64,000 nt of DNA, from assembly GCF_009834915.1 (NCBI RefSeq), contig NZ_WVHS01000003.1, positions 186,001 through 250,000 of the forward strand. The letters run 5' to 3'. Each line of letters begins with the position of its first letter. The stretch's first letter is position 1. Shown here one piece after another: positions 1 through 64,000 of the stretch. The DNA is from Hufsiella ginkgonis (GTDB lineage Bacteria; Bacteroidota; Bacteroidia; Sphingobacteriales; Sphingobacteriaceae). The position numbers and the translations under genes were made by a program. The notes under the pieces were generated by a model that ran no database searches, had not been told where the DNA came from, and was given only the letters and a program-made list of their open reading frames with translations.

Positions 1-250
1 TATCCATAATATCGTCGTGCACCAGCGTAAAGTTATGGAACAGCTCTATCGCGACGGCCGGCTCCAGGGCCTTTAATACGCTTCCGCTAAAAAGGTCGGT
101 TGCCATCAGGAGCAATACGGGACGCAGGCGTTTGCCGCCGAGCGACATGATGTAGTTGATCGGGTCGTAAAGTTCCGCAGGTTCGCCCTTAAAGGTCTTG
201 CCCGCGATGGCCTGGTTAACCAGCTGCTGCAGGTGCTGTATTTGATGCAT
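1..250 (-). CDS. Polyprenyl (isoprenoid) diphosphate synthase, N-terminal part
   Basis: The reading frame starts with ATG at 250 and runs off the left edge, so only about 83 N-terminal residues are present. It shows the GGKRLRP substrate-binding motif and the start of the first aspartate-rich motif (LVHDDIMD). These are the hallmarks of trans-isoprenyl diphosphate synthases that condense isopentenyl diphosphate with allylic diphosphates for quinone side chains or other isoprenoids. The gene is 31 bases downstream of the RNase R stop on the same strand and is probably the last visible gene of the nuoAB-rnr run. Chain length (farnesyl, geranylgeranyl or octaprenyl) cannot be judged from this fragment. 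Confidence 0.9.
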   Translation of the reverse strand, partial: MHQIQHLQQLVNQAIAGKTFKGEPAELYDPINYIMSLGGKRLRPVLLLMATDLFSGSVLKALEPAVAIELFHNFTLVHDDIMD

Positions 251-281
251 GGGTTCTAGTTCAATATAATATCTTGTTCAG

Positions 282-2417
282 TTATTGGTTCACCAGCGTG
301 AAATCGATCATTCTTTTGCCCAGGTCCACTTTTTTTACCAGGATCTTAACGGTGTCGCCTAACTGGTACTTCTTCTTTTTGCGCTGCCCGATAATGCAAT
401 AATTCTTTTCATCGAGCACATAAAAATCGTCGGTAATATCGCGGAGCCGCACCATGCCTTCGCATTTATTTTCGATGATCTCTACATACATTCCCCATTC
501 GGTAACGCCGGAGATGATCCCTTCAAACTGGGTCCCGATGTTATTTTCCAGGTATTCGGCCTGTTTGTATTTAACGGAAGCGCGTTCCGCGTCGGCGGCC
601 TTCTTCTCCATCTGCGAGGAATGCTCGCTCATTTTCTCGTACGTAGTTTCGTCTACGGATTTTCCATCGGCCAGATAACGTTCGAGCAGCCGGTGTACCA
701 TTACATCGGGATACCGGCGGATGGGGGAGGTGAAGTGCGTGTAATAGTCGAACGCAAGCCCGTAGTGACTGGTCTTCTTGGTGGTATAAATGGCTTTGGC
801 CATAGAGCGGATGGCCAGTTGGGTAAGTACGTTCTGTTCTTTTTTGCCTTCTACGTCTTCCAGCAGGTGGTTTAACGAACTGGCCACTTCGCGGTCTGAG
901 CGGGTGTTGATCTTGTATCCGAATTTTGCGGCGAACTGGGCGAAGTTCAGCAGGGCGTCGGGTTTGGGTGCATCGTGTGCCCGGTACACGAACGTAAGCT
1001 TTTGTTTTCCTTTACCCTTTTTGGCAATAAACTCCGCCACCCGCCGATTGGCGAGCAGCATAAAATCCTCGATCAGCTTATGGGCATCCTTTCGCTCTTT
1101 TACGTATACGCCGACCGGCTTGCCGGCATGATCCAGTTTGAACTTTACTTCCGTGCTTTCGAAACTGATGGCCCCGTTTTTAAACTTGCGGTCGCGGAGC
1201 TTATAAGCCAGCGCATTTAACGTGAGGATCTCTTCGCTATACTCGCCGGTTCGCTGTTCGATCAGTTCCTGCGCGTCTTCGTAGGCAAAGCGTTTATCCG
1301 AATGGATGACGGTTTTGCCGAACCATTGGCCGATGATGTGCGCTTCCTCATCCATTTCAAATACCGCTGCAAAGCAAAGTTTGTCTTCATTGGGACGCAG
1401 GGAACATACACCGTTCGACAGGCGTTCGGGCAGCATCGGGATTACGCGGTCTACCAGGTATACCGAAGTACCCCGCTGAAAAGCTTCATCGTCCAACGGC
1501 GTTCCCGGCTTAACATAATGTGAAACATCCGCGATATGCACGCCGATCTCGTAGTTTCCATTGTCCAGTTTCTTATAGGAAATGGCATCGTCGAAATCCT
1601 TGGCATCCGCGGGGTCGATGGTAAACGTAAGGGTGTTCCTGAAATCGCGCCTGCGGGATATCTCCTGTTGCGATATTTCCTCAGGAATGGCATTCGCTTC
1701 GGATTCCACCTCTTTGGGAAATTCGAGGGGGAACCCAAAATCGGCGAGAATGGCGTTCATCTCGGTATTGTTCTCTCCCTGTTTCCCCAGGGCATGTTTG
1801 ATCTTCCCGATGGGATTTTTAGAACCTTCCGGCCAGTCGATGATATGGGCTACGGCTTTCTCGCCATCGAGGGCACCGTTCAGGTTTTCCCGGGGGATGA
1901 AAATGTCGTGCAGCATCTTCCGGTCATCGGGAATGAGGAATGCAAAGTGTTCCGATAGTTTAATGATACCGGTGAAGTCCATTTTCGCGCGGGTGATGAT
2001 TTCCACCACTTCGCCTTCTTTCTTCCGGCCGCCTTTGCTTTTTCCGAAGGCATATACTTTCACAATGTCGCCATGGAGCGCGTTGAGAAGTTTGCGCGGC
2101 GCCACATAGATATCTTCTTCAAATTCGTCGTCGGGTACGATAAAGGCAGAGCCATCGGCGGTCATCTGCACCTTTCCGGTAATAAAGTTTTTGAGCTCCT
2201 TGAGCCTGAATTTTCCTTTGTCGGGCTCCTGGAACTCCCCTTTGCGGGTTTCCTCCTGGAGGATCTGCAGGATGGTGTCGCGTGATTCGCTGTCGTTAAT
2301 ATTCAGCTGTGCGCAGATCTGTTTACAATTAAGGGGTTTATTTCCCGATTTTTCAAGCACATCGCCAATCAGGCGGGTTAAAACAAGTTTTATGTTGTTA
2401 GTTTTCTTTTTAGACAT
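282..2417 (-). CDS. rnr: Ribonuclease R
   Basis: A 711-residue 3'-5' exoribonuclease of the RNase II/R family, which degrades structured RNA in the cytoplasm. The N-terminus (about 1-75) is a winged-helix-like segment, followed by cold-shock/OB-type domains (about 80-220), the RNB catalytic domain and a C-terminal S1 domain (about 625-710) with a lysine-rich end. The RNB signature carries the metal-binding aspartates D268, D274, D276 and D277. Length and domain order are those of full-length RNase R rather than RNase II. The start codon overlaps the nuoB stop by 8 bases, so translation is probably coupled to nuoB, an unusual partnership. Confidence 0.96.
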
Positions 2418-2931
2418 TTTGTTGGTCGTTAAGGAGCAGATCTGCTTCGGCGCTGCCGGCTTTGATCACTTCCGATTCTATTTTCTTTTGCAGCTCGATG
2501 ATAGCGCCTATCAGCGCTTCCGGCCGCGGGGGACAGCCCTGCACGTACACATCAACAGGAATGATGCGGTCCACCCCTTTTACCACGTGGTAGCCATGTT
2601 CCCAGTAAGGTCCCCCGCAGTTGGAGCAGGAGCCCATCGAGATCACGTATTTAGGTTCGGGCATCTGCTCATATAGCCTTTTTATACGAGAAGCCATTTT
2701 AAAGGTGACGGTCCCGGCGATAATGATCACGTCCGATTGCCTGGGAGAGGGGCGCGGGAACACCCCGAAGCGGTCCAGATCATAGGTGGAGGCCATCGAG
2801 CCCATCATCTCGATGGCGCAGCAGGCAAGCCCAAAGCTCATTGGCCATAAAGAAGATAGTCTTGCCCAGTTTAACAGGTCATCGAGCCGGGTGATCACCA
2901 CACTGCCGTCCTGATGTAATTTATCGCTCAT
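2410..2931 (-). CDS. nuoB: NADH-quinone oxidoreductase subunit B
   Basis: A 173-residue peripheral-arm subunit of respiratory complex I that carries the last iron-sulfur cluster (N2) before quinone. The cluster ligands are visible as the tandem cysteines in the [10 protein letters not shown] segment, the cysteine in the [10 protein letters not shown] segment and the one in [10 protein letters not shown]. It overlaps nuoA by 11 bases at its start and rnr by 8 at its end. The usual next gene, nuoC or nuoCD, does not follow, so the rest of complex I must be encoded elsewhere. Confidence 0.96.
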
Positions 2932-3445
2932 GCTCTAGTTCTTTTACCGGTGCGTCAAATTTCCTCACCTGGTAGGTTTGCTGGTTTAGCCGGTCGTACG
3001 CAGCTGGAGGAATGCCCGTTTTTACCTCCGGGGTTATCGGCGCGGGTTTTACCCATTCCAGGTCGCCCTTTTTCCAGACATAGATCAGGCCTAATAACAG
3101 TATCCCTACGAAGATCATCATTTCGGTGAGGCATAACCATCCCCAGGCCGGCTCGGCGGTTAACAGCGGCTGCTGCGCATAAATAGTGGACCACGGAAAA
3201 ATGAACACCATCTCGACGTCGAACAACAGGAATACGAGCGCAATTACGTAGAAACGCGGGTTAAACTGGATCCATGACGATCCTGTCGGTTCCTCACCGC
3301 ATTCGTACGACAACAGCTTTTCGGGGGTAGGTTTCCGGGGAGAAAGCAACCGTGCAGTAAAAAACGCGATCAGCACGAATACCGATCCCGTGATCAGGAA
3401 AAGTAAGATCTTTCCAAACTCCGTTACCTGGGAGGGATTTGACAT
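2921..3445 (-). CDS. nuoA: NADH-quinone oxidoreductase subunit A
   Basis: A 174-residue inner-membrane subunit of complex I. Three hydrophobic segments are visible (about 11-33, 65-88 and 100-125). The conserved family segments [12 protein letters not shown] and the [11 protein letters not shown] motif are present. The hydrophilic C-terminal tail of about 45 residues is longer than in the shortest homologues. It is first in the nuoA-nuoB-rnr-prenyl synthase run. Just upstream lies a repeat-rich spacer rather than another gene. Confidence 0.95.
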
Positions 3446-3485
3446 ACAACAAAGGTACGGAATAGTGAGCAGTTGTGAGACGTCG

Positions 3486-3557
3486 GTTATCAGCTATCAG
3501 TTATCAGCTGTCAGCCGTCAGTTATCAGCCGTCAGTTATCAGTTATCAGCTGTCAGC
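3486..3557. repeat. Degenerate intergenic repeat, TTATCAG/TGTCAG type (family A)
   Basis: About ten tandem copies of a 6-8 base unit, alternating GTTATCAG, CTGTCAG and CCGTCAG, fill the spacer between nuoA and the next gene. The same array type recurs at 6976-7042, and a diverged inverted form lies at 42151-42213. The array is open in one frame (reading ..SYQLSAVS..) but this is a property of the repeat and not a gene. It starts right after a short ACGTC element of the second repeat family. Confidence 0.85.
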
Positions 3558-3560
3558 TTG

Positions 3561-3872
3561 CTAAATGCGTTTCATGTAATATACTTTGCCGTTTACGTGC
3601 ATAACCATGCACTTGGCGCCGAAGCCTGAGAGTACCCGCTCGCGGAAAGTGATGCAGAGGTCGCCGCTTTCCACTGGTTTGTTATAGATCACCTGCTTGC
3701 GCATCCCGGAGAAAATACTGGCAGAATATAAGGTGATGGTCACCTCGCAGGGATAGCTGGCAGTGAGAAAAACGGATAAACATCCCTCGTTAATGTCGTA
3801 GTTGAGGTAGGACAGGGCACTTTCCCGGTGCTTGTAATCGATGGCATCCATTGAAATTGTAGAGTGATTCAT
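3561..3872 (-). CDS. Small hypothetical protein resembling a stand-alone type IX sorting domain
   Basis: About 103 residues from the ATG at 3872; an upstream ATG at 3926 would add 18 unconvincing residues. I do not recognise a named family. The last 70 residues have the spacing of a type IX secretion C-terminal sorting domain: a VTITLYSAS strand, then PVESGDLCITF, then a final strand ending VNGKVYYMKRI. There is no signal peptide and no passenger domain, so it is unlikely to be an ordinary secreted cargo. The resemblance is by eye only. It is a single gene between a repeat array and a divergent sugar dehydrogenase gene. Confidence 0.6.
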   Translation of the reverse strand: MNHSTISMDAIDYKHRESALSYLNYDINEGCLSVFLTASYPCEVTITLYSASIFSGMRKQVIYNKPVESGDLCITFRERVLSGFGAKCMVMHVNGKVYYMKRI

Positions 3873-4043
3873 ACGCTGCTGAGTTAATATGGGGTCAAAA
3901 CTATCGTGACGTGGCGCCCCGGGCAAGCGGCAGTCGGCGAAACGCGGAAAACTTCCGGTGAAGGGCGGTTTTTCATCCGGCGATGAGGCGGTGAAACATA
4001 TGCGATGTCGGCGTGTTGCTTTGTACAGTTAAACGAAACGGTT

Positions 4044-5147
4044 ATGATCAAGAAAATCATCTGCCTGGCTTGTATTGGTATGATATGGGTAGGCGCGTGC
4101 AAAAAATCCGGCGAACCGGCTACGGAGGATTTGGCGGATGTGGAACTCTCTGCAAAAGTGCTTAATCAAAGCTTAACATTTCCATGGGAGGTGCTCTGGG
4201 GACCTGATAATATGCTTTGGCTTACGGAAAGAGGGGGAAGGATCAGCAAAGCCGATCCGGGTACGGGTGCGCTCACCCCGTTGCTCAATATCGGCGAAGT
4301 GAAATCGGAAGGCGAAGGCGGCTTGCTCGGAATGGTGTTGCACCCTGACTTTAGCACCACGCCTGAAGTGTTTGTGGCCTATAATTATGATAAAAACGGC
4401 GTTTATACTGAAAAGATCGTTAAGTACACTTATAACGGCACTACACTCATCAACCCGGTGGTGCTGCTGGATAACATTGCGGCTTCCACTATCCACAACG
4501 GGTGCCGCCTGGCGATCTCGCCGGATAAGAAGCTATTTATCACCAGCGGAGATGCGTCTGTTTCGCCTAATGCACAAAATTTGTCGAATATCTCGGGGAA
4601 GATCCTGCGCATCAATTTAAATGGCAGCATCCCGGCAGATAACCCAAACCCGGCAAGCCCTGTCTGGAGCTACGGGCACCGCAATGCGCAAGGACTGGTG
4701 TTTGTTAAAGACCGTCTTTACAGTTCGGAGCACGGCAATACTACCGACGATGAGATCAACATCATCACCAAAGGAAAAAACTTTGGCTGGCCTAATGTAG
4801 AAGGATTCTGCAATACCACTGCAGAACAATCGTTTTGCAGCAGTAACGGCGTGCAGGAGCCCGTTTTTGCGTGGACACCCACCATTGCCCCATCGGGGAT
4901 CGACTATTACAACCACACACGTATCCCGCAATGGCGCAATTCGCTGCTGCTGGCGGTGCTTAAGGGTAACGTCCTGATACAGTTAAAGCTGGATGACGCC
5001 GGCAACACGGTCACTTCAGCCACTGAATTTTTTAAAACTACGTACGGAAGGCTGCGGGATGTTTGTGTTTCGCCCGAAGGCAGGGTATATTTGATCACCA
5101 GTGACGGGTCCAAGGATAAGTTGGTGGTGATCGATAAAAAAGAGTAG
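4044..5147 (+). CDS. PQQ-dependent sugar dehydrogenase family lipoprotein
   Basis: A 367-residue glucose/sorbosone dehydrogenase-type beta-propeller. The start at 4044 gives a clean lipoprotein signal (hydrophobic stretch ending WVGAC, acylated cysteine about residue 19), whereas the longer frame from 4005 would bury it. Family segments seen are LLGMVLHPDF, the TIHNGCRLAISPD segment with the presumed catalytic histidine, GKILRINLNG and GKNFGWPNVEG. Members oxidise sugars using pyrroloquinoline quinone in the periplasm or at the outer membrane. The actual substrate is unknown, and no PQQ biosynthesis genes are nearby. The sirtuin gene starts 2 bases after its stop. Confidence 0.88.
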   Translation: MIKKIICLACIGMIWVGACKKSGEPATEDLADVELSAKVLNQSLTFPWEVLWGPDNMLWLTERGGRISKADPGTGALTPLLNIGEVKSEGEGGLLGMVLHPDFSTTPEVFVAYNYDKNGVYTEKIVKYTYNGTTLINPVVLLDNIAASTIHNGCRLAISPDKKLFITSGDASVSPNAQNLSNISGKILRINLNGSIPADNPNPASPVWSYGHRNAQGLVFVKDRLYSSEHGNTTDDEINIITKGKNFGWPNVEGFCNTTAEQSFCSSNGVQEPVFAWTPTIAPSGIDYYNHTRIPQWRNSLLLAVLKGNVLIQLKLDDAGNTVTSATEFFKTTYGRLRDVCVSPEGRVYLITSDGSKDKLVVIDKKE

Positions 5148-5149
5148 TT

Positions 5150-5842
5150 ATGAAGCGAATTGCCGTTCTCACAGGCGCAGGGATCTCCGCGGAAAGCGGG
5201 CTTAAAACTTTCAGGGATACCGATGGACTGTGGGAAGGCTTTGATGTATATGATGTGGCGACCCCCGAGGCCTGGGCACGCAACCCGGTGATGGTGCAGG
5301 ACTTTTATAACCAGCGGCGTAGAACGGTGCTGGAGGCGGAGCCAAATGCCGCGCACCGGGCATTGGTGAAGCTGGAAGAGCGGTTCGACGTGACGATCAT
5401 TACGCAGAATATCGATGACCTGCATGAGCGGGCCGGCTCTTCCGATATCCTGCATTTACACGGGGTGATCACCCGGTCGCAGTCGGATAAAAACCCGGAT
5501 CTTACCTACCCTATTGAAGGCTGGGAAATAAAAATGGGCGAATTATGTGAATTGGGCTCCCAGCTCAGGCCCCACGTGGTGTGGTTTGGGGAAGCGGTGC
5601 CGATGATCGAAAAAGCGGCGCAGATCTGCAGCCAGGCCGACCTCTTTATGGTGATAGGCACTTCCCTGCAGGTTTACCCTGCCGCAGGTCTTATCAATTA
5701 CGTTAAACGGAATGTTCCCAAAATCCTGGTCGATCCAAACCTCCGGGAAATAGACGCGGTGGCGAACCTGGAGGTGATAACGGACAAGGCGACGGTAGGA
5801 GTGGTGCAGGTAGTGGAGAGGATGCTGGGGGTTGGACGTTAA
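5150..5842 (+). CDS. cobB: Sir2-family NAD-dependent protein deacylase without zinc cysteines
   Basis: A 230-residue sirtuin that removes acyl groups from lysines using NAD. The NAD-binding GAGISAESG motif is at about 9-17, followed by TQNIDDLHERAG and the catalytic His104 in LHLHG. The Y53-x-x-R56 pair matches the acyl-carboxylate-binding pair of class III (SIRT5/CobB-like) sirtuins, pointing to desuccinylase or demalonylase activity. The segment between the HG motif and LRPHVVWFGE normally holds four zinc cysteines. Here it has only one. The gene directly follows the sugar dehydrogenase with a 2-base gap and converges with the DUF6580 gene. Confidence 0.93.
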   Translation: MKRIAVLTGAGISAESGLKTFRDTDGLWEGFDVYDVATPEAWARNPVMVQDFYNQRRRTVLEAEPNAAHRALVKLEERFDVTIITQNIDDLHERAGSSDILHLHGVITRSQSDKNPDLTYPIEGWEIKMGELCELGSQLRPHVVWFGEAVPMIEKAAQICSQADLFMVIGTSLQVYPAAGLINYVKRNVPKILVDPNLREIDAVANLEVITDKATVGVVQVVERMLGVGR

Positions 5843-5859
5843 TACGTTAACGTCTAACG
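5834..5859. repeat. ACGTTAACGT-type short repeat (family B)
   Basis: Several copies of an ACGT-centred unit (GGACGTTAATACGTTAACGTCTAACG) lie at the sirtuin/DUF6580 convergence, overlapping the end of the sirtuin gene and the end of the DUF6580 gene. Related clusters occur at 8153-8250 and 12384-12420, each near a gene end or gene start. Confidence 0.6.
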
Positions 5860-6398
5860 CGCGCCGGCGCCAGCTGCGGGAATTTCTTTTCCAAAAGATA
5901 CAGGCCGCCAAAAAGCACGATACCGTAAATCGCGTCCCCGATGATCATATTGCGGAGAAAGGGCAGGCCAGCCACATACGAAGCAATTACGCCCTGTAGC
6001 GAATGTGGATACCAGGTGTTCTGGTATACATAGCTAAGGTTGGTGATGAGGAAGAAAAGCACAGCACCGGTGATAGAGGCAATTGCGATGCTGGTTATGG
6101 TAGTGCGTTTGCTGATCACCATTCCGCATACCACCATCAGCAGAAACGAAGCGTAAACGATGAGGTCGAAACCATTGCCGAGGAAGAGGTCTGACAACGC
6201 CATTACCGCCATCGGGATTGCCATAGCCAGGAACTTGTTCTCAAATTTAGATCCCGCGAAAACGCATAATGCGCCTACCGCGGTGAAGTTCCATAAGAAA
6301 AGCTGGGGAGCTATCCGGGGTAACGCCCGGGTATAGGCAGCCAATACTATCAGTGCGCAAAGCACCACGAACCGGTAAATATTTTCCTGTTTGATCAT
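5847..6398 (-). CDS. DUF6580-like integral membrane protein
   Basis: A 183-residue hydrophobic protein with about five membrane segments. The start at 6398 (MIKQENIYRF) is preferred over 6440, because the extra residues are charged and lie within the spacer. The pattern of small-residue-rich helices, an MALSDLFLG segment after the second pair of helices, and a C-terminal GLPFLRNMIIGDAIY segment fit the DUF6580 family. That family is widespread in Bacteroidota and resembles ECF-transporter substrate-binding subunits. Function and substrate are unknown. The spacer upstream contains a perfect 17-base palindrome, so the gene may be under specific control. Confidence 0.75.
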   Translation of the reverse strand: MIKQENIYRFVVLCALIVLAAYTRALPRIAPQLFLWNFTAVGALCVFAGSKFENKFLAMAIPMAVMALSDLFLGNGFDLIVYASFLLMVVCGMVISKRTTITSIAIASITGAVLFFLITNLSYVYQNTWYPHSLQGVIASYVAGLPFLRNMIIGDAIYGIVLFGGLYLLEKKFPQLAPARVRR

Positions 6399-6488
6399 CC
6401 CCAAAAATAGGATTTTTTTTCGAGAGGTAAAATAACTCATTTTTCCCCTGCAGGATGAGAAACAACCGGTTTTTTCGGGGAAGCAAAC

Positions 6489-6503
6489 GCCAAATAATAT
6501 TTT
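6489..6503. promoter_or_regulatory. Partial copy of the palindromic element
   Basis: The bases GCCAAATAATATTTTG repeat 14 of the first 15 positions of the perfect palindrome at 6624-6640, 135 bases away and closer to the DUF6580 start. Two copies of one element in a single promoter region suggest paired operator sites. The regulator is unknown. Confidence 0.45.
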
Positions 6504-6623
6504 GTTTTTAAAATATACAACTGTTAACCAGTTTAATATGGTTTTTATATTGATGCTTTATTCACGTAGGCCGGATCGTATGACCGGCACGGGTAAAAAA
6601 CGCCTGGTATGGGACTGTTTTTT

Positions 6624-6640
6624 GCCAAATAATATTTGGC
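6624..6640. promoter_or_regulatory. Perfect 17-base palindrome, candidate operator
   Basis: GCCAAATAATATTTGGC is an exact inverted repeat around a central A, with 8-base arms. It is not followed by a T-run and is too AT-rich to be a good terminator, so a binding site for a dimeric repressor or activator is the simplest reading. It sits 226 bases upstream of the DUF6580 start. Confidence 0.5.
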
Positions 6641-6711
6641 TTAAAAGGATATCTTACAGGTAATCAGCGGTTAAGCATATGTTTAACTTATGACACGGAA
6701 GGTCACAGGGA

Positions 6712-6960
6712 TTAATATTCATGGCGCTGGTAAGCCTGGCGGAAATCAGCGCTCATGCCCTCGAAGCGTTGCACTACCGTGGCGATAAACGCTTCGTCCA
6801 GGATCTCGAACACGGAGTCGAGTCCCTTCATCATATCGATCTCGGAGAGCTTATAGGTTTGTTCCAGTACGCCTTTTTCGAATTTGATGATGAACTTCAT
6901 GTTCATGGAAAAGATGGTGATCTTACAATCGGGACGAGGGAGTTCAGCTACTACGCGCAT
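6712..6960 (-). CDS. Small conserved-looking hypothetical protein
   Basis: 82 residues, no signal peptide and no membrane segment. The beginning (MRVVAELPRPDCKITIFSMN) followed by an IIKFEKGVLEQTYKL strand and a helical C-terminal half (LDSVFEILDEAFIATVVQRF) looks like a compact alpha/beta cytoplasmic protein. I believe similar small proteins are common in Bacteroidota, but no function is known to me. An internal ATG at 6906 is a possible shorter start; the longer one is kept because its first residues continue the strand pattern. It is flanked by the palindrome-bearing spacer and a family A repeat array. Confidence 0.65.
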   Translation of the reverse strand: MRVVAELPRPDCKITIFSMNMKFIIKFEKGVLEQTYKLSEIDMMKGLDSVFEILDEAFIATVVQRFEGMSADFRQAYQRHEY

Positions 6961-6975
6961 GGGATGCAGTGGGTA

Positions 6976-7042
6976 AGTTATCAGTTATCAGCTTCAGCGG
7001 TCAGCCGTCAGTTATCAGTTATCAGTTATCAGTTATCAGTTG
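6976..7042. repeat. Degenerate intergenic repeat, TTATCAG type (family A)
   Basis: Second array of the family A unit, with about nine copies, the last five being nearly perfect AGTTATC heptamers in tandem. It fills the whole space between the small hypothetical gene and the CrtA-like gene. Confidence 0.85.
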
Positions 7043-7046
7043 AGGT

Positions 7047-7760
7047 TTAGGGCGCTAAGTTAGTTAATTTTCCGGCGAGGGGATCGCATCCATGGAGGGT
7101 GCCATAGCTGGCGATGGGGCGGAAGCGGGCGAAGAGCTCCTCGCTGTACCAGCCTTCTTCGCGGGTTTTGCGGATCACCTCGCGGTGCACGGGCGAACGG
7201 TATGCAAAATCGGCAACGGCATCTTCATTTTCCCACAGGGAGAACGTGGCCTGCCTGAAAAAAGGTGCCTCCCCTATTCCCACGGATGTGAGGTATCCGG
7301 GAGCGCTATGCATAAGATTTGCTACTGGCGTTACATGTTGCCAAAACCTGGGGAGCTTTTTAAGGCGTATGGTGGCCCTTGTAAGCACCGCAATGGGCGC
7401 AGGAGGCACCTGTGATTGTCCGGTGATTTTAAAAGGCTCCCTGCCGTCCCATTTTCCGTGGCTGGCGATCGGCTCGGCCAGCAGCGTCCATTGTTCCGTG
7501 GTAAAAGCGTTCCACCAGCGTGGGACGAAGGACGATCGGGCAAAGGCTTCGTAGTCCTCCCGCGTTTCCCAGGCCGCAAGCAGCCCCCATTGCCGCCAGT
7601 CGGGTTGAAGGTCGAACGTGCCGTTCCTGCCGGAGCCCAGCAGTTTCCAGAACGTACACTTCTGGGCTAGCCATAGTGGTAACCGATGTACCGCCATAGC
7701 GAGCAACGCCACCGGGATAAAGCGTGTACGATAGCGGACAATGGTTAACGATACGATCAT
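7047..7760 (-). CDS. Spheroidene monooxygenase-like (CrtA family) protein
   Basis: A 237-residue protein with the CrtA-family pattern. A central LTRATIRLKKLPRFW strand and a conserved C-terminal block (TFSLWEN, FAYRSPVHREVI, KTREEGWYSEELFARF) identify it. In phototrophs CrtA inserts a keto group into acyclic carotenoids. In heterotrophic Bacteroidota the homologues have no established substrate. No other carotenoid gene is in the window, so the enzymatic role is uncertain and the name refers to the family only. It lies alone between a repeat array and a small secreted protein gene on the same strand. Confidence 0.78.
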   Translation of the reverse strand: MIVSLTIVRYRTRFIPVALLAMAVHRLPLWLAQKCTFWKLLGSGRNGTFDLQPDWRQWGLLAAWETREDYEAFARSSFVPRWWNAFTTEQWTLLAEPIASHGKWDGREPFKITGQSQVPPAPIAVLTRATIRLKKLPRFWQHVTPVANLMHSAPGYLTSVGIGEAPFFRQATFSLWENEDAVADFAYRSPVHREVIRKTREEGWYSEELFARFRPIASYGTLHGCDPLAGKLTNLAP

Positions 7761-7791
7761 ATATTTATGAAAAACAATTAATTAGGGTGGC

Positions 7792-8142
7792 TTATCTTCC
7801 ACGGTAATAGAGAAAGAACTCCTGCAGGTAATTTTCGGTTTCAACCTGTTTCCTTTCCAGCATCCGGATGTTGCTGGTAAACGATTGCACATTGATGGTG
7901 GGAGTCCGGTTAACCAGGTAGCCGGCCCGCGCAAACTCCAACTGCCGTTCGATGGCGGTGATCAGCGACGCGAGATGCCGCGTTTCTTTGTTCTTATCGG
8001 CACTCAGTTTTTCGAGCGTGACCTTTGGCGTGCGCATCACTTTGTGTAAGGTATCCGTTTCCGATAATGGTTCCAGTTTGCCATACTGGGCAAAAGCGGA
8101 AGAACCGGTTAAAAGAAGGCAAATGAGGAACAAGCGGAACAT
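7792..8142 (-). CDS. Small secreted hypothetical protein
   Basis: 116 residues beginning with a classical signal peptide (MFRLFLICLLLTGSSAFAQ, cleavage after about residue 19). The mature part is charged and predicted helical, with leucine/arginine-rich segments (LASLITAIERQLEFARAG and MLERKQVETENYLQEFF) that could pack as a helical bundle. No family is recognised. It ends 32 bases before the CrtA-like gene starts on the same strand, so they could share a transcript. Confidence 0.7.
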   Translation of the reverse strand: MFRLFLICLLLTGSSAFAQYGKLEPLSETDTLHKVMRTPKVTLEKLSADKNKETRHLASLITAIERQLEFARAGYLVNRTPTINVQSFTSNIRMLERKQVETENYLQEFFLYYRGR

Positions 8143-8152
8143 AGCTGTTGGT

Positions 8153-8250
8153 TTACGTGTTACGTCGGATGTCTGGAAGTTCCTGTCCCTTGTTTATTGA
8201 GGCAGCTAAGGGACCGGACGTACTACGTCAAAACGTCCAACGTATAACGT
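8153..8250. repeat. ACGT-type short repeats (family B), two clusters
   Basis: Clusters of ACGT-containing units at 8153-8169 (TTTACGTGTTACGTCGG) and 8216-8250 (GGACGTACTACGTC, AACGTCCAACGTATAACGT) fill the divergent spacer between the secreted protein gene and the GAF-domain reductase gene. Between them lies a non-repetitive 45-base stretch. Confidence 0.6.
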
Positions 8251-8270
8251 AAAAGTAATAACTTTGCGCG

Positions 8271-8744
8271 ATGGCTGAAGACTTAAAGATTGTTGAAGCG
8301 GCAAAGGAAGAACAGTATCGTTCGCTGCTGCCGCAGATTGAGGCGTTAATGCAGGGCGAAGACGATTTGGTAGCAAACCTGGCGAACTGCTGCGCCGCAT
8401 TGAAAGAGCAGTTCGGGTTTTTTTGGGTGGGATTTTACCTGGTAAAAAATAACGAACTGGTGCTGGGCCCTTTCCAGGGACCGGTGGCATGCACGCGGAT
8501 CGCCAAAGGGAGGGGCGTTTGCGGCAGCGCGTGGGCGCAGGCGCAAACACTGATCGTTCCGGATGTAGAAGCGTTCCCCGGGCATATCGCCTGCAGCTCG
8601 CTTTCTAAATCGGAGATCGTAGTGCCCGTCACCAGGGGCGGTAAAGTGATCGGCGTGCTGGATGCAGACAGCGACCGATACGACCAGTTCGATACCACCG
8701 ACCAGCAATTCCTGGAACAATTAATGACGATGATTTCTTTCTGA
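8271..8744 (+). CDS. msrC: Free methionine-R-sulfoxide reductase (GAF domain)
   Basis: A 157-residue single GAF-domain enzyme that reduces free methionine-(R)-sulfoxide in the cytoplasm, regenerated by thioredoxin. The three redox cysteines of the family are present at C74, C84 and C108, in the same spacing as the characterised enzyme of E. coli (84, 94, 118). The hydrophobic FFWVGFYLV and GVLDADSDRYDQF segments are family hallmarks. It is 4 bases upstream of the agmatine deiminase gene and probably cotranscribed with it. A TAACTTTG element ends 4 bases before the start codon, but no matching upstream element is seen. Confidence 0.93.
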   Translation: MAEDLKIVEAAKEEQYRSLLPQIEALMQGEDDLVANLANCCAALKEQFGFFWVGFYLVKNNELVLGPFQGPVACTRIAKGRGVCGSAWAQAQTLIVPDVEAFPGHIACSSLSKSEIVVPVTRGGKVIGVLDADSDRYDQFDTTDQQFLEQLMTMISF

Positions 8745-8748
8745 CTAT

Positions 8749-9798
8749 ATGAACCACGAAAATAGCACCCCCCGGCAGCTGGGCTACCGGTTCCCTGCCG
8801 AATGGGCCGAGCACGTTGCTACCTGGCTCAGCTGGCCTCATAAGGAGGCGAGCTGGCCCGGCAAGATCGATGCGATATATCCCGTGTACGGCGAATTTGT
8901 AAAGCTGCTGGCTGAAGGCGAAAAAGTACGGATCAATGTGGCTGATGAGACCATGAGGGCCGCCGCCGTGCAGCACCTGGAAAAAGCCCGTGCAGACCTC
9001 CGCCAGGTGGAGTTTTATTTCCATCCCACCAACGATGCCTGGTGCCGGGACCACGGACCAGCGTTCCTGCTAAATAACCAGGCCGCGGAAAGAAAGGCGA
9101 TCGTAGACTGGGGCTTTAACGCATGGGGCGGAAAGTACCCGCCATTCGACCTGGACGATGTGATCCCTACCCGCATTGCAAACCATTTTGGCCTCCCGGT
9201 TTTTAACCCGGGCATTATTATGGAAGGCGGATCGGTAGAGTTTAACGGCAAAGGCACGGTATTAACTTCAACCTGTTGTCTCCTGAACGGGAACCGCAAC
9301 CCTTACCTCAGCCAGCAACAGGTTGAACGGTACCTGTATGACTATTATGGCATGGAGCAGGTGCTATGGGTGGATGAGGGTATCGTAGGCGACGATACTG
9401 ACGGGCATATTGACGACACCATTCGTTTTGTAAATGAGGACACGGTGCTCACCGTGGTCGAGACTGACAAGAACGACGAGAACTATACCCTGCTGCAGGA
9501 CAACCTGCGCGCCCTTAAAAAGATGCGTCTTTTAAATGGCAAGCAGCTGAACATCATAGAGCTGCCCATGCCAGATGCGGTGACCTGGGAAGGCACCCGG
9601 CTACCCGCGTCCTATGCCAACTTTTACATCAGCAACAAACACGTCATCGTACCTACCTACCGGTGCCACAAGGACGAAAAGGCCCTGGAGCTGATCCAGG
9701 CCTGCTTTCCTACCCGCAAAACGGTGGGTCTTGATTCTACTGATATTATCTGGGGACTAGGCAGTTTTCACTGCCTCAGCCAGCAGGAGCCGCGTTAA
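8749..9798 (+). CDS. Agmatine deiminase family protein
   Basis: A 349-residue member of the guanidino-group-modifying family, converting agmatine to N-carbamoylputrescine and ammonia. Family landmarks are the WCRDHGP segment, GFNAWGGKYPP, MEGGSVEFNG, the GHIDDTIRF segment and the C-terminal catalytic Cys342 in GSFHCLSQQ. N-carbamoylputrescine amidohydrolase, the usual partner, is not in the window. Relatives also include peptidyl-arginine deiminase-like proteins, but the motifs favour agmatine. Its last 4 bases overlap the end of the convergent DinB-like gene. Confidence 0.92.
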   Translation: MNHENSTPRQLGYRFPAEWAEHVATWLSWPHKEASWPGKIDAIYPVYGEFVKLLAEGEKVRINVADETMRAAAVQHLEKARADLRQVEFYFHPTNDAWCRDHGPAFLLNNQAAERKAIVDWGFNAWGGKYPPFDLDDVIPTRIANHFGLPVFNPGIIMEGGSVEFNGKGTVLTSTCCLLNGNRNPYLSQQQVERYLYDYYGMEQVLWVDEGIVGDDTDGHIDDTIRFVNEDTVLTVVETDKNDENYTLLQDNLRALKKMRLLNGKQLNIIELPMPDAVTWEGTRLPASYANFYISNKHVIVPTYRCHKDEKALELIQACFPTRKTVGLDSTDIIWGLGSFHCLSQQEPR

Positions 9799-10337
9799 CC
9801 GGCAAGCTCATCTACCTGCTGGGCAAGTCTTGGCAGGTAGATCACGTTGCTGTAGTTTTTAAACTCCATCGACCAGAAGCTTCCCGAAAGCTTAAAGATG
9901 CGGAACAACTGGTTCGACTCATGGAGGACGAAGAAATCGATCCACTGGGAAATATCCATCCTGCCGAGAATGGCATGGGTGCCCACTCTTGAGAATTGCT
10001 CCGGCGACATATCTTCCAGCTCGAGCATAATGTGATCGCGCATACGGTATAGCTCGTGGAGCAGGGAGCCGGTGGTGCGGGCTACCGCGAAATGGTATTC
10101 GGGGTCTTCATCCGGCTTATACATCCCGAAGAACGGGTTAATGCTGTTCATGATCCCTTTTAATCTTTCGAGGAAAATATAGTGATAGCGTGTAAGATAG
10201 GCGATGGTTTCGTGGATCGAGTACTTATCCGAATTAAGACGGTTGTAAATGGCCTCTGGCGGGAGGTTGTCGATATATTTTTTAATGGTTTTGTGCTGCG
10301 AAGCAAACCTGCTTAGCGTTTGTGCCTGGAGATTCAT
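9795..10337 (-). CDS. DinB-like four-helix protein
   Basis: About 180 residues from the ATG at 10337 (MNLQAQT); an ATG at 10346 would add three. The sequence is helical throughout, with histidines placed as in the metal site of DinB/YfiT-like proteins (SIHETIAYLTRYHY near the start and FVLHESNQLFRIF near the end). The superfamily includes thiol transferases and many stress-induced proteins of unknown activity, so no reaction is assigned. It converges with the agmatine deiminase gene. Confidence 0.75.
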   Translation of the reverse strand: MNLQAQTLSRFASQHKTIKKYIDNLPPEAIYNRLNSDKYSIHETIAYLTRYHYIFLERLKGIMNSINPFFGMYKPDEDPEYHFAVARTTGSLLHELYRMRDHIMLELEDMSPEQFSRVGTHAILGRMDISQWIDFFVLHESNQLFRIFKLSGSFWSMEFKNYSNVIYLPRLAQQVDELAG

Positions 10338-10421
10338 AACGTACATGGTTAGTGCAAATATAACGCCGGCCGCTCTCCGCTTGTTTTGCAGGGAATAAGA
10401 TAATAAGAAGATAACAGGAAT

Positions 10422-11120
10422 TTAATTTTTAAGGAGCTTCGTTATTTCCTTATCGCTCAGCACGCGGAATTTTACGTTTAAGCGCTCCACAGGACGGTCG
10501 GCGGGGCCGGTTTTTACGGCAGCAAGCTTGTCGATCACCCCGATTCCGGAGATCACTTCACCAAAAACCGTATAGTCCTGGTCGAGTGCGGGAGTACCGC
10601 CAACAGTTTTATAGACTTCCCGCTGGCGGGCGCTGAAGTGGAAATTTTTGCCTTTCCGGTGCTCGATGCGGTCGAGCTCGGAATCGGTACATACCCGCCC
10701 CTGTACAAAATAGTATTGACCGGTGAAGGATGTTTTCCCCGGGTTATCATCGCGGCCGGCCGCAAAGGCGCCTTTTTTATGGAAGAGCAACGTGTCGAGC
10801 TCCGGCATCAGCCTGGGGAAGGCGTCTGGGCCTTTGGCTTTTTCCTGTGCTGCATAGGCCGAATCGGTTTCACCACCCTGGATCACGAAGTTCTTTACCA
10901 CACGGTTCATGTCGAAGCGGTTAAAATAACCCGACCTGGCCAGCTTAACGAAATTATCACGGTGGCGTGGAGTTTCCTTATACAGGCGGATAACCATATT
11001 GCCATGAGTAGTCTCCGCCAGCACGTAGGCATCTTTTGATTTTTGGCCGGAATCGGCAGCGCCGGAGAACGAGAAGAGATAAAAACCGGTTAGGATGAGG
11101 AAGATTTTGGTGTTGAACAT
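10422..11120 (-). CDS. Secreted cyclophilin-type peptidyl-prolyl isomerase
   Basis: A 232-residue protein with an N-terminal signal sequence (MFNTKIFLILTGFYLFSFSG). The cyclophilin fold follows, visible as GNMVIRLYKETPRHRDNF, the RVVKNFVIQGGE core and DYTVFGEVISGIGVIDKL. Bacterial cyclophilins catalyse proline cis-trans isomerisation, here in the periplasm. Insertions around 95-165 relative to small cyclophilins are typical of Bacteroidota forms. It is 29 bases downstream of the SpmAB fusion gene and likely on its transcript. Confidence 0.93.
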   Translation of the reverse strand: MFNTKIFLILTGFYLFSFSGAADSGQKSKDAYVLAETTHGNMVIRLYKETPRHRDNFVKLARSGYFNRFDMNRVVKNFVIQGGETDSAYAAQEKAKGPDAFPRLMPELDTLLFHKKGAFAAGRDDNPGKTSFTGQYYFVQGRVCTDSELDRIEHRKGKNFHFSARQREVYKTVGGTPALDQDYTVFGEVISGIGVIDKLAAVKTGPADRPVERLNVKFRVLSDKEITKLLKN

Positions 11121-11149
11121 TGCAGACGATATTTAATGATCCAAATTCC

Positions 11150-12382
11150 CTAACCAAAAAATGCGTACCCGATGATGATCGCGGCAACCAATCCCACCAG
11201 GTCGGCTATTAACCCGCAGGCGGCGGCATACCTGGAGTTCTTAATATTGACCGATCCAAAATAAACAGCCAGCACATAGAACGTGGTTTCCGTAGATCCC
11301 TGTATAATGCAGGCCAGCCTTCCCTGGAAAGAATCGGGACCATATTGTTTCATGATATCGATCATCAGGCCGCGGGCGCCGCTGCCGCTAAGGGATTTCA
11401 TAATGCCCACCGGTAAAACGGGAACGAAGCGCGTATCAAGCCCGCAGGCTGCCGCTAACGTACCGATACCGTTTACCACGTAATCCATACAGCCCGTGGT
11501 CCTGAACACGCTGATCGCTACCAGGATACCCACCAGGTAGGGGATGATCATCACCGAAGTTTGAAAACCCTCTTTGGCGCCCTCGATAAATGTTTCGTAA
11601 ACATTGATCTTCTTCACCATTCCGTACACAATAAAAAGTGCGATGACGGAAAATATCACCAATCCGCCCAGTAACCCCGTTACCAGTTCGATCTCCTTCG
11701 GAGAACGGTCCCCCAGCCAAAGGTACAGCCCGCCCATCATGCCGATAAATAAACCGAAGAACACCATGACCGGTAGTTTAAATAAATTAATGCGTTGATA
11801 AAGGGATACGGCGATCATTCCCGACAGGAAGGAAATGAACGTACCGATGATGGAAGGGATAAAGATATCGGCCGGGTTGGCGGCCCCGGCAACCAGCCGT
11901 ATGGCGATCACCGAGGTAGGGATCAATGTAAGCCCTGCCGTATTCAGCACCAGGAACATGATCTGCGCATTAGTGGCGGTATCCTTATCGGGGTTCAGCT
12001 CCTGGAGCTGTTTCATGGCTTTAAGCCCCACGGGGGTGGCGGCGTTGTCAAGTCCCAGCATGTTTGCCGAAAAGTTCATGATCACCGATCCGTTTGCCGG
12101 GTGGTCTTTCGGTACGCCCGGGAAAAGCTTGCTGAAAAACGGCCCCACTCCTTTGGCGAACAGGGCGATCATCCCGGCCCGTTCCCCCACGCGCATGATC
12201 CCCAGCCAGAAGGTCATGATCCCGGCAAGTCCGATCGAGATCTCCGCACCTGTTTTCGTGCTTTCGAACATGTTCTTCATCACCTCGGTAAAGATCTCGG
12301 TGTCGCCGAACACGATCAGCCTGACCAGCGCAACGATAAATGCAACAAGGAAGAAAGCGATCCAGATGTAGTTTAGGGCCAT
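11150..12382 (-). CDS. SpmA-SpmB fused nucleoside-recognition (Gate) membrane protein
   Basis: A 410-residue integral membrane protein with about ten hydrophobic segments. The N-terminal half matches SpmA (GLAGIMTFWLGIMRVGERAG and the FSANMLGLDNAATPVG segment). The C-terminal half matches SpmB (FQTSVMIIPYLVGILVAISVF and SGSGARGLMIDIM). The two are separate spore-maturation genes in Firmicutes, while the fused form is usual in Bacteroidota that do not sporulate. A transport or membrane-gate role is inferred from the family; the substrate is unknown. It lies between the M14 peptidase and cyclophilin genes on the same strand. Confidence 0.9.
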   Translation of the reverse strand: MALNYIWIAFFLVAFIVALVRLIVFGDTEIFTEVMKNMFESTKTGAEISIGLAGIMTFWLGIMRVGERAGMIALFAKGVGPFFSKLFPGVPKDHPANGSVIMNFSANMLGLDNAATPVGLKAMKQLQELNPDKDTATNAQIMFLVLNTAGLTLIPTSVIAIRLVAGAANPADIFIPSIIGTFISFLSGMIAVSLYQRINLFKLPVMVFFGLFIGMMGGLYLWLGDRSPKEIELVTGLLGGLVIFSVIALFIVYGMVKKINVYETFIEGAKEGFQTSVMIIPYLVGILVAISVFRTTGCMDYVVNGIGTLAAACGLDTRFVPVLPVGIMKSLSGSGARGLMIDIMKQYGPDSFQGRLACIIQGSTETTFYVLAVYFGSVNIKNSRYAAACGLIADLVGLVAAIIIGYAFFG

Positions 12383-12383
12383 A

Positions 12384-12420
12384 GGACGTTTGACGTTTAA
12401 CGCAACACGTTCGACGTATT
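12384..12420. repeat. ACGT-type short repeats (family B)
   Basis: About five tightly spaced units (GGACGTTTGACGTTTAACGC, then AACACGTTCGACGTATT) occupy most of the 53-base spacer between the M14 peptidase and SpmAB genes, both transcribed leftward. They may separate two transcription units. Confidence 0.6.
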
Positions 12421-12435
12421 ATGCGATTCGTGTGA

Positions 12436-13665
12436 TTAGTTGGTTAATCTACCAGTTTTTACCGTAATCCTGCCGTTTTCGATGGATAAAATTGTTTCAT
12501 TTCCCTCCTGGAGGATGAGATCTGCAGGTTCCTGAAGTTTTGGGGGACGGATTGGGATGAAGGTCAGGCCGGTTGCGTCGACGGTTTCGTAACCGGCGTA
12601 GCCGGAGAGGTCGCCGATATCTTCTACGCGGTACAGGAGACCTGGGAATTTGCCAGGTTCGGCGAAATCGAGTTCGGCCACCAGGCCCAGGTCTGCGCGG
12701 TACCAGGCATTTTCCGCATCAATGCGGCAGTTTTTTAGCAGCAGGCTCACGTGCAGCGGTTTATTCGGAACAATGGTAAAGTAATTCTCCAACGGTTCCG
12801 CGGTATATGAACGGGTGGCAATGGCATGTAAAGCGGATATAAAGGCGGTAAAGATCAGCTTGCGGCTTACCTGCCGTTCCGGGTCGTTGACGAGACCGCC
12901 TGATTCTACAAGAATGGTTTTGGTGCCCAGTGACTGGAAATTGTCGCCAAATGCGCGCGGTTCGTAAGTATCGTCGAAACGTCCGATATGTCCCGGAAGC
13001 AATTGCTGCAACGTGGCATTCATCACGCTGCAAACCTGCATCGCTTCCTTCCTGCCGGGGGTAAGAGATGCCGGTTCGTCGGCCGCAGGCGCCAGCAACG
13101 AGACGGTGGCAGGATTCCCGCTGTTACCGGCAGACCAGCGGATGCTCTGGTCGTGCAGGTTAAACCCGAAATGTGGTTCGATCATGTCGCGCACCGACCG
13201 CAGCAGCCTCCCTTCCGGCGATTGTTGTGCATGGAAATCGCGGTTGACATCGATCTGCTGGTAATTGCGGCGGGTAAACGCACCGGCGCCATCGGGGTTT
13301 ACCATGGGCACCAGGTAAAGGGTACAGTTTTCCAGGATACTTTCGCGTATATCGCCAAACGCATCGGAGCCCGCGAACAAGAAGTTCAGCAGGTCAAAAA
13401 GCGCCATGGTGCCCGTAGGCTCGTCGCCATGCATCTGGCTCCAGAACAGCACTTTTACCGGCCCGGTACCCGTCTTTACAAGAGATACGGATTTGCCCAG
13501 GCATGAGTGACCGATTTCGCTGATCTTAACTTCGGGCTCATGCTTCCATTTTTTGAGCAGGGTAAGAATTTCCGTGTGTTTAAAAAAACGATCGTAGAGG
13601 CTTGCTTCGCGGTAGCGCGGATGCATTTCAGAAAGCGTTACAAAAATATCCCGGCCCGTTTCCAT
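12436..13665 (-). CDS. M14-family zinc carboxypeptidase
   Basis: A 409-residue metallopeptidase. The zinc ligands are H79 and E82 (SQMHGDEPTGT) and H171 (FNLHDQ), with the substrate-carboxylate N141-R142 pair (DVNRDF) and a catalytic glutamate near 257 (TILVESGG). There is no signal peptide, so a cytoplasmic role such as peptide or murein-peptide trimming is possible. The C-terminal 130 residues form an extra beta-rich region outside the catalytic fold. It follows folC by 16 bases and appears to be part of the long minus-strand run. Confidence 0.9.
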   Translation of the reverse strand: METGRDIFVTLSEMHPRYREASLYDRFFKHTEILTLLKKWKHEPEVKISEIGHSCLGKSVSLVKTGTGPVKVLFWSQMHGDEPTGTMALFDLLNFLFAGSDAFGDIRESILENCTLYLVPMVNPDGAGAFTRRNYQQIDVNRDFHAQQSPEGRLLRSVRDMIEPHFGFNLHDQSIRWSAGNSGNPATVSLLAPAADEPASLTPGRKEAMQVCSVMNATLQQLLPGHIGRFDDTYEPRAFGDNFQSLGTKTILVESGGLVNDPERQVSRKLIFTAFISALHAIATRSYTAEPLENYFTIVPNKPLHVSLLLKNCRIDAENAWYRADLGLVAELDFAEPGKFPGLLYRVEDIGDLSGYAGYETVDATGLTFIPIRPPKLQEPADLILQEGNETILSIENGRITVKTGRLTN

Positions 13666-13681
13666 ACCTGTATGGGTTTTG

Positions 13682-14989
13682 TTAAATTACTTCGGCAACT
13701 ACAAATGTACTACCGCCGATAAAGACCAGGTCGGCCGCCGACGCATTTTTCCGGGCAGCCTCCAGCGCTTCCCGCACGGTTGGGTATATGTCGCCCGTTA
13801 ATCCGAACGCCCCTGCTTCGCCGGCGAGCTCTTCCGCAGGTTTGCCGCGTTCTATTGCCGGCTGGCAGAAATAATACCTTCCCTCTTTAGGAAGAAGGGA
13901 GAGCATCGCGCTTATGTCTTTATCTTTAACCATGCCTATTACCAGGTGAAGGTGCTGGTAAGGGGTAGCCTCCAGGTTTTTCACCACTTCGCGGATCCCG
14001 TCTTTATTGTGACCGGTATCGCAGATAATAAGCGGGGAGTGACTGAGTGTTTGCCAACGCCCGGCGAGCCCCGTTAGCGTGCTAACTTCTTTTAATGCCG
14101 CACGAAGGTGTTCGCCGGTAATGTGAAATCCCTGCCGCCGAAGCTCCGCCACGGCGGATAGCACTGTCGTGAGGTTCTTCTCCTGGTAAGAGCCCGTGAG
14201 ATCGAGTTGTAAAGGCGATGGAAAATCATACGCGGATGATGGCTTACCATTTAACCGATACTTGATATCGATGTCCAGGTATTTCCCGCGGCCGCGGATG
14301 GCGGTTTCCCAAAGATCACTCCCGAATACCAGGGTGGAACCGGTACCGGATGCTTTTGACAGGAACACCTGCGCGGTTTCCTCCTGTTTTTCGCCGATTA
14401 CCACGGGGATGCCAGGTTTAATAATCCCAGCTTTTTCGCCGGCGATTTCCCCGAGCGTATTCCCCAGCATGTTCATGTGATCATAGCTGATATTGGTGAT
14501 CACGGACAGGAGCGGGGTAATGATATTGGTTGAATCGAGCCTGCCGCCGAGGCCTACCTCAATGATGGCGATGTCGGTTTCTTGCTGCGCGAAATGATCA
14601 AAGGCCATTGCCACCGTCGCCTCGAAAAAGGAAGGCGCTATTTCTTCGATCGACGCTTTTTGAGCGTGCACGAACGCAACCACATCCTCCTGGGAGATCA
14701 TTTCCCCGTTTATACGGATCCTTTCCCGGAAATCAAGCAGGTGCGGGGACGTATATAAACCGGTTTTGTAGCCGGCCGTTTGCAGTATGGCAGCCAGCAT
14801 GTGCGAAGTGGAGCCCTTGCCATTGGTGCCGCCAACGTGGATGGTCCTGAATTTTTTGTGCGGATCACCCAGCCTGCGGCAGAGCTCGATGGTGTTGGTA
14901 AGGTCCTTTTTGAAGGCAGCCGCGCCTATGCGGGTAAACATGGGAAGCTTGGCATACAGGTAGTCCAATGTTTCGGCGTAGGTCATCAT
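13682..14989 (-). CDS. folC: Bifunctional dihydrofolate/folylpolyglutamate synthase
   Basis: A 435-residue Mur-ligase-like enzyme adding glutamate to dihydropteroate and folates, with ATP. The P-loop (GGTNGKGSTSH, about residues 53-63), the FTSPHLLDFRERI-like segment (here LYTSPHLLDF), the SYDHMNMLG segment and GTDTGHNKDG-like C-terminal block (CDTGHNKDG) are all clear. The second Met of the MM start may be used. It directly follows the TonB-like gene with a 23-base gap, a placement that ties this housekeeping gene to the envelope cluster. Confidence 0.95.
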   Translation of the reverse strand: MMTYAETLDYLYAKLPMFTRIGAAAFKKDLTNTIELCRRLGDPHKKFRTIHVGGTNGKGSTSHMLAAILQTAGYKTGLYTSPHLLDFRERIRINGEMISQEDVVAFVHAQKASIEEIAPSFFEATVAMAFDHFAQQETDIAIIEVGLGGRLDSTNIITPLLSVITNISYDHMNMLGNTLGEIAGEKAGIIKPGIPVVIGEKQEETAQVFLSKASGTGSTLVFGSDLWETAIRGRGKYLDIDIKYRLNGKPSSAYDFPSPLQLDLTGSYQEKNLTTVLSAVAELRRQGFHITGEHLRAALKEVSTLTGLAGRWQTLSHSPLIICDTGHNKDGIREVVKNLEATPYQHLHLVIGMVKDKDISAMLSLLPKEGRYYFCQPAIERGKPAEELAGEAGAFGLTGDIYPTVREALEAARKNASAADLVFIGGSTFVVAEVI

Positions 14990-15012
14990 GAAATGTAGGA
15001 AGAAAAACCCTA

Positions 15013-15825
15013 TTATTTTACCCTGAAGACGAAGCGTTTTACACCGATCTGTTCATCGGCGGCTTCGTCCGTGCTGTTCATGCTGGCATTGAGCATCGCG
15101 TTGATGCATTTATTCTGGAGGGTAAGGTCGGAGATGGTAGTACCTTTCGTAACCTGGGCGGTGGTTATTCTCCCTGATTTGCTTACCCGGTACCTGATCA
15201 CGATGATACCGGTGATCTGCCCGTCGTCTTCGATTTTGGGATAGTTCACAAACGATCTCCCGGGCGGGGCTTTTTCGCCATTGCCCGATCCGCCGCCGTT
15301 GTAGTTATCAGAAAGCGGGTCGCCGTTAACGCTTCCCTGGTTGCCGGGCGTGGTGGTAGTGCCGTCGCCGCGGCCGGTAGCGCCATTCCTGGGACCTTTA
15401 TACAGCGCATTCTGATTTACAGTTGGTGTTTTAGTTTCCTTTTCGGGCGTGGTCACCGGTGGTTTTACCGATTTCTTTTCACTGGTTTTTACTTCCGGGG
15501 CGTCTTCGATATCCTGGGTGGCCACCGATTTCTCGTTGGTCTCCGGGGTGTTTTCTTTTACCGGTGTTTCGTTCGGCAGTACTTTGTCGGGCACTTTGTT
15601 ATTGGCATTCGGGTCCTGCGAAGCCTCTTCCATGCTATTCAGGTCGTCGCCCATCCCGGCATCGGTGGTACCGTAATTCATGATGATCCCGCCGGTACCT
15701 ACTTCAGGCACGGGCGAGCTGATCAGCCAGAAAAAGCTAAGCAACAAAAAAGCGCCCATCAGGACCGCCGAGATCACGATGGCTTTCGGGTAATTATTCT
15801 CTTCGCGGTAGCTGATGGTTGTCAT
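15013..15825 (-). CDS. TonB-like energy transducer
   Basis: A 270-residue protein with one N-terminal membrane anchor (about 15-36), a long low-complexity linker rich in Pro, Thr, Glu and Gly (about 45-195) and a C-terminal TonB/TolA-type fold (about 200-270; FVNYPKIEDDGQITG, VIRYRVSKSGRI, KGTTISDLTLQNK). It lacks the usual YP motif in its anchor-distal start. It overlaps exbD by 4 bases. With ExbB and ExbD it should couple the proton gradient to an envelope partner. The adjacent barrel protein is the obvious candidate, but this is inference. Confidence 0.9.
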   Translation of the reverse strand: MTTISYREENNYPKAIVISAVLMGAFLLLSFFWLISSPVPEVGTGGIIMNYGTTDAGMGDDLNSMEEASQDPNANNKVPDKVLPNETPVKENTPETNEKSVATQDIEDAPEVKTSEKKSVKPPVTTPEKETKTPTVNQNALYKGPRNGATGRGDGTTTTPGNQGSVNGDPLSDNYNGGGSGNGEKAPPGRSFVNYPKIEDDGQITGIIVIRYRVSKSGRITTAQVTKGTTISDLTLQNKCINAMLNASMNSTDEAADEQIGVKRFVFRVK

Positions 15826-16220
15826 TTTTTGCTTTCAGTAGCTAAAACGAGTTTTACCTGTAATTTGTTGGCTATATCGGTAATATCGACCAGGTTCTGT
15901 ACCGTGGTGCTTTTGTCGGCTGATAAGATGATTGTCATGTCAGGAGAAGCTTTCTGGTACGACTCGATCACGGCGAACAGCTGGTCGAAGGCCACTTCCT
16001 TATTTTCAACGCTGTATTTCAGGTCTTCTGATATGGATACGTTAATTTTTTTCGTGGGGATGCTTTGCCCGGAACTCGACCTGGGCAGCAACAGTTTCAC
16101 CACGTTGGGGTTTACTACCGCCGATGCCAGGAGGAAGAACAGCAGCAGGAAGAACATGATATCGTTCAGTGCCGAAGTATGTACTTCTACATGGCCGCGG
16201 TGTCGTTTTTTTAGATTCAT
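15822..16220 (-). CDS. ExbD/TolR-family biopolymer transport protein
   Basis: 132 residues with a short cytoplasmic start, one membrane helix (about 18-40; LNDIMFFLLLFFLLASAVV) and a periplasmic domain. The conserved membrane aspartate D20 sits at the start of the helix, as in the proton-conducting ExbD/TolR/MotB group. Overlaps of 4 bases with both exbB and tonB indicate translational coupling. Confidence 0.93.
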   Translation of the reverse strand: MNLKKRHRGHVEVHTSALNDIMFFLLLFFLLASAVVNPNVVKLLLPRSSSGQSIPTKKINVSISEDLKYSVENKEVAFDQLFAVIESYQKASPDMTIILSADKSTTVQNLVDITDIANKLQVKLVLATESKK

Positions 16221-16912
16221 TTTCCGGGTTCTTCTAAAAGATCAATAAACTCGATGGCATCGGTTTCCATGCGGAGGATAATGCGGTCGACCATGATATT
16301 CAGGATGTGGTACAGTACATAAGATACGATACCCACGATAAGGCCTGCCGCCGAAGTGATCATTTTGGTGTACAAGCCGCCTGAAACGGTACCGATCTCG
16401 ATCAGTCCCTTGATGGATACGTCATGGAAAATGGTGATCACCCCGATGATCGTTCCTACGAATCCCAGCATGGGTGCGATCCCGGCTATAATTCCCAGGA
16501 TACTGATGTTTTTTTCGAGTTTCGATACCTCGAGCTTACCGACGTTTTCGATAGCCGCTTCAATGTCTTTGATCGGGCGGCCGATGCGAAGGAGTCCTTT
16601 TTGCAGCATCCGGCCTAACGGGGTGTTGCTGTTCCGGCAGATGGCGATAGCCGCGTCGAGTTTTCCCGAAAGAATACTTTGCTTAACCTGGAGCATGAGG
16701 TTCGACTCATCGCGCGAAGCCTTGCGGATAGTGAGGTACCGTTCAATAAATATCACCAGGCCGATAAAAGCGATCAACGCGATGGGAAGCATCACCCAGC
16801 CGCCTTTCATCAGGAGGTCGATAAAACGGAGGTCCTGTTCCGCTGGTGCGATCTGCGTAGCGGCGGTATGGGTGGTATCTGTTAAAGGCGTGTCAATAAG
16901 TAAGAAGAGCAT
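16217..16912 (-). CDS. MotA/TolQ/ExbB-family proton channel protein
   Basis: 231 residues with three membrane segments (about 36-58, 135-157 and 178-205). The family core is visible in the LGIIAGIAPMLGFVGTIIG and GLYTKMITSAAGLIVGI segments. Forms the ion channel with ExbD. It starts 3 bases after the HU/SPOR gene ends, so the motor genes belong to the same transcription unit as the envelope proteins upstream. Confidence 0.95.
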   Translation of the reverse strand: MLFLLIDTPLTDTTHTAATQIAPAEQDLRFIDLLMKGGWVMLPIALIAFIGLVIFIERYLTIRKASRDESNLMLQVKQSILSGKLDAAIAICRNSNTPLGRMLQKGLLRIGRPIKDIEAAIENVGKLEVSKLEKNISILGIIAGIAPMLGFVGTIIGVITIFHDVSIKGLIEIGTVSGGLYTKMITSAAGLIVGIVSYVLYHILNIMVDRIILRMETDAIEFIDLLEEPGK

Positions 16913-16915
16913 AGA

Positions 16916-18151
16916 TTATTTTATAGGTGTTTTAATAAGCATTACCCGCGCGGCCGTGTCTACCCCGGCTTTCACTTTGGCCAGATTTTTTAAGGCGTCT
17001 CCCAACGTTTTGTAGGAACCGGCACTCACAAAGAGCCATTTCGGGCTGGTAATCATAAAGAGCTTTATGTTGGAATTCCGTTTTAGGCTGATATATTCCT
17101 GCACTTTCTTTTCTGTATGAAAGGAGGCCAGGATGATCTGGAAACTTGCGCTGTCGGCTGCCGCGGCCGTATCAGCAGCAGCTGCCGCCTGGTTTGCGCG
17201 GAAGACGCTGTCGTTCCTCAGCGAGTCTGCCTGTGTTAACGAATCAGGCAAGATCGGGGACGGCGTCGTTTTAATGGAAGCGATCGTTTTGCTGTTATCT
17301 TTAGGCTCTTCCTCTGCTTTCGGTACCATCAGGTAAAGGATTGCAGACAATATGCCGATCGCGATCACCGCTGCTGCGGCTATCCATATCCACCTGTCGC
17401 TGGGAGAGTCTTCATCGTCGGCATCTCCCGTTGGTTTCGTAAGCTGGCTGATAAAGCCGCCTCCGCGCGAGCTGTCGCGGAGCACGATCTTGTCGAATAG
17501 TACCGAATCGTCGCCACCTGCACTAACAGCCGCAATTTCAGGTTCCGGATGTTTGATTTCTGCGGCTGGCTGTACCGGTTCCCCCGCATCGTTATCACGA
17601 TAGGATGTGCCGGCAATCTCCGGCTCGGGATCGTTTGCCGTTTCCGTTTCCGGCGCTTCGCTGATATTTTCGGGTGTAGGCGGTTCGGTTGACTTTTCAG
17701 CCGGCGGCAGGGGGGCCGTTGGCAACGCCGGCGGTATTTCTTCTGACTTGCCAGGTTCAGTAACAGGGACCAACCCGAAACTGGACATTAATTGATTTTC
17801 TTCCGACAGGTCGAGGTAAATCCCGCCGTCTTTTTTGCGAAGGGTACCGACCGGTAATAAACCAGCTTCCCCGTTCCCGTTGAGCTGCCTGTTAAGGTCG
17901 TCGCCGAATTTAGCGGCAAAGAAATCGGCCGACGCTTCAGAAATATGTTTGGTTTTACTGATGTGCCGGCTCAACAGCGCATCCGCGTTTTCTCTTTGGG
18001 TAAAGGCAAAGGTTTCCCCGGGAGGGAGAAAGGACTGTGTATTTTCGTCGAACGAGGCGGCTACCTTCTTTTTATAGATCGTGCCGAAACCGGGAATAGT
18101 CACTTCATCATGATCTTCCAGTATTTCAGCGATGTATAGGGCGATGTCCAT
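16916..18151 (-). CDS. HU-CCDC81-like membrane protein with periplasmic SPOR domain
   Basis: A 411-residue single-pass protein. The N-terminal 125 residues look like tandem HU-CCDC81-type domains (ILEDHDEVTIPGFGTIYKK at about 10-28; GLLPVGTLRKKDGGIYLDL at 97-115). Then come an acidic Pro-rich linker (130-250), one membrane helix (254-276), an Ala/Ser/Asp-rich linker and a C-terminal SPOR domain (334-408). SPOR domains bind glycan strands stripped of peptides, typically at division septa. The HU-like part would be cytoplasmic. The protein therefore could link cytoplasm, membrane and cell wall. It is 3 bases upstream of exbB. Confidence 0.88.
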   Translation of the reverse strand: MDIALYIAEILEDHDEVTIPGFGTIYKKKVAASFDENTQSFLPPGETFAFTQRENADALLSRHISKTKHISEASADFFAAKFGDDLNRQLNGNGEAGLLPVGTLRKKDGGIYLDLSEENQLMSSFGLVPVTEPGKSEEIPPALPTAPLPPAEKSTEPPTPENISEAPETETANDPEPEIAGTSYRDNDAGEPVQPAAEIKHPEPEIAAVSAGGDDSVLFDKIVLRDSSRGGGFISQLTKPTGDADDEDSPSDRWIWIAAAAVIAIGILSAILYLMVPKAEEEPKDNSKTIASIKTTPSPILPDSLTQADSLRNDSVFRANQAAAAADTAAAADSASFQIILASFHTEKKVQEYISLKRNSNIKLFMITSPKWLFVSAGSYKTLGDALKNLAKVKAGVDTAARVMLIKTPIK

Positions 18152-18193
18152 CCGGGTAAAATTAGCCTTTAATTCCTATTCAGCCAAAACGGT

Positions 18194-19870
18194 TCAGAAA
18201 GAATAATTCAAACCGCCGAAGATGGTTGTGCCGATAGAGGGATAATACAGGTATCGCTGGTAGTTGGTTCCGAAGATATTATTGACACGAAGGAACAGTC
18301 CTACCTTCTCGCGGAAGAAATATTCGGCGCCGGCGCTCAGGTCGGTATAGCTTTTTACGGATACAATCTTATCGTTAAACGGTGCGACCGTTTCGCGCGT
18401 GAGCGCTTTGGAATCGCCACGAAGCGATACCTCTCCGTCTATGGTCAGCTTTTTATTGATGACCAAGTGTACGTTCGACAGAAATTCGAGCCCCGGCTTA
18501 AACCATGCTTGTTTTTGCACGCTGGTATTGTAATCTGTGGCGATAAATTTCCCCGTCCAGTTAAACATGCCGCCGGTTTTTACGCTGATCTCGCCTTCGA
18601 GGCCGATCACTTCGGTTTTGCTGTCATATACTACGTCGAATTTCTGCGCTTTCGTAAAATTATTCACAAAGAGCGGCATGTCTTCAATGGTTTTAAAGGA
18701 GGCGGAGGCTTTATAGCCAAATCCCGATCCCGCATTTCCCTTCACGCCGCCGTAGATGTTCGATTTTTCCAGCGCATTTTTGATAAGGATGTTTTCGTTG
18801 ATGAACATGTTTTCGTTGCTGAGGTTTAGCAGCGTCGTTTTTTGCACATCACCGGTATAACCGCCAAACAAGGTGGCAAACCCGGGCACGATCTCAAAAG
18901 AGGCCGTTACGGCAGGCAGGAGGCTAGTGCGCGAGGTTTGTCCAAATTCCTGTACTACGTTTAGTCCTACGGTAAGGTCGTAGTTCTTTCCCTGCAGCTT
19001 AACAAATGGATTCGCCCGCAGGATGTTGTTTGATATCCTGTAAGAGGAATCTTTAGTGCCTGTAAAATCGAGCGCAGCGGTAGCGCCAAGGTGGAACCGG
19101 CTGAATCCCTTGCTTACAGATCCGCTTACCAGGAATGCGTTTTCGCGCGCTTTAAATGCGTTTCTTAACAGGTAAGCATTTGTTTTAACCGCGTAGCCGA
19201 GGTTGCTGCCGGTTTCTTCATAGCGTTCCAGCACTTCCCCGTTCAGGGTAAGCGTGCTGTAGGTTTGCTTTTGGATGTTGACAGGAGCGGTGGTAATTTC
19301 AGGGTTATATCCGTAGAAATTGGTCGACTTCCGGTCAAACCGCACATCACCTCCAAGTGTCATTTTATCCTGGATGCTTCGCCCAAACGCGCCAAATTGT
19401 TGTTGCGAGTACTTTTGGCCCGCCTGGTCGCCGGCTTGGTTGAGGTGTTTGCCGAATATACCAGCCTGGAGCGCCTCGTCCTTGCCAGTTGCAAAATAGA
19501 GCTCCCCGAGCCCGGTGTTACCGTTGCCCGCGCCGGCTTTTATGTAGTTATTTTTCAGGATCGTCTCCTTAATATCGGCGAGCTCCTGTGCCTGCAGCTT
19601 CCGGATATCGGTGTTAAGTTCCAGTTTCTTGTCGAGGATCTCGTAACTGAGATTAGGCTTGAAGGGCTTGTTCTCGTCGAGGTCAGGACTTCTGCGTATC
19701 TTTACCGCATCTGCAAGTACCGGTTTATAGGCTCGTTCTACCACGATCTCTTCGGTAGTAACTATTTTCTCGGGTTGTTTTGCCGGTTGACCCTGGGCCA
19801 GCGATAAGGACGCGTAAGCTGCCAGGGCAGCGGTCATGCCGTATTTTAAATAACCAGGTGTTTTCTTCAT
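18194..19870 (-). CDS. Outer-membrane beta-barrel protein (TonB-receptor-like, no clear plug)
   Basis: 558 residues with a signal peptide (about 1-25). A short conserved-looking N-terminal region (TTEEIVVERAYKPVLADAV) is followed by about 450 residues of alternating amphipathic strands ending in an aromatic C-terminus (GTTIFGGLNYSF), typical of a BAM-inserted barrel. Unlike TonB-dependent receptors it lacks a complete plug domain, though the EEIVVERAYKPV start resembles a TonB-box region. It lies between the TPR gene (3 bases) and the HU/SPOR gene. It is the likely outer-membrane partner of the TonB-like protein encoded downstream. Confidence 0.85.
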   Translation of the reverse strand: MKKTPGYLKYGMTAALAAYASLSLAQGQPAKQPEKIVTTEEIVVERAYKPVLADAVKIRRSPDLDENKPFKPNLSYEILDKKLELNTDIRKLQAQELADIKETILKNNYIKAGAGNGNTGLGELYFATGKDEALQAGIFGKHLNQAGDQAGQKYSQQQFGAFGRSIQDKMTLGGDVRFDRKSTNFYGYNPEITTAPVNIQKQTYSTLTLNGEVLERYEETGSNLGYAVKTNAYLLRNAFKARENAFLVSGSVSKGFSRFHLGATAALDFTGTKDSSYRISNNILRANPFVKLQGKNYDLTVGLNVVQEFGQTSRTSLLPAVTASFEIVPGFATLFGGYTGDVQKTTLLNLSNENMFINENILIKNALEKSNIYGGVKGNAGSGFGYKASASFKTIEDMPLFVNNFTKAQKFDVVYDSKTEVIGLEGEISVKTGGMFNWTGKFIATDYNTSVQKQAWFKPGLEFLSNVHLVINKKLTIDGEVSLRGDSKALTRETVAPFNDKIVSVKSYTDLSAGAEYFFREKVGLFLRVNNIFGTNYQRYLYYPSIGTTIFGGLNYSF

Positions 19871-19873
19871 CCG

Positions 19874-22800
19874 TTAGTTCTTTTTGTTCAGACTTTCCAG
19901 TTTCGCCTTTGCCGATGGCAGGATATCGTCGTCGCCTTTATAACCTTCAATAATGCTCTTTAATGTTTCTTTCGCCTGGAAAAGGTTTTTCTGTCCTACA
20001 TATACGTCCGCCAGCAGCACATAGCTTTTTGCCACCCAGTAATCATAGGAGAACAGCTTGCTGGTAAGCTCAAAGATGGTGGCTTCTGCCGCTTTGTAGT
20101 TACCTTTCAGGTACTGGATCTCGGCGACGTTGTATTTTGCTTCGGCTGCCGAGATGGTCTGCGCCTGCGTAACCACCTCCTGGAACTGGCGGAGGGCGAC
20201 GGTGGTGTCCCCTTTCATCAGGTAAGCTTTCCCGCCGAAGAGCATGGCACGGTATTTTTCTTCTTTGGAGGATTTTTCGAACTTGTCGACCAGGGCTACA
20301 TATTTAAGTACGTCATCCGGCATCTGCATATTACTGTAAGCCTCGAGCAGGTTGTTGATGGCAAAACCGTAATTCGCCTTGTACTCGGCCGTGAGCTCCA
20401 GTTTTTTCAGGTAAACCACCGCTTCGTTATATTTTTTCTGCTTCAGGTAAAGGTTAATGATGCTGATCAGTGAGCGTTCGGTGTATTCGCTGGTCCAGTC
20501 GTTCAGGATAAAAGTGTAATCGGGAACGGCTTCATCTGGCCGGTTAAGCTTTACCAGGCTTTCCGCCCGGATAAATTTAGCCTGTTTTTCGTGGATGGGC
20601 CGTGAGAACTTATCGAAATAAGCATTTACAGCCTCGAAAGTTCCCTGGAAATCACCTCGCTGGTACCTGTTGTAAGCGGCCTGGAAGGTAATGTTATCCT
20701 GCTCGGAAGTGGTGAGATTACCGATGTTGGTACTGTTCGCATAGGTGAGAAAACCGTCGGAATCTCCCTTATCGAGGTAAATGTTTTTGATCGATTCGAG
20801 CGCCTGTTTGGCTTCGTCGGCCGTGGAATATTCCGAAACCACCCGTTGAAAGGTAGTTAGTGCGCCCGCATCGTCGTCCTGGTTGTACTGTACCAGCCCG
20901 ATGGTTACCAACGCCCGCGGGGCATAGCTGCTGCGGGGGTATTTTTCCAGCATCGCGGTCAGCCCGGCTTTCGCTTTAGCGTAGTCATTGGTTACGAAAT
21001 AGGTATAAGCGATCTCGAAATCCGCATCATCCGCATAGTTCGAGCCGGGGTATTGTTTGAGTAACGACTGGAGGGTAGCGATTTTCTCGGCATTTTGCTG
21101 CTGCAGCCCAAAGATCATCCCGCGCTGGAAGAGCGCATAGTCTTCGCCGCTTGCCCGCCAGGCGATGATCTTATTATACTGTTCCATGGCATCACCATAG
21201 TTCCTGTTTACGAAATATGAATCCGCCAGGCGGAGGGTGGCGTCGTTAAGGGTGTTTTTATCCTGTTCCCCGCCCCTGATGAAGCGCTCGAAGTAGGTTG
21301 CCGCCTTTGCATATTTATCATTTTGGAAAGCGGAATAGCCGATGGCGTAGTTAGCGTAATTGTACACATCGGTTTTCTTCGCAGCCGGCAATGCAAGGAA
21401 TTTCTCGAACTGGACAACAGATTCGCCGTATTTTCTCACTTCGAACATGGCTTCGGCGAGCCAGTAGGTGGCAAGCGCTTCGATCTCTTTGTCGATGCCG
21501 TTAGCAGCCGACCGCATCAGCATGGATATCGCGTTTTCGAAAGCACGTTCGTTGTAAAACTCCAGACCGCGGAAATAAGTCACTTTCTGGTAAGCCAGCC
21601 TGGCGTCCTGGTTTTTGTTAGTAATAGACTCCAGCACGATCACCGCTTCCTTATAATTCTTGGTAGTGAGCAATACTTCCGCCAGCAGGGTTTTGGCCTC
21701 GTTGGTCCGGGCAGATTTGGGGTACGTTTTGAGGAAAAGCTGGATCGCGTCTAAGGCAACGGAGTGGAATTCAAGCTCGTATGAGAGTTTCGCGTAGTTA
21801 AAGAGTCCTTCTTCCTGTAAAGCGGCATCGAAGGTGAGCTTTGATGCCCGGAAAAAGGCGTTGCGGGCGCCCTGTTTATTGCCGGTCTTAAGAAACGAGT
21901 TGCCGAGCGTAATCATGGCGTGCTGGTAATAAGCGTCGGCCACGGTCATTTTTTCGAGTTCGGTAACCGCCTTGGCGTAGGCGGCATTTTTAAAAGCGGT
22001 ATACCCGATCTGGTAACTATCCTGGTTATTCTGTGTTTTCCCGAGGTCTTTGTCCTGGAAGCGTTGATAGTAAATTCCCGCGTTCTTATAATCAGACCGG
22101 GCAAAATAGGAAGCACCGATGATGCGGTTCATTTCGGGCTTATACTGGTCGTCGATGGTAGCGGTGGCGGGAATGGTGTACCGGAGTACGTCATCATACC
22201 TCTTATCAAGGAAGTAAAGGGCCGAAATATAGTAGGGATAGCTCTTTTCGTAGGTTTTTGATCCTTTTAGCCGTTCGAATTCGCGGAGGGCGGTTTTGTA
22301 ATCGGCATCCGCATAATTGAGGTAAGCGTAATAGTATATGGAAGGTTCCGCAAATTCGCTTTTGCCGTCTTTAAGGGAAGCGAATAATGGCTCCGCTTTT
22401 ACGTAATCTTTCGAGAAGAAGTAAGAATAGCCCAATTTAAACCGGTATTCTTCGCTTTCTTTGGAGGAGAGGTTCTGTGGCTCGATCTTTTTAAACCATT
22501 CGATGGTTTTCGGGTAGTTCTTTTGTTTAAAATAAAACCTGCCGACCTGGTAATAGGCCGAACGTGCGTTGGCGCTTACCGGGTGGTCGTTAATAAACTT
22601 CAGGAAGAGCTTTTCCGCATCGTCATTCCCAAGCTCGAGGGCACAAACGGCCCTGTAAAACTCCGCGTTTTCCTTTAAGAGCGAAAACTGGCGCTGGTCA
22701 CCGCTGCCGTCCGAGGGGAACATCCGCGACTCGTCAACACGGCTGAACTGCGCGGATGCGGCGGCAAATTTGCCTTTTTCGAAAAGCTCGAGGCCTGTCT

Positions 22801-22900
22801 TGTATGCTTTATCCACCTCGAACCAGGATGTTTGCTGGGATTTGGCCGTAACACCAAGCAGGCATAATAAAAAGGTGAGGCGTATATAGGGTTTCAGCAT
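19874..22900 (-). CDS. Large periplasmic TPR repeat protein
   Basis: 1008 residues, signal peptide (about 1-21), then an almost continuous array of tetratricopeptide-type helical pairs. Repeats are recognisable from recurring segments such as AYYQVGRFYFKQKNYPKTIE, YFARSDYKNAGIYYQRF and KGNYKAAEATIFELTSK. Such arrays are protein-binding scaffolds. It is first in the cluster, and the barrel gene starts 3 bases later. A possible -7 element (TAATTTTG on the minus strand, 22923-22930) lies 22 bases upstream, without a clear -33 box. The division and envelope genes that follow suggest a scaffold for an envelope machine. Confidence 0.92.
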   Translation of the reverse strand: MLKPYIRLTFLLCLLGVTAKSQQTSWFEVDKAYKTGLELFEKGKFAAASAQFSRVDESRMFPSDGSGDQRQFSLLKENAEFYRAVCALELGNDDAEKLFLKFINDHPVSANARSAYYQVGRFYFKQKNYPKTIEWFKKIEPQNLSSKESEEYRFKLGYSYFFSKDYVKAEPLFASLKDGKSEFAEPSIYYYAYLNYADADYKTALREFERLKGSKTYEKSYPYYISALYFLDKRYDDVLRYTIPATATIDDQYKPEMNRIIGASYFARSDYKNAGIYYQRFQDKDLGKTQNNQDSYQIGYTAFKNAAYAKAVTELEKMTVADAYYQHAMITLGNSFLKTGNKQGARNAFFRASKLTFDAALQEEGLFNYAKLSYELEFHSVALDAIQLFLKTYPKSARTNEAKTLLAEVLLTTKNYKEAVIVLESITNKNQDARLAYQKVTYFRGLEFYNERAFENAISMLMRSAANGIDKEIEALATYWLAEAMFEVRKYGESVVQFEKFLALPAAKKTDVYNYANYAIGYSAFQNDKYAKAATYFERFIRGGEQDKNTLNDATLRLADSYFVNRNYGDAMEQYNKIIAWRASGEDYALFQRGMIFGLQQQNAEKIATLQSLLKQYPGSNYADDADFEIAYTYFVTNDYAKAKAGLTAMLEKYPRSSYAPRALVTIGLVQYNQDDDAGALTTFQRVVSEYSTADEAKQALESIKNIYLDKGDSDGFLTYANSTNIGNLTTSEQDNITFQAAYNRYQRGDFQGTFEAVNAYFDKFSRPIHEKQAKFIRAESLVKLNRPDEAVPDYTFILNDWTSEYTERSLISIINLYLKQKKYNEAVVYLKKLELTAEYKANYGFAINNLLEAYSNMQMPDDVLKYVALVDKFEKSSKEEKYRAMLFGGKAYLMKGDTTVALRQFQEVVTQAQTISAAEAKYNVAEIQYLKGNYKAAEATIFELTSKLFSYDYWVAKSYVLLADVYVGQKNLFQAKETLKSIIEGYKGDDDILPSAKAKLESLNKKN

Positions 22901-23028
22901 AATTTAATCTAAGGTGAACAGGCAAAATTAAAAACGAAAAGTACCATAATCCACAGTAGAAACTAACACATGTGGAAAATTAAGGGACTAACGGCAAAAG
23001 AAGGTAAATGGTATGAATGTGTGGAAAA

Positions 23029-23046
23029 GATTAGAAAAATCTAATC
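23029..23046 (-). terminator. Possible weak terminator after pyrB
   Basis: A 6-bp hairpin (GATTAG / CTAATC with a 6-base loop) overlaps the pyrB stop codon and is followed on the minus strand by TTTT. The stem is short and AT-rich, so activity is doubtful. Confidence 0.3.
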
Positions 23047-23973
23047 CCGCTGGCTTGCCAGCAGGTATAATACCGCCATCCGGATAGCCACCCCGTTTTC
23101 CACCTGGTCGAGAATGACCGACTGTTTACTGTCGGCCACATCGCTGGTGATCTCCACTCCGCGGTTCACCGGGCCCGGGTGCATAATGGTGATCTCTTTG
23201 TCGAGCGAATCAAGGATTTTTTTGTTTAACCCATATAGCATGGTGTATTCCCGCAGCGTGGGGAAGTACTTGATATCCTGCCGTTCCAGCTGTATACGGA
23301 GCATATTGGCTACATCGCACCAGTTGAGTGCTTTCCGGAGATCGTACTCAGTTTTTACGCCAAGGGTATGAATGTATTTGGGGATGAGTGTCGGCGGCCC
23401 GCAAACCATCACCTCGGCGCCCAGTTTATGAAGGCAGAGAATATTGGAGAGCGCTACACGGGAGTGAAGGATGTCACCAATGATAGCCACCTTTTTGCCT
23501 GCCACGTCGCCGTAGCGTTCGCGGATCGAGTAGGCGTCGAGCAACGCCTGGGTAGGATGCTCATGTGCACCGTCGCCCGCATTCACGATCTGCGCATTAA
23601 TATGCCTGCTCAGGAATATGCCCGCCCCGGGATAAGGATGCCGCATAACCACCATATCCACTTTCATGGCCAGGATGTTGTTCACGGTATCGATCAGCGT
23701 TTCTCCCTTACTCACAGAAGAAGAGGATGCCGCAAAATTCACCACATCTGCGGAGAGGCGTTTCTGGGCAAGCTCGAAAGACAGGCGGGTGCGGGTAGAA
23801 TTTTCGAAAAAGATGTTGGCAATGGTAATATCACGAAGCGAAGGCACTTTTTTAATTACCGGGCTGTTCAGCACATCTTTAAATCGGTCGGCGGCGTTAA
23901 AAATGAGGCCGATGTCAGATTCCCGGAGATCTTTTATGCCTAGTAGGTGTTTGGTGCTTAACTTTTCTGCCAT
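23041..23973 (-). CDS. pyrB: Aspartate carbamoyltransferase catalytic subunit
   Basis: A 310-residue enzyme of pyrimidine synthesis, joining carbamoyl phosphate and aspartate. The carbamoyl-phosphate loop FFENSTRTRLSFE (about 53-65), GDGAHEHPTQALLD and the C-terminal MHPGPVNRGVEI motif are all present. No regulatory subunit gene (pyrI) is adjacent. It follows pyrR by 14 bases. Confidence 0.96.
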   Translation of the reverse strand: MAEKLSTKHLLGIKDLRESDIGLIFNAADRFKDVLNSPVIKKVPSLRDITIANIFFENSTRTRLSFELAQKRLSADVVNFAASSSSVSKGETLIDTVNNILAMKVDMVVMRHPYPGAGIFLSRHINAQIVNAGDGAHEHPTQALLDAYSIRERYGDVAGKKVAIIGDILHSRVALSNILCLHKLGAEVMVCGPPTLIPKYIHTLGVKTEYDLRKALNWCDVANMLRIQLERQDIKYFPTLREYTMLYGLNKKILDSLDKEITIMHPGPVNRGVEITSDVADSKQSVILDQVENGVAIRMAVLYLLASQRD

Positions 23974-23987
23974 TTATATCTCGGGTT

Positions 23988-24527
23988 TTACTCTGATAAC
24001 AAAGTGACTTTATCTTCCTTGTCGGTCTCTTTCCAGCTAACGATCACTTTTTGCGAGTTGATGGTGTCTACCTGTATCCCGATATAATCGGGTTCGATAG
24101 GCAGGTGACGCGCATAACGCCGGTCTACCAGCACCAGCAATTCAACCTTTTCTGGTCTCCCGAACGATTGCAGGGCATCCATCGCAGAGCGGATAGTGCG
24201 CCCGGTCCACAACACGTCGTCGATCAGGATCACGCGTTTGCCTTCAACCGCGAAATCGATCTGGGTGCTGCTTGGAAGGATGAGCCCTTCGCGCCTGCGG
24301 AAATCGTCCCTGAAAAAAGTGATGTCAAGGTCGCCGCAATTGATCCTGGCCGCCGGGAGAATTTTTCGCAACTCTTCCGTGATCCGCCTTGCAAGGAAGA
24401 TTCCCCGGGGCTGAATCCCCAGGATCACGGAATCGGTAAAATTGTCGTGATTTTCAATTAACTGATAGCAAAGACGCTGCAGCGTGACCTGGAACTTTTG
24501 ACCGTCGAGCAGGATTAGGTTTTGCAT
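23988..24527 (-). CDS. pyrR: Bifunctional PyrR (pyrimidine regulator / uracil phosphoribosyltransferase)
   Basis: About 179 residues from the ATG at 24527 (MQNLILLDGQKF); the frame extends to 24545 but those residues are not needed. It is a PRPP-binding fold with the motif VILIDDVLWTGRTIRSAM and an N-terminal IQPRGIFLARRI segment. In Firmicutes PyrR binds nascent pyr mRNA to cause attenuation and also has UPRTase activity. I cannot identify a PyrR RNA site in the short 35-base spacer upstream, so regulation by RNA binding is not supported here. It lies between yidC and pyrB. Confidence 0.93.
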   Translation of the reverse strand: MQNLILLDGQKFQVTLQRLCYQLIENHDNFTDSVILGIQPRGIFLARRITEELRKILPAARINCGDLDITFFRDDFRRREGLILPSSTQIDFAVEGKRVILIDDVLWTGRTIRSAMDALQSFGRPEKVELLVLVDRRYARHLPIEPDYIGIQVDTINSQKVIVSWKETDKEDKVTLLSE

Positions 24528-24562
24528 CAGGGATAAATTGAACAAAAATACAATAAATCAGC

Positions 24563-26431
24563 TTATTTCTTTTTGGGTTTGGCAGAAGACGCCGGTAAAT
24601 CTTTGCCTTTTGCAGTTTGCTGCTGCTGCCTCATGTAGTCTTCCATGCGTTGCTGGAAGCCGGATTTTTTCTTCGCCGTTTCCGGTTTTTTCTTGTTCTC
24701 CTGTATCTGGGCGTGGATCTTGTCGTCGTTTACCATCTGCCTGATCAGGAATTGCTGTGCAAAGGTGAGCATGTTGGCCAGGAAGTAATAATAGTTCAGA
24801 CCAGCAGGATAGCTGTTGAGCACACCCAGGAAGATGATGGGAGAAATATACCCGATGTATTTCATCTGTCCCGTAGCCCCGGAGATCTGGTTGTTGAAAT
24901 AAGTATAGATCAGGGTCGAAATGGTCATCAGGATACACATCAGGCTCAGGTGATTCCCGATGAAGGGAACCTTGATCCCGAAATTGATAAACGCATCATA
25001 AGTTGAAAGATCATCCATCCATAAGAAACTCTGCTGCCTGAGCTCGAACAGGTTCGGGAAGAAAAAGAAGAACGCCATTACGATAGGCAGCTGCAGCAGC
25101 ATCGGTATACATCCGCCTAACGGGTTTACGCCGGCCTTTTTATATAGTTTAAGGTATTCCTGCTGAAGCAGGGTAGGGTTGTCTTCGCCGACCTTTGCCT
25201 TGATCTCGTCCATTTCAGGTTTTAAAACCCGCATTTTGGCCATCGAGAGGTACGACTTATAAGTTAACGGCGATAATACCACTTTCAACAGCAGGGTGAG
25301 TACCAGGATGATCAGCCCGTAGTTCCAGTTAAAGCTGTCCAGTATCCTGAAAACGTACAGCACTACGTAGCGGTTGATGTATTTTAACGGCCAGTAACCC
25401 ATCTCTACCTGTCGCTCAAGCTCATACCCCTGTTTTTCGAGGATGCTGAACTTATTTGGCCCAAAGTAGAACTCCATAGGATAGGCGTTCACGGCCTGGC
25501 GGGAATATGGAAGCTGCATGTTGGCAGCGAACGCTTTTACCGCACGGGGATCTGAAGGAACGGAGCTCACACTCAATGTTCCTTTGGTAAATCCTTCCCT
25601 GGCAATCAATACGTTAGAGAAAAAGTGCTGCTTAAAAGAGATCCATTGAATTTTCCCTTTGTCGCCGATGGCTCTTTGTTCGTCTTTTGCCGTTTCGAGG
25701 TGGGTTACCTTGTCTTCTGCATCGAGGTAATATGCGGTAGAAGTAGGTTGTTCATTGGTTACATCTTTTTCTTTTTGTTTAAGCAGTGCTTCCCAATTCA
25801 GCGTAAGCGGTTTGTTTGGCGCGAAGACGTCCTCCATGCCCTGCGCCCGGATGGTGAAGCCCACTTTAAAGCTGTCGCCCGTCAGTGAATAGATGTAATC
25901 GATGTATTTTCCTTCGGAGTAGGTAAGCCTGAATGAAATCGAGGATGAATCGCCCCTGGCTACCGACAGTGACGATGAAGAAGGTGTAAAGTAGAGGTCG
26001 TTGGTAGAGATCAGGGCGCCGGCGGTATTAAATACGAGGCCGAACTTGCTGTCTTTCCCCTCGAACATCACCAGGGGTTTCTTGTCGTAGGTTTTGTACT
26101 CTTTTAAAAGTACGGAAGCGATCCTTCCGCCCCTGGTATCGAAGCTTACTTTTAAATGTTCATTTTCGAGGGTGATCAGTTGGCTGGTGCCGGCGATGGC
26201 TCCGCCGAAAGGACCTTTAAAGGCGGTGGAATCGGCAACCGCCTGCTTACCCGGGGCCGGTGTTGTTTTGAGTGCTGCTGTCGGTTTACCTGCGTTGGCT
26301 CTTTTTACTGAATCCTGGTATTGAACTAACCGCTCTTTTTTTAACTCGGCTTCCGAGGGCTTCATTAAGAAAGTTGAGCCAACTATAATGATCAGGATCA
26401 AAAAAAGTCCTGTATAAGTATTCCTATCCAT
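24563..26431 (-). CDS. yidC: Membrane protein insertase YidC
   Basis: A 622-residue inner-membrane insertase with the Gram-negative layout. There is an N-terminal anchor (about 6-22), a large periplasmic domain (about 70-345), then the conserved insertase core of five helices (about 355-565) containing the VNPLGGCIPMLLQLPIVMA segment. The basic tail (KKPETAKKKSGFQQ and further lysines) fits ribosome binding. It is 20 bases downstream of pyrG and upstream of pyrR, so it is transcribed with pyrimidine genes. Confidence 0.96.
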   Translation of the reverse strand: MDRNTYTGLFLILIIIVGSTFLMKPSEAELKKERLVQYQDSVKRANAGKPTAALKTTPAPGKQAVADSTAFKGPFGGAIAGTSQLITLENEHLKVSFDTRGGRIASVLLKEYKTYDKKPLVMFEGKDSKFGLVFNTAGALISTNDLYFTPSSSSLSVARGDSSSISFRLTYSEGKYIDYIYSLTGDSFKVGFTIRAQGMEDVFAPNKPLTLNWEALLKQKEKDVTNEQPTSTAYYLDAEDKVTHLETAKDEQRAIGDKGKIQWISFKQHFFSNVLIAREGFTKGTLSVSSVPSDPRAVKAFAANMQLPYSRQAVNAYPMEFYFGPNKFSILEKQGYELERQVEMGYWPLKYINRYVVLYVFRILDSFNWNYGLIILVLTLLLKVVLSPLTYKSYLSMAKMRVLKPEMDEIKAKVGEDNPTLLQQEYLKLYKKAGVNPLGGCIPMLLQLPIVMAFFFFFPNLFELRQQSFLWMDDLSTYDAFINFGIKVPFIGNHLSLMCILMTISTLIYTYFNNQISGATGQMKYIGYISPIIFLGVLNSYPAGLNYYYFLANMLTFAQQFLIRQMVNDDKIHAQIQENKKKPETAKKKSGFQQRMEDYMRQQQQTAKGKDLPASSAKPKKK

Positions 26432-26451
26432 TCTAAAAAATAAATCGCCTG

Positions 26452-28062
26452 TTATTTCTTTCGGGCAAAGCCCAGCGAAGCGGCGACAAAGTTAACAAAA
26501 AGTGGATGCGGATTATCAACAGTTGATTTTAATTCCGGATGGAACTGTCCGCCCACGAAAAACGGGTGATTCTTTAATTCGATGATCTCTACGAGGCTGT
26601 TTTCCGGGTTGATCCCGGAGGCAATGAGCCCGGCCTTCTCAAAATCCGCCAGGTAATCGTTGTTAAATTCGTACCGATGGCGGTGGCGTTCGGTGATCTT
26701 ATTTTTGCCATAGATCATGGCGGCTTTGGTGCCTTTTTTTATTTCGCAGGTGTAAGAGCCGAGCCGCATGGTACCGCCCTTGTTGCGGATCTTTTTCTGC
26801 TCCTCCATCATAGAAATAACCGGGTGTTTTGTATGTTCGTCGATCTCGGTGGTGTGGGCGTCTTTCCATCCGAGGATGTTGCGGCCATATTCTACTACCG
26901 CGCACTGCATCCCGAGACAGATCCCGAAAAACGGGATGTTGTTTTCGCGAACATGCCGGATCGCTTCGATCTTTCCCTCTATTCCCCTGCTTCCAAAACC
27001 AGGGGCCACCAATACGCCATGCAGCCCGGCCAGTCTTTCCGCCGCATTTTCCGCGGTTAATTCTTCCGAATGGATGAACTTCAGCTTAACCTTACATTCG
27101 TTTTTCGCGCCGGCGTGGATAAATGCCTCGTTGATGGATTTATAGGCATCCGGCAGTTCGACATATTTACCGATGAGCCCGATGCAGATCTCGGCAGTCG
27201 GGTTTTTAAGCCTCCCCAGGAAGTCCTTCCAGCTTTCGAGGTGCGGATCGCTTTTATGGGGAAGCTTTAATTTGGTAAGCACGGTTTTGTCAAGCTGTTC
27301 CTTCAGCATCAGCAGCGGAACATCGTAAATGGTGGAAGCATCGATCGATTCGACCACTGCATTGATATTCACGTTACAGAACAGGGCGATCTTTTTGCGG
27401 ATATCCTGGTTAATATGGTGTTCGGTACGGCAAACGAGGATATCCGGCTGGATACCGTACTCGAGCAACATTTTTACGGAGTGCTGTGTGGGTTTCGTTT
27501 TTAGCTCGCCGGCCGCGGCAAGGTAGGGGATCAGGGTAAGGTGAATTACGATCGAGTTGCCCGATCCTGCTTCCCACCTGAACTGACGGACGGCTTCGAT
27601 AAAAGGAAGCGACTCTATATCGCCTACCGTTCCGCCTAACTCCGTGATCACGATATCATAGTCGCCGGTTTCGCCAAGGATACGCATGTTGCGCTTGATC
27701 TCGTCGGTAATGTGCGGGACTACCTGCACGGTTTTCCCGAGATAGGCGCCTTCACGTTCTTTGTTGATCACGTTCTGGTAGATGCGCCCGGTAGTAATAT
27801 TGTTGGCTTGAGAAGTAGGAACATTCAAAAAACGTTCGTAGTGGCCAAGGTCGAGATCTGTTTCCGCACCGTCTTCGGTGACATAGCATTCTCCATGCTC
27901 ATAGGGATTCAGCGTTCCCGGGTCAATGTTGATGTACGGGTCGAATTTCTGGATGGTTACGCGGTATCCTCTCGATTGAAGGAGCTTGGCAAGTGAAGCC
28001 GAAATAATACCTTTTCCTAACGACGAGGTTACGCCGCCTGTAACAAAAATATACTTAGTCAT
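26452..28062 (-). CDS. pyrG: CTP synthase
   Basis: A 536-residue amidotransferase making CTP from UTP, ATP and glutamine. The start at 28062 ([10 protein letters not shown]) is chosen because the synthetase domain begins there; the longer frame to 28080 adds six residues. It contains the P-loop-like [10 protein letters not shown], the [14 protein letters not shown] segment and the C-terminal glutaminase with the nucleophile in FGICLGMQ. It is first in the pyrG-yidC-pyrR-pyrB run. Confidence 0.97.
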
Positions 28063-28128
28063 GAGTGAAGGATTAGCCACTTACTATTGCCTGATGTTAG
28101 CAACCGGTAATGGTTTTTGTACGGGATT

Positions 28129-28136
28129 CAAAAGTA
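28129..28136 (-). promoter_or_regulatory. Possible -7 element of the pyrG promoter
   Basis: The minus strand reads TACTTTTG, a full match to the Bacteroidota -7 consensus TAnnTTTG, 67 bases upstream of the pyrG start. No TTTG -33 box lies at the proper distance, so this is a weak call. Confidence 0.3.
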
Positions 28137-28259
28137 AGAAAATTTTCGGGTATAGCGGGATTTGTGGAGAAATGAAAGGATGTGGAAAAGCGGAATGATA
28201 AGATAGAAGCTGCGGGTAACGCTGTAATCCCCATGCGCCGTTCGTGATATTTTATCAAC

Positions 28260-28331
28260 ATGCCCAAACTATCCGGTAAAGTAGCGGTTGTTAATAAAAC
28301 GGCTATCGACCGGCAGCCGGGTTCCTTTTAG
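28260..28331 (+). pseudogene. Possible 5' remnant of a short-chain dehydrogenase gene
   Basis: The frame begins MPKLSGKVAVV, the standard N-terminus of an SDR up to the strand that leads into the TGxxxGIG nucleotide-binding motif. It then changes to NKTAIDRQPGSF and stops. Only 23 codons remain and none of the rest of an SDR is found downstream. It may be a deletion scar, or a chance match of 11 residues. Confidence 0.3.
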
Positions 28332-28500
28332 TATACCTGTGGATAAAATTAATGTGTGCCCTTAACCGGCTTTATTTCCGTGTCTTGAAACTAAAAGGTG
28401 TTGAAAACTCATTTTTTTGTCATTAAAATGCCAATGTGTTAAGCTAAAACGTTTTCCTTTGATATTTTATCAATAAAACATCAAAAAAAATATGAAATAA

Positions 28501-28532
28501 TTTGCAAAAGCTATTTTTGGTATTTAAATTTG
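28501..28532 (+). promoter_or_regulatory. Bacteroidota-type promoter (TTTG-N20-TAAATTTG)
   Basis: A -33 TTTG box at 28501-28504 and a -7 TAAATTTG box at 28525-28532 are separated by 20 bases, matching the primary sigma factor consensus of this phylum. Transcription would start near 28538, leaving a leader of about 50 bases before the small gene at 28591. Confidence 0.7.
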
Positions 28533-28590
28533 TAAACGCAAAACGATAAAATCATTTTGTAAACGATTCACCACTTAAACATCAGGGACC

Positions 28591-28869
28591 ATGAACTTAA
28601 AAGAGGTATTACTAAACGGCTTAAGCTTTAACGAGATCTTAAAGCGATTTTCAATCGATCGTACAAATTTCACTATCCGTGATGAGGAAGTGATCGAGTG
28701 CAAGAAGAACCTGACCCGGGGAGATATTTTTAAGGAAAGTATCGTTATCCAGGGTAAAGCGGATAATGGTCCTATCTTTAACTTTTTTGGTACCCTGCAT
28801 TATAACCTGCTAAACCACCTGGCGGTGTTTGAGCTGGATTCCGTAGAAAAAAATGCGGTTTCGGCATAA
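28591..28869 (+). CDS. Small orphan hypothetical protein
   Basis: 92 residues, no signal peptide or membrane segment; no family recognised. The first 30 residues (MNLKEVLLNGLSFNEILKRF) look helical, the rest mixed. It has its own good promoter (28501-28532) and a strong terminator (28893-28923), so it is a monocistronic unit. Codon use looks like that of its neighbours. With that architecture a stand-alone regulatory or structural role is possible, but there is no evidence for any. Confidence 0.8.
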   Translation: MNLKEVLLNGLSFNEILKRFSIDRTNFTIRDEEVIECKKNLTRGDIFKESIVIQGKADNGPIFNFFGTLHYNLLNHLAVFELDSVEKNAVSA

Positions 28870-28892
28870 TTAGCCGGATAACCCTGTGTTAT

Positions 28893-28923
28893 AAAACCCC
28901 GCCCGGAAACGGCGGGGTTTTTT
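28893..28923 (+). terminator. Rho-independent terminator
   Basis: An 11-bp stem (AAAACCCCGCC with GGCGGGGTTTT) around a 7-base loop (CGGAAAC), with the T-run continuing to six T. It is 24 bases after the stop of the small orphan gene and is the clearest terminator in the window. Confidence 0.9.
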
Positions 28924-29035
28924 GTTGAATTTTAACATTCTGCGCCAGCTACATACGTACTAAATAAATGGCCGCTGTTAGCTATAAATAGTGAGGAAGG
29001 AGCGAAGAAATAACATTTTCCGGGCTGGTCCGCGG

Positions 29036-29770
29036 TTATTCTTTTGATTCCCCGGAGAAGTGTAATTCCACTACGCGTCCGATGATGATCAGCGCCGGAT
29101 GTGTGAGCTTACTTGCGGTCGCCATAGCAGGAAGATCTTTTACTTTCCCGGAGATAAATTTTTTATTGGGCAGTGAGGCGTGCTGAACAATCGCGGCGGG
29201 CATTTCCCCATTTCCCGAGGATAAATAAGTTTCGGAGATCTCCGCCAGCTTTTTCATTCCCATATAGATCACCACGGTAGCACGGCTTTGTATGGCAAGC
29301 CTGAGATCGTCGGATAAAGAGCCGTCCTTTTTCGTGCCGGTTACCATCCATACGCTTTCGCTCACCGAACGATGGGTTAGGGGAACGTTTTCCATCCCCG
29401 AGGCCTGCATACTGGTAATGCCCGGAACGTAATAAGCGTCGATGCCTTCCGCCCGGGCATAAAGCATCTCTTCAAAGCCTCTGCCAAAAATAAACGGGTC
29501 GCCTCCCTTTAGCCGGATAACAGACCCATGTTCGAACGCCTTTTCGCGGATCAGGGCATGAATGGTTTCCTGCGGCGTATATTTGCCGTAAGGCTGTTTG
29601 CCTACGTATATTTTTTCGCAACCGGCCGGTGTTACGGCCAATAGTTCTTTGTTGGCAAGATTATCATACAGCACGGCTTTCGCTTGCCGGAGCAATCGGT
29701 ACCCTTTCATGGTAATTAGTTCCGGGTCGCCGGGGCCGGCGCCGATGATGTAAAGTTCAGGACGGGTCAA
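29036..29770 (-). CDS. cobA: Uroporphyrinogen-III C-methyltransferase
   Basis: A 244-residue SAM-dependent enzyme that methylates uroporphyrinogen III at C2 and C7 to give precorrin-2, the branch point to siroheme and cobalamin. It has the IGAGPGDPELITMKG start, RLKGGDPFIFGRG and the VPGITSMQASG segment. It is a single-domain form (not fused to CysG dehydrogenase/chelatase or HemD). No siroheme or cobalamin gene is adjacent, but sulfur-related genes (TauE/SafE exporter, transsulfuration enzyme) occur elsewhere in the window. Confidence 0.95.
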   Translation of the reverse strand: MTRPELYIIGAGPGDPELITMKGYRLLRQAKAVLYDNLANKELLAVTPAGCEKIYVGKQPYGKYTPQETIHALIREKAFEHGSVIRLKGGDPFIFGRGFEEMLYARAEGIDAYYVPGITSMQASGMENVPLTHRSVSESVWMVTGTKKDGSLSDDLRLAIQSRATVVIYMGMKKLAEISETYLSSGNGEMPAAIVQHASLPNKKFISGKVKDLPAMATASKLTHPALIIIGRVVELHFSGESKE

Positions 29771-29879
29771 GTGTGTTCAATTATCTTCAAATATAGCCCG
29801 ATGATACAGAAAGTATATCCTCCAAAAGTAAAACCTGTTGCCCGGTTCGGAGGTTATACAACCGGAGGCTATATAGATC

Positions 29880-30089
29880 ATGGAAACCCTGAATTTTAAG
29901 ACAAATATCAACTGCAGCGGATGCGTAACGGCGGTTACTCCCTTCTTACATAAGGAAGAAAATATTTTAAAATGGAAAGTGGATACCGACCATCCCGCTA
30001 ACATATTAACCGTTGAGGTGCAGAATATAGGCGAAGGCGAGGTAGTGAAGCTAATAAAAAAAGCCGGGTTCGACGCAGAGCGGATCTAA
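29880..30089 (+). CDS. Mini heavy-metal-associated (HMA) domain protein
   Basis: 69 residues forming a single ferredoxin-like HMA domain. The metal-binding pair is C12 and C15 (NINCSGCVTAV), followed by the usual helix, a strand around NILTVEVQNI and a final helix-strand (VVKLIKKAGFDAERI). Such proteins carry Cu(I) or similar ions. There is no ATPase or metal operon beside it. It is divergent from the siroheme methyltransferase gene and ends 2 bases before the glycosyltransferase gene on the other strand. Confidence 0.85.
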   Translation: METLNFKTNINCSGCVTAVTPFLHKEENILKWKVDTDHPANILTVEVQNIGEGEVVKLIKKAGFDAERI

Positions 30090-30091
30090 GA

Positions 30092-31270
30092 TCAGCCTTC
30101 TTTTCGTTTCGATTTCTCCCAGGCGGCGCTTTGCTTTTTCCTGAAGTACCGGATGATACCCGCAATTACCGCGTAATTCATCACACAAAAATAATAGGGC
30201 ACGAATAGGGCTTTCACGCGAAGTTGTCTTTTTTCGAGTATAAAACCTGCGAGGGCCAGCAAGTAGAATCCTAGCTGGCAAATAAAAAGGAGCTGGTACA
30301 GCACAGCACCGGGTTGTGCTGCAAGCAATGCATTTAAAATAAGCGCCAGGACCAGGAGGAAGGGGGTGACCGTCCAGCGAAGTACCCGGTGGCTGATATA
30401 TTGGAAGCTCAGCATGCCGTATTTGAAAATGTTCAGTAAGCCGGCAAGCCACACGATAGACTGCATGCCGCCCGCGGCGATGCGCACTTTTCGCTTAAGC
30501 TCTTCAGTTACGTTTTCAGAGGCTGTTTCCACTGCATACGCTTCGGGCTCGTAAATGATCCGGTACCCTTTTTGGGCGATCAGCATCGAGATCATAAAGT
30601 CGTCGATGATCGAATCCGGCGAAACGGGCAGGTACAGCGATTTCCTTACGCTGAACAGTTCTCCGGCGGCGCCTACAACCGAATACAGCTCAGAGTCCCA
30701 TTTTTTTAGCTTCGACTCATATTTCCAGTAAAATCCTTCGCCTGCCGAGCTTGCATCAGCAGTTTCCCCGGCGGAAACGCGTTTTTCGCCGGCTACGGCA
30801 CCAACCGTTGGATCGGAGTAATGCCGGCATAAATTGATCAGTGCATCCGGGTTTAAAAAGGTATTGGCATCGGTGAACACGATGGCATCGGTTGTTACTT
30901 CCGTAACGGCGCGGTGAACGGCAGCGATTTTGCCTTTGCGCTCGGGACTATGCATCAGCCTGATCTGCTGGTATTGCGCGATGAGCTCCGGTGTACGGTC
31001 TGAGGACCCGTCGGTAATAAATACCAGGCTCAGTTTGCCTGCCGGGTAACGAAGCTCAAGCGTGTTTTTGATTTTTTCGGTGATGTAATTTTCTTCATTG
31101 TAGGCAGCCACAACCAGCGTGCAGGAGGGCAGGGAGGCGTCTGACGATACCGGAAGCGGCCTTGCTCCCTTGATCGCCCTCCGGATCCTGACCAGGATAA
31201 ACAACACAAAGCCATATCCCACGAAAGTGTATATAACAACAAAAATACTTAACCAGAAAATCAGGGCCAT
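30092..31270 (-). CDS. Membrane-bound family 2 glycosyltransferase
   Basis: 392 residues with an N-terminal helix (about 2-24), a GT-A domain (about 50-290) with VVAAYNEENYITEKI and a nucleotide-binding VFTDANTF motif, and three C-terminal membrane helices (about 295-380). This is the layout of processive or polysaccharide-exporting family 2 enzymes such as poly-N-acetylglucosamine or hyaluronan synthases, but no product can be named. It is 4 bases downstream of another GT2 gene on the same strand, so the two probably act on one glycan. Confidence 0.88.
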   Translation of the reverse strand: MALIFWLSIFVVIYTFVGYGFVLFILVRIRRAIKGARPLPVSSDASLPSCTLVVAAYNEENYITEKIKNTLELRYPAGKLSLVFITDGSSDRTPELIAQYQQIRLMHSPERKGKIAAVHRAVTEVTTDAIVFTDANTFLNPDALINLCRHYSDPTVGAVAGEKRVSAGETADASSAGEGFYWKYESKLKKWDSELYSVVGAAGELFSVRKSLYLPVSPDSIIDDFMISMLIAQKGYRIIYEPEAYAVETASENVTEELKRKVRIAAGGMQSIVWLAGLLNIFKYGMLSFQYISHRVLRWTVTPFLLVLALILNALLAAQPGAVLYQLLFICQLGFYLLALAGFILEKRQLRVKALFVPYYFCVMNYAVIAGIIRYFRKKQSAAWEKSKRKEG

Positions 31271-31274
31271 GAAC

Positions 31275-32186
31275 TTACTTAAGCGTGTAACCTAAAACTG
31301 TGCTGTCTTTATTATTTGTAACGTTCCACCAGACCGCCCTTAAAAGTACGGGAATAAAAGCGAAGTTCCCTTTAGCGATATACACCAAGATGTTTCGTGT
31401 GCAAACCAGCAGTATAAAATACACATAGAAAAATAACCGGGCGGCAGGCGGCGAGTTCCTCCTGGCGAACAGGATGCGGTTACGGTTCATAAAGTATTCT
31501 TTTAACGGGCTGTTGGCGCCCACAGAGATCGATTCCTTATGGTAAATAAGTGCGTTCGTATTGATCATCAGGCGGTACCCGGCTTGTTTAAACCGCTCGC
31601 ACCAATCCATTTCTTCGTAATACAGGAAGAAATTTTCGGGCATCAGTCCTGCTTTATCTATGGCTTCTTTCCGGATCATCATCGCTGCGCCATGTACGAA
31701 CCCGGTTTCTCGCTCGATATTATCATATTGCCCCCGGTCCTTTTCCAGGTAACCCGGGCTGGCGTTTTGTATCGTGTAATAGTTCATCGGTGTGAACCCC
31801 ACGTATTGGATCGTGTCTGGCACACTAAAGAACCTGATCTTGGGTGATACTACCGCGACTGAAGGAAACCGGTCGAGCGTATCCGCCAGGGTTTCTGCCA
31901 ATCGGGGCGTAAATTCTGTATCGTTATTCACCAGGAAAAGATAGTCGCCGGTAGCCGCTTTTATCCCCAAATTATTGCCGCCGGCAAAACCTAAGTTCGT
32001 GTTGGAACGTATAAAGCTAATATGCGGGTACCTGGTGGTCCACTCCGGCACGTGGTTAATTTTACTGCCGTTGTCTACCACAATGATCTCCGTTACGGTA
32101 GATCCTTGCGCCTGGATAGAATGAATTAATTCTTCTGTAACCAACGGTTGGTTGAAATTGACCGTAATAACAGAGATGCTTGCCAT
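31275..32186 (-). CDS. Family 2 glycosyltransferase (rhamnosyltransferase-like)
   Basis: 303 residues. The GT-A domain shows SVITVNFNQPLVTEELI, EIIVVDNGS, the FLVNNDTEF metal-binding segment, and the late EEMDWCERFKQAGYR motif typical of rhamnosyl- or similar transferases. One hydrophobic stretch near the C-terminus (about 250-272) may anchor it. First gene of a two-gene glycosyltransferase unit. It is divergent from the partner-switching module, whose first gene starts 59 bases away. Confidence 0.9.
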   Translation of the reverse strand: MASISVITVNFNQPLVTEELIHSIQAQGSTVTEIIVVDNGSKINHVPEWTTRYPHISFIRSNTNLGFAGGNNLGIKAATGDYLFLVNNDTEFTPRLAETLADTLDRFPSVAVVSPKIRFFSVPDTIQYVGFTPMNYYTIQNASPGYLEKDRGQYDNIERETGFVHGAAMMIRKEAIDKAGLMPENFFLYYEEMDWCERFKQAGYRLMINTNALIYHKESISVGANSPLKEYFMNRNRILFARRNSPPAARLFFYVYFILLVCTRNILVYIAKGNFAFIPVLLRAVWWNVTNNKDSTVLGYTLK

Positions 32187-32245
32187 GAATAGTTGTTGTA
32201 AAGAGCCGAAAAATACAATTTAATTGCGATAATCCGACGGTAATA

Positions 32246-32761
32246 ATGATTGAAGAAGTGGACGGAAAAGAAGCGGCGATGGCCAACAGGAAATTGGATG
32301 AGCTTATCGTCATGCTCGATTCAGGAAAACTGGATAGGGAGCAGAAGTTTCTTATGCAGCAGCGTTTAAACGAAGCATTAAAACGCTCGTCTTTTGATCC
32401 CGACGTTTTCGAGCCTTTTGTTAAGCTTGGAGAAAATACGCAGCTTTCCCGCGAGGATATGGCCGACGACCTTGAGTCGTTACTGGCGCAGATCCCGCTC
32501 GATAGCAACATCTCAAAAAAATACCTCCTCATCGAGCACTCTAAGCGGGTGGTACAGGTGATCATCTCTTTCCTGTTAATAATTATGGGTATTAGTATGA
32601 TCATCATCAAGGCTCCGCCAAATTTTGAGATGTTTACGATCTATTACTTCACGTGGGACGACGGCATCACCCTCATGGATTTAATTTCCGTTTTAATTGT
32701 ATTTTCGGGCATCTATTTACTGATCAGCGCATGGTTGTATTTGCGCAGAGCTGAACATTGA
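32246..32761 (+). CDS. Membrane protein of the partner-switching module
   Basis: 171 residues. The first 100 are helical and charged (LDELIVMLDSGKLDREQKFL and following), followed by two membrane helices (about 102-124 and 140-163) and a short basic end. No family is recognised. Its stop codon overlaps the start of the REC-PP2C phosphatase gene by one base (TGATG), so the two are almost certainly translated together. A role as membrane sensor or anchor for the module is inferred from this. Confidence 0.8.
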   Translation: MIEEVDGKEAAMANRKLDELIVMLDSGKLDREQKFLMQQRLNEALKRSSFDPDVFEPFVKLGENTQLSREDMADDLESLLAQIPLDSNISKKYLLIEHSKRVVQVIISFLLIIMGISMIIIKAPPNFEMFTIYYFTWDDGITLMDLISVLIVFSGIYLLISAWLYLRRAEH

Positions 32762-33897
32762 TGACTGCCTCGAAAAAGATCTTACTGGTTGATGATGATC
32801 GATTTATGCTTGAGCTTACCGCGAGGGCGCTTGAGAAGGAAGGCTTTTTTTGCCACAAGGCATTGTCGGCACTGGAAGGATTGGAGATACTTGCACAATC
32901 GCTGCCAGATATCATTCTTTCTGATTATGATATGCCGGGGCTGAATGGTTTTGATTTCAGGCAGCGGGTGTTATCGGACCCGAAACTGAAGAATATCCCG
33001 TTTGTTTTCCTTACTTCATTTACCGATGAAGACCTGATGATCAAGGGCCTCGACCTGCAGGCGGTCGATTATATCACGAAGAATACACCGCTGGCAGTGA
33101 TTGTCTCCAAGCTTAATAACCTGTTAAGCACGGTGCGCGAAGAGCATCAGCGATCGCTGCAGGAGCTTCGCAAAACGGCGGAGGCGCTGAACCTCCGTTC
33201 GGTACCGGTGAAAGCACCCGTGATCGGCGGCGTAAAGATCGATTTCCTGCATCACCCGTTCCAAAATTACCCGGGCGGGGATTTTATCGATTTTATTGTC
33301 GTCGACAATTCCTTTACTTTCTGCATACTTGGCGATGTGATGGGGAAAAAGTGGGGAGCCTGGTTTTTTTCCTTCAATTTTCTCAGCTATATCCGTTCTG
33401 CGGTGAGGCTTTGTGTGTTCGAAGGCGACCTGTCTACCGCAAGCATCCTTCGCAAGATTAATAAAGTGATTTACCTCGACCCCGTACTAAGCGATGTGTT
33501 TTCCACCGTTTCGCTTATCCGCATCGAACATGCTACCGGGAATATTTTATATTCTGGTGCGGGAGATCTGCCGCTGATCCGGTACCGGGCCGACCTCGAT
33601 GAAACAAGCCGGTTAACATCGTCGGGCCTATTGCTCGGCTTGTTTCCGGATGGAAAATACGACGAAGCAGGGGTCACGATGAGTAAGGGAGATAAGTTGA
33701 TCATGATCTCCGACGGAATGATCGACTACGAGGATGAGGTGGGAAAGAAAAGTGATTTCCAGCTATTTTATAACTCGGTGTTACCGGTGATCGGGCAGGA
33801 GAACGCGTTCGAGCGCATCAAAGCAGCCACCTTCGCCGAAAATACGGAGAAAGTACAGGTGGATGACTGCAGCATGATTTTTTTTGAAATAAAATAA
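32761..33897 (+). CDS. Response regulator with PP2C (RsbU/SpoIIE-type) phosphatase domain
   Basis: 378 residues from the ATG at 32761. An N-terminal receiver domain (4-120) has D11-D13 and the phosphorylated Asp55 (DIILSDYDMPG). After a short coiled linker (about 120-150) comes a PP2C-type serine phosphatase with GGDFIDF, GDVMGKKWGA, ISDGMIDY and VDDCSMIFF metal-binding motifs. This layout dephosphorylates a STAS partner when the receiver is phosphorylated, as in RsbU- or RssB-like systems. The STAS gene starts 3 bases later. No histidine kinase is adjacent. Confidence 0.92.
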   Translation: MTASKKILLVDDDRFMLELTARALEKEGFFCHKALSALEGLEILAQSLPDIILSDYDMPGLNGFDFRQRVLSDPKLKNIPFVFLTSFTDEDLMIKGLDLQAVDYITKNTPLAVIVSKLNNLLSTVREEHQRSLQELRKTAEALNLRSVPVKAPVIGGVKIDFLHHPFQNYPGGDFIDFIVVDNSFTFCILGDVMGKKWGAWFFSFNFLSYIRSAVRLCVFEGDLSTASILRKINKVIYLDPVLSDVFSTVSLIRIEHATGNILYSGAGDLPLIRYRADLDETSRLTSSGLLLGLFPDGKYDEAGVTMSKGDKLIMISDGMIDYEDEVGKKSDFQLFYNSVLPVIGQENAFERIKAATFAENTEKVQVDDCSMIFFEIK

Positions 33898-33900
33898 GAT

Positions 33901-34215
33901 ATGATACAAGTTAAAGAGCTCGGTGACTATGTTGTGGCTTCGCTCAAACTGAAAGAAGCGAATCTCACGGAAGCCGAAAGGTTTAAAAAGGAATTGATGG
34001 AAGTGATCGATCAGGGCCATAAAAAGATCATTGTCGACTTCGAACAAGTAATGTATGTCGACAGTTCCTTCCTCGGAGCACTGGTTTCTTCGTTAAAATA
34101 TGCAATGACGCTGGGTTCTGACATCGCGGTAGTACATCTGAATAAGGATATTTTCAACCTGTTCCAGTTGATCAGGATGGATAAGGTATTTCATATTTAT
34201 AAAACCTTACCGTAA
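33901..34215 (+). CDS. STAS-domain protein (anti-anti-sigma type)
   Basis: 104 residues forming one STAS domain. The phosphorylation region YVDSSFLGALV puts Ser55 at the position phosphorylated in SpoIIAA/RsbV. In such systems the unphosphorylated STAS protein binds and occupies the GHKL kinase. The gene lies between its predicted phosphatase and its predicted kinase, 3 and 7 bases away. Confidence 0.92.
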   Translation: MIQVKELGDYVVASLKLKEANLTEAERFKKELMEVIDQGHKKIIVDFEQVMYVDSSFLGALVSSLKYAMTLGSDIAVVHLNKDIFNLFQLIRMDKVFHIYKTLP

Positions 34216-34222
34216 CCGGAGA

Positions 34223-34723
34223 ATGGCTGGTTTTAAGAAGCAGTTCCATTTCACGGAAACGGGAGATCTATATCCTTTTATGCTCGAAATTCTCTCAGAG
34301 ATCGAAGAGCGTACGGGCGAAACAATATTTAATCGAATCAGGGGCAGCAGCCGGTTTATCCTGATCGAGTTGCTCACCAACGCGATCAAACATACGAATG
34401 GGACCATTTCCGTTATCTGTTTAGAGATCGACGGTAGTAATGTGACCATCAGCCGCTCCGACAGCGGGCAGCGTTTCCTGGTCGAAAGACCGGATCATGT
34501 GATCTACAGCGACGATATGGCCACGTTGTACGGGAAACCGCTAACGGATGATAAGTTGGTTTTCAACGTAGTAGACCACGACCTGACGAGGCCGCCGCTT
34601 GTTGAGCACCTTTCCGAGCATTACGGCCTGACGATCATCACCAAAGCATCCGACGAATTTACGTATGCTTATGATCCCGCAGCCGGGACTAACACGTTTT
34701 CAGCAAGAATTAAATTAGGTTAA
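34223..34723 (+). CDS. GHKL ATP-binding protein (RsbW/SpoIIAB-like)
   Basis: 166 residues. The N box is clear (ILIELLTNAIKHTNG), and the expected G1 box appears as DSGQRF, with the usual second glycine missing. The later KASDEFTYAY and NTFSARIKL segments fit the fold. As the anti-sigma kinase of a partner-switching module it would phosphorylate the STAS protein and bind a target. No sigma factor is encoded here, so the target is unknown. Its end overlaps the convergent NTF2-like gene by 4 bases. Confidence 0.85.
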   Translation: MAGFKKQFHFTETGDLYPFMLEILSEIEERTGETIFNRIRGSSRFILIELLTNAIKHTNGTISVICLEIDGSNVTISRSDSGQRFLVERPDHVIYSDDMATLYGKPLTDDKLVFNVVDHDLTRPPLVEHLSEHYGLTIITKASDEFTYAYDPAAGTNTFSARIKLG

Positions 34724-35178
34724 CCGGGACATTCATCTTTTCGGCGGGTGTCGACCAGGTAAACGATCTTCCACCCGTTAGGTCCCTTTACCAGTTGGAA
34801 GGAGTTTACGCCGCAGTGGCTGAACTGGTCGCCGGTATAAAATTTGTAGTTGGTCCACACGCTCGCAAGGCGACCATCGATCAGTACGTAGTTAAATGTG
34901 ATTCGCTCATCCCATACAGCGGGATGCGGGGCGCCCACCGCTTTAAGAAACGATGCGGGGTCGTCGGTTTTGACAGCTAACGTGAGGGAGGCTGGAATTG
35001 TTTGAAGGACCATCCCGGGAGCGAACGTAGTTTTAACCAACGCACTATCGCCCTTGCGCATTCCTTCAAACAAAGTATTTATCACTTTTTTTACCGCATC
35101 CGTTTCGGGACTTTGCGCAAATGCAGTAACGCTAAATAGAAACGAAAATGTAAGTAAGAGCAAGGCTCTTTTTTTCAT
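34720..35178 (-). CDS. Secreted NTF2-like (DUF4440/SnoaL-type) protein
   Basis: About 152 residues from the ATG at 35178, where a proper signal peptide begins (MKKRALLLLTFSFLFSVTAF). The longer frame to 35343 runs back into the glycine codons of the neighbouring RRM gene and is not credible. The mature part has the cone-like NTF2 pattern (VKKVINTLFEGMRKGDSALV, VWDERITFNYVLIDGRLASV, SFQLVKGPNGWKIVYLVDTR). This fold usually binds small molecules or acts as a scaffold; no activity is assigned. Confidence 0.85.
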   Translation of the reverse strand: MKKRALLLLTFSFLFSVTAFAQSPETDAVKKVINTLFEGMRKGDSALVKTTFAPGMVLQTIPASLTLAVKTDDPASFLKAVGAPHPAVWDERITFNYVLIDGRLASVWTNYKFYTGDQFSHCGVNSFQLVKGPNGWKIVYLVDTRRKDECPG

Positions 35179-35221
35179 AACCGGTAGATAGCCTGATTTC
35201 CGTATCAAACGGAATATGAAC

Positions 35222-35620
35222 CTAGTATTCGGAGCCGCCACCGCGATTGTAGCCACCGCCACCGCCGCCTTTGTTGTAACCGCCGCCACTACCGCCTTTA
35301 TTGTAGCCACCTCCGCCGCCACCGCCGCGATTAAAACCGCCACCGCCGCCGCGTGAAAAGCCGCCTGGTTTTTTATCCTGACGCTCCTGGGCCTGCGATA
35401 CCGCGATAGAGCGGCCGCCTACCTGTAAACCGTTCAGGTTCTCGATAGCCTTCAGCGCTTCAGATTCATCAGCCATTTCTACGAAACCGAAACCTTTGCT
35501 TCTGCCGGTTTCTTTGTCTGTAATAATCTTGATAGAGCTAACTTCTCCGTATTGTTCAAAGATCCCTCTTAATTGATCTTCCTCTAAGCTGTAGGGAAAA
35601 CCGGCACAAAAAATGTTCAT
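35222..35620 (-). CDS. RRM RNA-binding protein with glycine-rich tail
   Basis: 132 residues. The first 80 form a single RNA-recognition motif, with RNP2 (IFCAGFPY) and RNP1 (KGFGFVEM). The rest is a Gly-Tyr-Asn repeat tail (GGYNKGGSGGG units). Such proteins in Bacteroidota and cyanobacteria are abundant RNA chaperones, often cold-induced. An AT-rich 340-base upstream region may include a long leader of the kind seen on cold-shock genes. Glycine-rich tails can mediate self-association. Confidence 0.95.
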   Translation of the reverse strand: MNIFCAGFPYSLEEDQLRGIFEQYGEVSSIKIITDKETGRSKGFGFVEMADESEALKAIENLNGLQVGGRSIAVSQAQERQDKKPGGFSRGGGGGFNRGGGGGGGYNKGGSGGGYNKGGGGGGYNRGGGSEY

Positions 35621-35962
35621 TTAATTTAGCTTTTCTGTTAAAGAATTATTCCTGGGAATAGTTTTAATTTTTTTAAAGATATTAAAAAAGAATAAAAGTG
35701 TTCACAAAACAAAATTTAATCTTTTCGTAATCTTCTTCCTTAAAATTAAACAATACGAACGATAAATAACCCAGGTTGGGTGCGATTTGTTGTTTATTTT
35801 TTCAATCACGTAATGCGGCCCGCGAGCAGCCCTGGAATTTATAAACGGCTCCCGCCGGAAAGATCCGGGACGGCGGCCGTCGCTTTCCCCCGGCTGCCCT
35901 TCCGTTGGGTCTTGTGGTTTCGCACCGTTAGTTTGGTCCGTTAAAAACAGTATTTTAGCCGT
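35621..35962. other. 342-base divergent spacer
   Basis: Between the RRM gene (leftward) and the M28 peptidase gene (rightward). The RRM-proximal half is very AT-rich with A and T runs; the other half is GC-rich. No convincing ORF, tRNA or full promoter pair was found by eye. Confidence 0.55.
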
Positions 35963-36877
35963 ATGAAGAAAATTGTATTTATCGCAGCGATGTTTTATGG
36001 TTTTGGAGTAACTGCCCAGGTAATTAACCCGGTACAGGTACTGAAGGATGTGGAGATCTTATCGTCAGACGTGTACGAGGGAAGACAGACCGGCACGAAA
36101 GAGAACCAGATGGCGGCCGATTATATCATCGGGAGACTGACAAAGTTGGGTGTCGCTCCGTACCAAAAGGATTTTAAACACCCTTTTACCTTTAAAACGC
36201 GCCAGGGCGAAGACGTAAAAGGCGTAAATGTGCTGGGAATAATCCCGGGAAAAACCGCGGGCCTGATCGTAATCTCCGCACACTACGACCACGTGGGGAT
36301 TAAACGCGGACTAATTTATAATGGCGCCGACGATAATGCTTCCGGGGTGGGCGGGCTGTTGGCAGCAGCGGAGTTTTTTACGAATAACAAGCCTGAGAAG
36401 ACCATCATCATAGCGGCGTTTGATGCCGAAGAAATGGGCCTGCAGGGGGCGAAGGCATTTGTGGCCGATCCAACGACTGAGCTTTCAAAGATCCTCCTGA
36501 ATATCAATATGGACATGATCAGCCACAATGATAAAAACGAGCTTTACGTGGCCGGCTCCTTTGCGAATCCCGCGCTTAAACCGTTCCTGGTAAGTAATAA
36601 TCCAAAAGTTAAACTGATTGCCGGGCACGACGATCCCAAGCTTGGACATGATGACTGGACCAATCAGAGCGACCAGGGCGCATTTAACGCAAAAAAAATC
36701 CCTTTTCTTTACTTCGGTGTGGAGGATCACCCGGATTATCATAAAGCCACGGATGAATATTCCACCATCACGAAGGACTTTTACGTAAATGCCGTTGAAG
36801 TGATCATCCGGATCGCGGGCAACTATGATAAAAGCACGGCTAAAAAGTCGAAAAGCAAACTGATCATGAAAAACTAA
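35963..36877 (+). CDS. Secreted M28-family zinc peptidase
   Basis: 304 residues with a signal peptide (MKKIVFIAAMFYGFGVTAQ). The two-zinc aminopeptidase motifs are all present: SAHYDHVG, NGADDNASGVG, AFDAEEMGLQG, INMDMISHN and the final DHPDYHKATDEYSTI with a zinc histidine. It should remove N-terminal residues from peptides in the periplasm or outside. Its stop codon lies in a bidirectional terminator shared with the convergent S41 gene. Confidence 0.94.
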   Translation: MKKIVFIAAMFYGFGVTAQVINPVQVLKDVEILSSDVYEGRQTGTKENQMAADYIIGRLTKLGVAPYQKDFKHPFTFKTRQGEDVKGVNVLGIIPGKTAGLIVISAHYDHVGIKRGLIYNGADDNASGVGGLLAAAEFFTNNKPEKTIIIAAFDAEEMGLQGAKAFVADPTTELSKILLNINMDMISHNDKNELYVAGSFANPALKPFLVSNNPKVKLIAGHDDPKLGHDDWTNQSDQGAFNAKKIPFLYFGVEDHPDYHKATDEYSTITKDFYVNAVEVIIRIAGNYDKSTAKKSKSKLIMKN

Positions 36878-36896
36878 CCGGAGCGGCTAGTTTTTC
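36868..36896. terminator. Bidirectional terminator between M28 and S41 genes
   Basis: A near-perfect 13-position inverted repeat (GAAAAACTAACCG / CGGCTAGTTTTTC, one mismatch, 3-base loop). It overlaps both stop codons, with A-runs on one side and T-runs on the other, so it can terminate in both directions. Confidence 0.8.
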
Positions 36897-38485
36897 TGTT
36901 TGATCCTGTTTTCTATTGCTCCTTTAAATTCTCCGGGTATTTCGATCGTTATAGCTTGTGCGCCCGACGCGCTAACGGTGGCGCTCTCTTTAGAGGCGCT
37001 CACGGAAGAGATCGTATTGGTGGCGATGTAATTGATGGCGGCAAGCGTCGACGATTCTTTCGAGTTGCCGAAGTCGCGTGTGACATCGTCGAACGTAGTT
37101 TTATCGGGGGTAAATCCAGTGAAATAGTCACCTTCTCCAGCCGAGTTCCGGGTCTGGAACATGGAGTAATAGACGTTGTAATTACCGATCCTGATCGGGA
37201 AAAAACCGATCGGCTTACCATACGATTTCGCGCCGAAGATCTTTACGTTCATATGCGGCTTCAGGTTGTTGATCACGAGCTCGCTGGCCGATGCGGTATT
37301 CCCGGTAACGATAAACGCGACGTTGGTAATGTTTTCAAGAGCACCTTTCTTGGCGAATTTGTAAGTATGCTTTGCCAATGAAAAATCTGCATCTGCATAA
37401 GTCCTGATGCGCCCGTTAACATATTGTACCTTGTCGTTGTCGTCCAATTGCGGCTGATTTGCCAGTATCCTGGCATTGTTTGCCTGCATGGTGCTGTTGT
37501 AGGTTTCGCTGAACATGGTGCTTCCGGTAAGCGTCCCGGGAGCGATCAGGTCGGTAAGATGTTGTGCGGTAGAAACGTATCCTCCGCCATTATACCTTAG
37601 GTCGATGATGAGCGCGGTAACCCCTGCGGTCTTAAACCCGCTGAATACCGTGGTGAGGGCGGCTTCGGAGTTTTCGGCAGAGGAAAACCGTGCGTAGGCA
37701 ATATAACCGATTTTTTTACCGAGCGTGTCGATCACGCGGCTGGCGAAGATAGGGCTGCTTTTATATACAGCTTTGGTGAGGGTAAGGTTGGTCTCCACGC
37801 CGTTCACTTTGCGGGTAAGCGGAAGCGTAGTTTGTGCCAACGCACTGTTAATGGCATTTACTTCGGCCGAAAAATTGGCCCCATACGCTACGCCATTCAG
37901 TTTGCTAAGGATTTGTCCCCGGCGAATCCCGGCGTTCCATGCCGGCGAATTCAGGGCCACGAAACGCACATACAGGTCGTACGTGGTGTTTGTCGCATCT
38001 CTATAAAGTCCCGTTACGGCAATGCCAAGGTCATTCCCGTTTCCTTCCAGGTCCACGGCGCTGATCGTACCCGGCATATACGCTACCGGGTTGATGGTGG
38101 CGCGGTCCTGGATATACGAGTATTTCGGTTTACCGACAGTGGTGGTGTATTCGTAAGGCAGACCGGTAGTGGTATTTATCTTGTATTGGCTGATCGCGAA
38201 CAGCTCGCTGTTAAAATTCGTTAATTCGCTGCCCGACGCCGTAAACCCCCGGGGGTTAAAAGCTTCTACGGTGGGTAAGGCGTCGTTCCAAAAGTAAACC
38301 TGTTTGGCATATAAAAAGATCGAATCTTTAGTAAGCTCGGCTCGTGTGCCATTTGCCGTTTCAGGTGGTGTACCGGTATCAGGCGTCTTTTTAGCACTTT
38401 TTTTGCAGGATACCGCCAGTAAAACCAGCAGGCAGGGAACCATCACCTTAAGCATCGAGAGGTTCCGTCGTTGTTGAGACGTCAT
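36887..38485 (-). CDS. S41-family peptidase, lipoprotein (paralogue 1)
   Basis: 532 residues with a lipobox (LLAVSC; an internal Met at residue 11 may be the real start). It has a PDZ-like region (VRFVALNSPAWNAGIRRGQI, about 170-190) and the C-terminal processing-peptidase core: IDLRYNGGGYVSTA, the serine in NTASASELVI and the lysine in GAKSYGKPIG. It probably acts at the periplasmic face of the outer membrane. It is 31% or so similar by eye to the next gene, which it follows by no gap at all, so the two look like a tandem duplication. Confidence 0.9.
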   Translation of the reverse strand: MTSQQRRNLSMLKVMVPCLLVLLAVSCKKSAKKTPDTGTPPETANGTRAELTKDSIFLYAKQVYFWNDALPTVEAFNPRGFTASGSELTNFNSELFAISQYKINTTTGLPYEYTTTVGKPKYSYIQDRATINPVAYMPGTISAVDLEGNGNDLGIAVTGLYRDATNTTYDLYVRFVALNSPAWNAGIRRGQILSKLNGVAYGANFSAEVNAINSALAQTTLPLTRKVNGVETNLTLTKAVYKSSPIFASRVIDTLGKKIGYIAYARFSSAENSEAALTTVFSGFKTAGVTALIIDLRYNGGGYVSTAQHLTDLIAPGTLTGSTMFSETYNSTMQANNARILANQPQLDDNDKVQYVNGRIRTYADADFSLAKHTYKFAKKGALENITNVAFIVTGNTASASELVINNLKPHMNVKIFGAKSYGKPIGFFPIRIGNYNVYYSMFQTRNSAGEGDYFTGFTPDKTTFDDVTRDFGNSKESSTLAAINYIATNTISSVSASKESATVSASGAQAITIEIPGEFKGAIENRIKQKN

Positions 38486-39982
38486 TTATTTAACTTTTAA
38501 ATTTCTAATTACCATCCCTTTAAATTCATTCCTGTCCAGCTTTTTGGTGATCCTGGCTGCCTCGGCCACAGTAAACACGCCAGTCGATTTTGAGCTGCTT
38601 ACGCTGTTTTCACCGGAGTTAGTCGCGGCAAATGTTCCTTTACGCGCGTAGGTAAGCGCATAAGCCAGCAGCTTTTCGGAAGTATCGCCAAATTCTTTCG
38701 TTAGATCGTCGTTATCTTCTTTGTTTACGGCTATGCCGTCGTAGTAACCGCCCTGTCCCAGGCTGTTTTTCGACTCGAACTGCGGAATATAAAGGTCGAG
38801 CTTGTCAATGGTGATCGCGAAAAATCCCACAGGTTTTCCATACGTTTTATTGCCGATCAGCTGCACATCCATCAGCGGTTTCAGGTTATTAATAAGCAGT
38901 TCGCTCGCGGAGGCGGTGCCGCCGGTCACAATAAAGTAGCAACGGTTCACGTTCAGGCTCCCGATTTTTGCGAACCGGCGGGTTAAATCGGATGCGGCAT
39001 AACTTTCATCGAACGCAGAAGTAAGTACGCCGTTATCATAATATTTCTGATTTTTAAGGATAGTAGCGTTCCCGCTTTGCATCAGCTGGTTAAAGTGTAG
39101 CGAATACATGGCGGTATTATTTGCGCTCGCAGGCACGATAAGGTTTGCCAGGAGTTCGGAAGTGTCTACTGCGCCACCCCCGTTGTAGCGAAGGTCGATG
39201 ATCAGCTCCGTTACGCCCTTCGACGCAAAATCAGCGAAGACGGCGATCAACTGCTGGTTTACGTTGAGGGTGAAGCTGTTAAACACGATATAACCGATCT
39301 TTTTGCCGCCTTCCGTATATACGTTGGTGAAAAGGATGGGATTAATCGTATAGCTTCCGCGTGTTACCACCACATCCTGTGTACTGTTGTCAGGCTTTTT
39401 TACCGTCATGGTTACACTGGCTGCCGAACCGAATATGGCATTCACTATAAAGTTGATGCTGGCGTTGGTAGTCGTGGTAAGGTCTGTGCTTCCGTTAAGT
39501 TTTATGATCTGGTAACCGCGTTTTAGCCCGAGCGCTGCGGCAGGAGAGTTCGGGTACACATATTTTACCCGGAGATCCGAAGTGGAGTTAAAAAAAACGG
39601 AAAACCCATAATCACCGGCCGTTCCGCCGATCGCAGAGGCCAGTGTCCCATCATCAATGAAGGAATATTTGGGCTCATCCGGGTAATCTTCGTCGTATTC
39701 GTAATTTTTCCCGGTGGCAGGATTTAGTGTGAGCCTGGTAATGGCCAGCAGTTCCGCGTCGTTGGACGTGTACTTACGGGGATTGAACGCCTCATAAGTC
39801 GGCAGCGCGGTGTTCCATAAATAAGTTTGCTGTGCATAGAGGTAGATCGAATCTTTCGTAAGCGCTTCCCTCTGGGCTGGGTCGACTTTATTTTTTTTGT
39901 CCTTTTTGCAGGATGTTGCTACAAGGCTGGTGACCAACAGGCACCACATCGCTAACTTCAAACAGGTAAAGCTTTTCATCAT
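38486..39982 (-). CDS. S41-family peptidase, lipoprotein (paralogue 2)
   Basis: 498 residues with a lipoprotein signal (LVTSLVATSC) at the N-terminus. Its layout matches that of its neighbour: a PDZ-like segment (VKYVYPNSPAAALGLKRGYQ), IDLRYNGGGAVDTSE, the serine in GTASASELLIN and the lysine in GNKTYGKPVG. Both carry the shared N-terminal pattern of DSIYLYAQQTYLWN, so they come from a common ancestor. The gene ends exactly where paralogue 1 starts. Confidence 0.9.
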   Translation of the reverse strand: MMKSFTCLKLAMWCLLVTSLVATSCKKDKKNKVDPAQREALTKDSIYLYAQQTYLWNTALPTYEAFNPRKYTSNDAELLAITRLTLNPATGKNYEYDEDYPDEPKYSFIDDGTLASAIGGTAGDYGFSVFFNSTSDLRVKYVYPNSPAAALGLKRGYQIIKLNGSTDLTTTTNASINFIVNAIFGSAASVTMTVKKPDNSTQDVVVTRGSYTINPILFTNVYTEGGKKIGYIVFNSFTLNVNQQLIAVFADFASKGVTELIIDLRYNGGGAVDTSELLANLIVPASANNTAMYSLHFNQLMQSGNATILKNQKYYDNGVLTSAFDESYAASDLTRRFAKIGSLNVNRCYFIVTGGTASASELLINNLKPLMDVQLIGNKTYGKPVGFFAITIDKLDLYIPQFESKNSLGQGGYYDGIAVNKEDNDDLTKEFGDTSEKLLAYALTYARKGTFAATNSGENSVSSSKSTGVFTVAEAARITKKLDRNEFKGMVIRNLKVK

Positions 39983-40002
39983 AGTAGCACGATAATGTTA
40001 AT

Positions 40003-40617
40003 CTATCTAAGAAAACCCTGATCTAAATAATCGATCCCAGCAGCGTCAGCAAATTCTTCGTCAACTTTCAGGGTACCAATTATTAACAGTTCTTTTCGCA
40101 GAATATTGTGCTGTGCCAGGATCATATTTAGTACGTCGGTTTCAGGCTTGGGGTTTGTCTCGGCGGTAAAATAAACGGTGAGGTGCTTTTCGAGCCCGTG
40201 CCACTCGATTTGGCGTATTTTATTCAGTTGCTGCCCGGGATCGCCGTCGGTTACCAGGAATATTTTCTTCCGGTCGACCACAATTTCCTGCAGCAGTTCC
40301 AGCATCGGCTTATATAGCAGGAGCTTGAGCGGAAGTCGGGCCGTTTGGTGCAGCAGCCCGAAGTTCCTCCGGTATTTTTCATCCAGGGCGAAGGCAGCCA
40401 GGGCACGGTCGAAGATCCCGGCGGCGCCATGATGGTCGAGCGAGGTTTTAAAGAAAGAAGTGAGATCGGCCGCAGGCGGAAACCCTTCGGTATATTCGAT
40501 GAAATTTGCGAACAGGTAATATACCTGGAGCAGGTAATCCCGCTCCGGGTAAAGTACGTTGTCTAGTTCGAAAATAAAGGCCTTTTTAGCAGGGTCCAGA
40601 TCCGCGTAATTCAACAT
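40003..40617 (-). CDS. HAD-superfamily protein with altered catalytic motif
   Basis: 204 residues with the fold of YjjG-like HAD hydrolases. The nucleophile motif, normally DxDxT in an IFDLDNTLY context, reads IFELDNVLY, so the nucleophile aspartate is replaced by Glu17. The acid Asp19 is kept. The VTDGDPGQQLNKI (motif II) and KPETDVLNMIL (motif III) segments look normal, but motif IV reads GTLKVDEEFADAAG in place of a GDS-type motif. Phosphatase activity is therefore doubtful. Frame and codon use look normal. Confidence 0.85.
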   Translation of the reverse strand: MLNYADLDPAKKAFIFELDNVLYPERDYLLQVYYLFANFIEYTEGFPPAADLTSFFKTSLDHHGAAGIFDRALAAFALDEKYRRNFGLLHQTARLPLKLLLYKPMLELLQEIVVDRKKIFLVTDGDPGQQLNKIRQIEWHGLEKHLTVYFTAETNPKPETDVLNMILAQHNILRKELLIIGTLKVDEEFADAAGIDYLDQGFLR

Positions 40618-40651
40618 GTGCCGTATTTTATACAGGCGAAAATAGCGGTGA

Positions 40652-42037
40652 TTAGTCCGTTCTTTTCAGGCCATATTTTTCGATCTTACTGTATAAGTGG
40701 CTTCGCTGGATGTCGATATCGTCCGCCGTTTTAGACACGTTCCAATTGTTTTTTTCGAGCTTATACTTAATAAAATCGCGCTCCATGTAATCTTTATACT
40801 CCTGGAAATTGGCGAACTGGTCATAGTTTCCTGTTACGGCAATGCCGTTACCGTTCGCCGCAGCGGCAGGCGCGGGGCCTGATGGATTGGCAAACGTGTT
40901 CACGTCGCTTTCCGTAATGCTTTTTTCGCTCAGGATGATAAGCCTTTCCACCATATTGCGCAGTTCGCGGATATTGCCGGTCCATGGCAATGCTTTCAGC
41001 GCTTCGATGGCGCCGTCGGAGAATTTCTTTACCGGTACGCCATAGTCATTGCAGATCTCCTCGCAAAAAGCATTTGCGATAATCGGGATGTCGTTTTTAC
41101 GTTCGGTAAGATGGGGAACATGGATGAGGATCACGCTAAGCCGGTGGTAAAGGTCCATACGGAAATTGCCGGCATCGATCTCTTTAAGCAGGTCCTTATT
41201 GGTTGCTGCCAGCACGCGTACGTTCACCTCGATCTCTTTTTCGCCACCCACGCGGGTGATGCGGCTTTCCTGCAGGGCGCGCAATACCTTCGCCTGCGCG
41301 GATAAGCTCATATCTCCAATCTCATCCAGGAACAAGGTGCCGCCGCTTGCCTGCTCGAACTTCCCGATCCGTTGCTTAACGGCTGAAGTAAAGGAGCCTT
41401 TTTCATGGCCAAACAGCTCGCTTTCAATTAACTCTGAAGGGATTGCGGCACAGTTCACCTCGATCAGCGGGTTATTTGCCCTGTTCGATTTTTCGTGAAG
41501 CCAGCGTGCAACCAGTTCCTTGCCGCTCCCGTTAGCCCCGGTGATCAGCACGCGGGCGTCTGTAGGGGCCACGCGCTCTATCGTGTCGTGGATCTTGGTG
41601 ATGGCGGGTGAGTTTCCCAGGATCTCCCGGGTTTTACTCACTTTCCGCTTCAGTACTTTGGTCTCGCTTACCAGGCTTCCGCGTTCAAGCGCGTTGCGCA
41701 CGGTGATCAGCAGCCTGTTCAGGTCGGGTGGTTTCGAAATAAAATCGAAAGCGCCTTTCTTGCTCGCTTCAACGGCGGTTTCGATGGTGCCGTGCCCCGA
41801 TATCATGATGAATGGAAGATCTGGCTTGATCTGGAGCCCTTCGGTCAGGACTTCCATGCCGTCCATGCGGTTCATTTTAATGTCGCATAGCACCAGGTCA
41901 TAGTCATTTTTCCTGATCAGGTTCAGCCCGTCGATCCCGTTGTCGATGTCTTCAACGGCATAATCTTCATATTCCAGGATTTCCCGCAGCGTGCTTCGGA
42001 TAGCCCGCTCATCATCAATAATTAGGATTTTAGTCAT
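40652..42037 (-). CDS. NtrC-type response regulator with AAA+ and Fis domains
   Basis: About 461 residues from ATG 42037 (MTKILIIDDERA). The receiver domain has the phospho-acceptor Asp52. The AAA+ domain has Walker A with a loop around G167-K173 (TGANGSGKEL), Walker B at 233-238 (GGTLFLDEIGDM) and the sigma54-contact loop reading G214-SFTS-A219 rather than GAFTGA. The C-terminal Fis-type HTH is SKTADDIDIQRSHLYSKIEK. It is expected to activate sigma-54 promoters. It has no adjacent sensor kinase. Confidence 0.94.
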   Translation of the reverse strand: MTKILIIDDERAIRSTLREILEYEDYAVEDIDNGIDGLNLIRKNDYDLVLCDIKMNRMDGMEVLTEGLQIKPDLPFIMISGHGTIETAVEASKKGAFDFISKPPDLNRLLITVRNALERGSLVSETKVLKRKVSKTREILGNSPAITKIHDTIERVAPTDARVLITGANGSGKELVARWLHEKSNRANNPLIEVNCAAIPSELIESELFGHEKGSFTSAVKQRIGKFEQASGGTLFLDEIGDMSLSAQAKVLRALQESRITRVGGEKEIEVNVRVLAATNKDLLKEIDAGNFRMDLYHRLSVILIHVPHLTERKNDIPIIANAFCEEICNDYGVPVKKFSDGAIEALKALPWTGNIRELRNMVERLIILSEKSITESDVNTFANPSGPAPAAAANGNGIAVTGNYDQFANFQEYKDYMERDFIKYKLEKNNWNVSKTADDIDIQRSHLYSKIEKYGLKRTD

Positions 42038-42150
42038 ATTGGCCCTTTTCAGCATTTCCCGAACAAGTAATGTCCTGATTTCGGGACGGTTTATACGATG
42101 GCAATAACGTTGGTGTAGTGGAATTGTTTTTGAAGAGTAATCAGCGGCCA

Positions 42151-42213
42151 GTTTTCAGTGATCAGTTGATATCCCTCGCAGGAACTGATAACCGATAACT
42201 GACGACTGAAAAC
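42151..42213. repeat. Inverted, diverged family A repeat next to rnpB
   Basis: GTTTTCAGTGATCAGTTG on one side is mirrored by AACTGATAACCGATAACTGA then ACTGAAAAC on the other, so the unit is present in both orientations and could fold into a long hairpin of about 25 bp. It lies just beyond the RNase P RNA 3' end. Confidence 0.6.
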
Positions 42214-42220
42214 AAAAAAA

Positions 42221-42605
42221 CAAGCCTGTAAGCCGGGTTCTGTTCTCCCGCGTACGCGGGATGCCTATCATTTATCTGGCCGTGCCATTGCTGACACGAT
42301 CTAACGGCCTACCCATCATGTTAGTGAGCGAGCAGCTCCATGACCTATTTGGCCTTTCAACTCCCGGGGTTTACCGTCGGTGCATGTCGCCATGCAGAGC
42401 CGTGAGCTCTTACCTCACGTTTTCACCGTTACCGCGCCAGGGGCGAGGCAGTTTCTTTTCTGTGGCACTTTCCATTGACAGCGGCCCGATTTCACTCTTC
42501 GCCAAGCTCAGAATGCTATCAGGACTGCCCTCTTCCCGTTAGGAAGCGAGACGCTCTGTGTTGCCCGGACTTTCCTCTCCAAACGGAGCGATAGACCAGC
42601 TTGCT
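42221..42605 (-). ncRNA. rnpB: RNase P RNA (type A)
   Basis: The minus strand contains the conserved 5' part, GGAGAGGAAAGTCCGGGCAA at about 42561-42580, and the 3' part GAACCCGGCTTACAGGCTTG, with P1 formed by CAAGC at the 5' end and GCTTG at the 3' end. It is the catalytic RNA that matures tRNA 5' ends. A T-run follows the 3' end. The exact ends are estimated from the P1 helix. The 5' end is only about 20 bases from the divergent kinase start codon. Confidence 0.93.
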
Positions 42606-42624
42606 CCGGCGAAGGTACGGATTA

Positions 42625-43683
42625 ATGGCTATATTCGGCGCCATGCAAGAGATACTTTCGCGCTATGACCTCGCAGCCGGGGAATACACGATCGAACCAT
42701 TTGGCACCGGGCTGATCAACGCTACCTGGAAGATCTCCCGGACGGACGGAGAGCGGTCATTTATCTTACAGCGCATCAATACGGCGGTTTTTAATAACCC
42801 GGGGCAGATCGCGGAGAACGTCCGGCAGCTGAAGAATTTCTTTGATCAGCGTTTTCCACACTACCTTTTTGTTGCGCCGCTTGCGGATGTGGATAACAGG
42901 CTGCTGGTTCCTGATGCGGATGGAAATGTTTTCAGGCTCATTCCTTTTGTGGATAACTCGGTAACCATCGACGTGGTTATGCACAGCGCGCATGCGTACG
43001 AAGCTGCGGCCCAGTTCGGTAAGTTCACCAGGCTGCTGCGTGAATTTAACCAGGACCGGTTGCAATACACCCTGCCGGACTTTCATAACCTCAGTTTGCG
43101 CATAACACAGTTCGAGGAAGCGGTAGCAAACGCCCCGGCAGGGAGAAAAGCGGAGACAGCCGAAACCATCGACCTGGCGAGGCGTTACCGCGGGATCGCG
43201 GATCGTTACGACTCGATCGTGGCGGGCGGCGCCATTCCGCGCCGTGTGATCCACCACGATACCAAGATCAGCAATGTATTGTTTGACAGGAATGGCCACG
43301 GTTTATGCGTGATAGACCTGGACACCGTAATGCCGGGCTATTTTATCAGTGATGTGGGCGACATGATGCGCACTTATCTTTCCCCCGCAAACGAGGAGGA
43401 GCAAGACCTCGATAAGATCGAAGTGCGGACAGACTTCCTCCGGGCCATTGCCGATGGCTATCTTTCGGAAATGGGCGGAGCGCTTACCGAAGCGGAACAA
43501 AAACTGTTCTTTTACTCGGGCGAGTTTATGATTTACATGCAGGCATTGCGGTTTTTAACCGACCACCTGAACGGCGATACCTACTACGGCGCACGATATC
43601 CCGGGCATAACTTTATGCGTGCGAAGAACCAGTTCGTTTTGTTGGCCAGGTACCTTGAAGCTGCAAAAAGCCTTGCGTTATAA
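42625..43683 (+). CDS. N-acetylhexosamine kinase-like aminoglycoside-phosphotransferase-fold protein
   Basis: About 352 residues from ATG 42625 (another ATG at 42643; the frame extends upstream with TTG at 42601 inside rnpB). The kinase core is clear: IHHDTKISNVLF with the catalytic aspartate, and VIDLDTVMPGY with the metal-binding aspartate, a motif close to that of N-acetylhexosamine 1-kinase. Homologues are often named mucin desulfatase, which is a misleading label. It converges with a GH109-like gene, overlapping its end by 6 bases, so a shared amino-sugar pathway is plausible. Confidence 0.87.
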   Translation: MAIFGAMQEILSRYDLAAGEYTIEPFGTGLINATWKISRTDGERSFILQRINTAVFNNPGQIAENVRQLKNFFDQRFPHYLFVAPLADVDNRLLVPDADGNVFRLIPFVDNSVTIDVVMHSAHAYEAAAQFGKFTRLLREFNQDRLQYTLPDFHNLSLRITQFEEAVANAPAGRKAETAETIDLARRYRGIADRYDSIVAGGAIPRRVIHHDTKISNVLFDRNGHGLCVIDLDTVMPGYFISDVGDMMRTYLSPANEEEQDLDKIEVRTDFLRAIADGYLSEMGGALTEAEQKLFFYSGEFMIYMQALRFLTDHLNGDTYYGARYPGHNFMRAKNQFVLLARYLEAAKSLAL

Positions 43684-45027
43684 CCCGTTATCGTCCAGGG
43701 CAAATACATTCTTCCTGGTTTTCCAGCTTCCCCTGGTGAAGTCGGGGAATTTCATCGTCTTGTTGCCTTTCTTCAGCGATTCCGTGGATAACGGCATAAT
43801 CACGCTCATGGTTACCGAATCGTAAACGTCGATCGGGGTTTGCTTTTTCTGCTTAACCGCTTCGATAAACCCGTTGAAAACAAACCAGTCCATGCCGCCA
43901 TGGCCTGCCCCGAGCGCTTCTTTTTCGTATTTTTTCCACAGGGGATGATCATATTTGTCGAACCATTCCTGTGCAGGATCCCAAACGTCGTTTTTCTTCG
44001 ACTTCTTTTCAATGTAAACGGATTTATTCACATCCATCCAGATCCCCTGCGTGCCCTGCACACGGAAGCCGAGCGAGTAGGGACGCGGGAGATGCGTATC
44101 ATGACTAAGCATGACTGTTTCCCCGTTTGCGCAATTGATCAGCGTGTTCGTTACATCTCCGTTCCTGTATTTTATTTTTGCGTTGGGATGGCCGGGTGAT
44201 TGTTCTTCTACATATTGCGCCAGTCCCCGTGCTTTTGAGCTGAATGAGACCAGGTTGGTGAAGCTGTTCCCTTTGTTAATATCGAGGTATTGGATCAAAG
44301 GTCCCGCGCCATGGGTGGGGTAAATATCGCCATCCACATCGATGTTGAACTGTGTGCGCCATTGGGCCTCGCTTAAGGCATTTGGGCCGTATTCTACGCC
44401 GCCGCCATAATATTGTTTGCCATTGTTAAAAAGCACCTGCCTGAGGTTATGCTGGTAGCCGCCCTCTGCGTGCACGAGTTCGCCAAACAGGCCCTGGCGG
44501 ACCATGTTCAGTGCCGCCATCACATCACGGCGGTAGCAAACATTTTCGAGGGTCATATAAGGCACGCCTGTTTTTTCATAGGTTTTCACCAGGTTCCAGT
44601 GCTCATCAACGGTTAAACCGGCAATTACTTCACATCCCACGTATTTGCCGGCGTGCATGGCGTCGACGGACTGCTGGTAATGAAACTGCCAGGGGGTGGC
44701 AATAATCACGGCGTCGATATCCGGCCGGTCGAGCAGCTTTTTGTAAGCGTCGGTACTCCCGGTATATTCTGCGGGAGCCGGTTTACCTTTCTTTTTGAAT
44801 ATTTCACGGCAAAGCTTAAGCGAGCTCTCCTGGGTATCGCACACGGCTACGATCTCTGTATCATCGCGAAGTATACCTTCATTTACGTGATCGAGACCGC
44901 GGGCGCCGACCCCGATATAGCCGAGTCGTACCTTGTTAGCGGCGCCTGCGAGCAGGCTTCCGGTTGGGAGGATCGAAAACGCCGCAGAAGCAAGCGCCGT
45001 GTTTTTTACGAATTCTCTTCTTTCCAT
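43678..45027 (-). CDS. GH109-like Gfo/Idh/MocA-family protein (NAD-dependent glycosidase/oxidoreductase)
   Basis: 449 residues. It starts with a signal-like segment with RR (MERREFVKNTALASAAF), consistent with Tat export. The Rossmann motif is LGYIGVGARGLDHV. The GH109-type sequence blocks TPWQFHYQQSVDAMHAGKYV, EGGYQHNLR and MDVNKSVYIEKK are present. GH109 enzymes remove alpha-N-acetylgalactosamine through an NAD redox mechanism. The substrate is not proved. It faces a hexosamine-kinase-like gene. Confidence 0.87.
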   Translation of the reverse strand: MERREFVKNTALASAAFSILPTGSLLAGAANKVRLGYIGVGARGLDHVNEGILRDDTEIVAVCDTQESSLKLCREIFKKKGKPAPAEYTGSTDAYKKLLDRPDIDAVIIATPWQFHYQQSVDAMHAGKYVGCEVIAGLTVDEHWNLVKTYEKTGVPYMTLENVCYRRDVMAALNMVRQGLFGELVHAEGGYQHNLRQVLFNNGKQYYGGGVEYGPNALSEAQWRTQFNIDVDGDIYPTHGAGPLIQYLDINKGNSFTNLVSFSSKARGLAQYVEEQSPGHPNAKIKYRNGDVTNTLINCANGETVMLSHDTHLPRPYSLGFRVQGTQGIWMDVNKSVYIEKKSKKNDVWDPAQEWFDKYDHPLWKKYEKEALGAGHGGMDWFVFNGFIEAVKQKKQTPIDVYDSVTMSVIMPLSTESLKKGNKTMKFPDFTRGSWKTRKNVFALDDNGL

Positions 45028-45033
45028 ATTGTA

Positions 45034-45894
45034 ATGATCGTTGTGCTTATGCCGGCCGGTTTTAGGCTTGTTATTCGCGCTAAATCTAATAAATATTTGA
45101 CCAGGGACGACTTGTTCGGGCTATTTCATAGATTTGGACCAGTGATTACGCTCTTCTCCTTTACGCTTACTTATACTGACATAGCCGTTATCCTGCTGGT
45201 CGCCCTGCTTACCGGGATGTCTAAAACCGGCGTACATGGTGCGGGAATGATCACGGCGCCCTTAATGGCCTCCGTTTTTGGCGGGCAACAATCCAGCGGG
45301 ATCGTGTTGCCGCTGCTCATCTTCGCAGATATTTTCGGTATTGCATACTATCACCGGCATGCGGCATGGCAATACCTGCGCATACTTTTTCCATGGGCGG
45401 CACTTGGCGTGGCGCTCGGTACGTTTGTGGGCGCCCGGATAGACGACCAGTTGTTTAAGATGATCATGGCGGTGACCATCATTTCGAGTATCTCCATTAT
45501 GACCTGGCTTGAACGGGTGAAACGTGAGAAAATACCCGATAACCGGTTGTTTGCCGGTGGAATGGGGCTCGCCGGCGGATTTACCTCCATGGTAGGCAAC
45601 CTGGCCGGATCGGTGATGGCCGTTTATTTGCTGTCGATGCGTTTACCAAAGAACGTTTACATTGGTACCACCGCCTGGTTTTTTGCTTTTATTAACCTGT
45701 TTAAGGTCCCTTTTCACGTTTTCGCCTGGCACACCATCCGTTGGAACACCGTAATGCTCGATTTGCTCACCATCCCCGTGATCCTGCTGGGCGCCTGGTT
45801 GGGGATCGTCATCGTAAAAAGCTTGTCGGAAAAGGTTTATCGCTGGTTTATTATCGGCATGACGGTAGTGGCTGCCGTGATGATGCTTACCTGA
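45034..45894 (+). CDS. TauE/SafE-family sulfite/anion exporter
   Basis: A membrane protein of about 250-286 residues with seven or eight hydrophobic helices. The start is uncertain. ATG 45034 is the first ATG that clears the divergent gene; a GTG at 45142 begins at the conserved region. Family segments are LTGMSKTGVHGAGM, GGFTSMVGNLAGSVMAVYL and the YIGTTAWFFAFINLFK block. Members export sulfite or sulfoacetate-like anions, but substrates are unproved. Its stop overlaps the convergent cytochrome c gene. Confidence 0.85.
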   Translation: MIVVLMPAGFRLVIRAKSNKYLTRDDLFGLFHRFGPVITLFSFTLTYTDIAVILLVALLTGMSKTGVHGAGMITAPLMASVFGGQQSSGIVLPLLIFADIFGIAYYHRHAAWQYLRILFPWAALGVALGTFVGARIDDQLFKMIMAVTIISSISIMTWLERVKREKIPDNRLFAGGMGLAGGFTSMVGNLAGSVMAVYLLSMRLPKNVYIGTTAWFFAFINLFKVPFHVFAWHTIRWNTVMLDLLTIPVILLGAWLGIVIVKSLSEKVYRWFIIGMTVVAAVMMLT

Positions 45895-46309
45895 CGCCGA
45901 CACAGGCGCCCACACGCTTAGTTTCGTAGATGCCTTGCTTGTTGCCAAACGAATTAGTTACATAAGTAAGCACCGCCGCAATATCAATATCGGCTAATTT
46001 ATTATTACCTGGCATCTCGCCATCGAACGGTTTGCCGCCTACAATCATTTTACCTTTCACGCCGTCCCTCACTAAGCATGGCAGTGAACCGCTCCGTTCT
46101 TTCATGAAAACGGTATCTGTTAAAGGGGGGATCAGCGCGCCCAGGCCGGAACCGTCGGCATTGTGACAGTTCTGGCAATGCTGCTCATACAACTGCTTGC
46201 CATTGGCATAATACCAGGCGTAATTCAGCTGTGAGCTATCCTGGCAGGAAGAGTACACCGCGGTCATTGAAACCGCTGCAAATAGTGTAATTACAAGGTT
46301 GCGCTTCAC
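45887..46309 (-). CDS. Small c-type cytochrome lipoprotein
   Basis: 140 residues with a lipobox (VYSSC, acylation at Cys22) and a single haem site C45-x-x-C48-H49 (HCQNCHNADG). A later FDGEMPGNNKL segment carries the probable axial Met. The short, single-haem fold suits electron transfer at the outer face of the inner membrane. It starts 4 bases before the end of the SCO gene and follows it on the same transcript. Confidence 0.93.
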   Translation of the reverse strand: MKRNLVITLFAAVSMTAVYSSCQDSSQLNYAWYYANGKQLYEQHCQNCHNADGSGLGALIPPLTDTVFMKERSGSLPCLVRDGVKGKMIVGGKPFDGEMPGNNKLADIDIAAVLTYVTNSFGNKQGIYETKRVGACVGVR

Positions 46310-46950
46310 TTCCCGTCTTCCTCGTTAAGCAGCACGCCCATGTCTTCGATCAATTGTGCCACCTGTTTGGTATCAGTACCGTCGTATGCCCCGCGAAGAC
46401 GTTTTTGCTTGTCTACGAGCACAAACCAGCCCTGGTGAATAAACCCGCCGGGTGCGGACGCTTCTTTGCCAACGGCGACGAGGTAGCTTTTTTCGGCGAT
46501 GGTATATACGGAATCGTGGGAGCCATGCACAAATTCCCATTGGTCGCCCGTTATACCGAGCTTTGTAGCATAGGTTTTTAATACCGACGGCTGGTCGTGG
46601 ATCGCATCAATGGTATGGGAAAGAAGCTTTACCGAGGCATTTCCTTTATATTTTTCGTACACCTTAAGCATGTTGCGGTGCATAACCGGGCAAATGCTGG
46701 GGCATCGTGTAAAAAAGAAATCGGCTACGTAAATCTTCCCGTTAAAGGCCTGTTCGGTAACCCTCACACTGTCCTGGTTAAGAAAGCTGAAAGCGGGAAC
46801 GGCCTGGTAAATGGTATCGATCACTGTTTTCCCATCTACCACCTTTTCTACCGGCTCGCGGTTGCCCAGTATGGGAAGCTTCCTTTCTTGTTTCGTGCAT
46901 GACACGGTAATTATTAACAGGAGCAAATATAAAACGGATCTTTGTGCCAT
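46306..46950 (-). CDS. SCO1/SenC-family copper chaperone-like protein
   Basis: 214 residues with a lipoprotein signal (LLLIITVSC). The thioredoxin-like domain carries CPSIC (FFTRCPSICPVMH) and a later histidine in GGFIHQGW, the copper ligands of SCO proteins. SCO proteins insert copper into cytochrome c oxidase or maintain thiols. The pair SCO-cytochrome c suggests a role in respiratory oxidase assembly or copper-linked electron transfer. A promoter match lies 17-47 bases upstream. Confidence 0.94.
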   Translation of the reverse strand: MAQRSVLYLLLLIITVSCTKQERKLPILGNREPVEKVVDGKTVIDTIYQAVPAFSFLNQDSVRVTEQAFNGKIYVADFFFTRCPSICPVMHRNMLKVYEKYKGNASVKLLSHTIDAIHDQPSVLKTYATKLGITGDQWEFVHGSHDSVYTIAEKSYLVAVGKEASAPGGFIHQGWFVLVDKQKRLRGAYDGTDTKQVAQLIEDMGVLLNEEDGK

Positions 46951-46966
46951 ATGGGAAGGATAATGG

Positions 46967-46997
46967 CAAAGATAAATCGAATCTGATGGGAACCAAT
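46967..46997 (-). promoter_or_regulatory. Promoter for the SCO-cytochrome unit
   Basis: The minus strand shows a full -7 box TATCTTTG (46967-46974) and an ATTG at 46994-46997, one base short of TTTG, 19 bases upstream. Transcription would start about 11 bases before the ATG at 46950. The site overlaps the start of the divergent methyltransferase gene, so the two genes could interfere with each other. Confidence 0.5.
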
Positions 46998-47639
46998 GAA
47001 CGGATTAATAATTATGATACGCCGGCCTGGTTTTACGACCCCTTATCCGCCCTTGTTTTTTGGGGAGCGCAAAGGCGGGCGCAAAATGCGTTTATTCACC
47101 TGGTCCCGCCAGGCTCGAAGGTGTTGATCGCCGGGGGAGGCACGGGGAAAATATTGGAGGAACTGGTCAGGATTCACCCCGGAACGCTGTCCGTCACCTA
47201 TGTGGAAAAGTCGGGGAAAATGCTCAGCAAGGCCAGGAAACGGGACCATGGAGATCACCAGGTGCAGTTCGTACACGCCGGCATCGAAGATTTTGCCCCA
47301 ACGGAACCATTCGACTGCCTCTTTACGGCGTTCCTGTTCGATAATTTTACAGGCGGCAATGCGCGGGCGATCTTCTCCCACCTCGATGGGATGCTTAACC
47401 AAGGCGGATGCTGGCTCTATACCGATTTCCGGATCAATCGGGCTTCACCTGTTTTCCACAAATTGTTACTGAAAATGATGTATGTGCTTTTCAGGTGGTT
47501 ATGCCGGGTAGAAGCGACCTGGTTGCCGGATATGAACTTCCTTTTTAGCGAAGCAGGTTACCGGCAACAGGGAGAAAAGAAGTTCTATGGCGCGTTTATC
47601 GTCGCCCGCCTGCTGGTGAAGCCCGCAGGAAAAAATTAA
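46986..47639 (+). CDS. Class I SAM-dependent methyltransferase
   Basis: 217 residues from ATG 46986 (MGTNERINNYDTP); the frame continues upstream to 46944 but that part overlaps the SCO start. Motif I is VLIAGGGTGKILEEL, followed by an acidic loop (TYVEKSGKML) and the FDCLFTAFLFDNF segment. The UbiE/COQ5-like look suggests a quinone or small-molecule substrate, which would fit the menaquinone genes nearby, but this is inference. It converges with the transsulfuration gene, ending 1 base before it. Confidence 0.87.
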   Translation: MGTNERINNYDTPAWFYDPLSALVFWGAQRRAQNAFIHLVPPGSKVLIAGGGTGKILEELVRIHPGTLSVTYVEKSGKMLSKARKRDHGDHQVQFVHAGIEDFAPTEPFDCLFTAFLFDNFTGGNARAIFSHLDGMLNQGGCWLYTDFRINRASPVFHKLLLKMMYVLFRWLCRVEATWLPDMNFLFSEAGYRQQGEKKFYGAFIVARLLVKPAGKN

Positions 47640-48758
47640 CTACGCGTCCAGCGCCTGTGCAAGATCAGCGATCAGGTCTTCGATGTTTTCCAGCCCTACA
47701 GAGACCCGTAATAAATTATGCGGCGTTTTGGTGGCCGGTCCTTCTACCGAGAAGCGATGTTCAATGAGGCTTTCAACACCTCCTAAACTGGTAGCCTGCA
47801 GGAAAACCTTTACCGAGTTTGCCACTTTATGAGCGGCTTCCGCATCTCCCTTCACCAGGAAAGAAAGCATGCCGCCAAATCCGCACATTTGCGATGCGGC
47901 TACCTCATGCAAGGCGTGGCCGGCAAGCCCGGGGTAATAAACCTGTTCAACTTTGGGATGCCTCAGCAGGTAAGCCGCCAGTTTCGAAGCGTTCTCATAG
48001 TGCCCGCGCATCCGGTAGGGAAGCGTTTTAATGCCTCTTACTGTCATATAACAATCAAACGGTGACGGTACGGCGCCCGATAGTTCCTGCACCGTGCGGA
48101 TCTTCGCCCATTGGTCGTTCTTTTCTTTCGTAACCAGGATACCGCCGAGCACGTCGCTATGTCCGCCGAGGTACTTCGTGCCGGAGTGCATCACCAGGTC
48201 GGCGCCCAACGCCAACGGCCGCTGGAAAACAGGGGTGGCGAACGTGTTATCTACACCAACCAGGCAACTGTGTTCGCGGGCAATGTCTGCGATCGCCCGG
48301 ATATCGGTGATCTTGAGCAATGGATTAGAAGGCGTTTCGATCCAGATGAGTTTTGTTTCGGGACGAATCGCTTTCCGCACGTTTGCCGGGTCGGAAAGGT
48401 CGAGAAAATCTACCGCCAGGATTCCCCGGTACACCTCCAGCAGCAATTTTTTTAATCCATGGTACATGTCGTCGGGTGCGATCACATGCGCCCCGCTGCC
48501 AAGCGACTGGAAAACTGCGCCGCCCGCTGCGTTGCCCGATGAAAATGCAAGGGCATCATCGCCGCCTTCCAGCTGTGTAAGCACCCGCTCGAGTGATGCC
48601 CGGTTCGGATTTGAGGCACGGGTATATACGTGGCCGCCGGGGTAACTGCCGTCTTCACCACGTTCAAAAGTCGTGGAAAGGGTGATGGGCTGGATGACGG
48701 CACGTGTGGCGGCGTCGACCTGGTTGCCGGAGTGGATAGCGATGGTTTCAAGTTTCAT
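47640..48758 (-). CDS. Transsulfuration-family PLP enzyme (cystathionine gamma-synthase/lyase type)
   Basis: 372 residues. The active-site lysine is in SGTKYLGGHSDVLGG. Other family features are YTRASNPNRASLE, ETPSNPLLKITD, VDNTFATPVFQRPL and the SLGGVESLIEH segment. Such enzymes make cystathionine or split cystathionine, homocysteine or methionine. The exact reaction cannot be told from sequence alone. No met operon genes adjoin it. Confidence 0.93.
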   Translation of the reverse strand: MKLETIAIHSGNQVDAATRAVIQPITLSTTFERGEDGSYPGGHVYTRASNPNRASLERVLTQLEGGDDALAFSSGNAAGGAVFQSLGSGAHVIAPDDMYHGLKKLLLEVYRGILAVDFLDLSDPANVRKAIRPETKLIWIETPSNPLLKITDIRAIADIAREHSCLVGVDNTFATPVFQRPLALGADLVMHSGTKYLGGHSDVLGGILVTKEKNDQWAKIRTVQELSGAVPSPFDCYMTVRGIKTLPYRMRGHYENASKLAAYLLRHPKVEQVYYPGLAGHALHEVAASQMCGFGGMLSFLVKGDAEAAHKVANSVKVFLQATSLGGVESLIEHRFSVEGPATKTPHNLLRVSVGLENIEDLIADLAQALDA

Positions 48759-48802
48759 ATCACGAAGTACTAAGTGTTCAAAAGTAAGATTTAACGAAAT
48801 GC

Positions 48803-49099
48803 TTGGAAGAGGAAAATAAATTTATCCGGTTTGTAGCATTCATTTTACCCCGGCGTACTGGTAGTAGCTGGACCGAAACCGGCAGCGATATCGGCTCACA
48901 CAAGGAGGGTCATGAAGCGCTTACGCCCGACCAGGTGTATCGCAAGGCGAAAAAGCGGTGGATGAAAATGAGCGTCGAAGAAAACGAGATCTGTTTCGAA
49001 GCAAAAAATGATGGAATGATCTCTGCTGCGGGTACTTTCCCGGGAATTGCACGGACGATCGCTTCACCGGCATCTCACCGGCTATATAAAAGCTGGTAA
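48803..49099 (+). CDS. Small hypothetical ORF (uncertain)
   Basis: 98 codons between the transsulfuration gene and mqnE. Codon use is similar to that of neighbours in the central part (EALTPDQVYRKAKKRWMKMS), but the start and end look less protein-like. No family is recognised. It could be a real short gene or a chance frame in a 460-base spacer. It has no obvious promoter or ribosome-binding site. Confidence 0.4.
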   Translation: MEEENKFIRFVAFILPRRTGSSWTETGSDIGSHKEGHEALTPDQVYRKAKKRWMKMSVEENEICFEAKNDGMISAAGTFPGIARTIASPASHRLYKSW

Positions 49100-49218
49100 G
49101 CCTTAACCACCGGAACGATATCCGGTTTCCGGGTCCCAAAGCGGCGGATATCTTACAACCGGATGATCGTTGAGTCCCCATATTATCGTACTTTTGTGCA
49201 GCAATCAGGAAAATATAG

Positions 49219-50412
49219 ATGGACGCTGTACCTAGCCTCACCGTTTTGCTTGATGACCCAACCCTTCCGGGCGAACTAAGATCGATAGCCGCAAAAGTTC
49301 AGGATCACCAGCGTATTACTTTCGACGAAGGAGTTTACCTCTACAAACACGCCAGCCCCGGGTACCTCGGCGTGCTGGCCAACCACATCCGCGAAGCCCG
49401 GCATGGGCACAATACCTATTTTAACCGCAACTTTCACATCGAGCCCACCAATCTTTGCGTGTATGATTGTAAGTTCTGTTCGTATTCCAGGCTGATCAAA
49501 CAGCGGCAGGAGGGATGGGAATACACCATGGAAGAGATGCTGGACATCGTACGGAAATATGACGACCAGCCCGTTACCGAAGTGCATATTGTGGGTGGCG
49601 TACTGCCGCAGTACGACGTGCAGTTTTATTCGGAACTGTTTACCCGTATCCATGAGCACCGCCCCGGGCTGCACGTGAAGGCCCTTACGCCGGTGGAATA
49701 CCATTACATCTTTAAAAAAGCGAAGATCGATTACGCCACCGGGATGAAGCTGATGAAGGAAGCCGGGCTCGATTCTATCCCAGGCGGAGGCGCAGAGATC
49801 TTCGATCCGGAGATACGCGACCAGATCGCTAAAGATAAATGTACGGCAGACCAGTGGCTGGCCATCCACGAGGAGTGGCATAAGCTGGGCATGCGCTCTA
49901 ACGCGACGATGTTATATGGTCATATAGAAGCCTATCATCACCGCGTAGATCATATGGAGCGGCTGCGGCAGCTCCAGGACCGTACGCATGGCTTCCAGAC
50001 GTTTATCCCCCTCAAGTTCAGGAACCAGGATAACCAGATGTCGCATATCCCGGAAGTTTCGGTGGTGGAAGATCTGCGTAACTACGCGATCGCTCGTATT
50101 TACCTCGATAATTTCGACCATATTAAGGCTTATTGGGCCATGATCAGCCGTTCTACCGCACAGCTTTCGCTGAACTTCGGTGTAGACGACATTGATGGTA
50201 CGCTCGATGATACCACGAAGATCTATTCCATGGCCGGCGCCGAAGAGCAGCACCCCGGTATGAGCACGCGCGAATTGGTGGAGCTCATTAAACAAGTGGG
50301 ACGCCGGCCGGTGGAACGGGATACGCTTTACAATGTGGTAACCGACTTTGCAGACTTTACCTTTCCAGACGCAGAACAACCAAAGTTTTATAAATTGCCC
50401 GTCTTAAACTAA
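49219..50412 (+). CDS. mqnE: Aminofutalosine synthase (MqnE, radical SAM)
   Basis: 397 residues. The radical-SAM cluster is C80-x3-C84-x2-C87 (NLCVYDCKFCSYS). It also has HIVGGVLPQYDV, the GMKLMKEAGLDSIPGGGAE block and QTFIPLKFRNQDN. MqnE joins the enolpyruvyl benzoate made by MqnA to SAM-derived adenosine in the futalosine route to menaquinone. It fits MqnE better than its paralogue MqnC because of the KALTPVEY and IPLKFRNQ blocks. A histidine phosphatase gene starts 3 bases later and mqnA follows. Confidence 0.93.
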   Translation: MDAVPSLTVLLDDPTLPGELRSIAAKVQDHQRITFDEGVYLYKHASPGYLGVLANHIREARHGHNTYFNRNFHIEPTNLCVYDCKFCSYSRLIKQRQEGWEYTMEEMLDIVRKYDDQPVTEVHIVGGVLPQYDVQFYSELFTRIHEHRPGLHVKALTPVEYHYIFKKAKIDYATGMKLMKEAGLDSIPGGGAEIFDPEIRDQIAKDKCTADQWLAIHEEWHKLGMRSNATMLYGHIEAYHHRVDHMERLRQLQDRTHGFQTFIPLKFRNQDNQMSHIPEVSVVEDLRNYAIARIYLDNFDHIKAYWAMISRSTAQLSLNFGVDDIDGTLDDTTKIYSMAGAEEQHPGMSTRELVELIKQVGRRPVERDTLYNVVTDFADFTFPDAEQPKFYKLPVLN

Positions 50413-50415
50413 CAG

Positions 50416-51045
50416 GTGGCAGACAAAATGATATACCTTATCCGTCATGGTGAAACGGACCTGAATAAACGCGGCATTGTACAGGGCCGCGGAATGAATA
50501 CCGACCTTAATGAAACCGGTCGTGAGCAGGCCGCCGCCTTTTACAGGGCCTACCGTTACGTTCCTTTTGATAAGATCTATACTTCGAGCCTCAAGCGTAC
50601 CCACCAAACTGTACAGCGGTTTATCGACGATGGTATCCCCTGGGTACAGTATCCGGGCCTCGATGAGCTTGCCTGGGGCGTTTTCGAAGGGCAGGAAAGT
50701 ACCGAAAGCACACGGGATGCCTTCCATGGCATCCTGCAAAGCTGGAGTAAAGGCGATCTTCACATTAAGTTCGACCAGGGCGAAAGCCCGCTGGAAGTAA
50801 AAGAGCGCCAGCTTGAAGTACTCGAAAAGATCATCGAAACCGATGACGATCAAACCATTCTCATTTGTATGCACGGCCGGGCCATGCGCCTGTTCCTTTG
50901 CCTCCTGCTCGACCTGCCCCTGTACAAAATGGATACCTTTCCGCACCAGAACACCACCCTTTACCGGCTCGAATACCAGGACGGAAGGTTCACCATCATT
51001 GATTTTAACAATACGGACCACCTCAAGTACGTGCTCCCCAGCTAA
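50416..51045 (+). CDS. Histidine phosphatase family protein between mqnE and mqnA
   Basis: 209 residues from GTG 50416 (ATG at 50428 possible). The catalytic LIRHGETDLN motif has the phosphorylated His11. The second histidine is in ICMHGRAMRL, and the RTHQT segment matches phosphoglycerate mutase-like phosphatases. The family acts on a wide range of phosphate esters. Its place 3 bases after mqnE and 6 bases before mqnA suggests one transcript. No phosphatase step is known in the futalosine route, so the link is unexplained. Confidence 0.93.
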   Translation: MADKMIYLIRHGETDLNKRGIVQGRGMNTDLNETGREQAAAFYRAYRYVPFDKIYTSSLKRTHQTVQRFIDDGIPWVQYPGLDELAWGVFEGQESTESTRDAFHGILQSWSKGDLHIKFDQGESPLEVKERQLEVLEKIIETDDDQTILICMHGRAMRLFLCLLLDLPLYKMDTFPHQNTTLYRLEYQDGRFTIIDFNNTDHLKYVLPS

Positions 51046-51051
51046 CAACTA

Positions 51052-51777
51052 GTGAACAAGATCAGGATCTCAGCAGTTTCCTATACCAACACCCGGCCCT
51101 TTGTTTATGGCCTTATGCACTCAGAAATACCGCAAAAAACGGAGCTCACGCTCGATGTGCCTGCGGAATGCGCCCGCAAATTGATCCGGGATGAGGCGGA
51201 TATCGGGCTCGTTCCCGTGGCGGCGCTGCTGCATATCCCGGGTTATCAGATCGTTGCGGACTATTGCATCGGGGCGGAAGGGCCGGTGAACTCCGTATTT
51301 CTCTTCAGTCATAAACCCGTTAGCGAGGTGCGTACGGTTTGTGCCGACAGCCAGTCGCGTACCTCTAACAACCTTGCCAAAGTGCTGCTAAAACACCATT
51401 GGAAAGTAACCCCGGAGTTTGTTACCGACCAGGACCAGGACGCGGACGCATTCGTGTTAATAGGTGACCGTACTTTCGGCAAAAAAGACCAATACCCCTT
51501 TGCATACGATCTCGCGGAAGAATGGATCAGCTTTACCGGTCTGCCCTTCGTATTCGCCGTTTGGGCTTCCAATAAGCCCATCCCGCAAGAGTTTTCCGAT
51601 GAACTGAACGCTGCGCTCGCTTATGGCCTCGATCACCGCAGGGAAGTGCTGGCCGAACTGCAGCCCCGCAATGATTTCGACCTCACCGACTACCTGATGA
51701 ACAGGATCAGTTTTGGGCTTGATGAAAGGAAAAGGGAAGCGTTGGAGTTGTTTTTAAAGTACGTAGCTAACGGCTGA
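51052..51777 (+). CDS. mqnA: Chorismate dehydratase (MqnA)
   Basis: 241 residues starting with GTG at 51052. It is a periplasmic-binding-protein-like fold with the ISAVSYTNTRPFVYGL start, ADIGLVPVAALLHIPG, and the SQSRTSNNLAKVLL segment. It removes water from chorismate to give 3-enolpyruvylbenzoate, the first step of the futalosine menaquinone route. mqnE is two genes upstream; mqnB, mqnC and mqnD must lie elsewhere. Confidence 0.93.
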   Translation: MNKIRISAVSYTNTRPFVYGLMHSEIPQKTELTLDVPAECARKLIRDEADIGLVPVAALLHIPGYQIVADYCIGAEGPVNSVFLFSHKPVSEVRTVCADSQSRTSNNLAKVLLKHHWKVTPEFVTDQDQDADAFVLIGDRTFGKKDQYPFAYDLAEEWISFTGLPFVFAVWASNKPIPQEFSDELNAALAYGLDHRREVLAELQPRNDFDLTDYLMNRISFGLDERKREALELFLKYVANG

Positions 51778-51780
51778 CGG

Positions 51781-53511
51781 CTATAAAAAAGTTATCCCCG
51801 CGTTCCAGCCGAACCACCCTGTCGTATAATTCGAAAACGAGCGATACTTTCCGGGTACGATATCACTTTTGTAACCGGGAGCCGATCGTACCACCGGATC
51901 CGAATAGTATACGGAATAAGCTGGTCCTGCGAAAATGCTGACCAGCTTATGTAATTTAAACTGGACATTGGTTTTAAAGCGGCTGAGGACGTTGGTGCTT
52001 TCCCAGTTACCGAGGTAGATGAACTGGGAGGATATCTCCGCGGCCACCGACAGCTTGTCGGAAAACAACACATCATGCCCCAGCCCGAAGCCGCCGGAGT
52101 AGATCAGCTCCTTATCAGAGAAGTTTTTCCCGCCGATGAGTATCGTGTACAGGTTGGCATTGCCGGTTTTAACCGCGATGTTAAAGTTCATGGTCTCGTT
52201 GGCAGAGATACTTACCTTATGATAACCCCTTCGGACCAGGTTGAGCAACCCGATGCTATAGCCAGAGGAACTATCGGCCACATTCAGCAAACCGACCTGC
52301 ATTCCGTGCATCTCCCTGGCATAGTTAAAGAGACCGGCTATCTGCGCGCCCCGAAGCTTCTTGCCGGTAATATTTCCCAGGCCCGCTACCTGTATGCCAT
52401 TGGTGCTGCGCGCTACCACGTTTACCAGCCCGGTGATGCCGGTGCCGTTAAGGTCCTTAAAAACCAGGTTCGCCACTCCCGAAACCTGTACGCCTTCGGC
52501 ATTTCCGTGTACCTCGTTAAGCACACCGGCTACCTGCACCGCCCGGATGCTGTCGAAAACCGAATTAAGTACGCCGGCCACCTGCACGCCCTTTACTGAA
52601 CCGCCCGTCATGTTAATCACGCCGGCTACCTGCACCTTTTCTACGTCATGCTTATTTACGTTAAAGATGCCCGCCACCTCTAAGCCGTTCACGCCTGCGG
52701 TATACCCGCCAAGCACGTTTAACGACGCCTTGTTTACGATCTGCGAGCTGAACAGGCCATGCGAGCTCAATCCCGGAAGGAACGACGCCTGGAAGGGGGT
52801 GGTAGCAAAAAAATCGGGGATGTTCAGGGCCTGGACCCGCTGCCGCGAAGAAACCAGCCAGCCGCCGAAAGTACGTCCCGTACGCCTGAACGCGGTGTTG
52901 ATCCCCTGCCATACCGGGTTATCTGCGCCTTCGGGCAGGATATCGATGCTCGAAAGAAAGCGCATACTGGTGTCGCGATAGTTCTCTTTGCTGGCGGTAA
53001 GTACCACCGATGAGTAATCGCCTTTAAAACGCAGCCGGAAGTATCCGTTTTCATCACTAAGCGCGGCATGCAGGAGGTTGCGTTCGTAAACGCTGGCTTC
53101 CTTTACTTTTTCGCTGCTCTGCTCGTCGACTATGAACCCGCTGATCACGTATTCCCTGTTACCGGAAATGATCTCCTCCGGGCGGATGGAAAACCTGCGT
53201 ACCATAACACGCAACACAATGTATTTCTCACTTTCGCGGTACTCTGCGCGCCCGTTTAGCAGGCGGTTAAGCGCTTCCCGGACGGTGATATTCTCCGCCT
53301 TAAGCGATACCAGGCTATCTGCAGGAATGCCGCTGCCGTACGAGAAATAGAAGTTATTCTTTTTGCTGATGATGTTGAGCACATCTTCCAGCCGCTGCTG
53401 GCTTACATTCAGGGTGACGTTCGACGCAAGGAGCGAGGCCCGGTTAACCGCTTGCCCGAATAATTGCAGCGACAGGAAAAGTGCCAGGAAAAGTGTAACG
53501 GATCTTCTCAT
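51781..53511 (-). CDS. STN-domain outer-membrane protein with 16-residue repeats
   Basis: 576 residues. Order: signal peptide (1-20); STN domain (about 32-101; TLNVSQQRLEDVLNIISKKN), which in FecA-type receptors contacts FecR; a carboxypeptidase-regulatory-like beta domain (about 120-180); ten copies of a 16-residue unit with VAGVxN core (about 276-424); then a C-terminal beta-rich domain of about 150 residues ending in GITFL. No TonB plug or full receptor barrel. It directly follows the FecR gene (5-base gap), so it replaces the receptor in a typical sigma/FecR locus. The repeat domain matches the LA_2272-type surface repeat family. Confidence 0.87.
   Translation of the reverse strand: MRRSVTLFLALFLSLQLFGQAVNRASLLASNVTLNVSQQRLEDVLNIISKKNNFYFSYGSGIPADSLVSLKAENITVREALNRLLNGRAEYRESEKYIVLRVMVRRFSIRPEEIISGNREYVISGFIVDEQSSEKVKEASVYERNLLHAALSDENGYFRLRFKGDYSSVVLTASKENYRDTSMRFLSSIDILPEGADNPVWQGINTAFRRTGRTFGGWLVSSRQRVQALNIPDFFATTPFQASFLPGLSSHGLFSSQIVNKASLNVLGGYTAGVNGLEVAGIFNVNKHDVEKVQVAGVINMTGGSVKGVQVAGVLNSVFDSIRAVQVAGVLNEVHGNAEGVQVSGVANLVFKDLNGTGITGLVNVVARSTNGIQVAGLGNITGKKLRGAQIAGLFNYAREMHGMQVGLLNVADSSSGYSIGLLNLVRRGYHKVSISANETMNFNIAVKTGNANLYTILIGGKNFSDKELIYSGGFGLGHDVLFSDKLSVAAEISSQFIYLGNWESTNVLSRFKTNVQFKLHKLVSIFAGPAYSVYYSDPVVRSAPGYKSDIVPGKYRSFSNYTTGWFGWNAGITFL
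52240..52686 (-). repeat. Coding repeats: ten 16-residue VAGVxN units
   Basis: The core hexamers (VAGIFN, VAGVIN, VAGVLN, ITGLVN, VAGLGN and others) fall at residues 279, 295, 311, 327, 343, 359, 375 and 391, exactly 16 apart, with two shortened units after that. The DNA is correspondingly 48-base periodic but diverged. Confidence 0.85.
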
Positions 53512-53516
53512 GCGTG

Positions 53517-54461
53517 CTATTTAAGGATGATCTCATCGCCTTCTTTTACCACGGTGAGCTTAAGCGTTAAAGCCAGGATCTCGAGGATATGGTCCAGGTT
53601 TTCGTCGTTTAAGGTAGTAGTGATCTCTAACGCGGCCTTTTCCGGGTCCGCGACCCGGATCCGGGCATCGTAGTTTTCATTCAGCACTTCTACTATGCGG
53701 GATAGCGGGGTGTTATGCGCTATAAATACCCGGCTCCGGTAAAACTGGTAAAGCTGGTCGGGGTTCTTCTGCGCCGCCAGGTTTATGCCTTTACCGGCCA
53801 GCGCGCGTTCGCCGGCATGAAGCAGCACTTCATTATCGCCGTTGCGTACTTTTACGATCCCCGTTTCTACGATCACTTCGGTTTGATCGTTGCGGTACTT
53901 CACATTAAAAGAAGTACCCACCACGGTGACGGTGGTATTGCCCGACGCGATCACGAAAGGCTTTTTCCTGTCGGGTGCCACCTTGAAAAAAACTTCACCT
54001 TTATTCAGTTTGATGTTTCGCCTGTTGCCGCTGAAGCGTGTCTGGTAGGAAAGTGACGCATTTTTGTTAAGGGTGATCTCCGATCCATCCGGCAAGATCT
54101 CCGTCCGTACCGTGGCGGCGGATTCGATGGTGGTATAACCTGGCCGAAGCAGTATGTATGCCGACCAGGCTCCCAGCGCCAGCAGCAGCGCCGCCGCGGC
54201 TTTCAGGAACTTACCGGGGAACATCCGAACGCGCGGCCGCTGCACATCCAACTGACCGGCGTTTTCTTTAAACTTGTTCCAGGCGGCATCTTCGTCTACC
54301 GTACTCGTTACGGCCAATTGTTTGCTTACGTTCCAGATCAGTTCCATCTGTGAAAAATAGCGTTGGTTGGCGGCTCCGGCGGCCAGCCATTCGGTTACCT
54401 CGCTATCCTCCCGGGCGTTGGTCTCTTTTAGCAGGAATTTGATCAGCAGCTCGTCTTTCAT
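53517..54461 (-). CDS. FecR-family anti-sigma factor
   Basis: About 314 residues from ATG 54461, which has a strong ribosome-binding site GGAGGAA 2 bases upstream (54464-54470). An ATG at 54491 would overlap the sigma gene. The N-terminal part is cytoplasmic, a membrane helix lies at about 77-98 (AAAALLLALGAWSAYILL), and the FecR domain follows (TEILPDGSEITLNKNASLSY, FVIASGNTTVTVVGTSFNV). A secretin-like C-terminal region contains LSRIVEVLNENYDARIR. It should bind the ECF sigma factor encoded just upstream. Confidence 0.95.
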   Translation of the reverse strand: MKDELLIKFLLKETNAREDSEVTEWLAAGAANQRYFSQMELIWNVSKQLAVTSTVDEDAAWNKFKENAGQLDVQRPRVRMFPGKFLKAAAALLLALGAWSAYILLRPGYTTIESAATVRTEILPDGSEITLNKNASLSYQTRFSGNRRNIKLNKGEVFFKVAPDRKKPFVIASGNTTVTVVGTSFNVKYRNDQTEVIVETGIVKVRNGDNEVLLHAGERALAGKGINLAAQKNPDQLYQFYRSRVFIAHNTPLSRIVEVLNENYDARIRVADPEKAALEITTTLNDENLDHILEILALTLKLTVVKEGDEIILK

Positions 54462-54471
54462 CGTTCCTCCG

Positions 54472-55041
54472 TTATTTAAATAGCCTGTCAATAATCAATG
54501 CGATCAGCGGCAGAAAATCTGCCAGCTTAAGGCGCATCAGCCGGAGCGCTTTTCCCATCTGGTTTTCCACCGTTTTGACGGAGATGCCCAGGAAATCAGC
54601 AATTTCGCGGTATTTGAGCTCCTCGAAACGGCTCAACTGGAAAATGGTCCTGCACTGTTCCGGGAGCTCGTTCAGCGCTTCACTGATCTTTTGCTGCAGC
54701 TCGCTGGCTTCCAGCTTCCCGGACGCTTCTTCGGCCTCGTTTTTCATGCTGTATTGGGTATGGTCCTCAAATCTCGCCCGTACTTTTTCGTGCTTCAGGT
54801 GATTCAGGCTATCGTTATAAACGCATTTATAGAGATAGGCGCGGATCGGTCCCTGTACGTTCACATGGCGCCTCTTTTCCCAAAGCCTCAGGAACAACTG
54901 TTGTACGATTTCTTCGGCGATAATGGCGTCACGCACAATTACCTGCGCATAGGCATGCAAGGCTTTAAAGTTTGAACGGAAAAGTTGCTCAAATTGCACC
55001 TCGTCGGTTAAAGACGGCTCCGGGGGAAATGATAGTGTCAC
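54472..55041 (-). CDS. ECF RNA polymerase sigma factor
   Basis: 189 residues starting with GTG at 55041. Region 2 is visible at about 20-90 (FRSNFKALHAYAQVIVRD, LFLRLWEKRRHVNV) and region 4 at about 125-180 (LPEQCRTIFQLSRFEELKYR, EIADFLGISVKTVENQ). It belongs to the Bacteroidetes-type ECF group paired with FecR. A TATATTTG box (55055-55062, minus strand) upstream matches the -7 consensus but lacks a -33 box. It is 10 bases upstream of the fecR start. Confidence 0.95.
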   Translation of the reverse strand: MTLSFPPEPSLTDEVQFEQLFRSNFKALHAYAQVIVRDAIIAEEIVQQLFLRLWEKRRHVNVQGPIRAYLYKCVYNDSLNHLKHEKVRARFEDHTQYSMKNEAEEASGKLEASELQQKISEALNELPEQCRTIFQLSRFEELKYREIADFLGISVKTVENQMGKALRLMRLKLADFLPLIALIIDRLFK

Positions 55042-55107
55042 GGTTGTACAGGTTCAAATATAGTATTAGTAGTAATATCAGGGTGAGTAGAGAATGGAAA
55101 GCTCCAT

Positions 55108-55758
55108 TTACATCTTCACCACTTTCCCCGATCCGCTGATCTCCGAATCGATCACCGGGCTGCCGGAGTAGTATACTTTGCCGCTTCCGCTGATGCGTAC
55201 TTTCAGGTTGTTTTGTACGCTAAGCCTGGCGCTTCCGCTGCCGGAGATGTGTGCTTCAGACCTTTTTGCATTGATTTTCTGCAGGTTGGCGCTGCCTGAC
55301 CCCGAGATGTCGGCATATACGGCATCACATTCAAAGGTATCGTCCACATAGATATCGCCCGAGCCGCTGATCCTTGTTTCCAGCTGTTGCTGTGCGGGGA
55401 AAGCGCCGTTCACCCAGATCTTCCCGCTTCCGCTGATGTCGACGTTTTTCAGCAGGGGCATGGTTACATAGACCTCGATATCATCGTGCACCACATTTAC
55501 GCGCTCGTATGCCAGGTGAAGCGTGCTTCCGGTTATGGTAGATTTAAAGCGGGGAATAAGATTGCCTGAGCCGCGCAGCTCAACTTTGTAAAGCGTACCG
55601 TAGGTGATGTGGACCGGCGTCGACCCGCTGCTGCGGACACCGGTAAAAGTGCCCGGCGTGCGCATTTCCGTAACTATATTGCCGTCGGCTTCCAGCCGGT
55701 CCTTAGAGCAGGAGGCGATTAGTAATGCTAAAAATAAAAGGGGTGATATCGTTTTCAT
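55108..55758 (-). CDS. DUF2807 (GIN-domain) lipoprotein
   Basis: 216 residues with a lipobox (LLIASC). The rest is a right-handed beta-helix-like array with repeated ISGSG motifs (at least six), the hallmark of DUF2807/GIN-domain proteins. These are secreted or lipid-anchored proteins common in Bacteroidota, with no established function. It lies upstream of the sigma gene and downstream of the other repeat protein, on the same strand with 60-70-base gaps. Confidence 0.9.
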   Translation of the reverse strand: MKTISPLLFLALLIASCSKDRLEADGNIVTEMRTPGTFTGVRSSGSTPVHITYGTLYKVELRGSGNLIPRFKSTITGSTLHLAYERVNVVHDDIEVYVTMPLLKNVDISGSGKIWVNGAFPAQQQLETRISGSGDIYVDDTFECDAVYADISGSGSANLQKINAKRSEAHISGSGSARLSVQNNLKVRISGSGKVYYSGSPVIDSEISGSGKVVKM

Positions 55759-55821
55759 AATTGTTTTCCTTGTATGACTTGGTGATTAAATGACTGAATT
55801 GTAGAGTAATTAGTTACGTGT

Positions 55822-56982
55822 TTAGAAAATAATGTTGAGGCCTGCGGTATAACCGATGTAAAACCCCTGGAAATTATGGCTCCACCGGTTGGTCCAGCTA
55901 TCGATGTAGTGGTCAGACAGTTTACGGCCTTCTTCGGTGTTGCTGTTCACATAGTGAAGCGCGGGGCCGCCGATCAGCTCGAGGTGGTCGCCGAATTTCA
56001 GCGCGGGCATCATGCGGAGCGAGGAGTTGAACGTTTCTCCGTGCCGGAAATCTTCGAGCAGCATGGATGAGGCCTCGATGTTAAGCCTGAAGAAGTTCGA
56101 CTCAAAGAAATGAGCGCCGAAACCGGCTTCGAAAGCGTATTTTTCTTCTTCGTTATTAAAGTTGTAGCCGCCGCCCAGTATGCCGTACATCATTTTCCCG
56201 CCCGAGCGGAAGGTTACCAGCGCGGTTTGGTTTTCGTCGATAGTAAAGGCGATGCTTTTTTCGCCGTTCTTAATAAGGTTTAGGATGCCTACCGGGCAGT
56301 CACTGCTGTCGGCTACGTTGATAAAGCCGGAAAACTGTGCGCCTTTTACCTTTTTAGCCACGTTAATAAAGCCCGCGAACTGCGACCCTGCCACATTTCT
56401 GGCTGTATTTACAAACCCGGCGAATTGGGAACCTGTAATATCCTGCCGCGCCGCGTTAGCAAACCCGGCAAACTGCGACCCGGTTACTTTTACAGCGGTA
56501 TTAATAAACCCGGCAAATTGCAGTCCTTCCGCGTTTCCGGCCACGTTGGCAAATCCCGCGAACTGCGCGCCTTTAATATCGGCACACTTGTTGAGAAATC
56601 CCGCGAACTGTCCTCCGTTTACATTACCTGAAGCGACGTTGGTGAACCCGGCGAACTGGAACCCCCGGCCTTCGGCATAAGTATTGGCGAAGCCTGCGAA
56701 CGCCATCCCGTCGGCCTTGCCGCCAATGTGGTTGGAGAAGCCTGCGAACTGCAGCCCTTTGGCATCGTGATGTACCACGTTAGAAAGACCAGCGAAAACA
56801 AGGCCCTGTTCTCCGGCCGAAACGCCGCCGATGAGGTTAAGCGAAAAGTGGTTGGTGTCTAACGGTGCATGGCTGCCGTTTGAGCTAACCGGGTAGATAA
56901 CTCCAACATTTACTTTGGTGGTGCTTGTCTGCGCGAAACTGTTAAGCGAAGCAAGTATCAATGCGTATTTAATGATCTTCAT
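55822..56982 (-). CDS. Outer-membrane repeat protein with 15-16-residue FAGFxN units
   Basis: 386 residues. It has a signal peptide (1-17), then eleven copies of a 15-16-residue unit with the core FAGFxN (first at residue 63, last at 217), then a beta-rich C-terminal domain of about 145 residues (GGKMMYGILGGGYNFNN onward, ending TAGLNIIF) that is likely a small barrel. It has no STN domain. The unit resembles that of the protein at 51781-53511, though the spacing here alternates between 15 and 16. The same LA_2272-type family is suggested. It sits in the same minus-strand run. Confidence 0.88.
   Translation of the reverse strand: MKIIKYALILASLNSFAQTSTTKVNVGVIYPVSSNGSHAPLDTNHFSLNLIGGVSAGEQGLVFAGLSNVVHHDAKGLQFAGFSNHIGGKADGMAFAGFANTYAEGRGFQFAGFTNVASGNVNGGQFAGFLNKCADIKGAQFAGFANVAGNAEGLQFAGFINTAVKVTGSQFAGFANAARQDITGSQFAGFVNTARNVAGSQFAGFINVAKKVKGAQFSGFINVADSSDCPVGILNLIKNGEKSIAFTIDENQTALVTFRSGGKMMYGILGGGYNFNNEEEKYAFEAGFGAHFFESNFFRLNIEASSMLLEDFRHGETFNSSLRMMPALKFGDHLELIGGPALHYVNSNTEEGRKLSDHYIDSWTNRWSHNFQGFYIGYTAGLNIIF
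56311..56811 (-). repeat. Coding repeats: eleven 15-16-residue FAGFxN units
   Basis: FAGLSN, FAGFSN, FAGFAN, FAGFTN, FAGFLN, FAGFAN, FAGFIN, FAGFAN, FAGFVN, FAGFIN and FSGFIN start at residues 63, 79, 95, 110, 126, 141, 156, 171, 187, 202 and 217. The DNA follows with a 45-48-base period. Confidence 0.88.
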
Positions 56983-57037
56983 TTTTTTCTGTATTTAGAA
57001 ATGAGACAACCTCGTGAGAACTTACCCCTATGCCTGC

Positions 57038-57066
57038 ATTGATTTTTTTTTAAATAATTACATTTG
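57038..57066 (+). promoter_or_regulatory. Promoter of the M1 peptidase gene
   Basis: A -7 TACATTTG (57059-57066) matches the consensus; an ATTG at 57038-57041 lies 17 bases upstream, a little short but acceptable. Transcription would start near 57072. That excludes the ATG at 57067 as start and supports ATG 57091. Confidence 0.5.
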
Positions 57067-57090
57067 ATGTTTACACGTAATTTAAACCGC

Positions 57091-58950
57091 ATGTTAACCA
57101 GGAAGATCGTACTGTCAGGATTGCTCGCTCTTTTTGCCGGAAGCTCGGTGGGGCAAAGCGCCTTGCCCATAGCGACGAACGTTGAAAAGGCTTTTAAAAA
57201 GAACACACGCTCGTGGTCGGGTAAACCCGGGGCATCGTACTGGCAGAATACGGCCGACTATTCCCTGAAGGTGAAATTCAACCCCGAAACACGCGAACTG
57301 TCAGGCACGGCGCTTATTAACTATGTGAACAACAGCCCCGACACGCTGCGGCAGCTCGTATTTAAGCTTTACCCGAACCTGTACCAGAAAGGGGCGCCGA
57401 GAGCTTCACGGATCGCACCAGAGGATATTAACGATGGCATGAAAATTGAAAAGCTGACGGTGAACGATAACGTCATCTCACGCCTGCGCCCGCAGAACAC
57501 CAACATGACGGTGATCATCCCGCCGCTCGCCGGCAAAAAGAGCGCAAAGATCTCGGTTACTTATTCCTATATATTAAATAAAGGCTCGCATAACCGTACC
57601 GGGCAGGTAGATCCGGGTGCGTTCTTTATCGCGTATTTCTTCCCGCGCGTAGCGGTGTACGACGATATCGACGGCTGGAACATGAACCCCTATCGCGGGT
57701 CGGAAGAGTTTTATAACGATTTCTGCAATTTCGAGGCAGAGATCACCCTCCCGGAAAAATATGCGGCCTGGGCCACCGGCGACCTCACCAATGCCGCCGG
57801 GGTATTTACCCCGGCCATCGTCAAACGGATCGCCGCCGCCGAAAAGTCGGATGAGGTGATCGATGTGATCGATTCCGCAGATCTTAAAAGCAACCAGGTG
57901 ACCACCGCCGGAGAACATACCTGGAAGTTCAGCGCCAAAAACGTAACTGATTTTGCCTTCGCCATCAGCAATCACTACCTGTGGAAATCGAAGAGCCTGG
58001 TAGTAGATCCCGCAACCGGCCGCCGCACCCGCGTAGACGCGGTATTTAACCCGGCACATAAGGATTATTATGAAGTGATCGGCTTCGCTGATAAAACAGT
58101 GCAGCTCATGAGTTATACCTTCCCCAAATGGCCCTTCCCGTATGCACACGAAACGGTATTTGACGGGCTCGACCAAATGGAGTACCCGATGATGGTGAAT
58201 GACAATCCCGTACAGGACCGCACGGATGCCATCACCCTTACCGATCACGAGATATTTCACACCATGTTCCCCTTTTACATGGGCATAAACGAAACTAAAT
58301 ACGGGTGGATGGACGAAGGCTGGGCCACCATCGGCGAATGGCTCATATCACCCATGATCGATAAGTCGATCGTGGACGAATACGGGATGTCTGCCTATTC
58401 CGGGTCGGCAGGGACAGAAGCCGACCTCCCGATCATGACATTAACTACCCAGCAGGTTGGGGCCGGCTCATTCACCAATATCTACCCGAAACCCGCAATG
58501 GGCTATCTGTATGTGAAAGATCTGCTTGGCGACGAGCTGTTTACCAGGGCCCTGCATTACTACATCAGCCAGTGGAACGGGAAACACCCCATCCCGTACG
58601 ATTTCTTTAACTGCATGAATGCCGGCTCCGGCAAAAACCTCGATTGGTTCTGGAAACGCTGGTTTTTTGACAGTGGTGTGCCCAACCTCGGCATCGCCAG
58701 CGTAAAACAAGCGGCAGGCCAATGCAACGTGGTAGTGGCGGCCATAGGCACAAAACCGGTACCGGTAGACCTGTCGGTTTTTTACGCAGACGGGTCGTCG
58801 GAAAAGTTCCATCGCAGCATCGCCGTGTGGGAGACTGGCAGCAAGGCCGTCACCGTTTCTTTTAAAGCCACTAAACAAGTAGAAAAGGTGGTGCTGGGAA
58901 GTACGTATGTGCCGGATACCGATAAGAAGAATAATATGTGGACGAGGTAA
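57091..58950 (+). CDS. Secreted M1-family aminopeptidase
   Basis: About 619 residues from ATG 57091, which begins a clean signal peptide (MLTRKIVLSGLLALFAGSS). The earlier ATG at 57067 would be at or before the predicted transcription start. The catalytic zinc motif is HEIFH with a glutamate 18 residues on in DEGWATIGEW. The N-terminal beta domain is about 50-240. The family removes N-terminal residues. The gene ends 144 bases before the BlaI gene. Confidence 0.93.
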   Translation: MLTRKIVLSGLLALFAGSSVGQSALPIATNVEKAFKKNTRSWSGKPGASYWQNTADYSLKVKFNPETRELSGTALINYVNNSPDTLRQLVFKLYPNLYQKGAPRASRIAPEDINDGMKIEKLTVNDNVISRLRPQNTNMTVIIPPLAGKKSAKISVTYSYILNKGSHNRTGQVDPGAFFIAYFFPRVAVYDDIDGWNMNPYRGSEEFYNDFCNFEAEITLPEKYAAWATGDLTNAAGVFTPAIVKRIAAAEKSDEVIDVIDSADLKSNQVTTAGEHTWKFSAKNVTDFAFAISNHYLWKSKSLVVDPATGRRTRVDAVFNPAHKDYYEVIGFADKTVQLMSYTFPKWPFPYAHETVFDGLDQMEYPMMVNDNPVQDRTDAITLTDHEIFHTMFPFYMGINETKYGWMDEGWATIGEWLISPMIDKSIVDEYGMSAYSGSAGTEADLPIMTLTTQQVGAGSFTNIYPKPAMGYLYVKDLLGDELFTRALHYYISQWNGKHPIPYDFFNCMNAGSGKNLDWFWKRWFFDSGVPNLGIASVKQAAGQCNVVVAAIGTKPVPVDLSVFYADGSSEKFHRSIAVWETGSKAVTVSFKATKQVEKVVLGSTYVPDTDKKNNMWTR

Positions 58951-59023
58951 GTAGGCCTGATCCCGGTTATCAATCCTGTTTCGGCCGCCTGTCTGAAAAC
59001 CCGCAACTGCAAAAAAGTGAAAA

Positions 59024-59031
59024 TAAATTTG
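59024..59031 (+). promoter_or_regulatory. -7 element of the blaI promoter
   Basis: TAAATTTG matches TAnnTTTG; no clear -33 TTTG. The predicted start (about 59037) lies immediately before the inverted repeats at 59039-59065, as expected for a repressed promoter. Confidence 0.45.
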
Positions 59032-59038
59032 GATGTAT

Positions 59039-59065
59039 CTACGATTGTTTCGTAGTTTTACGAAA
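59039..59065. promoter_or_regulatory. Candidate BlaI operator with two overlapping inverted repeats
   Basis: CTACGA and TCGTAG form one perfect inverted repeat (59039-59055), and TTTCGTA and TACGAAA form another (59048-59065). They share the middle half-site, giving three TACGA/TCGTA half-sites. This fits a winged-helix BlaI dimer or two side by side. Its position just after the -7 element suggests autorepression. Confidence 0.65.
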
Positions 59066-59094
59066 ATATCATAATCCTCGTCCGAAACGCAGCC

Positions 59095-59460
59095 ATGGAA
59101 AAACTCACCCAGCAGGAAGAAGAAGCGATGCAAGCCATCTGGAAACTCAACGGCGGCTTCATCAAGGAGTTTCTCGACGCCATGCCAGATCCGCAGCCTC
59201 CGTACACTACATTGGCATCTACGGTGAAGAATCTCGCAAAGAAAGGCTTTCTCAGCAGCGAGAAAATGGCGAACTCCTTCCGCTATGCGCCTTCCATCAA
59301 GGCAGAGGAATACAAGAAGCGTTTTATGAACGGGTTTGTGGAAGATTATTTCAGGAGCTCATATAAAGACCTGGTCGCTTTCTTTGCAGAGGAGAAGAAG
59401 ATCAGTGCAGGCGAGCTGAAAGATATTATCAGGCTGATCGAAAACCCGGAAAGGAGATAA
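59095..59460 (+). CDS. BlaI/MecI-family transcriptional repressor
   Basis: 121 residues with a winged-helix DNA-binding domain (about 5-75; MEKLTQQEEEAMQAIWKLNG, YTTLASTVKNLAKKGFL) and a dimerisation tail. BlaI-type repressors are cleaved when their M56 partner senses a signal. Here the partner gene starts 2 bases after the stop, and an inverted-repeat operator lies 30 bases upstream of the start, so the unit should be self-regulated. Nothing identifies it as a beta-lactam system. Confidence 0.95.
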   Translation: MEKLTQQEEEAMQAIWKLNGGFIKEFLDAMPDPQPPYTTLASTVKNLAKKGFLSSEKMANSFRYAPSIKAEEYKKRFMNGFVEDYFRSSYKDLVAFFAEEKKISAGELKDIIRLIENPERR

Positions 59461-59462
59461 TT

Positions 59463-61202
59463 ATGCCGGCACTGTTCATCTATTTACTGAAGGTAAACAT
59501 CGTATTGGTACTGTTTTACCTGGCTTACCGGTTCATCCTCCGGCCGCTTACGTTCTATATGCTCAGCCGGATCTTCCTGGTAACGGGTATCCTGTTCTCT
59601 ACTCTTTACCCGCTGGCGGACCTTTCCTGGTTTGTCCGCGAAAACAAAGCGCTTACGCCCCGCCTGATCGTATTTATTCCCGATTGGCAACGGCATTTGC
59701 CGGTGATCACATCGCCTGCGGCGGACGCTGCCCCGGTCATCAGCTATTGGTTTATACTCCAGGTGATCTTTTGGCTTGGGGTGGCGTTTATGACCGTCAG
59801 GCTGGTAATGCAGCTGGTATCGATGTACCGTGTTCACCTCGATTCGGAACCGGTGATGTGGAGACAGTTCCGCTTCCGCAAGGTAAACGACCCGGTAAGC
59901 CCGTTCTCCTTTCTCCGGACTATTTACCTGAATACGGACCAGCTGCAGGATTCGGAACTGGAGCAGGTGCTGGTGCACGAACGGGTACATGTGCGCGAAT
60001 GGCATACGGCCGATGTGCTGCTGGCCGAGCTGAGCGTGATCTTCTACTGGTTTAACCCGGGCGTATGGCTCATGAAACGTGCCATCAGGGAAAACCTGGA
60101 ATTTATTACAGATTACCGCGTGATCCGGAGCGGTACTGAACCGCGTACTTATCAGTATAGTTTGCTCCGGATCGGGACTATGCAGCAGGTATCGCCTTTA
60201 GCTAGTCATTTTAATCTACTAACCCTTAAAAAAAGAATCATCATGATGAACAAGAAAAGATCTTCGCCGGTACAGGCCGTAAAATACCTGGTGATGCTGC
60301 CGCTTGTGGTGGCGCTGGCACTTGTTTTTACCATCAGCAAAGCGCAGTTTGCCGGTAAGCTTACAAATCCCCATAAAGTGATGCGCAGCCTTGAACCAGT
60401 AAAGGCCGCAGAAAACCACGTAAGGAGCGTTACCAGTATACCTCGCGTAACAAAAACCGGTGCTGCCGTAGAAAAACCGGCAGGGCCGACCGATGCTGTC
60501 ACCGTAATGAAATTGCCGGTTGAAGAAAATGCCGCTACACTGTCGGCAGATACCCTGATCCGTTACATGGTTGACGGCAAATGGGTAACCAGCGATGAGT
60601 TTAAGGTGATCGTCCCCGCTACGATAGCAACCGTACGGGTGATCGATACCAAAGACGCGCCGTTGGTGTTTGGTGATGACCCGGCACACGCGGGTCCAGT
60701 GTTTTTCGTGGTTACTAAAACAAATCCCAACCAGGAAGCAGTAGCGCGGTATCTCGAAAAGGCCCGGGCGAATGACCAGGAGGTAATATCAGTTAAAGGT
60801 TATGGTACCCGCTCACGAGGCCTTACCGAGCCAGTCCAGGGTGTGAATATTACCGGTCAGCAGGTCCGGGATCCCAACCACGAAGTAGTGGTAACAGGTT
60901 ATGGGATCCGCAGCCGGGGTTCGGCCGGATCTCTCCGTACTAACACGGTGCCGGGGCAAGAGATATCTGCGGTATCCCGCAACCCGGGGGAGGGCGGTGC
61001 TGCACGCGTCCTTGAATCCAAGCGTGTTAGCGGCATGCGATATAACGGCCAGCTGGACGGCGCCAGTTTCGTGATCGATGGCGTGCCCGCTACGCAGGAG
61101 CAGGTACGCAATCTCGACGTTAATAAGATCCAAGCGGTAAACGTGCGGAAAGACACGGGAAAAGATGGTGGGAAGGTCTTTATCATCATCACCAGGAAAT
61201 AG
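59463..61202 (+). CDS. M56-family (BlaR1-like) metallopeptidase with TonB-plug-like tail
   Basis: 579 residues. About four membrane helices (4-25, 35-55, 95-120 and 270-292) surround a cytosolic protease domain with H172-ERV-H176 and E213 (NLEFITDYRV). The C-terminal region from about 300 is periplasmic and has two GYGxRSRG segments (446-453, 479-486) and a FVIDGVPATQEQVRNLDV block, all resembling SusC-type plug motifs. It lacks the penicillin-binding domain of BlaR1, so the signal is not known to be a beta-lactam. It starts 2 bases after blaI. Confidence 0.9.
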   Translation: MPALFIYLLKVNIVLVLFYLAYRFILRPLTFYMLSRIFLVTGILFSTLYPLADLSWFVRENKALTPRLIVFIPDWQRHLPVITSPAADAAPVISYWFILQVIFWLGVAFMTVRLVMQLVSMYRVHLDSEPVMWRQFRFRKVNDPVSPFSFLRTIYLNTDQLQDSELEQVLVHERVHVREWHTADVLLAELSVIFYWFNPGVWLMKRAIRENLEFITDYRVIRSGTEPRTYQYSLLRIGTMQQVSPLASHFNLLTLKKRIIMMNKKRSSPVQAVKYLVMLPLVVALALVFTISKAQFAGKLTNPHKVMRSLEPVKAAENHVRSVTSIPRVTKTGAAVEKPAGPTDAVTVMKLPVEENAATLSADTLIRYMVDGKWVTSDEFKVIVPATIATVRVIDTKDAPLVFGDDPAHAGPVFFVVTKTNPNQEAVARYLEKARANDQEVISVKGYGTRSRGLTEPVQGVNITGQQVRDPNHEVVVTGYGIRSRGSAGSLRTNTVPGQEISAVSRNPGEGGAARVLESKRVSGMRYNGQLDGASFVIDGVPATQEQVRNLDVNKIQAVNVRKDTGKDGGKVFIIITRK

Positions 61203-61249
61203 ACTTTTTTTTGTTTCGTGCGCTAATCCCCGCAGGAGGTTCCTGCCTT

Positions 61250-61274
61250 AACCCCGGCTGTGCATCCGGGGTTT
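61250..61274. terminator. Bidirectional-type hairpin between M56 and queG
   Basis: AACCCCGG and CCGGGGTT form an 8-bp stem with an 8-base loop, followed by TTT on the plus strand. It lies in the space between the convergent genes, so it probably ends the blaI-M56 transcript. The T-run is short. Confidence 0.5.
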
Positions 61275-61281
61275 ATGCGTT

Positions 61282-62226
61282 TCAGGATTCCGTTCCCGGG
61301 CCTAGGAACCGGATGTTGCGGGTAAGCCCGGCAAATTTGGTCCTTTTCACAGGGGAATGCCGGAAAACCCTGGCGAATACTTCCTCGGTGATCTCTTCCC
61401 ATTCATGTTTTTTCATGTTCAGGAGGTCGGCAGGCGGTTCAAATGCCCGTTCTGTATGGAGTACCGAAAACCGGTTCCACGGGCATACGTCCTGGCACAC
61501 ATCGCAACCGAACATCCAGTTATCCATCTTGTCTTTAAACTCGCCAGGAATGGCATTTTTAAGCTCAATAGTAAGATAGGAAATACAACGGCTGCCGTCA
61601 ACCACGTACGGTGCAACGATGGCCTCGGTAGGGCAGGCGTCGATACAGCGGGTACAGGTGCCGCAATGGTCTTTACCCGGGTCTATATCGGCATCGAGCG
61701 CCAGGTCGGTGATCAGCTCCGCGATAAAAAAGAAGGAGCCTGCTTTGGGGTTGATCAGGTTCGCATTTTTACCCACCCAGCCGATTCCCGACATTTTTGC
61801 CCACGCCTTGTCGAGCACCGGCGCAGAGTCTACGAAGGCGCGGCCATCTACCTCGCCGATGTGCCCGCGAATAAAATCCATCAACTGTGCCAGTTTTGAC
61901 TTTATCACGTGGTGGTAATCATGCCCGTAAGCATATTTCGAGATCCTGGGAGCTTCCGGGTCCGCTTGCTTTTCGTCACTGTAATAATTCAGGGCCAGGG
62001 AGATCACCGATTTCGCGCCGTCCACCAGCAGGGTAGGGTCGAGGCGTTTATCGAAATGGTTTTCCATGTACTTCATTTCACCGTGCATGCCTTGTTTGAG
62101 CCAGTTTTCCAGTCGCGGCGCCTCTTTTTCAAGAAAACCGGCTTTAGATATGCCGCAAAACAGGAACCCGAGCCGGGCGGCTTCGGCCTTGATCATTTCG
62201 GTATGGCGGGACTGCAGGAGATTCAT
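61282..62226 (-). CDS. queG: Epoxyqueuosine reductase
   Basis: About 314 residues from ATG 62226 ([13 protein letters not shown]); the upstream Met at 62268 adds poorly conserved residues. Two [4Fe-4S] motifs are visible, [15 protein letters not shown] and [11 protein letters not shown]. The enzyme reduces epoxyqueuosine in tRNA to queuosine, using a cobalamin cofactor. It is a monocistronic gene; no other queuosine genes are in the window. Confidence 0.95.
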
Positions 62227-62293
62227 GCAGGTACAAATATAAGAAACTCTGTCTCCCTGTCGTTTCATGATAAAATCGCACCTTTAGGTTACC

Positions 62294-64000
62294 ATGAGCT
62301 TACGCCTGCTATGTTTCGTTTTTGCGCTCGCCCTGTCCTGGCGGGTTTCTGCGCAGCCCTTCAAATTCGCGTTGGTGAGCGATACCCACATCGGCTCGGA
62401 TAACGCCATCGAAGACCTGGAACGTACCGTCGCCGACCTGAATGCGCAGCCCGGCCTGGCGTTCGTGCTCTTTTCGGGCGACATTACTGAAATGGGCACT
62501 AACGAGGAGCTTAAAATAGCCCGCGGGCTGATCGGCAAACTGGCCATTCCCTGGTATATCGTTCCAGGGAACCACGATACCGGTTGGTCGGAGTCTGGCG
62601 GCGCAGGCTTTATCCGCGAGTTCGGGTATGACAAGTTCGTATTCGAGTACCAGGGATTCAAGTTCATCGGTTGCGCCTCGGGGCCCTATGTGCGGATGTC
62701 TGACGGGCATATCCCGCGCGATGCGGTGATCTGGATGGACAGTATCCTGGCCAAAACGCCGCGCAGCCAGCCACTCGTGTTTGTAAATCATTATCCGCTG
62801 GATAACGGCCTGGACAACTGGTACGAAATAACCGACCGGTTAAAGCGGTTTAACACACAGTTCGCTTTATGCGGGCATGGACACAGCAACAACGCACTTG
62901 ATTTTGAGGGGATCCCAGGTGTCATGGGCCGCTCGAATCTCCGCGCTAAGGCGGCTTTCGGAGGCTATACCCTGGCTGAAGTACGTACAGATTCAGTGCT
63001 TTTTTTTGAACGTACGCCCGGGGTGAAAACCTCCGCGTCCTGGCGTACCGTAAAGGCCGGCGCCGCCGTTTTCGATACCACGAAGATCTATCCCAGGCCA
63101 TCCTTCGCAATCAATACGAAAACGCCGGTCATCGCCCCGTTGTGGACCTGGCACTCAAACGCCAACGTGGTGTCTACACCGGCATACGGTAAGGGCAGGG
63201 TGATCTTCGGCAACGCCGGCGGACTGGTGGAAGCTATTTCGGCCGCGACGGGTAAACGCGTGTGGTCATTTAAAACCGGCGGCGGGATATTTTCTTCGCC
63301 GGCCATGGCGGGTAACAGGACCGTGGCAGGTTCCGCCGACGGCTATGTATATTGTTTTAATTCGTCGACGGGCGGGATGCTGTGGGCACAAAAAACAGGC
63401 TCGTCTGTGCTGGGATCGCCCCTGATCGACAAAAAGATAGTCTACATCGGCGGGAGCGATCATACCTTCCGGGCGCTCGACCTGGTTACCGGCAAGCCGC
63501 TTTGGGAATATAACCAGCTGGAAGGTCCCGTGGTAAGCACGCCGCTGTTATGGAAAAACGCCGTGATATTCGGCGCCTGGGATAAGTACCTGTATGCGCT
63601 CGATAAAAGAACGGGCGCCTTAATGTGGAAATGGTCTAACTGTTCGGCAAACCGGATGTACTCGCCCGCAATGTGTATTCCGCAGGCCGTGGGGAACGTG
63701 GTTTATATCGTGGCGCCCGATCGCTTTATCACTGCCATCGACTTCGTCACCGGCAAAACGCTGTGGCGAACCAAAGAAGGCGGGGTGAGAGAATCCATCG
63801 GCCTTTCGGCTGATAAGAAACTGGTATATGCCAAAACGATGAACGACGAGATCGTGGCTTACCAGGTAAGGGCAGACAGCGCCGTACTTGCCTGGAAACT
63901 GAACTGCGGGTTTGGTTACGAGCATGCACCTTCCATGCTTATCGAACGCAATGGCGCCGTTTATTTTGGCACCCGCAAAGGGGAGGTCTACAGCGCCGAT
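62294..64000 (+). CDS. Secreted metallophosphoesterase fused to PQQ-like propeller (partial)
   Basis: At least 569 codons from ATG 62294 to the right edge. After a signal peptide (MSLRLLCFVFALALSWRVSA) comes a calcineurin-like phosphoesterase with SDTHIG, SGDITEMG, PGNHDTG, NHYP and GHGHSN metal ligands. From about residue 270 the sequence turns into PQQ-type propeller repeats (AATGKRVWSFKTGG, DLVTGKPLWEYN, DFVTGKTLWRTK). The two modules are fused in one frame and the C-terminus is missing. A role in extracellular phosphoester cleavage is likely; the propeller may bind substrate or partners. Confidence 0.93.
   Translation, partial: MSLRLLCFVFALALSWRVSAQPFKFALVSDTHIGSDNAIEDLERTVADLNAQPGLAFVLFSGDITEMGTNEELKIARGLIGKLAIPWYIVPGNHDTGWSESGGAGFIREFGYDKFVFEYQGFKFIGCASGPYVRMSDGHIPRDAVIWMDSILAKTPRSQPLVFVNHYPLDNGLDNWYEITDRLKRFNTQFALCGHGHSNNALDFEGIPGVMGRSNLRAKAAFGGYTLAEVRTDSVLFFERTPGVKTSASWRTVKAGAAVFDTTKIYPRPSFAINTKTPVIAPLWTWHSNANVVSTPAYGKGRVIFGNAGGLVEAISAATGKRVWSFKTGGGIFSSPAMAGNRTVAGSADGYVYCFNSSTGGMLWAQKTGSSVLGSPLIDKKIVYIGGSDHTFRALDLVTGKPLWEYNQLEGPVVSTPLLWKNAVIFGAWDKYLYALDKRTGALMWKWSNCSANRMYSPAMCIPQAVGNVVYIVAPDRFITAIDFVTGKTLWRTKEGGVRESIGLSADKKLVYAKTMNDEIVAYQVRADSAVLAWKLNCGFGYEHAPSMLIERNGAVYFGTRKGEVYSAD

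Follow-up and report, generated by a model that had tools for sequence, protein, structure and literature searches.

A conserved Bacteroidota operon with a plug-less receptor-type barrel, a SPOR protein and a TonB motor, plausibly a counterpart of Tol-Pal

An operon of Bacteroidota encodes a long TPR protein, an outer-membrane barrel of the TonB-receptor type without a plug, an inner-membrane protein with HU-like and SPOR domains, and an ExbB-ExbD-TonB motor. It probably couples the inner membrane, the cell wall and the outer membrane, and is plausibly the Bacteroidota counterpart of Tol-Pal. We tentatively read it as a proton-driven trans-envelope machine by which the outer membrane is drawn in with the wall at constriction, and give this reading a little less than an even chance. 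The operon is a specific candidate for outer-membrane constriction in this phylum, with the barrel present in every genome sampled from the class of the species studied (49/49, among the matches listed). If the reading is true, a TonB system would have a mechanical job, acting on a plug-less barrel of the receptor type. No paper describing this operon was found in the open-licence PMC literature (preprints not included), which is weak evidence of absence.

Layout of the operon

The DNA analysed (the window) is a stretch of 64,000 nt from Hufsiella ginkgonis (assembly GCF_009834915.1, contig NZ_WVHS01000003.1, positions 186,001-250,000); all positions below are relative to it. Between 13682 and 22900 the list of ORFs of the window has seven members, all on the minus strand, in the order TPR, barrel, HU/SPOR, ExbB, ExbD, TonB and FolC, with products of 1008, 558, 411, 231, 132, 270 and 435 aa and gaps of 3, 42, 3, -4, -4 and 23 bases. 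This is exactly the arrangement claimed in a preliminary description of the same DNA. That description had also placed a component in each layer of the envelope, and domain matches, models and the conservation of the unit confirm the parts it named: the plug-less barrel, the HU/TM/SPOR protein, the ExbB-ExbD motor and a TonB-like gene, the last being divergent.

A receptor-type barrel without a plug

The barrel protein (18194-19870, minus strand) had no Pfam match at E 0.1, and its best receptor profile match covered the C-terminal part of the barrel alone (E 4.6e-9, profile positions 415-520). In the structure model (mean pLDDT 72.6) strands occupy residues 109-557 and residues 8-106 have pLDDT under 50; counting strands in the DSSP list gives about 22, in agreement with the 22-strand receptor fold. 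TonB-dependent receptors were the top structural matches (Foldseek, VIA-align), among them BtuB 2guf (Z 21.2, rmsd 3.8, 422 residues aligned) and FhuA (Z 21.2, rmsd 3.2, 434 aligned); the VIA-align comparison re-examined Foldseek's own list, and other folds beyond that list are possible. The Plug model, 107 positions long, gave 69 matches in the H. ginkgonis genome, none of them to this protein, which has about 80 mature residues ahead of the barrel. Given the short tail and the lack of a Plug match, the operon barrel is, on its modelled fold, a receptor-type barrel without a plug, and not an ordinary TonB-dependent receptor.

Within the protein, conservation peaks in the tail. Over 16 loci from the window's family, collected by whole-protein or whole-profile search, the commonest-residue fraction was 0.80 for residues 39-62 (19685-19756, minus strand) vs 0.52 for the barrel, and 20-residue stretches are best conserved where they begin at residues 39-46. 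The set of named loci described below was excluded from this count, since its search patterns sit in the N-terminal motif and would bias it. Strong conservation of residues that are unfolded in the model suggests a linear binding motif. The motif lies at the position of a TonB-box-like stretch of relatives, which reads LPEFVITG and similar in other classes.

We built a TonB-box model from 25 boxes of the plug receptors of H. ginkgonis itself (EVVVVGYG type). At p<0.05 it matched 15 of 81 barrel tails: 14/30 from other classes and 1/51 from the window's class, the window tail giving p = 0.096, which is not significant. Controls at the same threshold were the barrel interior (16/356), TPR (1/71), HU/SPOR (3/54) and TonB proteins (5/45). 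A second model, made from E. coli TonB-box sequences, matched 4/81 tails at p<0.05, the chance level. A TonB box was probably ancestral in the barrel tails; in the window's class it appears to be replaced by a diverged, strongly conserved stretch, a putative TonB contact. It is from the box matches in other classes and the conservation of the tail that we infer contact between TonB and the tail.

The HU-TM-SPOR protein

The third gene (16916-18151, minus strand) encodes an inner-membrane protein with tandem HU-like domains, predicted to be cytoplasmic (residues 1-125; 17777-18151), a hydrophobic helix taken as transmembrane (residues 251-275; 17327-17401) and a SPOR domain, predicted to be periplasmic (residues 335-407; 16931-17149). 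The HU-CCDC81_bac_1 model scored 44.3 bits against a cut-off of 26; HU-CCDC81_bac_2 remained below its own (21.7 vs 35), and Pfam SPOR just below (19.7 vs 21). A six-frame search of the H. ginkgonis genome with SPOR at E 0.001 found nothing. Both the helix and the SPOR-like domain are present in the AlphaFold model (mean pLDDT 72.1). Region 335-407 aligned with the SPOR domain of DedD (Z 8.1, rmsd 2.9, 77 aligned), CwlC (Z 7.9) and RlpA (Z 7.6); these Z values are middling, but three SPOR entries were retrieved. The tandem HU region matched HU entries at Z about 6 and a chain of a sea-urchin doublet, 8snb_1K, at Z 8.2 (rmsd 5.2, 120 aligned).

Of the 54 proteins of this kind taken from the loci, 44 matched SPOR (E 0.01) and 29 the HU-CCDC81 model that is the more frequent. 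Lineages vary, some having TM-SPOR without HU and others HU-TM without SPOR (by eye). Judged by the modelled fold and by these 44 relatives, the third gene of the operon encodes a SPOR-domain protein. The window domain is without the usual early glutamine (by eye), a residue that has a role in SPOR domains.

HU-CCDC81 proteins of Bacteroidetes were reportedly described by Burroughs et al. in 2017; they have the same domain families, and the operon copy differs in sitting with a motor and a plug-less barrel. The length of the protein, about 200-600 aa in most loci, reaches 729 aa in L182 (10640-12826) and 848 aa in L183 (6414-8957); in L184 an ORF of 1006 aa, unlabelled by profile, occupies the HU/SPOR place (10682-13699).

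Motor and force transducer

The two motor subunits exceed their Pfam cut-offs clearly: ExbB (16217-16912, minus strand) with 78.4 bits for MotA_ExbB (cut-off 22.9), and ExbD (15822-16220, minus strand) with 82.7 bits for ExbD (cut-off 25.4). The best NCBIfam model was TolQ for ExbB, at 61.8 bits far below its cut-off of 221, and ExbD for ExbD; the proteins belong to the superfamily and do not reach the TolQ and TolR equivalog cut-offs. T154 of ExbB and the membrane aspartate D20 of ExbD, which we take to be functional positions of the motor, were invariant in 41/41 relatives from the loci. The ExbB/ExbD motor looks complete in its sequence.

The transducer (15013-15825, minus strand) scored below the TonB cut-offs (17.3 vs 24.6 bits; NCBIfam, 19 vs 27.1). 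A relative in locus L072 is over the TonB cut-off and aligns among the relatives of the window protein. By position, topology and alignment the operon's transducer is a divergent TonB, weak by sequence. Matches to Plug were seen in all 20 genomes tested (8 to 26 per genome, among the matches listed), and with plug receptors in every one of them the operon TonB could also serve uptake. We had hoped for a genome with this system and no plug receptors; none of these 20 was of that kind.

The TPR protein and FolC

The TPR protein (19874-22900, minus strand) has a signal peptide without a lipobox (by eye) and YbgF/YfiO-type repeats. It scored 165.9 bits with TIGR02795 tol_pal_ybgF (cut-off 90.1), over seven stretches, and the BamD model was likewise above its cut-off (101.8 vs 81.4). 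With both models over their cut-offs the TPR subtype is unspecific, and its identification with CpoB, which we had considered, was dropped. In one genome (G003, locus L025) two TPR genes of 1010 and 828 aa stand in tandem ahead of the barrel, possibly by local duplication. In two genomes of family f12 (L052 and L055) TPR and barrel are separated by a PhzF-like gene (287 aa, named by eye) and a gene of 127 aa.

FolC (13682-14989, minus strand), a Mur-ligase-family protein by domain match, had been counted as a member of the seven-gene set; it looks like a passenger in the operon. It was directly 3' of the best TonB match in 12 of 20 genomes taken from those of the class in which no motor follows the barrel (counted by eye), and was labelled in 1/30 loci of other classes, so we dropped it as a working part.

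Gene order and descent

Conservation of the gene order had been set beforehand as a test by the preliminary description, and a conserved order was found across the phylum. Loci were chosen by barrel and by family spread, not by neighbours. In the window's family (16 loci including the window) TPR, HU/SPOR and ExbB plus ExbD were present in 16/16 loci and TonB in 14/16, one of the misses falling at a contig end. Families f16-f18 had HU/SPOR and TonB in 6/6 loci and ExbB plus ExbD in 5/6; taken with the window's family, TonB followed the barrel on the same strand in 20/22. The 30 loci of other classes had TPR directly upstream of the barrel in 21, HU/SPOR following in 26, ExbB plus ExbD in 18 and TonB in 24. 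The TPR-barrel overlap was exactly 4 bases in 14 of those 21; TPR was not directly upstream in the other nine, which include all seven loci of family f30. The full gene string was seen in 6/30 loci of other classes, since ExbBD, a TPR gene upstream or an HU/SPOR gene with a label is missing from some of them. A genome of 1.7 Mb (G005, locus L027) has kept the whole order. Such recurrence across the phylum is more than chance.

The preliminary claim needs modifying in one respect, namely that the motor does not always follow the barrel. In the other families of the window's class TPR was directly upstream in 25/29 loci and HU/SPOR next to the barrel in 5/29, and a motor gene (ExbBD, TonB) after the barrel was seen in none of the 29, five of which are cut by a contig end. 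Of the genomes of the class without the motor after the barrel, 28 were searched and 20 of these looked at further; the best TonB match was directly preceded by ExbB-ExbD in 10/20 (by eye).

A separate set of named loci, the best 80 of 222 relatives and Sphingobacteriales-type, had HU/SPOR-ExbB-ExbD-TonB in order after the barrel in 60/80 (strictly adjacent in 56/80; in two of the 60 a contig end truncates the TonB frame). In the remaining 20/80 no motor follows the barrel: in three the sequence ends within about 1.3 kb (L104, L128, L129), in L146 a block of five genes separates the halves, and the rest have other genes. These five genes, on the opposite strand after the barrel and MoxR/VWA-like by eye, were seen in two Pedobacter loci (L146, 11766-19443; L107, 11751-18899), with the HU/SPOR-ExbB half of L146 beyond the block. 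At this junction, different genes stand in additional Pedobacter loci.

Trees of barrel (81 sequences), TPR (70), TonB (45) and ExbB (41) each split the window's class from the other classes exactly; f16-f18 were not recovered in the ExbB tree. The matching splits point to vertical inheritance of the operon proteins from the ancestor of Bacteroidota.

Distribution of the barrel, Pal and TolB

A whole-protein search found the barrel in 21/21 genomes (the genome of H. ginkgonis and relatives). We then sampled the phylum with a broad barrel profile (198 genomes, E 1e-6). Some match was obtained in 183/198 genomes, many being C-terminal matches to long receptor frames; a barrel was therefore called near-full-length if the match started at profile position 25 or before and ended at 536 or later, with E 2.6e-36 or better. 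Among the matches listed, 118/198 genomes had a near-full-length barrel: all 49 of the same class, 69/106 of the rest and 0/43 of family f24, with at most one per genome. The FMO protein was found in 10/10 f24 genomes tested vs 0/7 others, and f24 is on this ground taken as the green sulfur bacteria.

Pal and TolB have the opposite distribution. Among the matches listed, Pal was over the TIGR02802 cut-off in 43/43 green-sulfur genomes and 0/155 others; weaker OmpA-type matches are common, with some Pal-profile match in 194/198 genomes. In the window genome Pal matched 12 times (best E 2.2e-23), each time below the TIGR02802 cut-off. Near-full-length TolB was present in 10/10 green-sulfur genomes tested, nine over the cut-off (among the matches listed); TolB was over the cut-off in none of the 27 other genomes tested; among the matches listed, 26 of them showed partial matches alone, the list leaving out the best match of the 27th, G092 (E 1.0e-11). 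For a full-length TolB propeller the window genome, too, had partial matches alone among the matches listed. This complementarity of Pal/TolB and barrel counts as one phylogenetic event, because it follows a single lineage split. Among the 106 other genomes outside the class, 37 had neither Pal over the cut-off nor a near-full-length barrel (among the matches listed).

Tol-pal is given as present in Chlorobi in a review (PMC7391070), and another paper mentions one survey with no identifiable tol-pal loci in Bacteroidetes (PMC12204202).

A proposed trans-envelope machine

Tol-Pal pulls in the outer membrane at division in other bacteria. The operon resembles Tol-Pal (TolQRAB-Pal-CpoB) in its PMF motor subunits, which belong to one superfamily with those of Tol-Pal, in a trans-periplasmic transducer, in a YbgF/YfiO-type TPR protein and in a presumed connection with the wall during division. 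It differs in that the barrel would receive the pull and in having a SPOR domain instead of an OmpA-type wall binder, plus the HU head; also, Pal and TolB were not over their cut-offs in the non-green-sulfur genomes tested. With no Pal over the cut-off and no full-length TolB among the matches listed, the operon is not a member of Tol-Pal; the same result, obtained where the barrel is present, fits a Tol-Pal-like role. The earlier suggestion of a Tol-Pal-like machine is in this sense partly supported.

In the mechanism that we propose, ExbB and ExbD would drive the operon's own TonB, which would span to the outer membrane and grip the unfolded N-terminal tail of the barrel. There being no plug to pull out, the force would act on the barrel, hence on the outer membrane itself. 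SPOR proteins bind denuded glycan at division septa; by analogy with that family, the HU-TM-SPOR protein may bring the assembly to newly split, denuded wall, and its cytoplasmic HU head could act as a sensor of the nucleoid or of some other partner. The TPR protein, about 1000 residues long, could be stacked beneath the barrel as a periplasmic spacer or hub. The net effect would be an outer membrane pulled inward with the wall during constriction, as by Tol-Pal elsewhere.

A bolder form of this proposal appears doubtful to us: that the operon, inherited from the ancestor of the phylum, encodes a third kind of PMF force transducer replacing Tol-Pal. In it TonB would pull the plug-less barrel and with it the outer membrane, SPOR would aim the machine at the septum and the nucleoid would be read by the HU head, which would tie outer-membrane constriction to wall splitting and to the position of the chromosome.

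PorE, proposed as an outer membrane-wall tether of Bacteroidetes (PMC12204202), is alike in being a proposed answer to the missing tol-pal of these bacteria. It is unlike the operon in that it is a lipoprotein, parts of which resemble CpoB, TolB and Pal.

Other readings of the operon

The preliminary description had also held that nutrient uptake is not the purpose of this protein set. A mechanical role does fit better, and the claim has to leave room for export. The main rival is an energised exporter, which would use the plug-less barrel as an open pore, with the TPR protein guiding a polymer or surface lipoprotein and the TonB motor gating or driving transport. TPR-barrel pairs act in polysaccharide export, and here no part is as constant as the TPR-barrel pair, with TPR directly upstream in 25/29 of the loci in which no motor follows. 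In L072 the second gene upstream of the barrel is LolA-like (below curated cut-offs), and ORFs of similar size occur in further f30 loci. We nevertheless consider an exporter rather unlikely: no synthase, substrate or signal-peptidase gene recurs among the annotated part of the neighbours, and the constant SPOR protein would be unexpected.

The separation of barrel and motor in 29/29 loci of the class's other families (five contig-cut) could instead mean that two independent modules lie side by side, a TPR-barrel pair with a housekeeping task at the outer membrane and an ExbBD-TonB motor of general use for many receptors. So could the ExbB-ExbD pair directly before TonB elsewhere in half of such genomes, the 20/80 named loci without a following motor (three from sequence ends) and the 69 Plug matches of H. 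ginkgonis, which need a TonB. The joint order with overlapping genes recurs, however, in many families of other classes, and the proteins share vertical descent, which makes us regard two modules as unlikely.

That the barrel is simply a nutrient receptor served by a TonB system of its own is very improbable: the barrel fold is nearest to BtuB and FhuA, but there is no plug, a SPOR protein is a partner, and near-full-length matches number at most one per genome and occur in all genomes of the class (among the matches listed). The favoured reading, a machine acting on the outer membrane, shares with TonB-ExbB-ExbD and BtuB/FhuA the motor, the transducer, the barrel fold and, in other classes, the TonB-box-like tail; unlike those systems it has a barrel without a plug, a single one beside the 69 Plug matches of the H. 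ginkgonis genome, and dedicated TPR and SPOR partners.

Genes flanking the operon

In family f30 (locus L072), FtsK-like, LolA-like and flippase-like genes (below curated cut-offs) lie upstream of the barrel (10825-14991); ORFs of similar size stand before the barrel in L076, L078, L079, L195 and L197. In the window, folC is followed on the same strand by genes for an M14-type peptidase and a 410-aa membrane protein (11150-13665; gaps of 16 and 53 bases); for neither did a profile search of 60 loci turn up a relative. Directly upstream of the operon lie pyrB and pyrR (23041-24545). PyrR-pyrB were labelled before the TPR gene in 69/80 named loci (best 80 of 222 relatives); this is an old linkage, probably without a functional tie to the operon.
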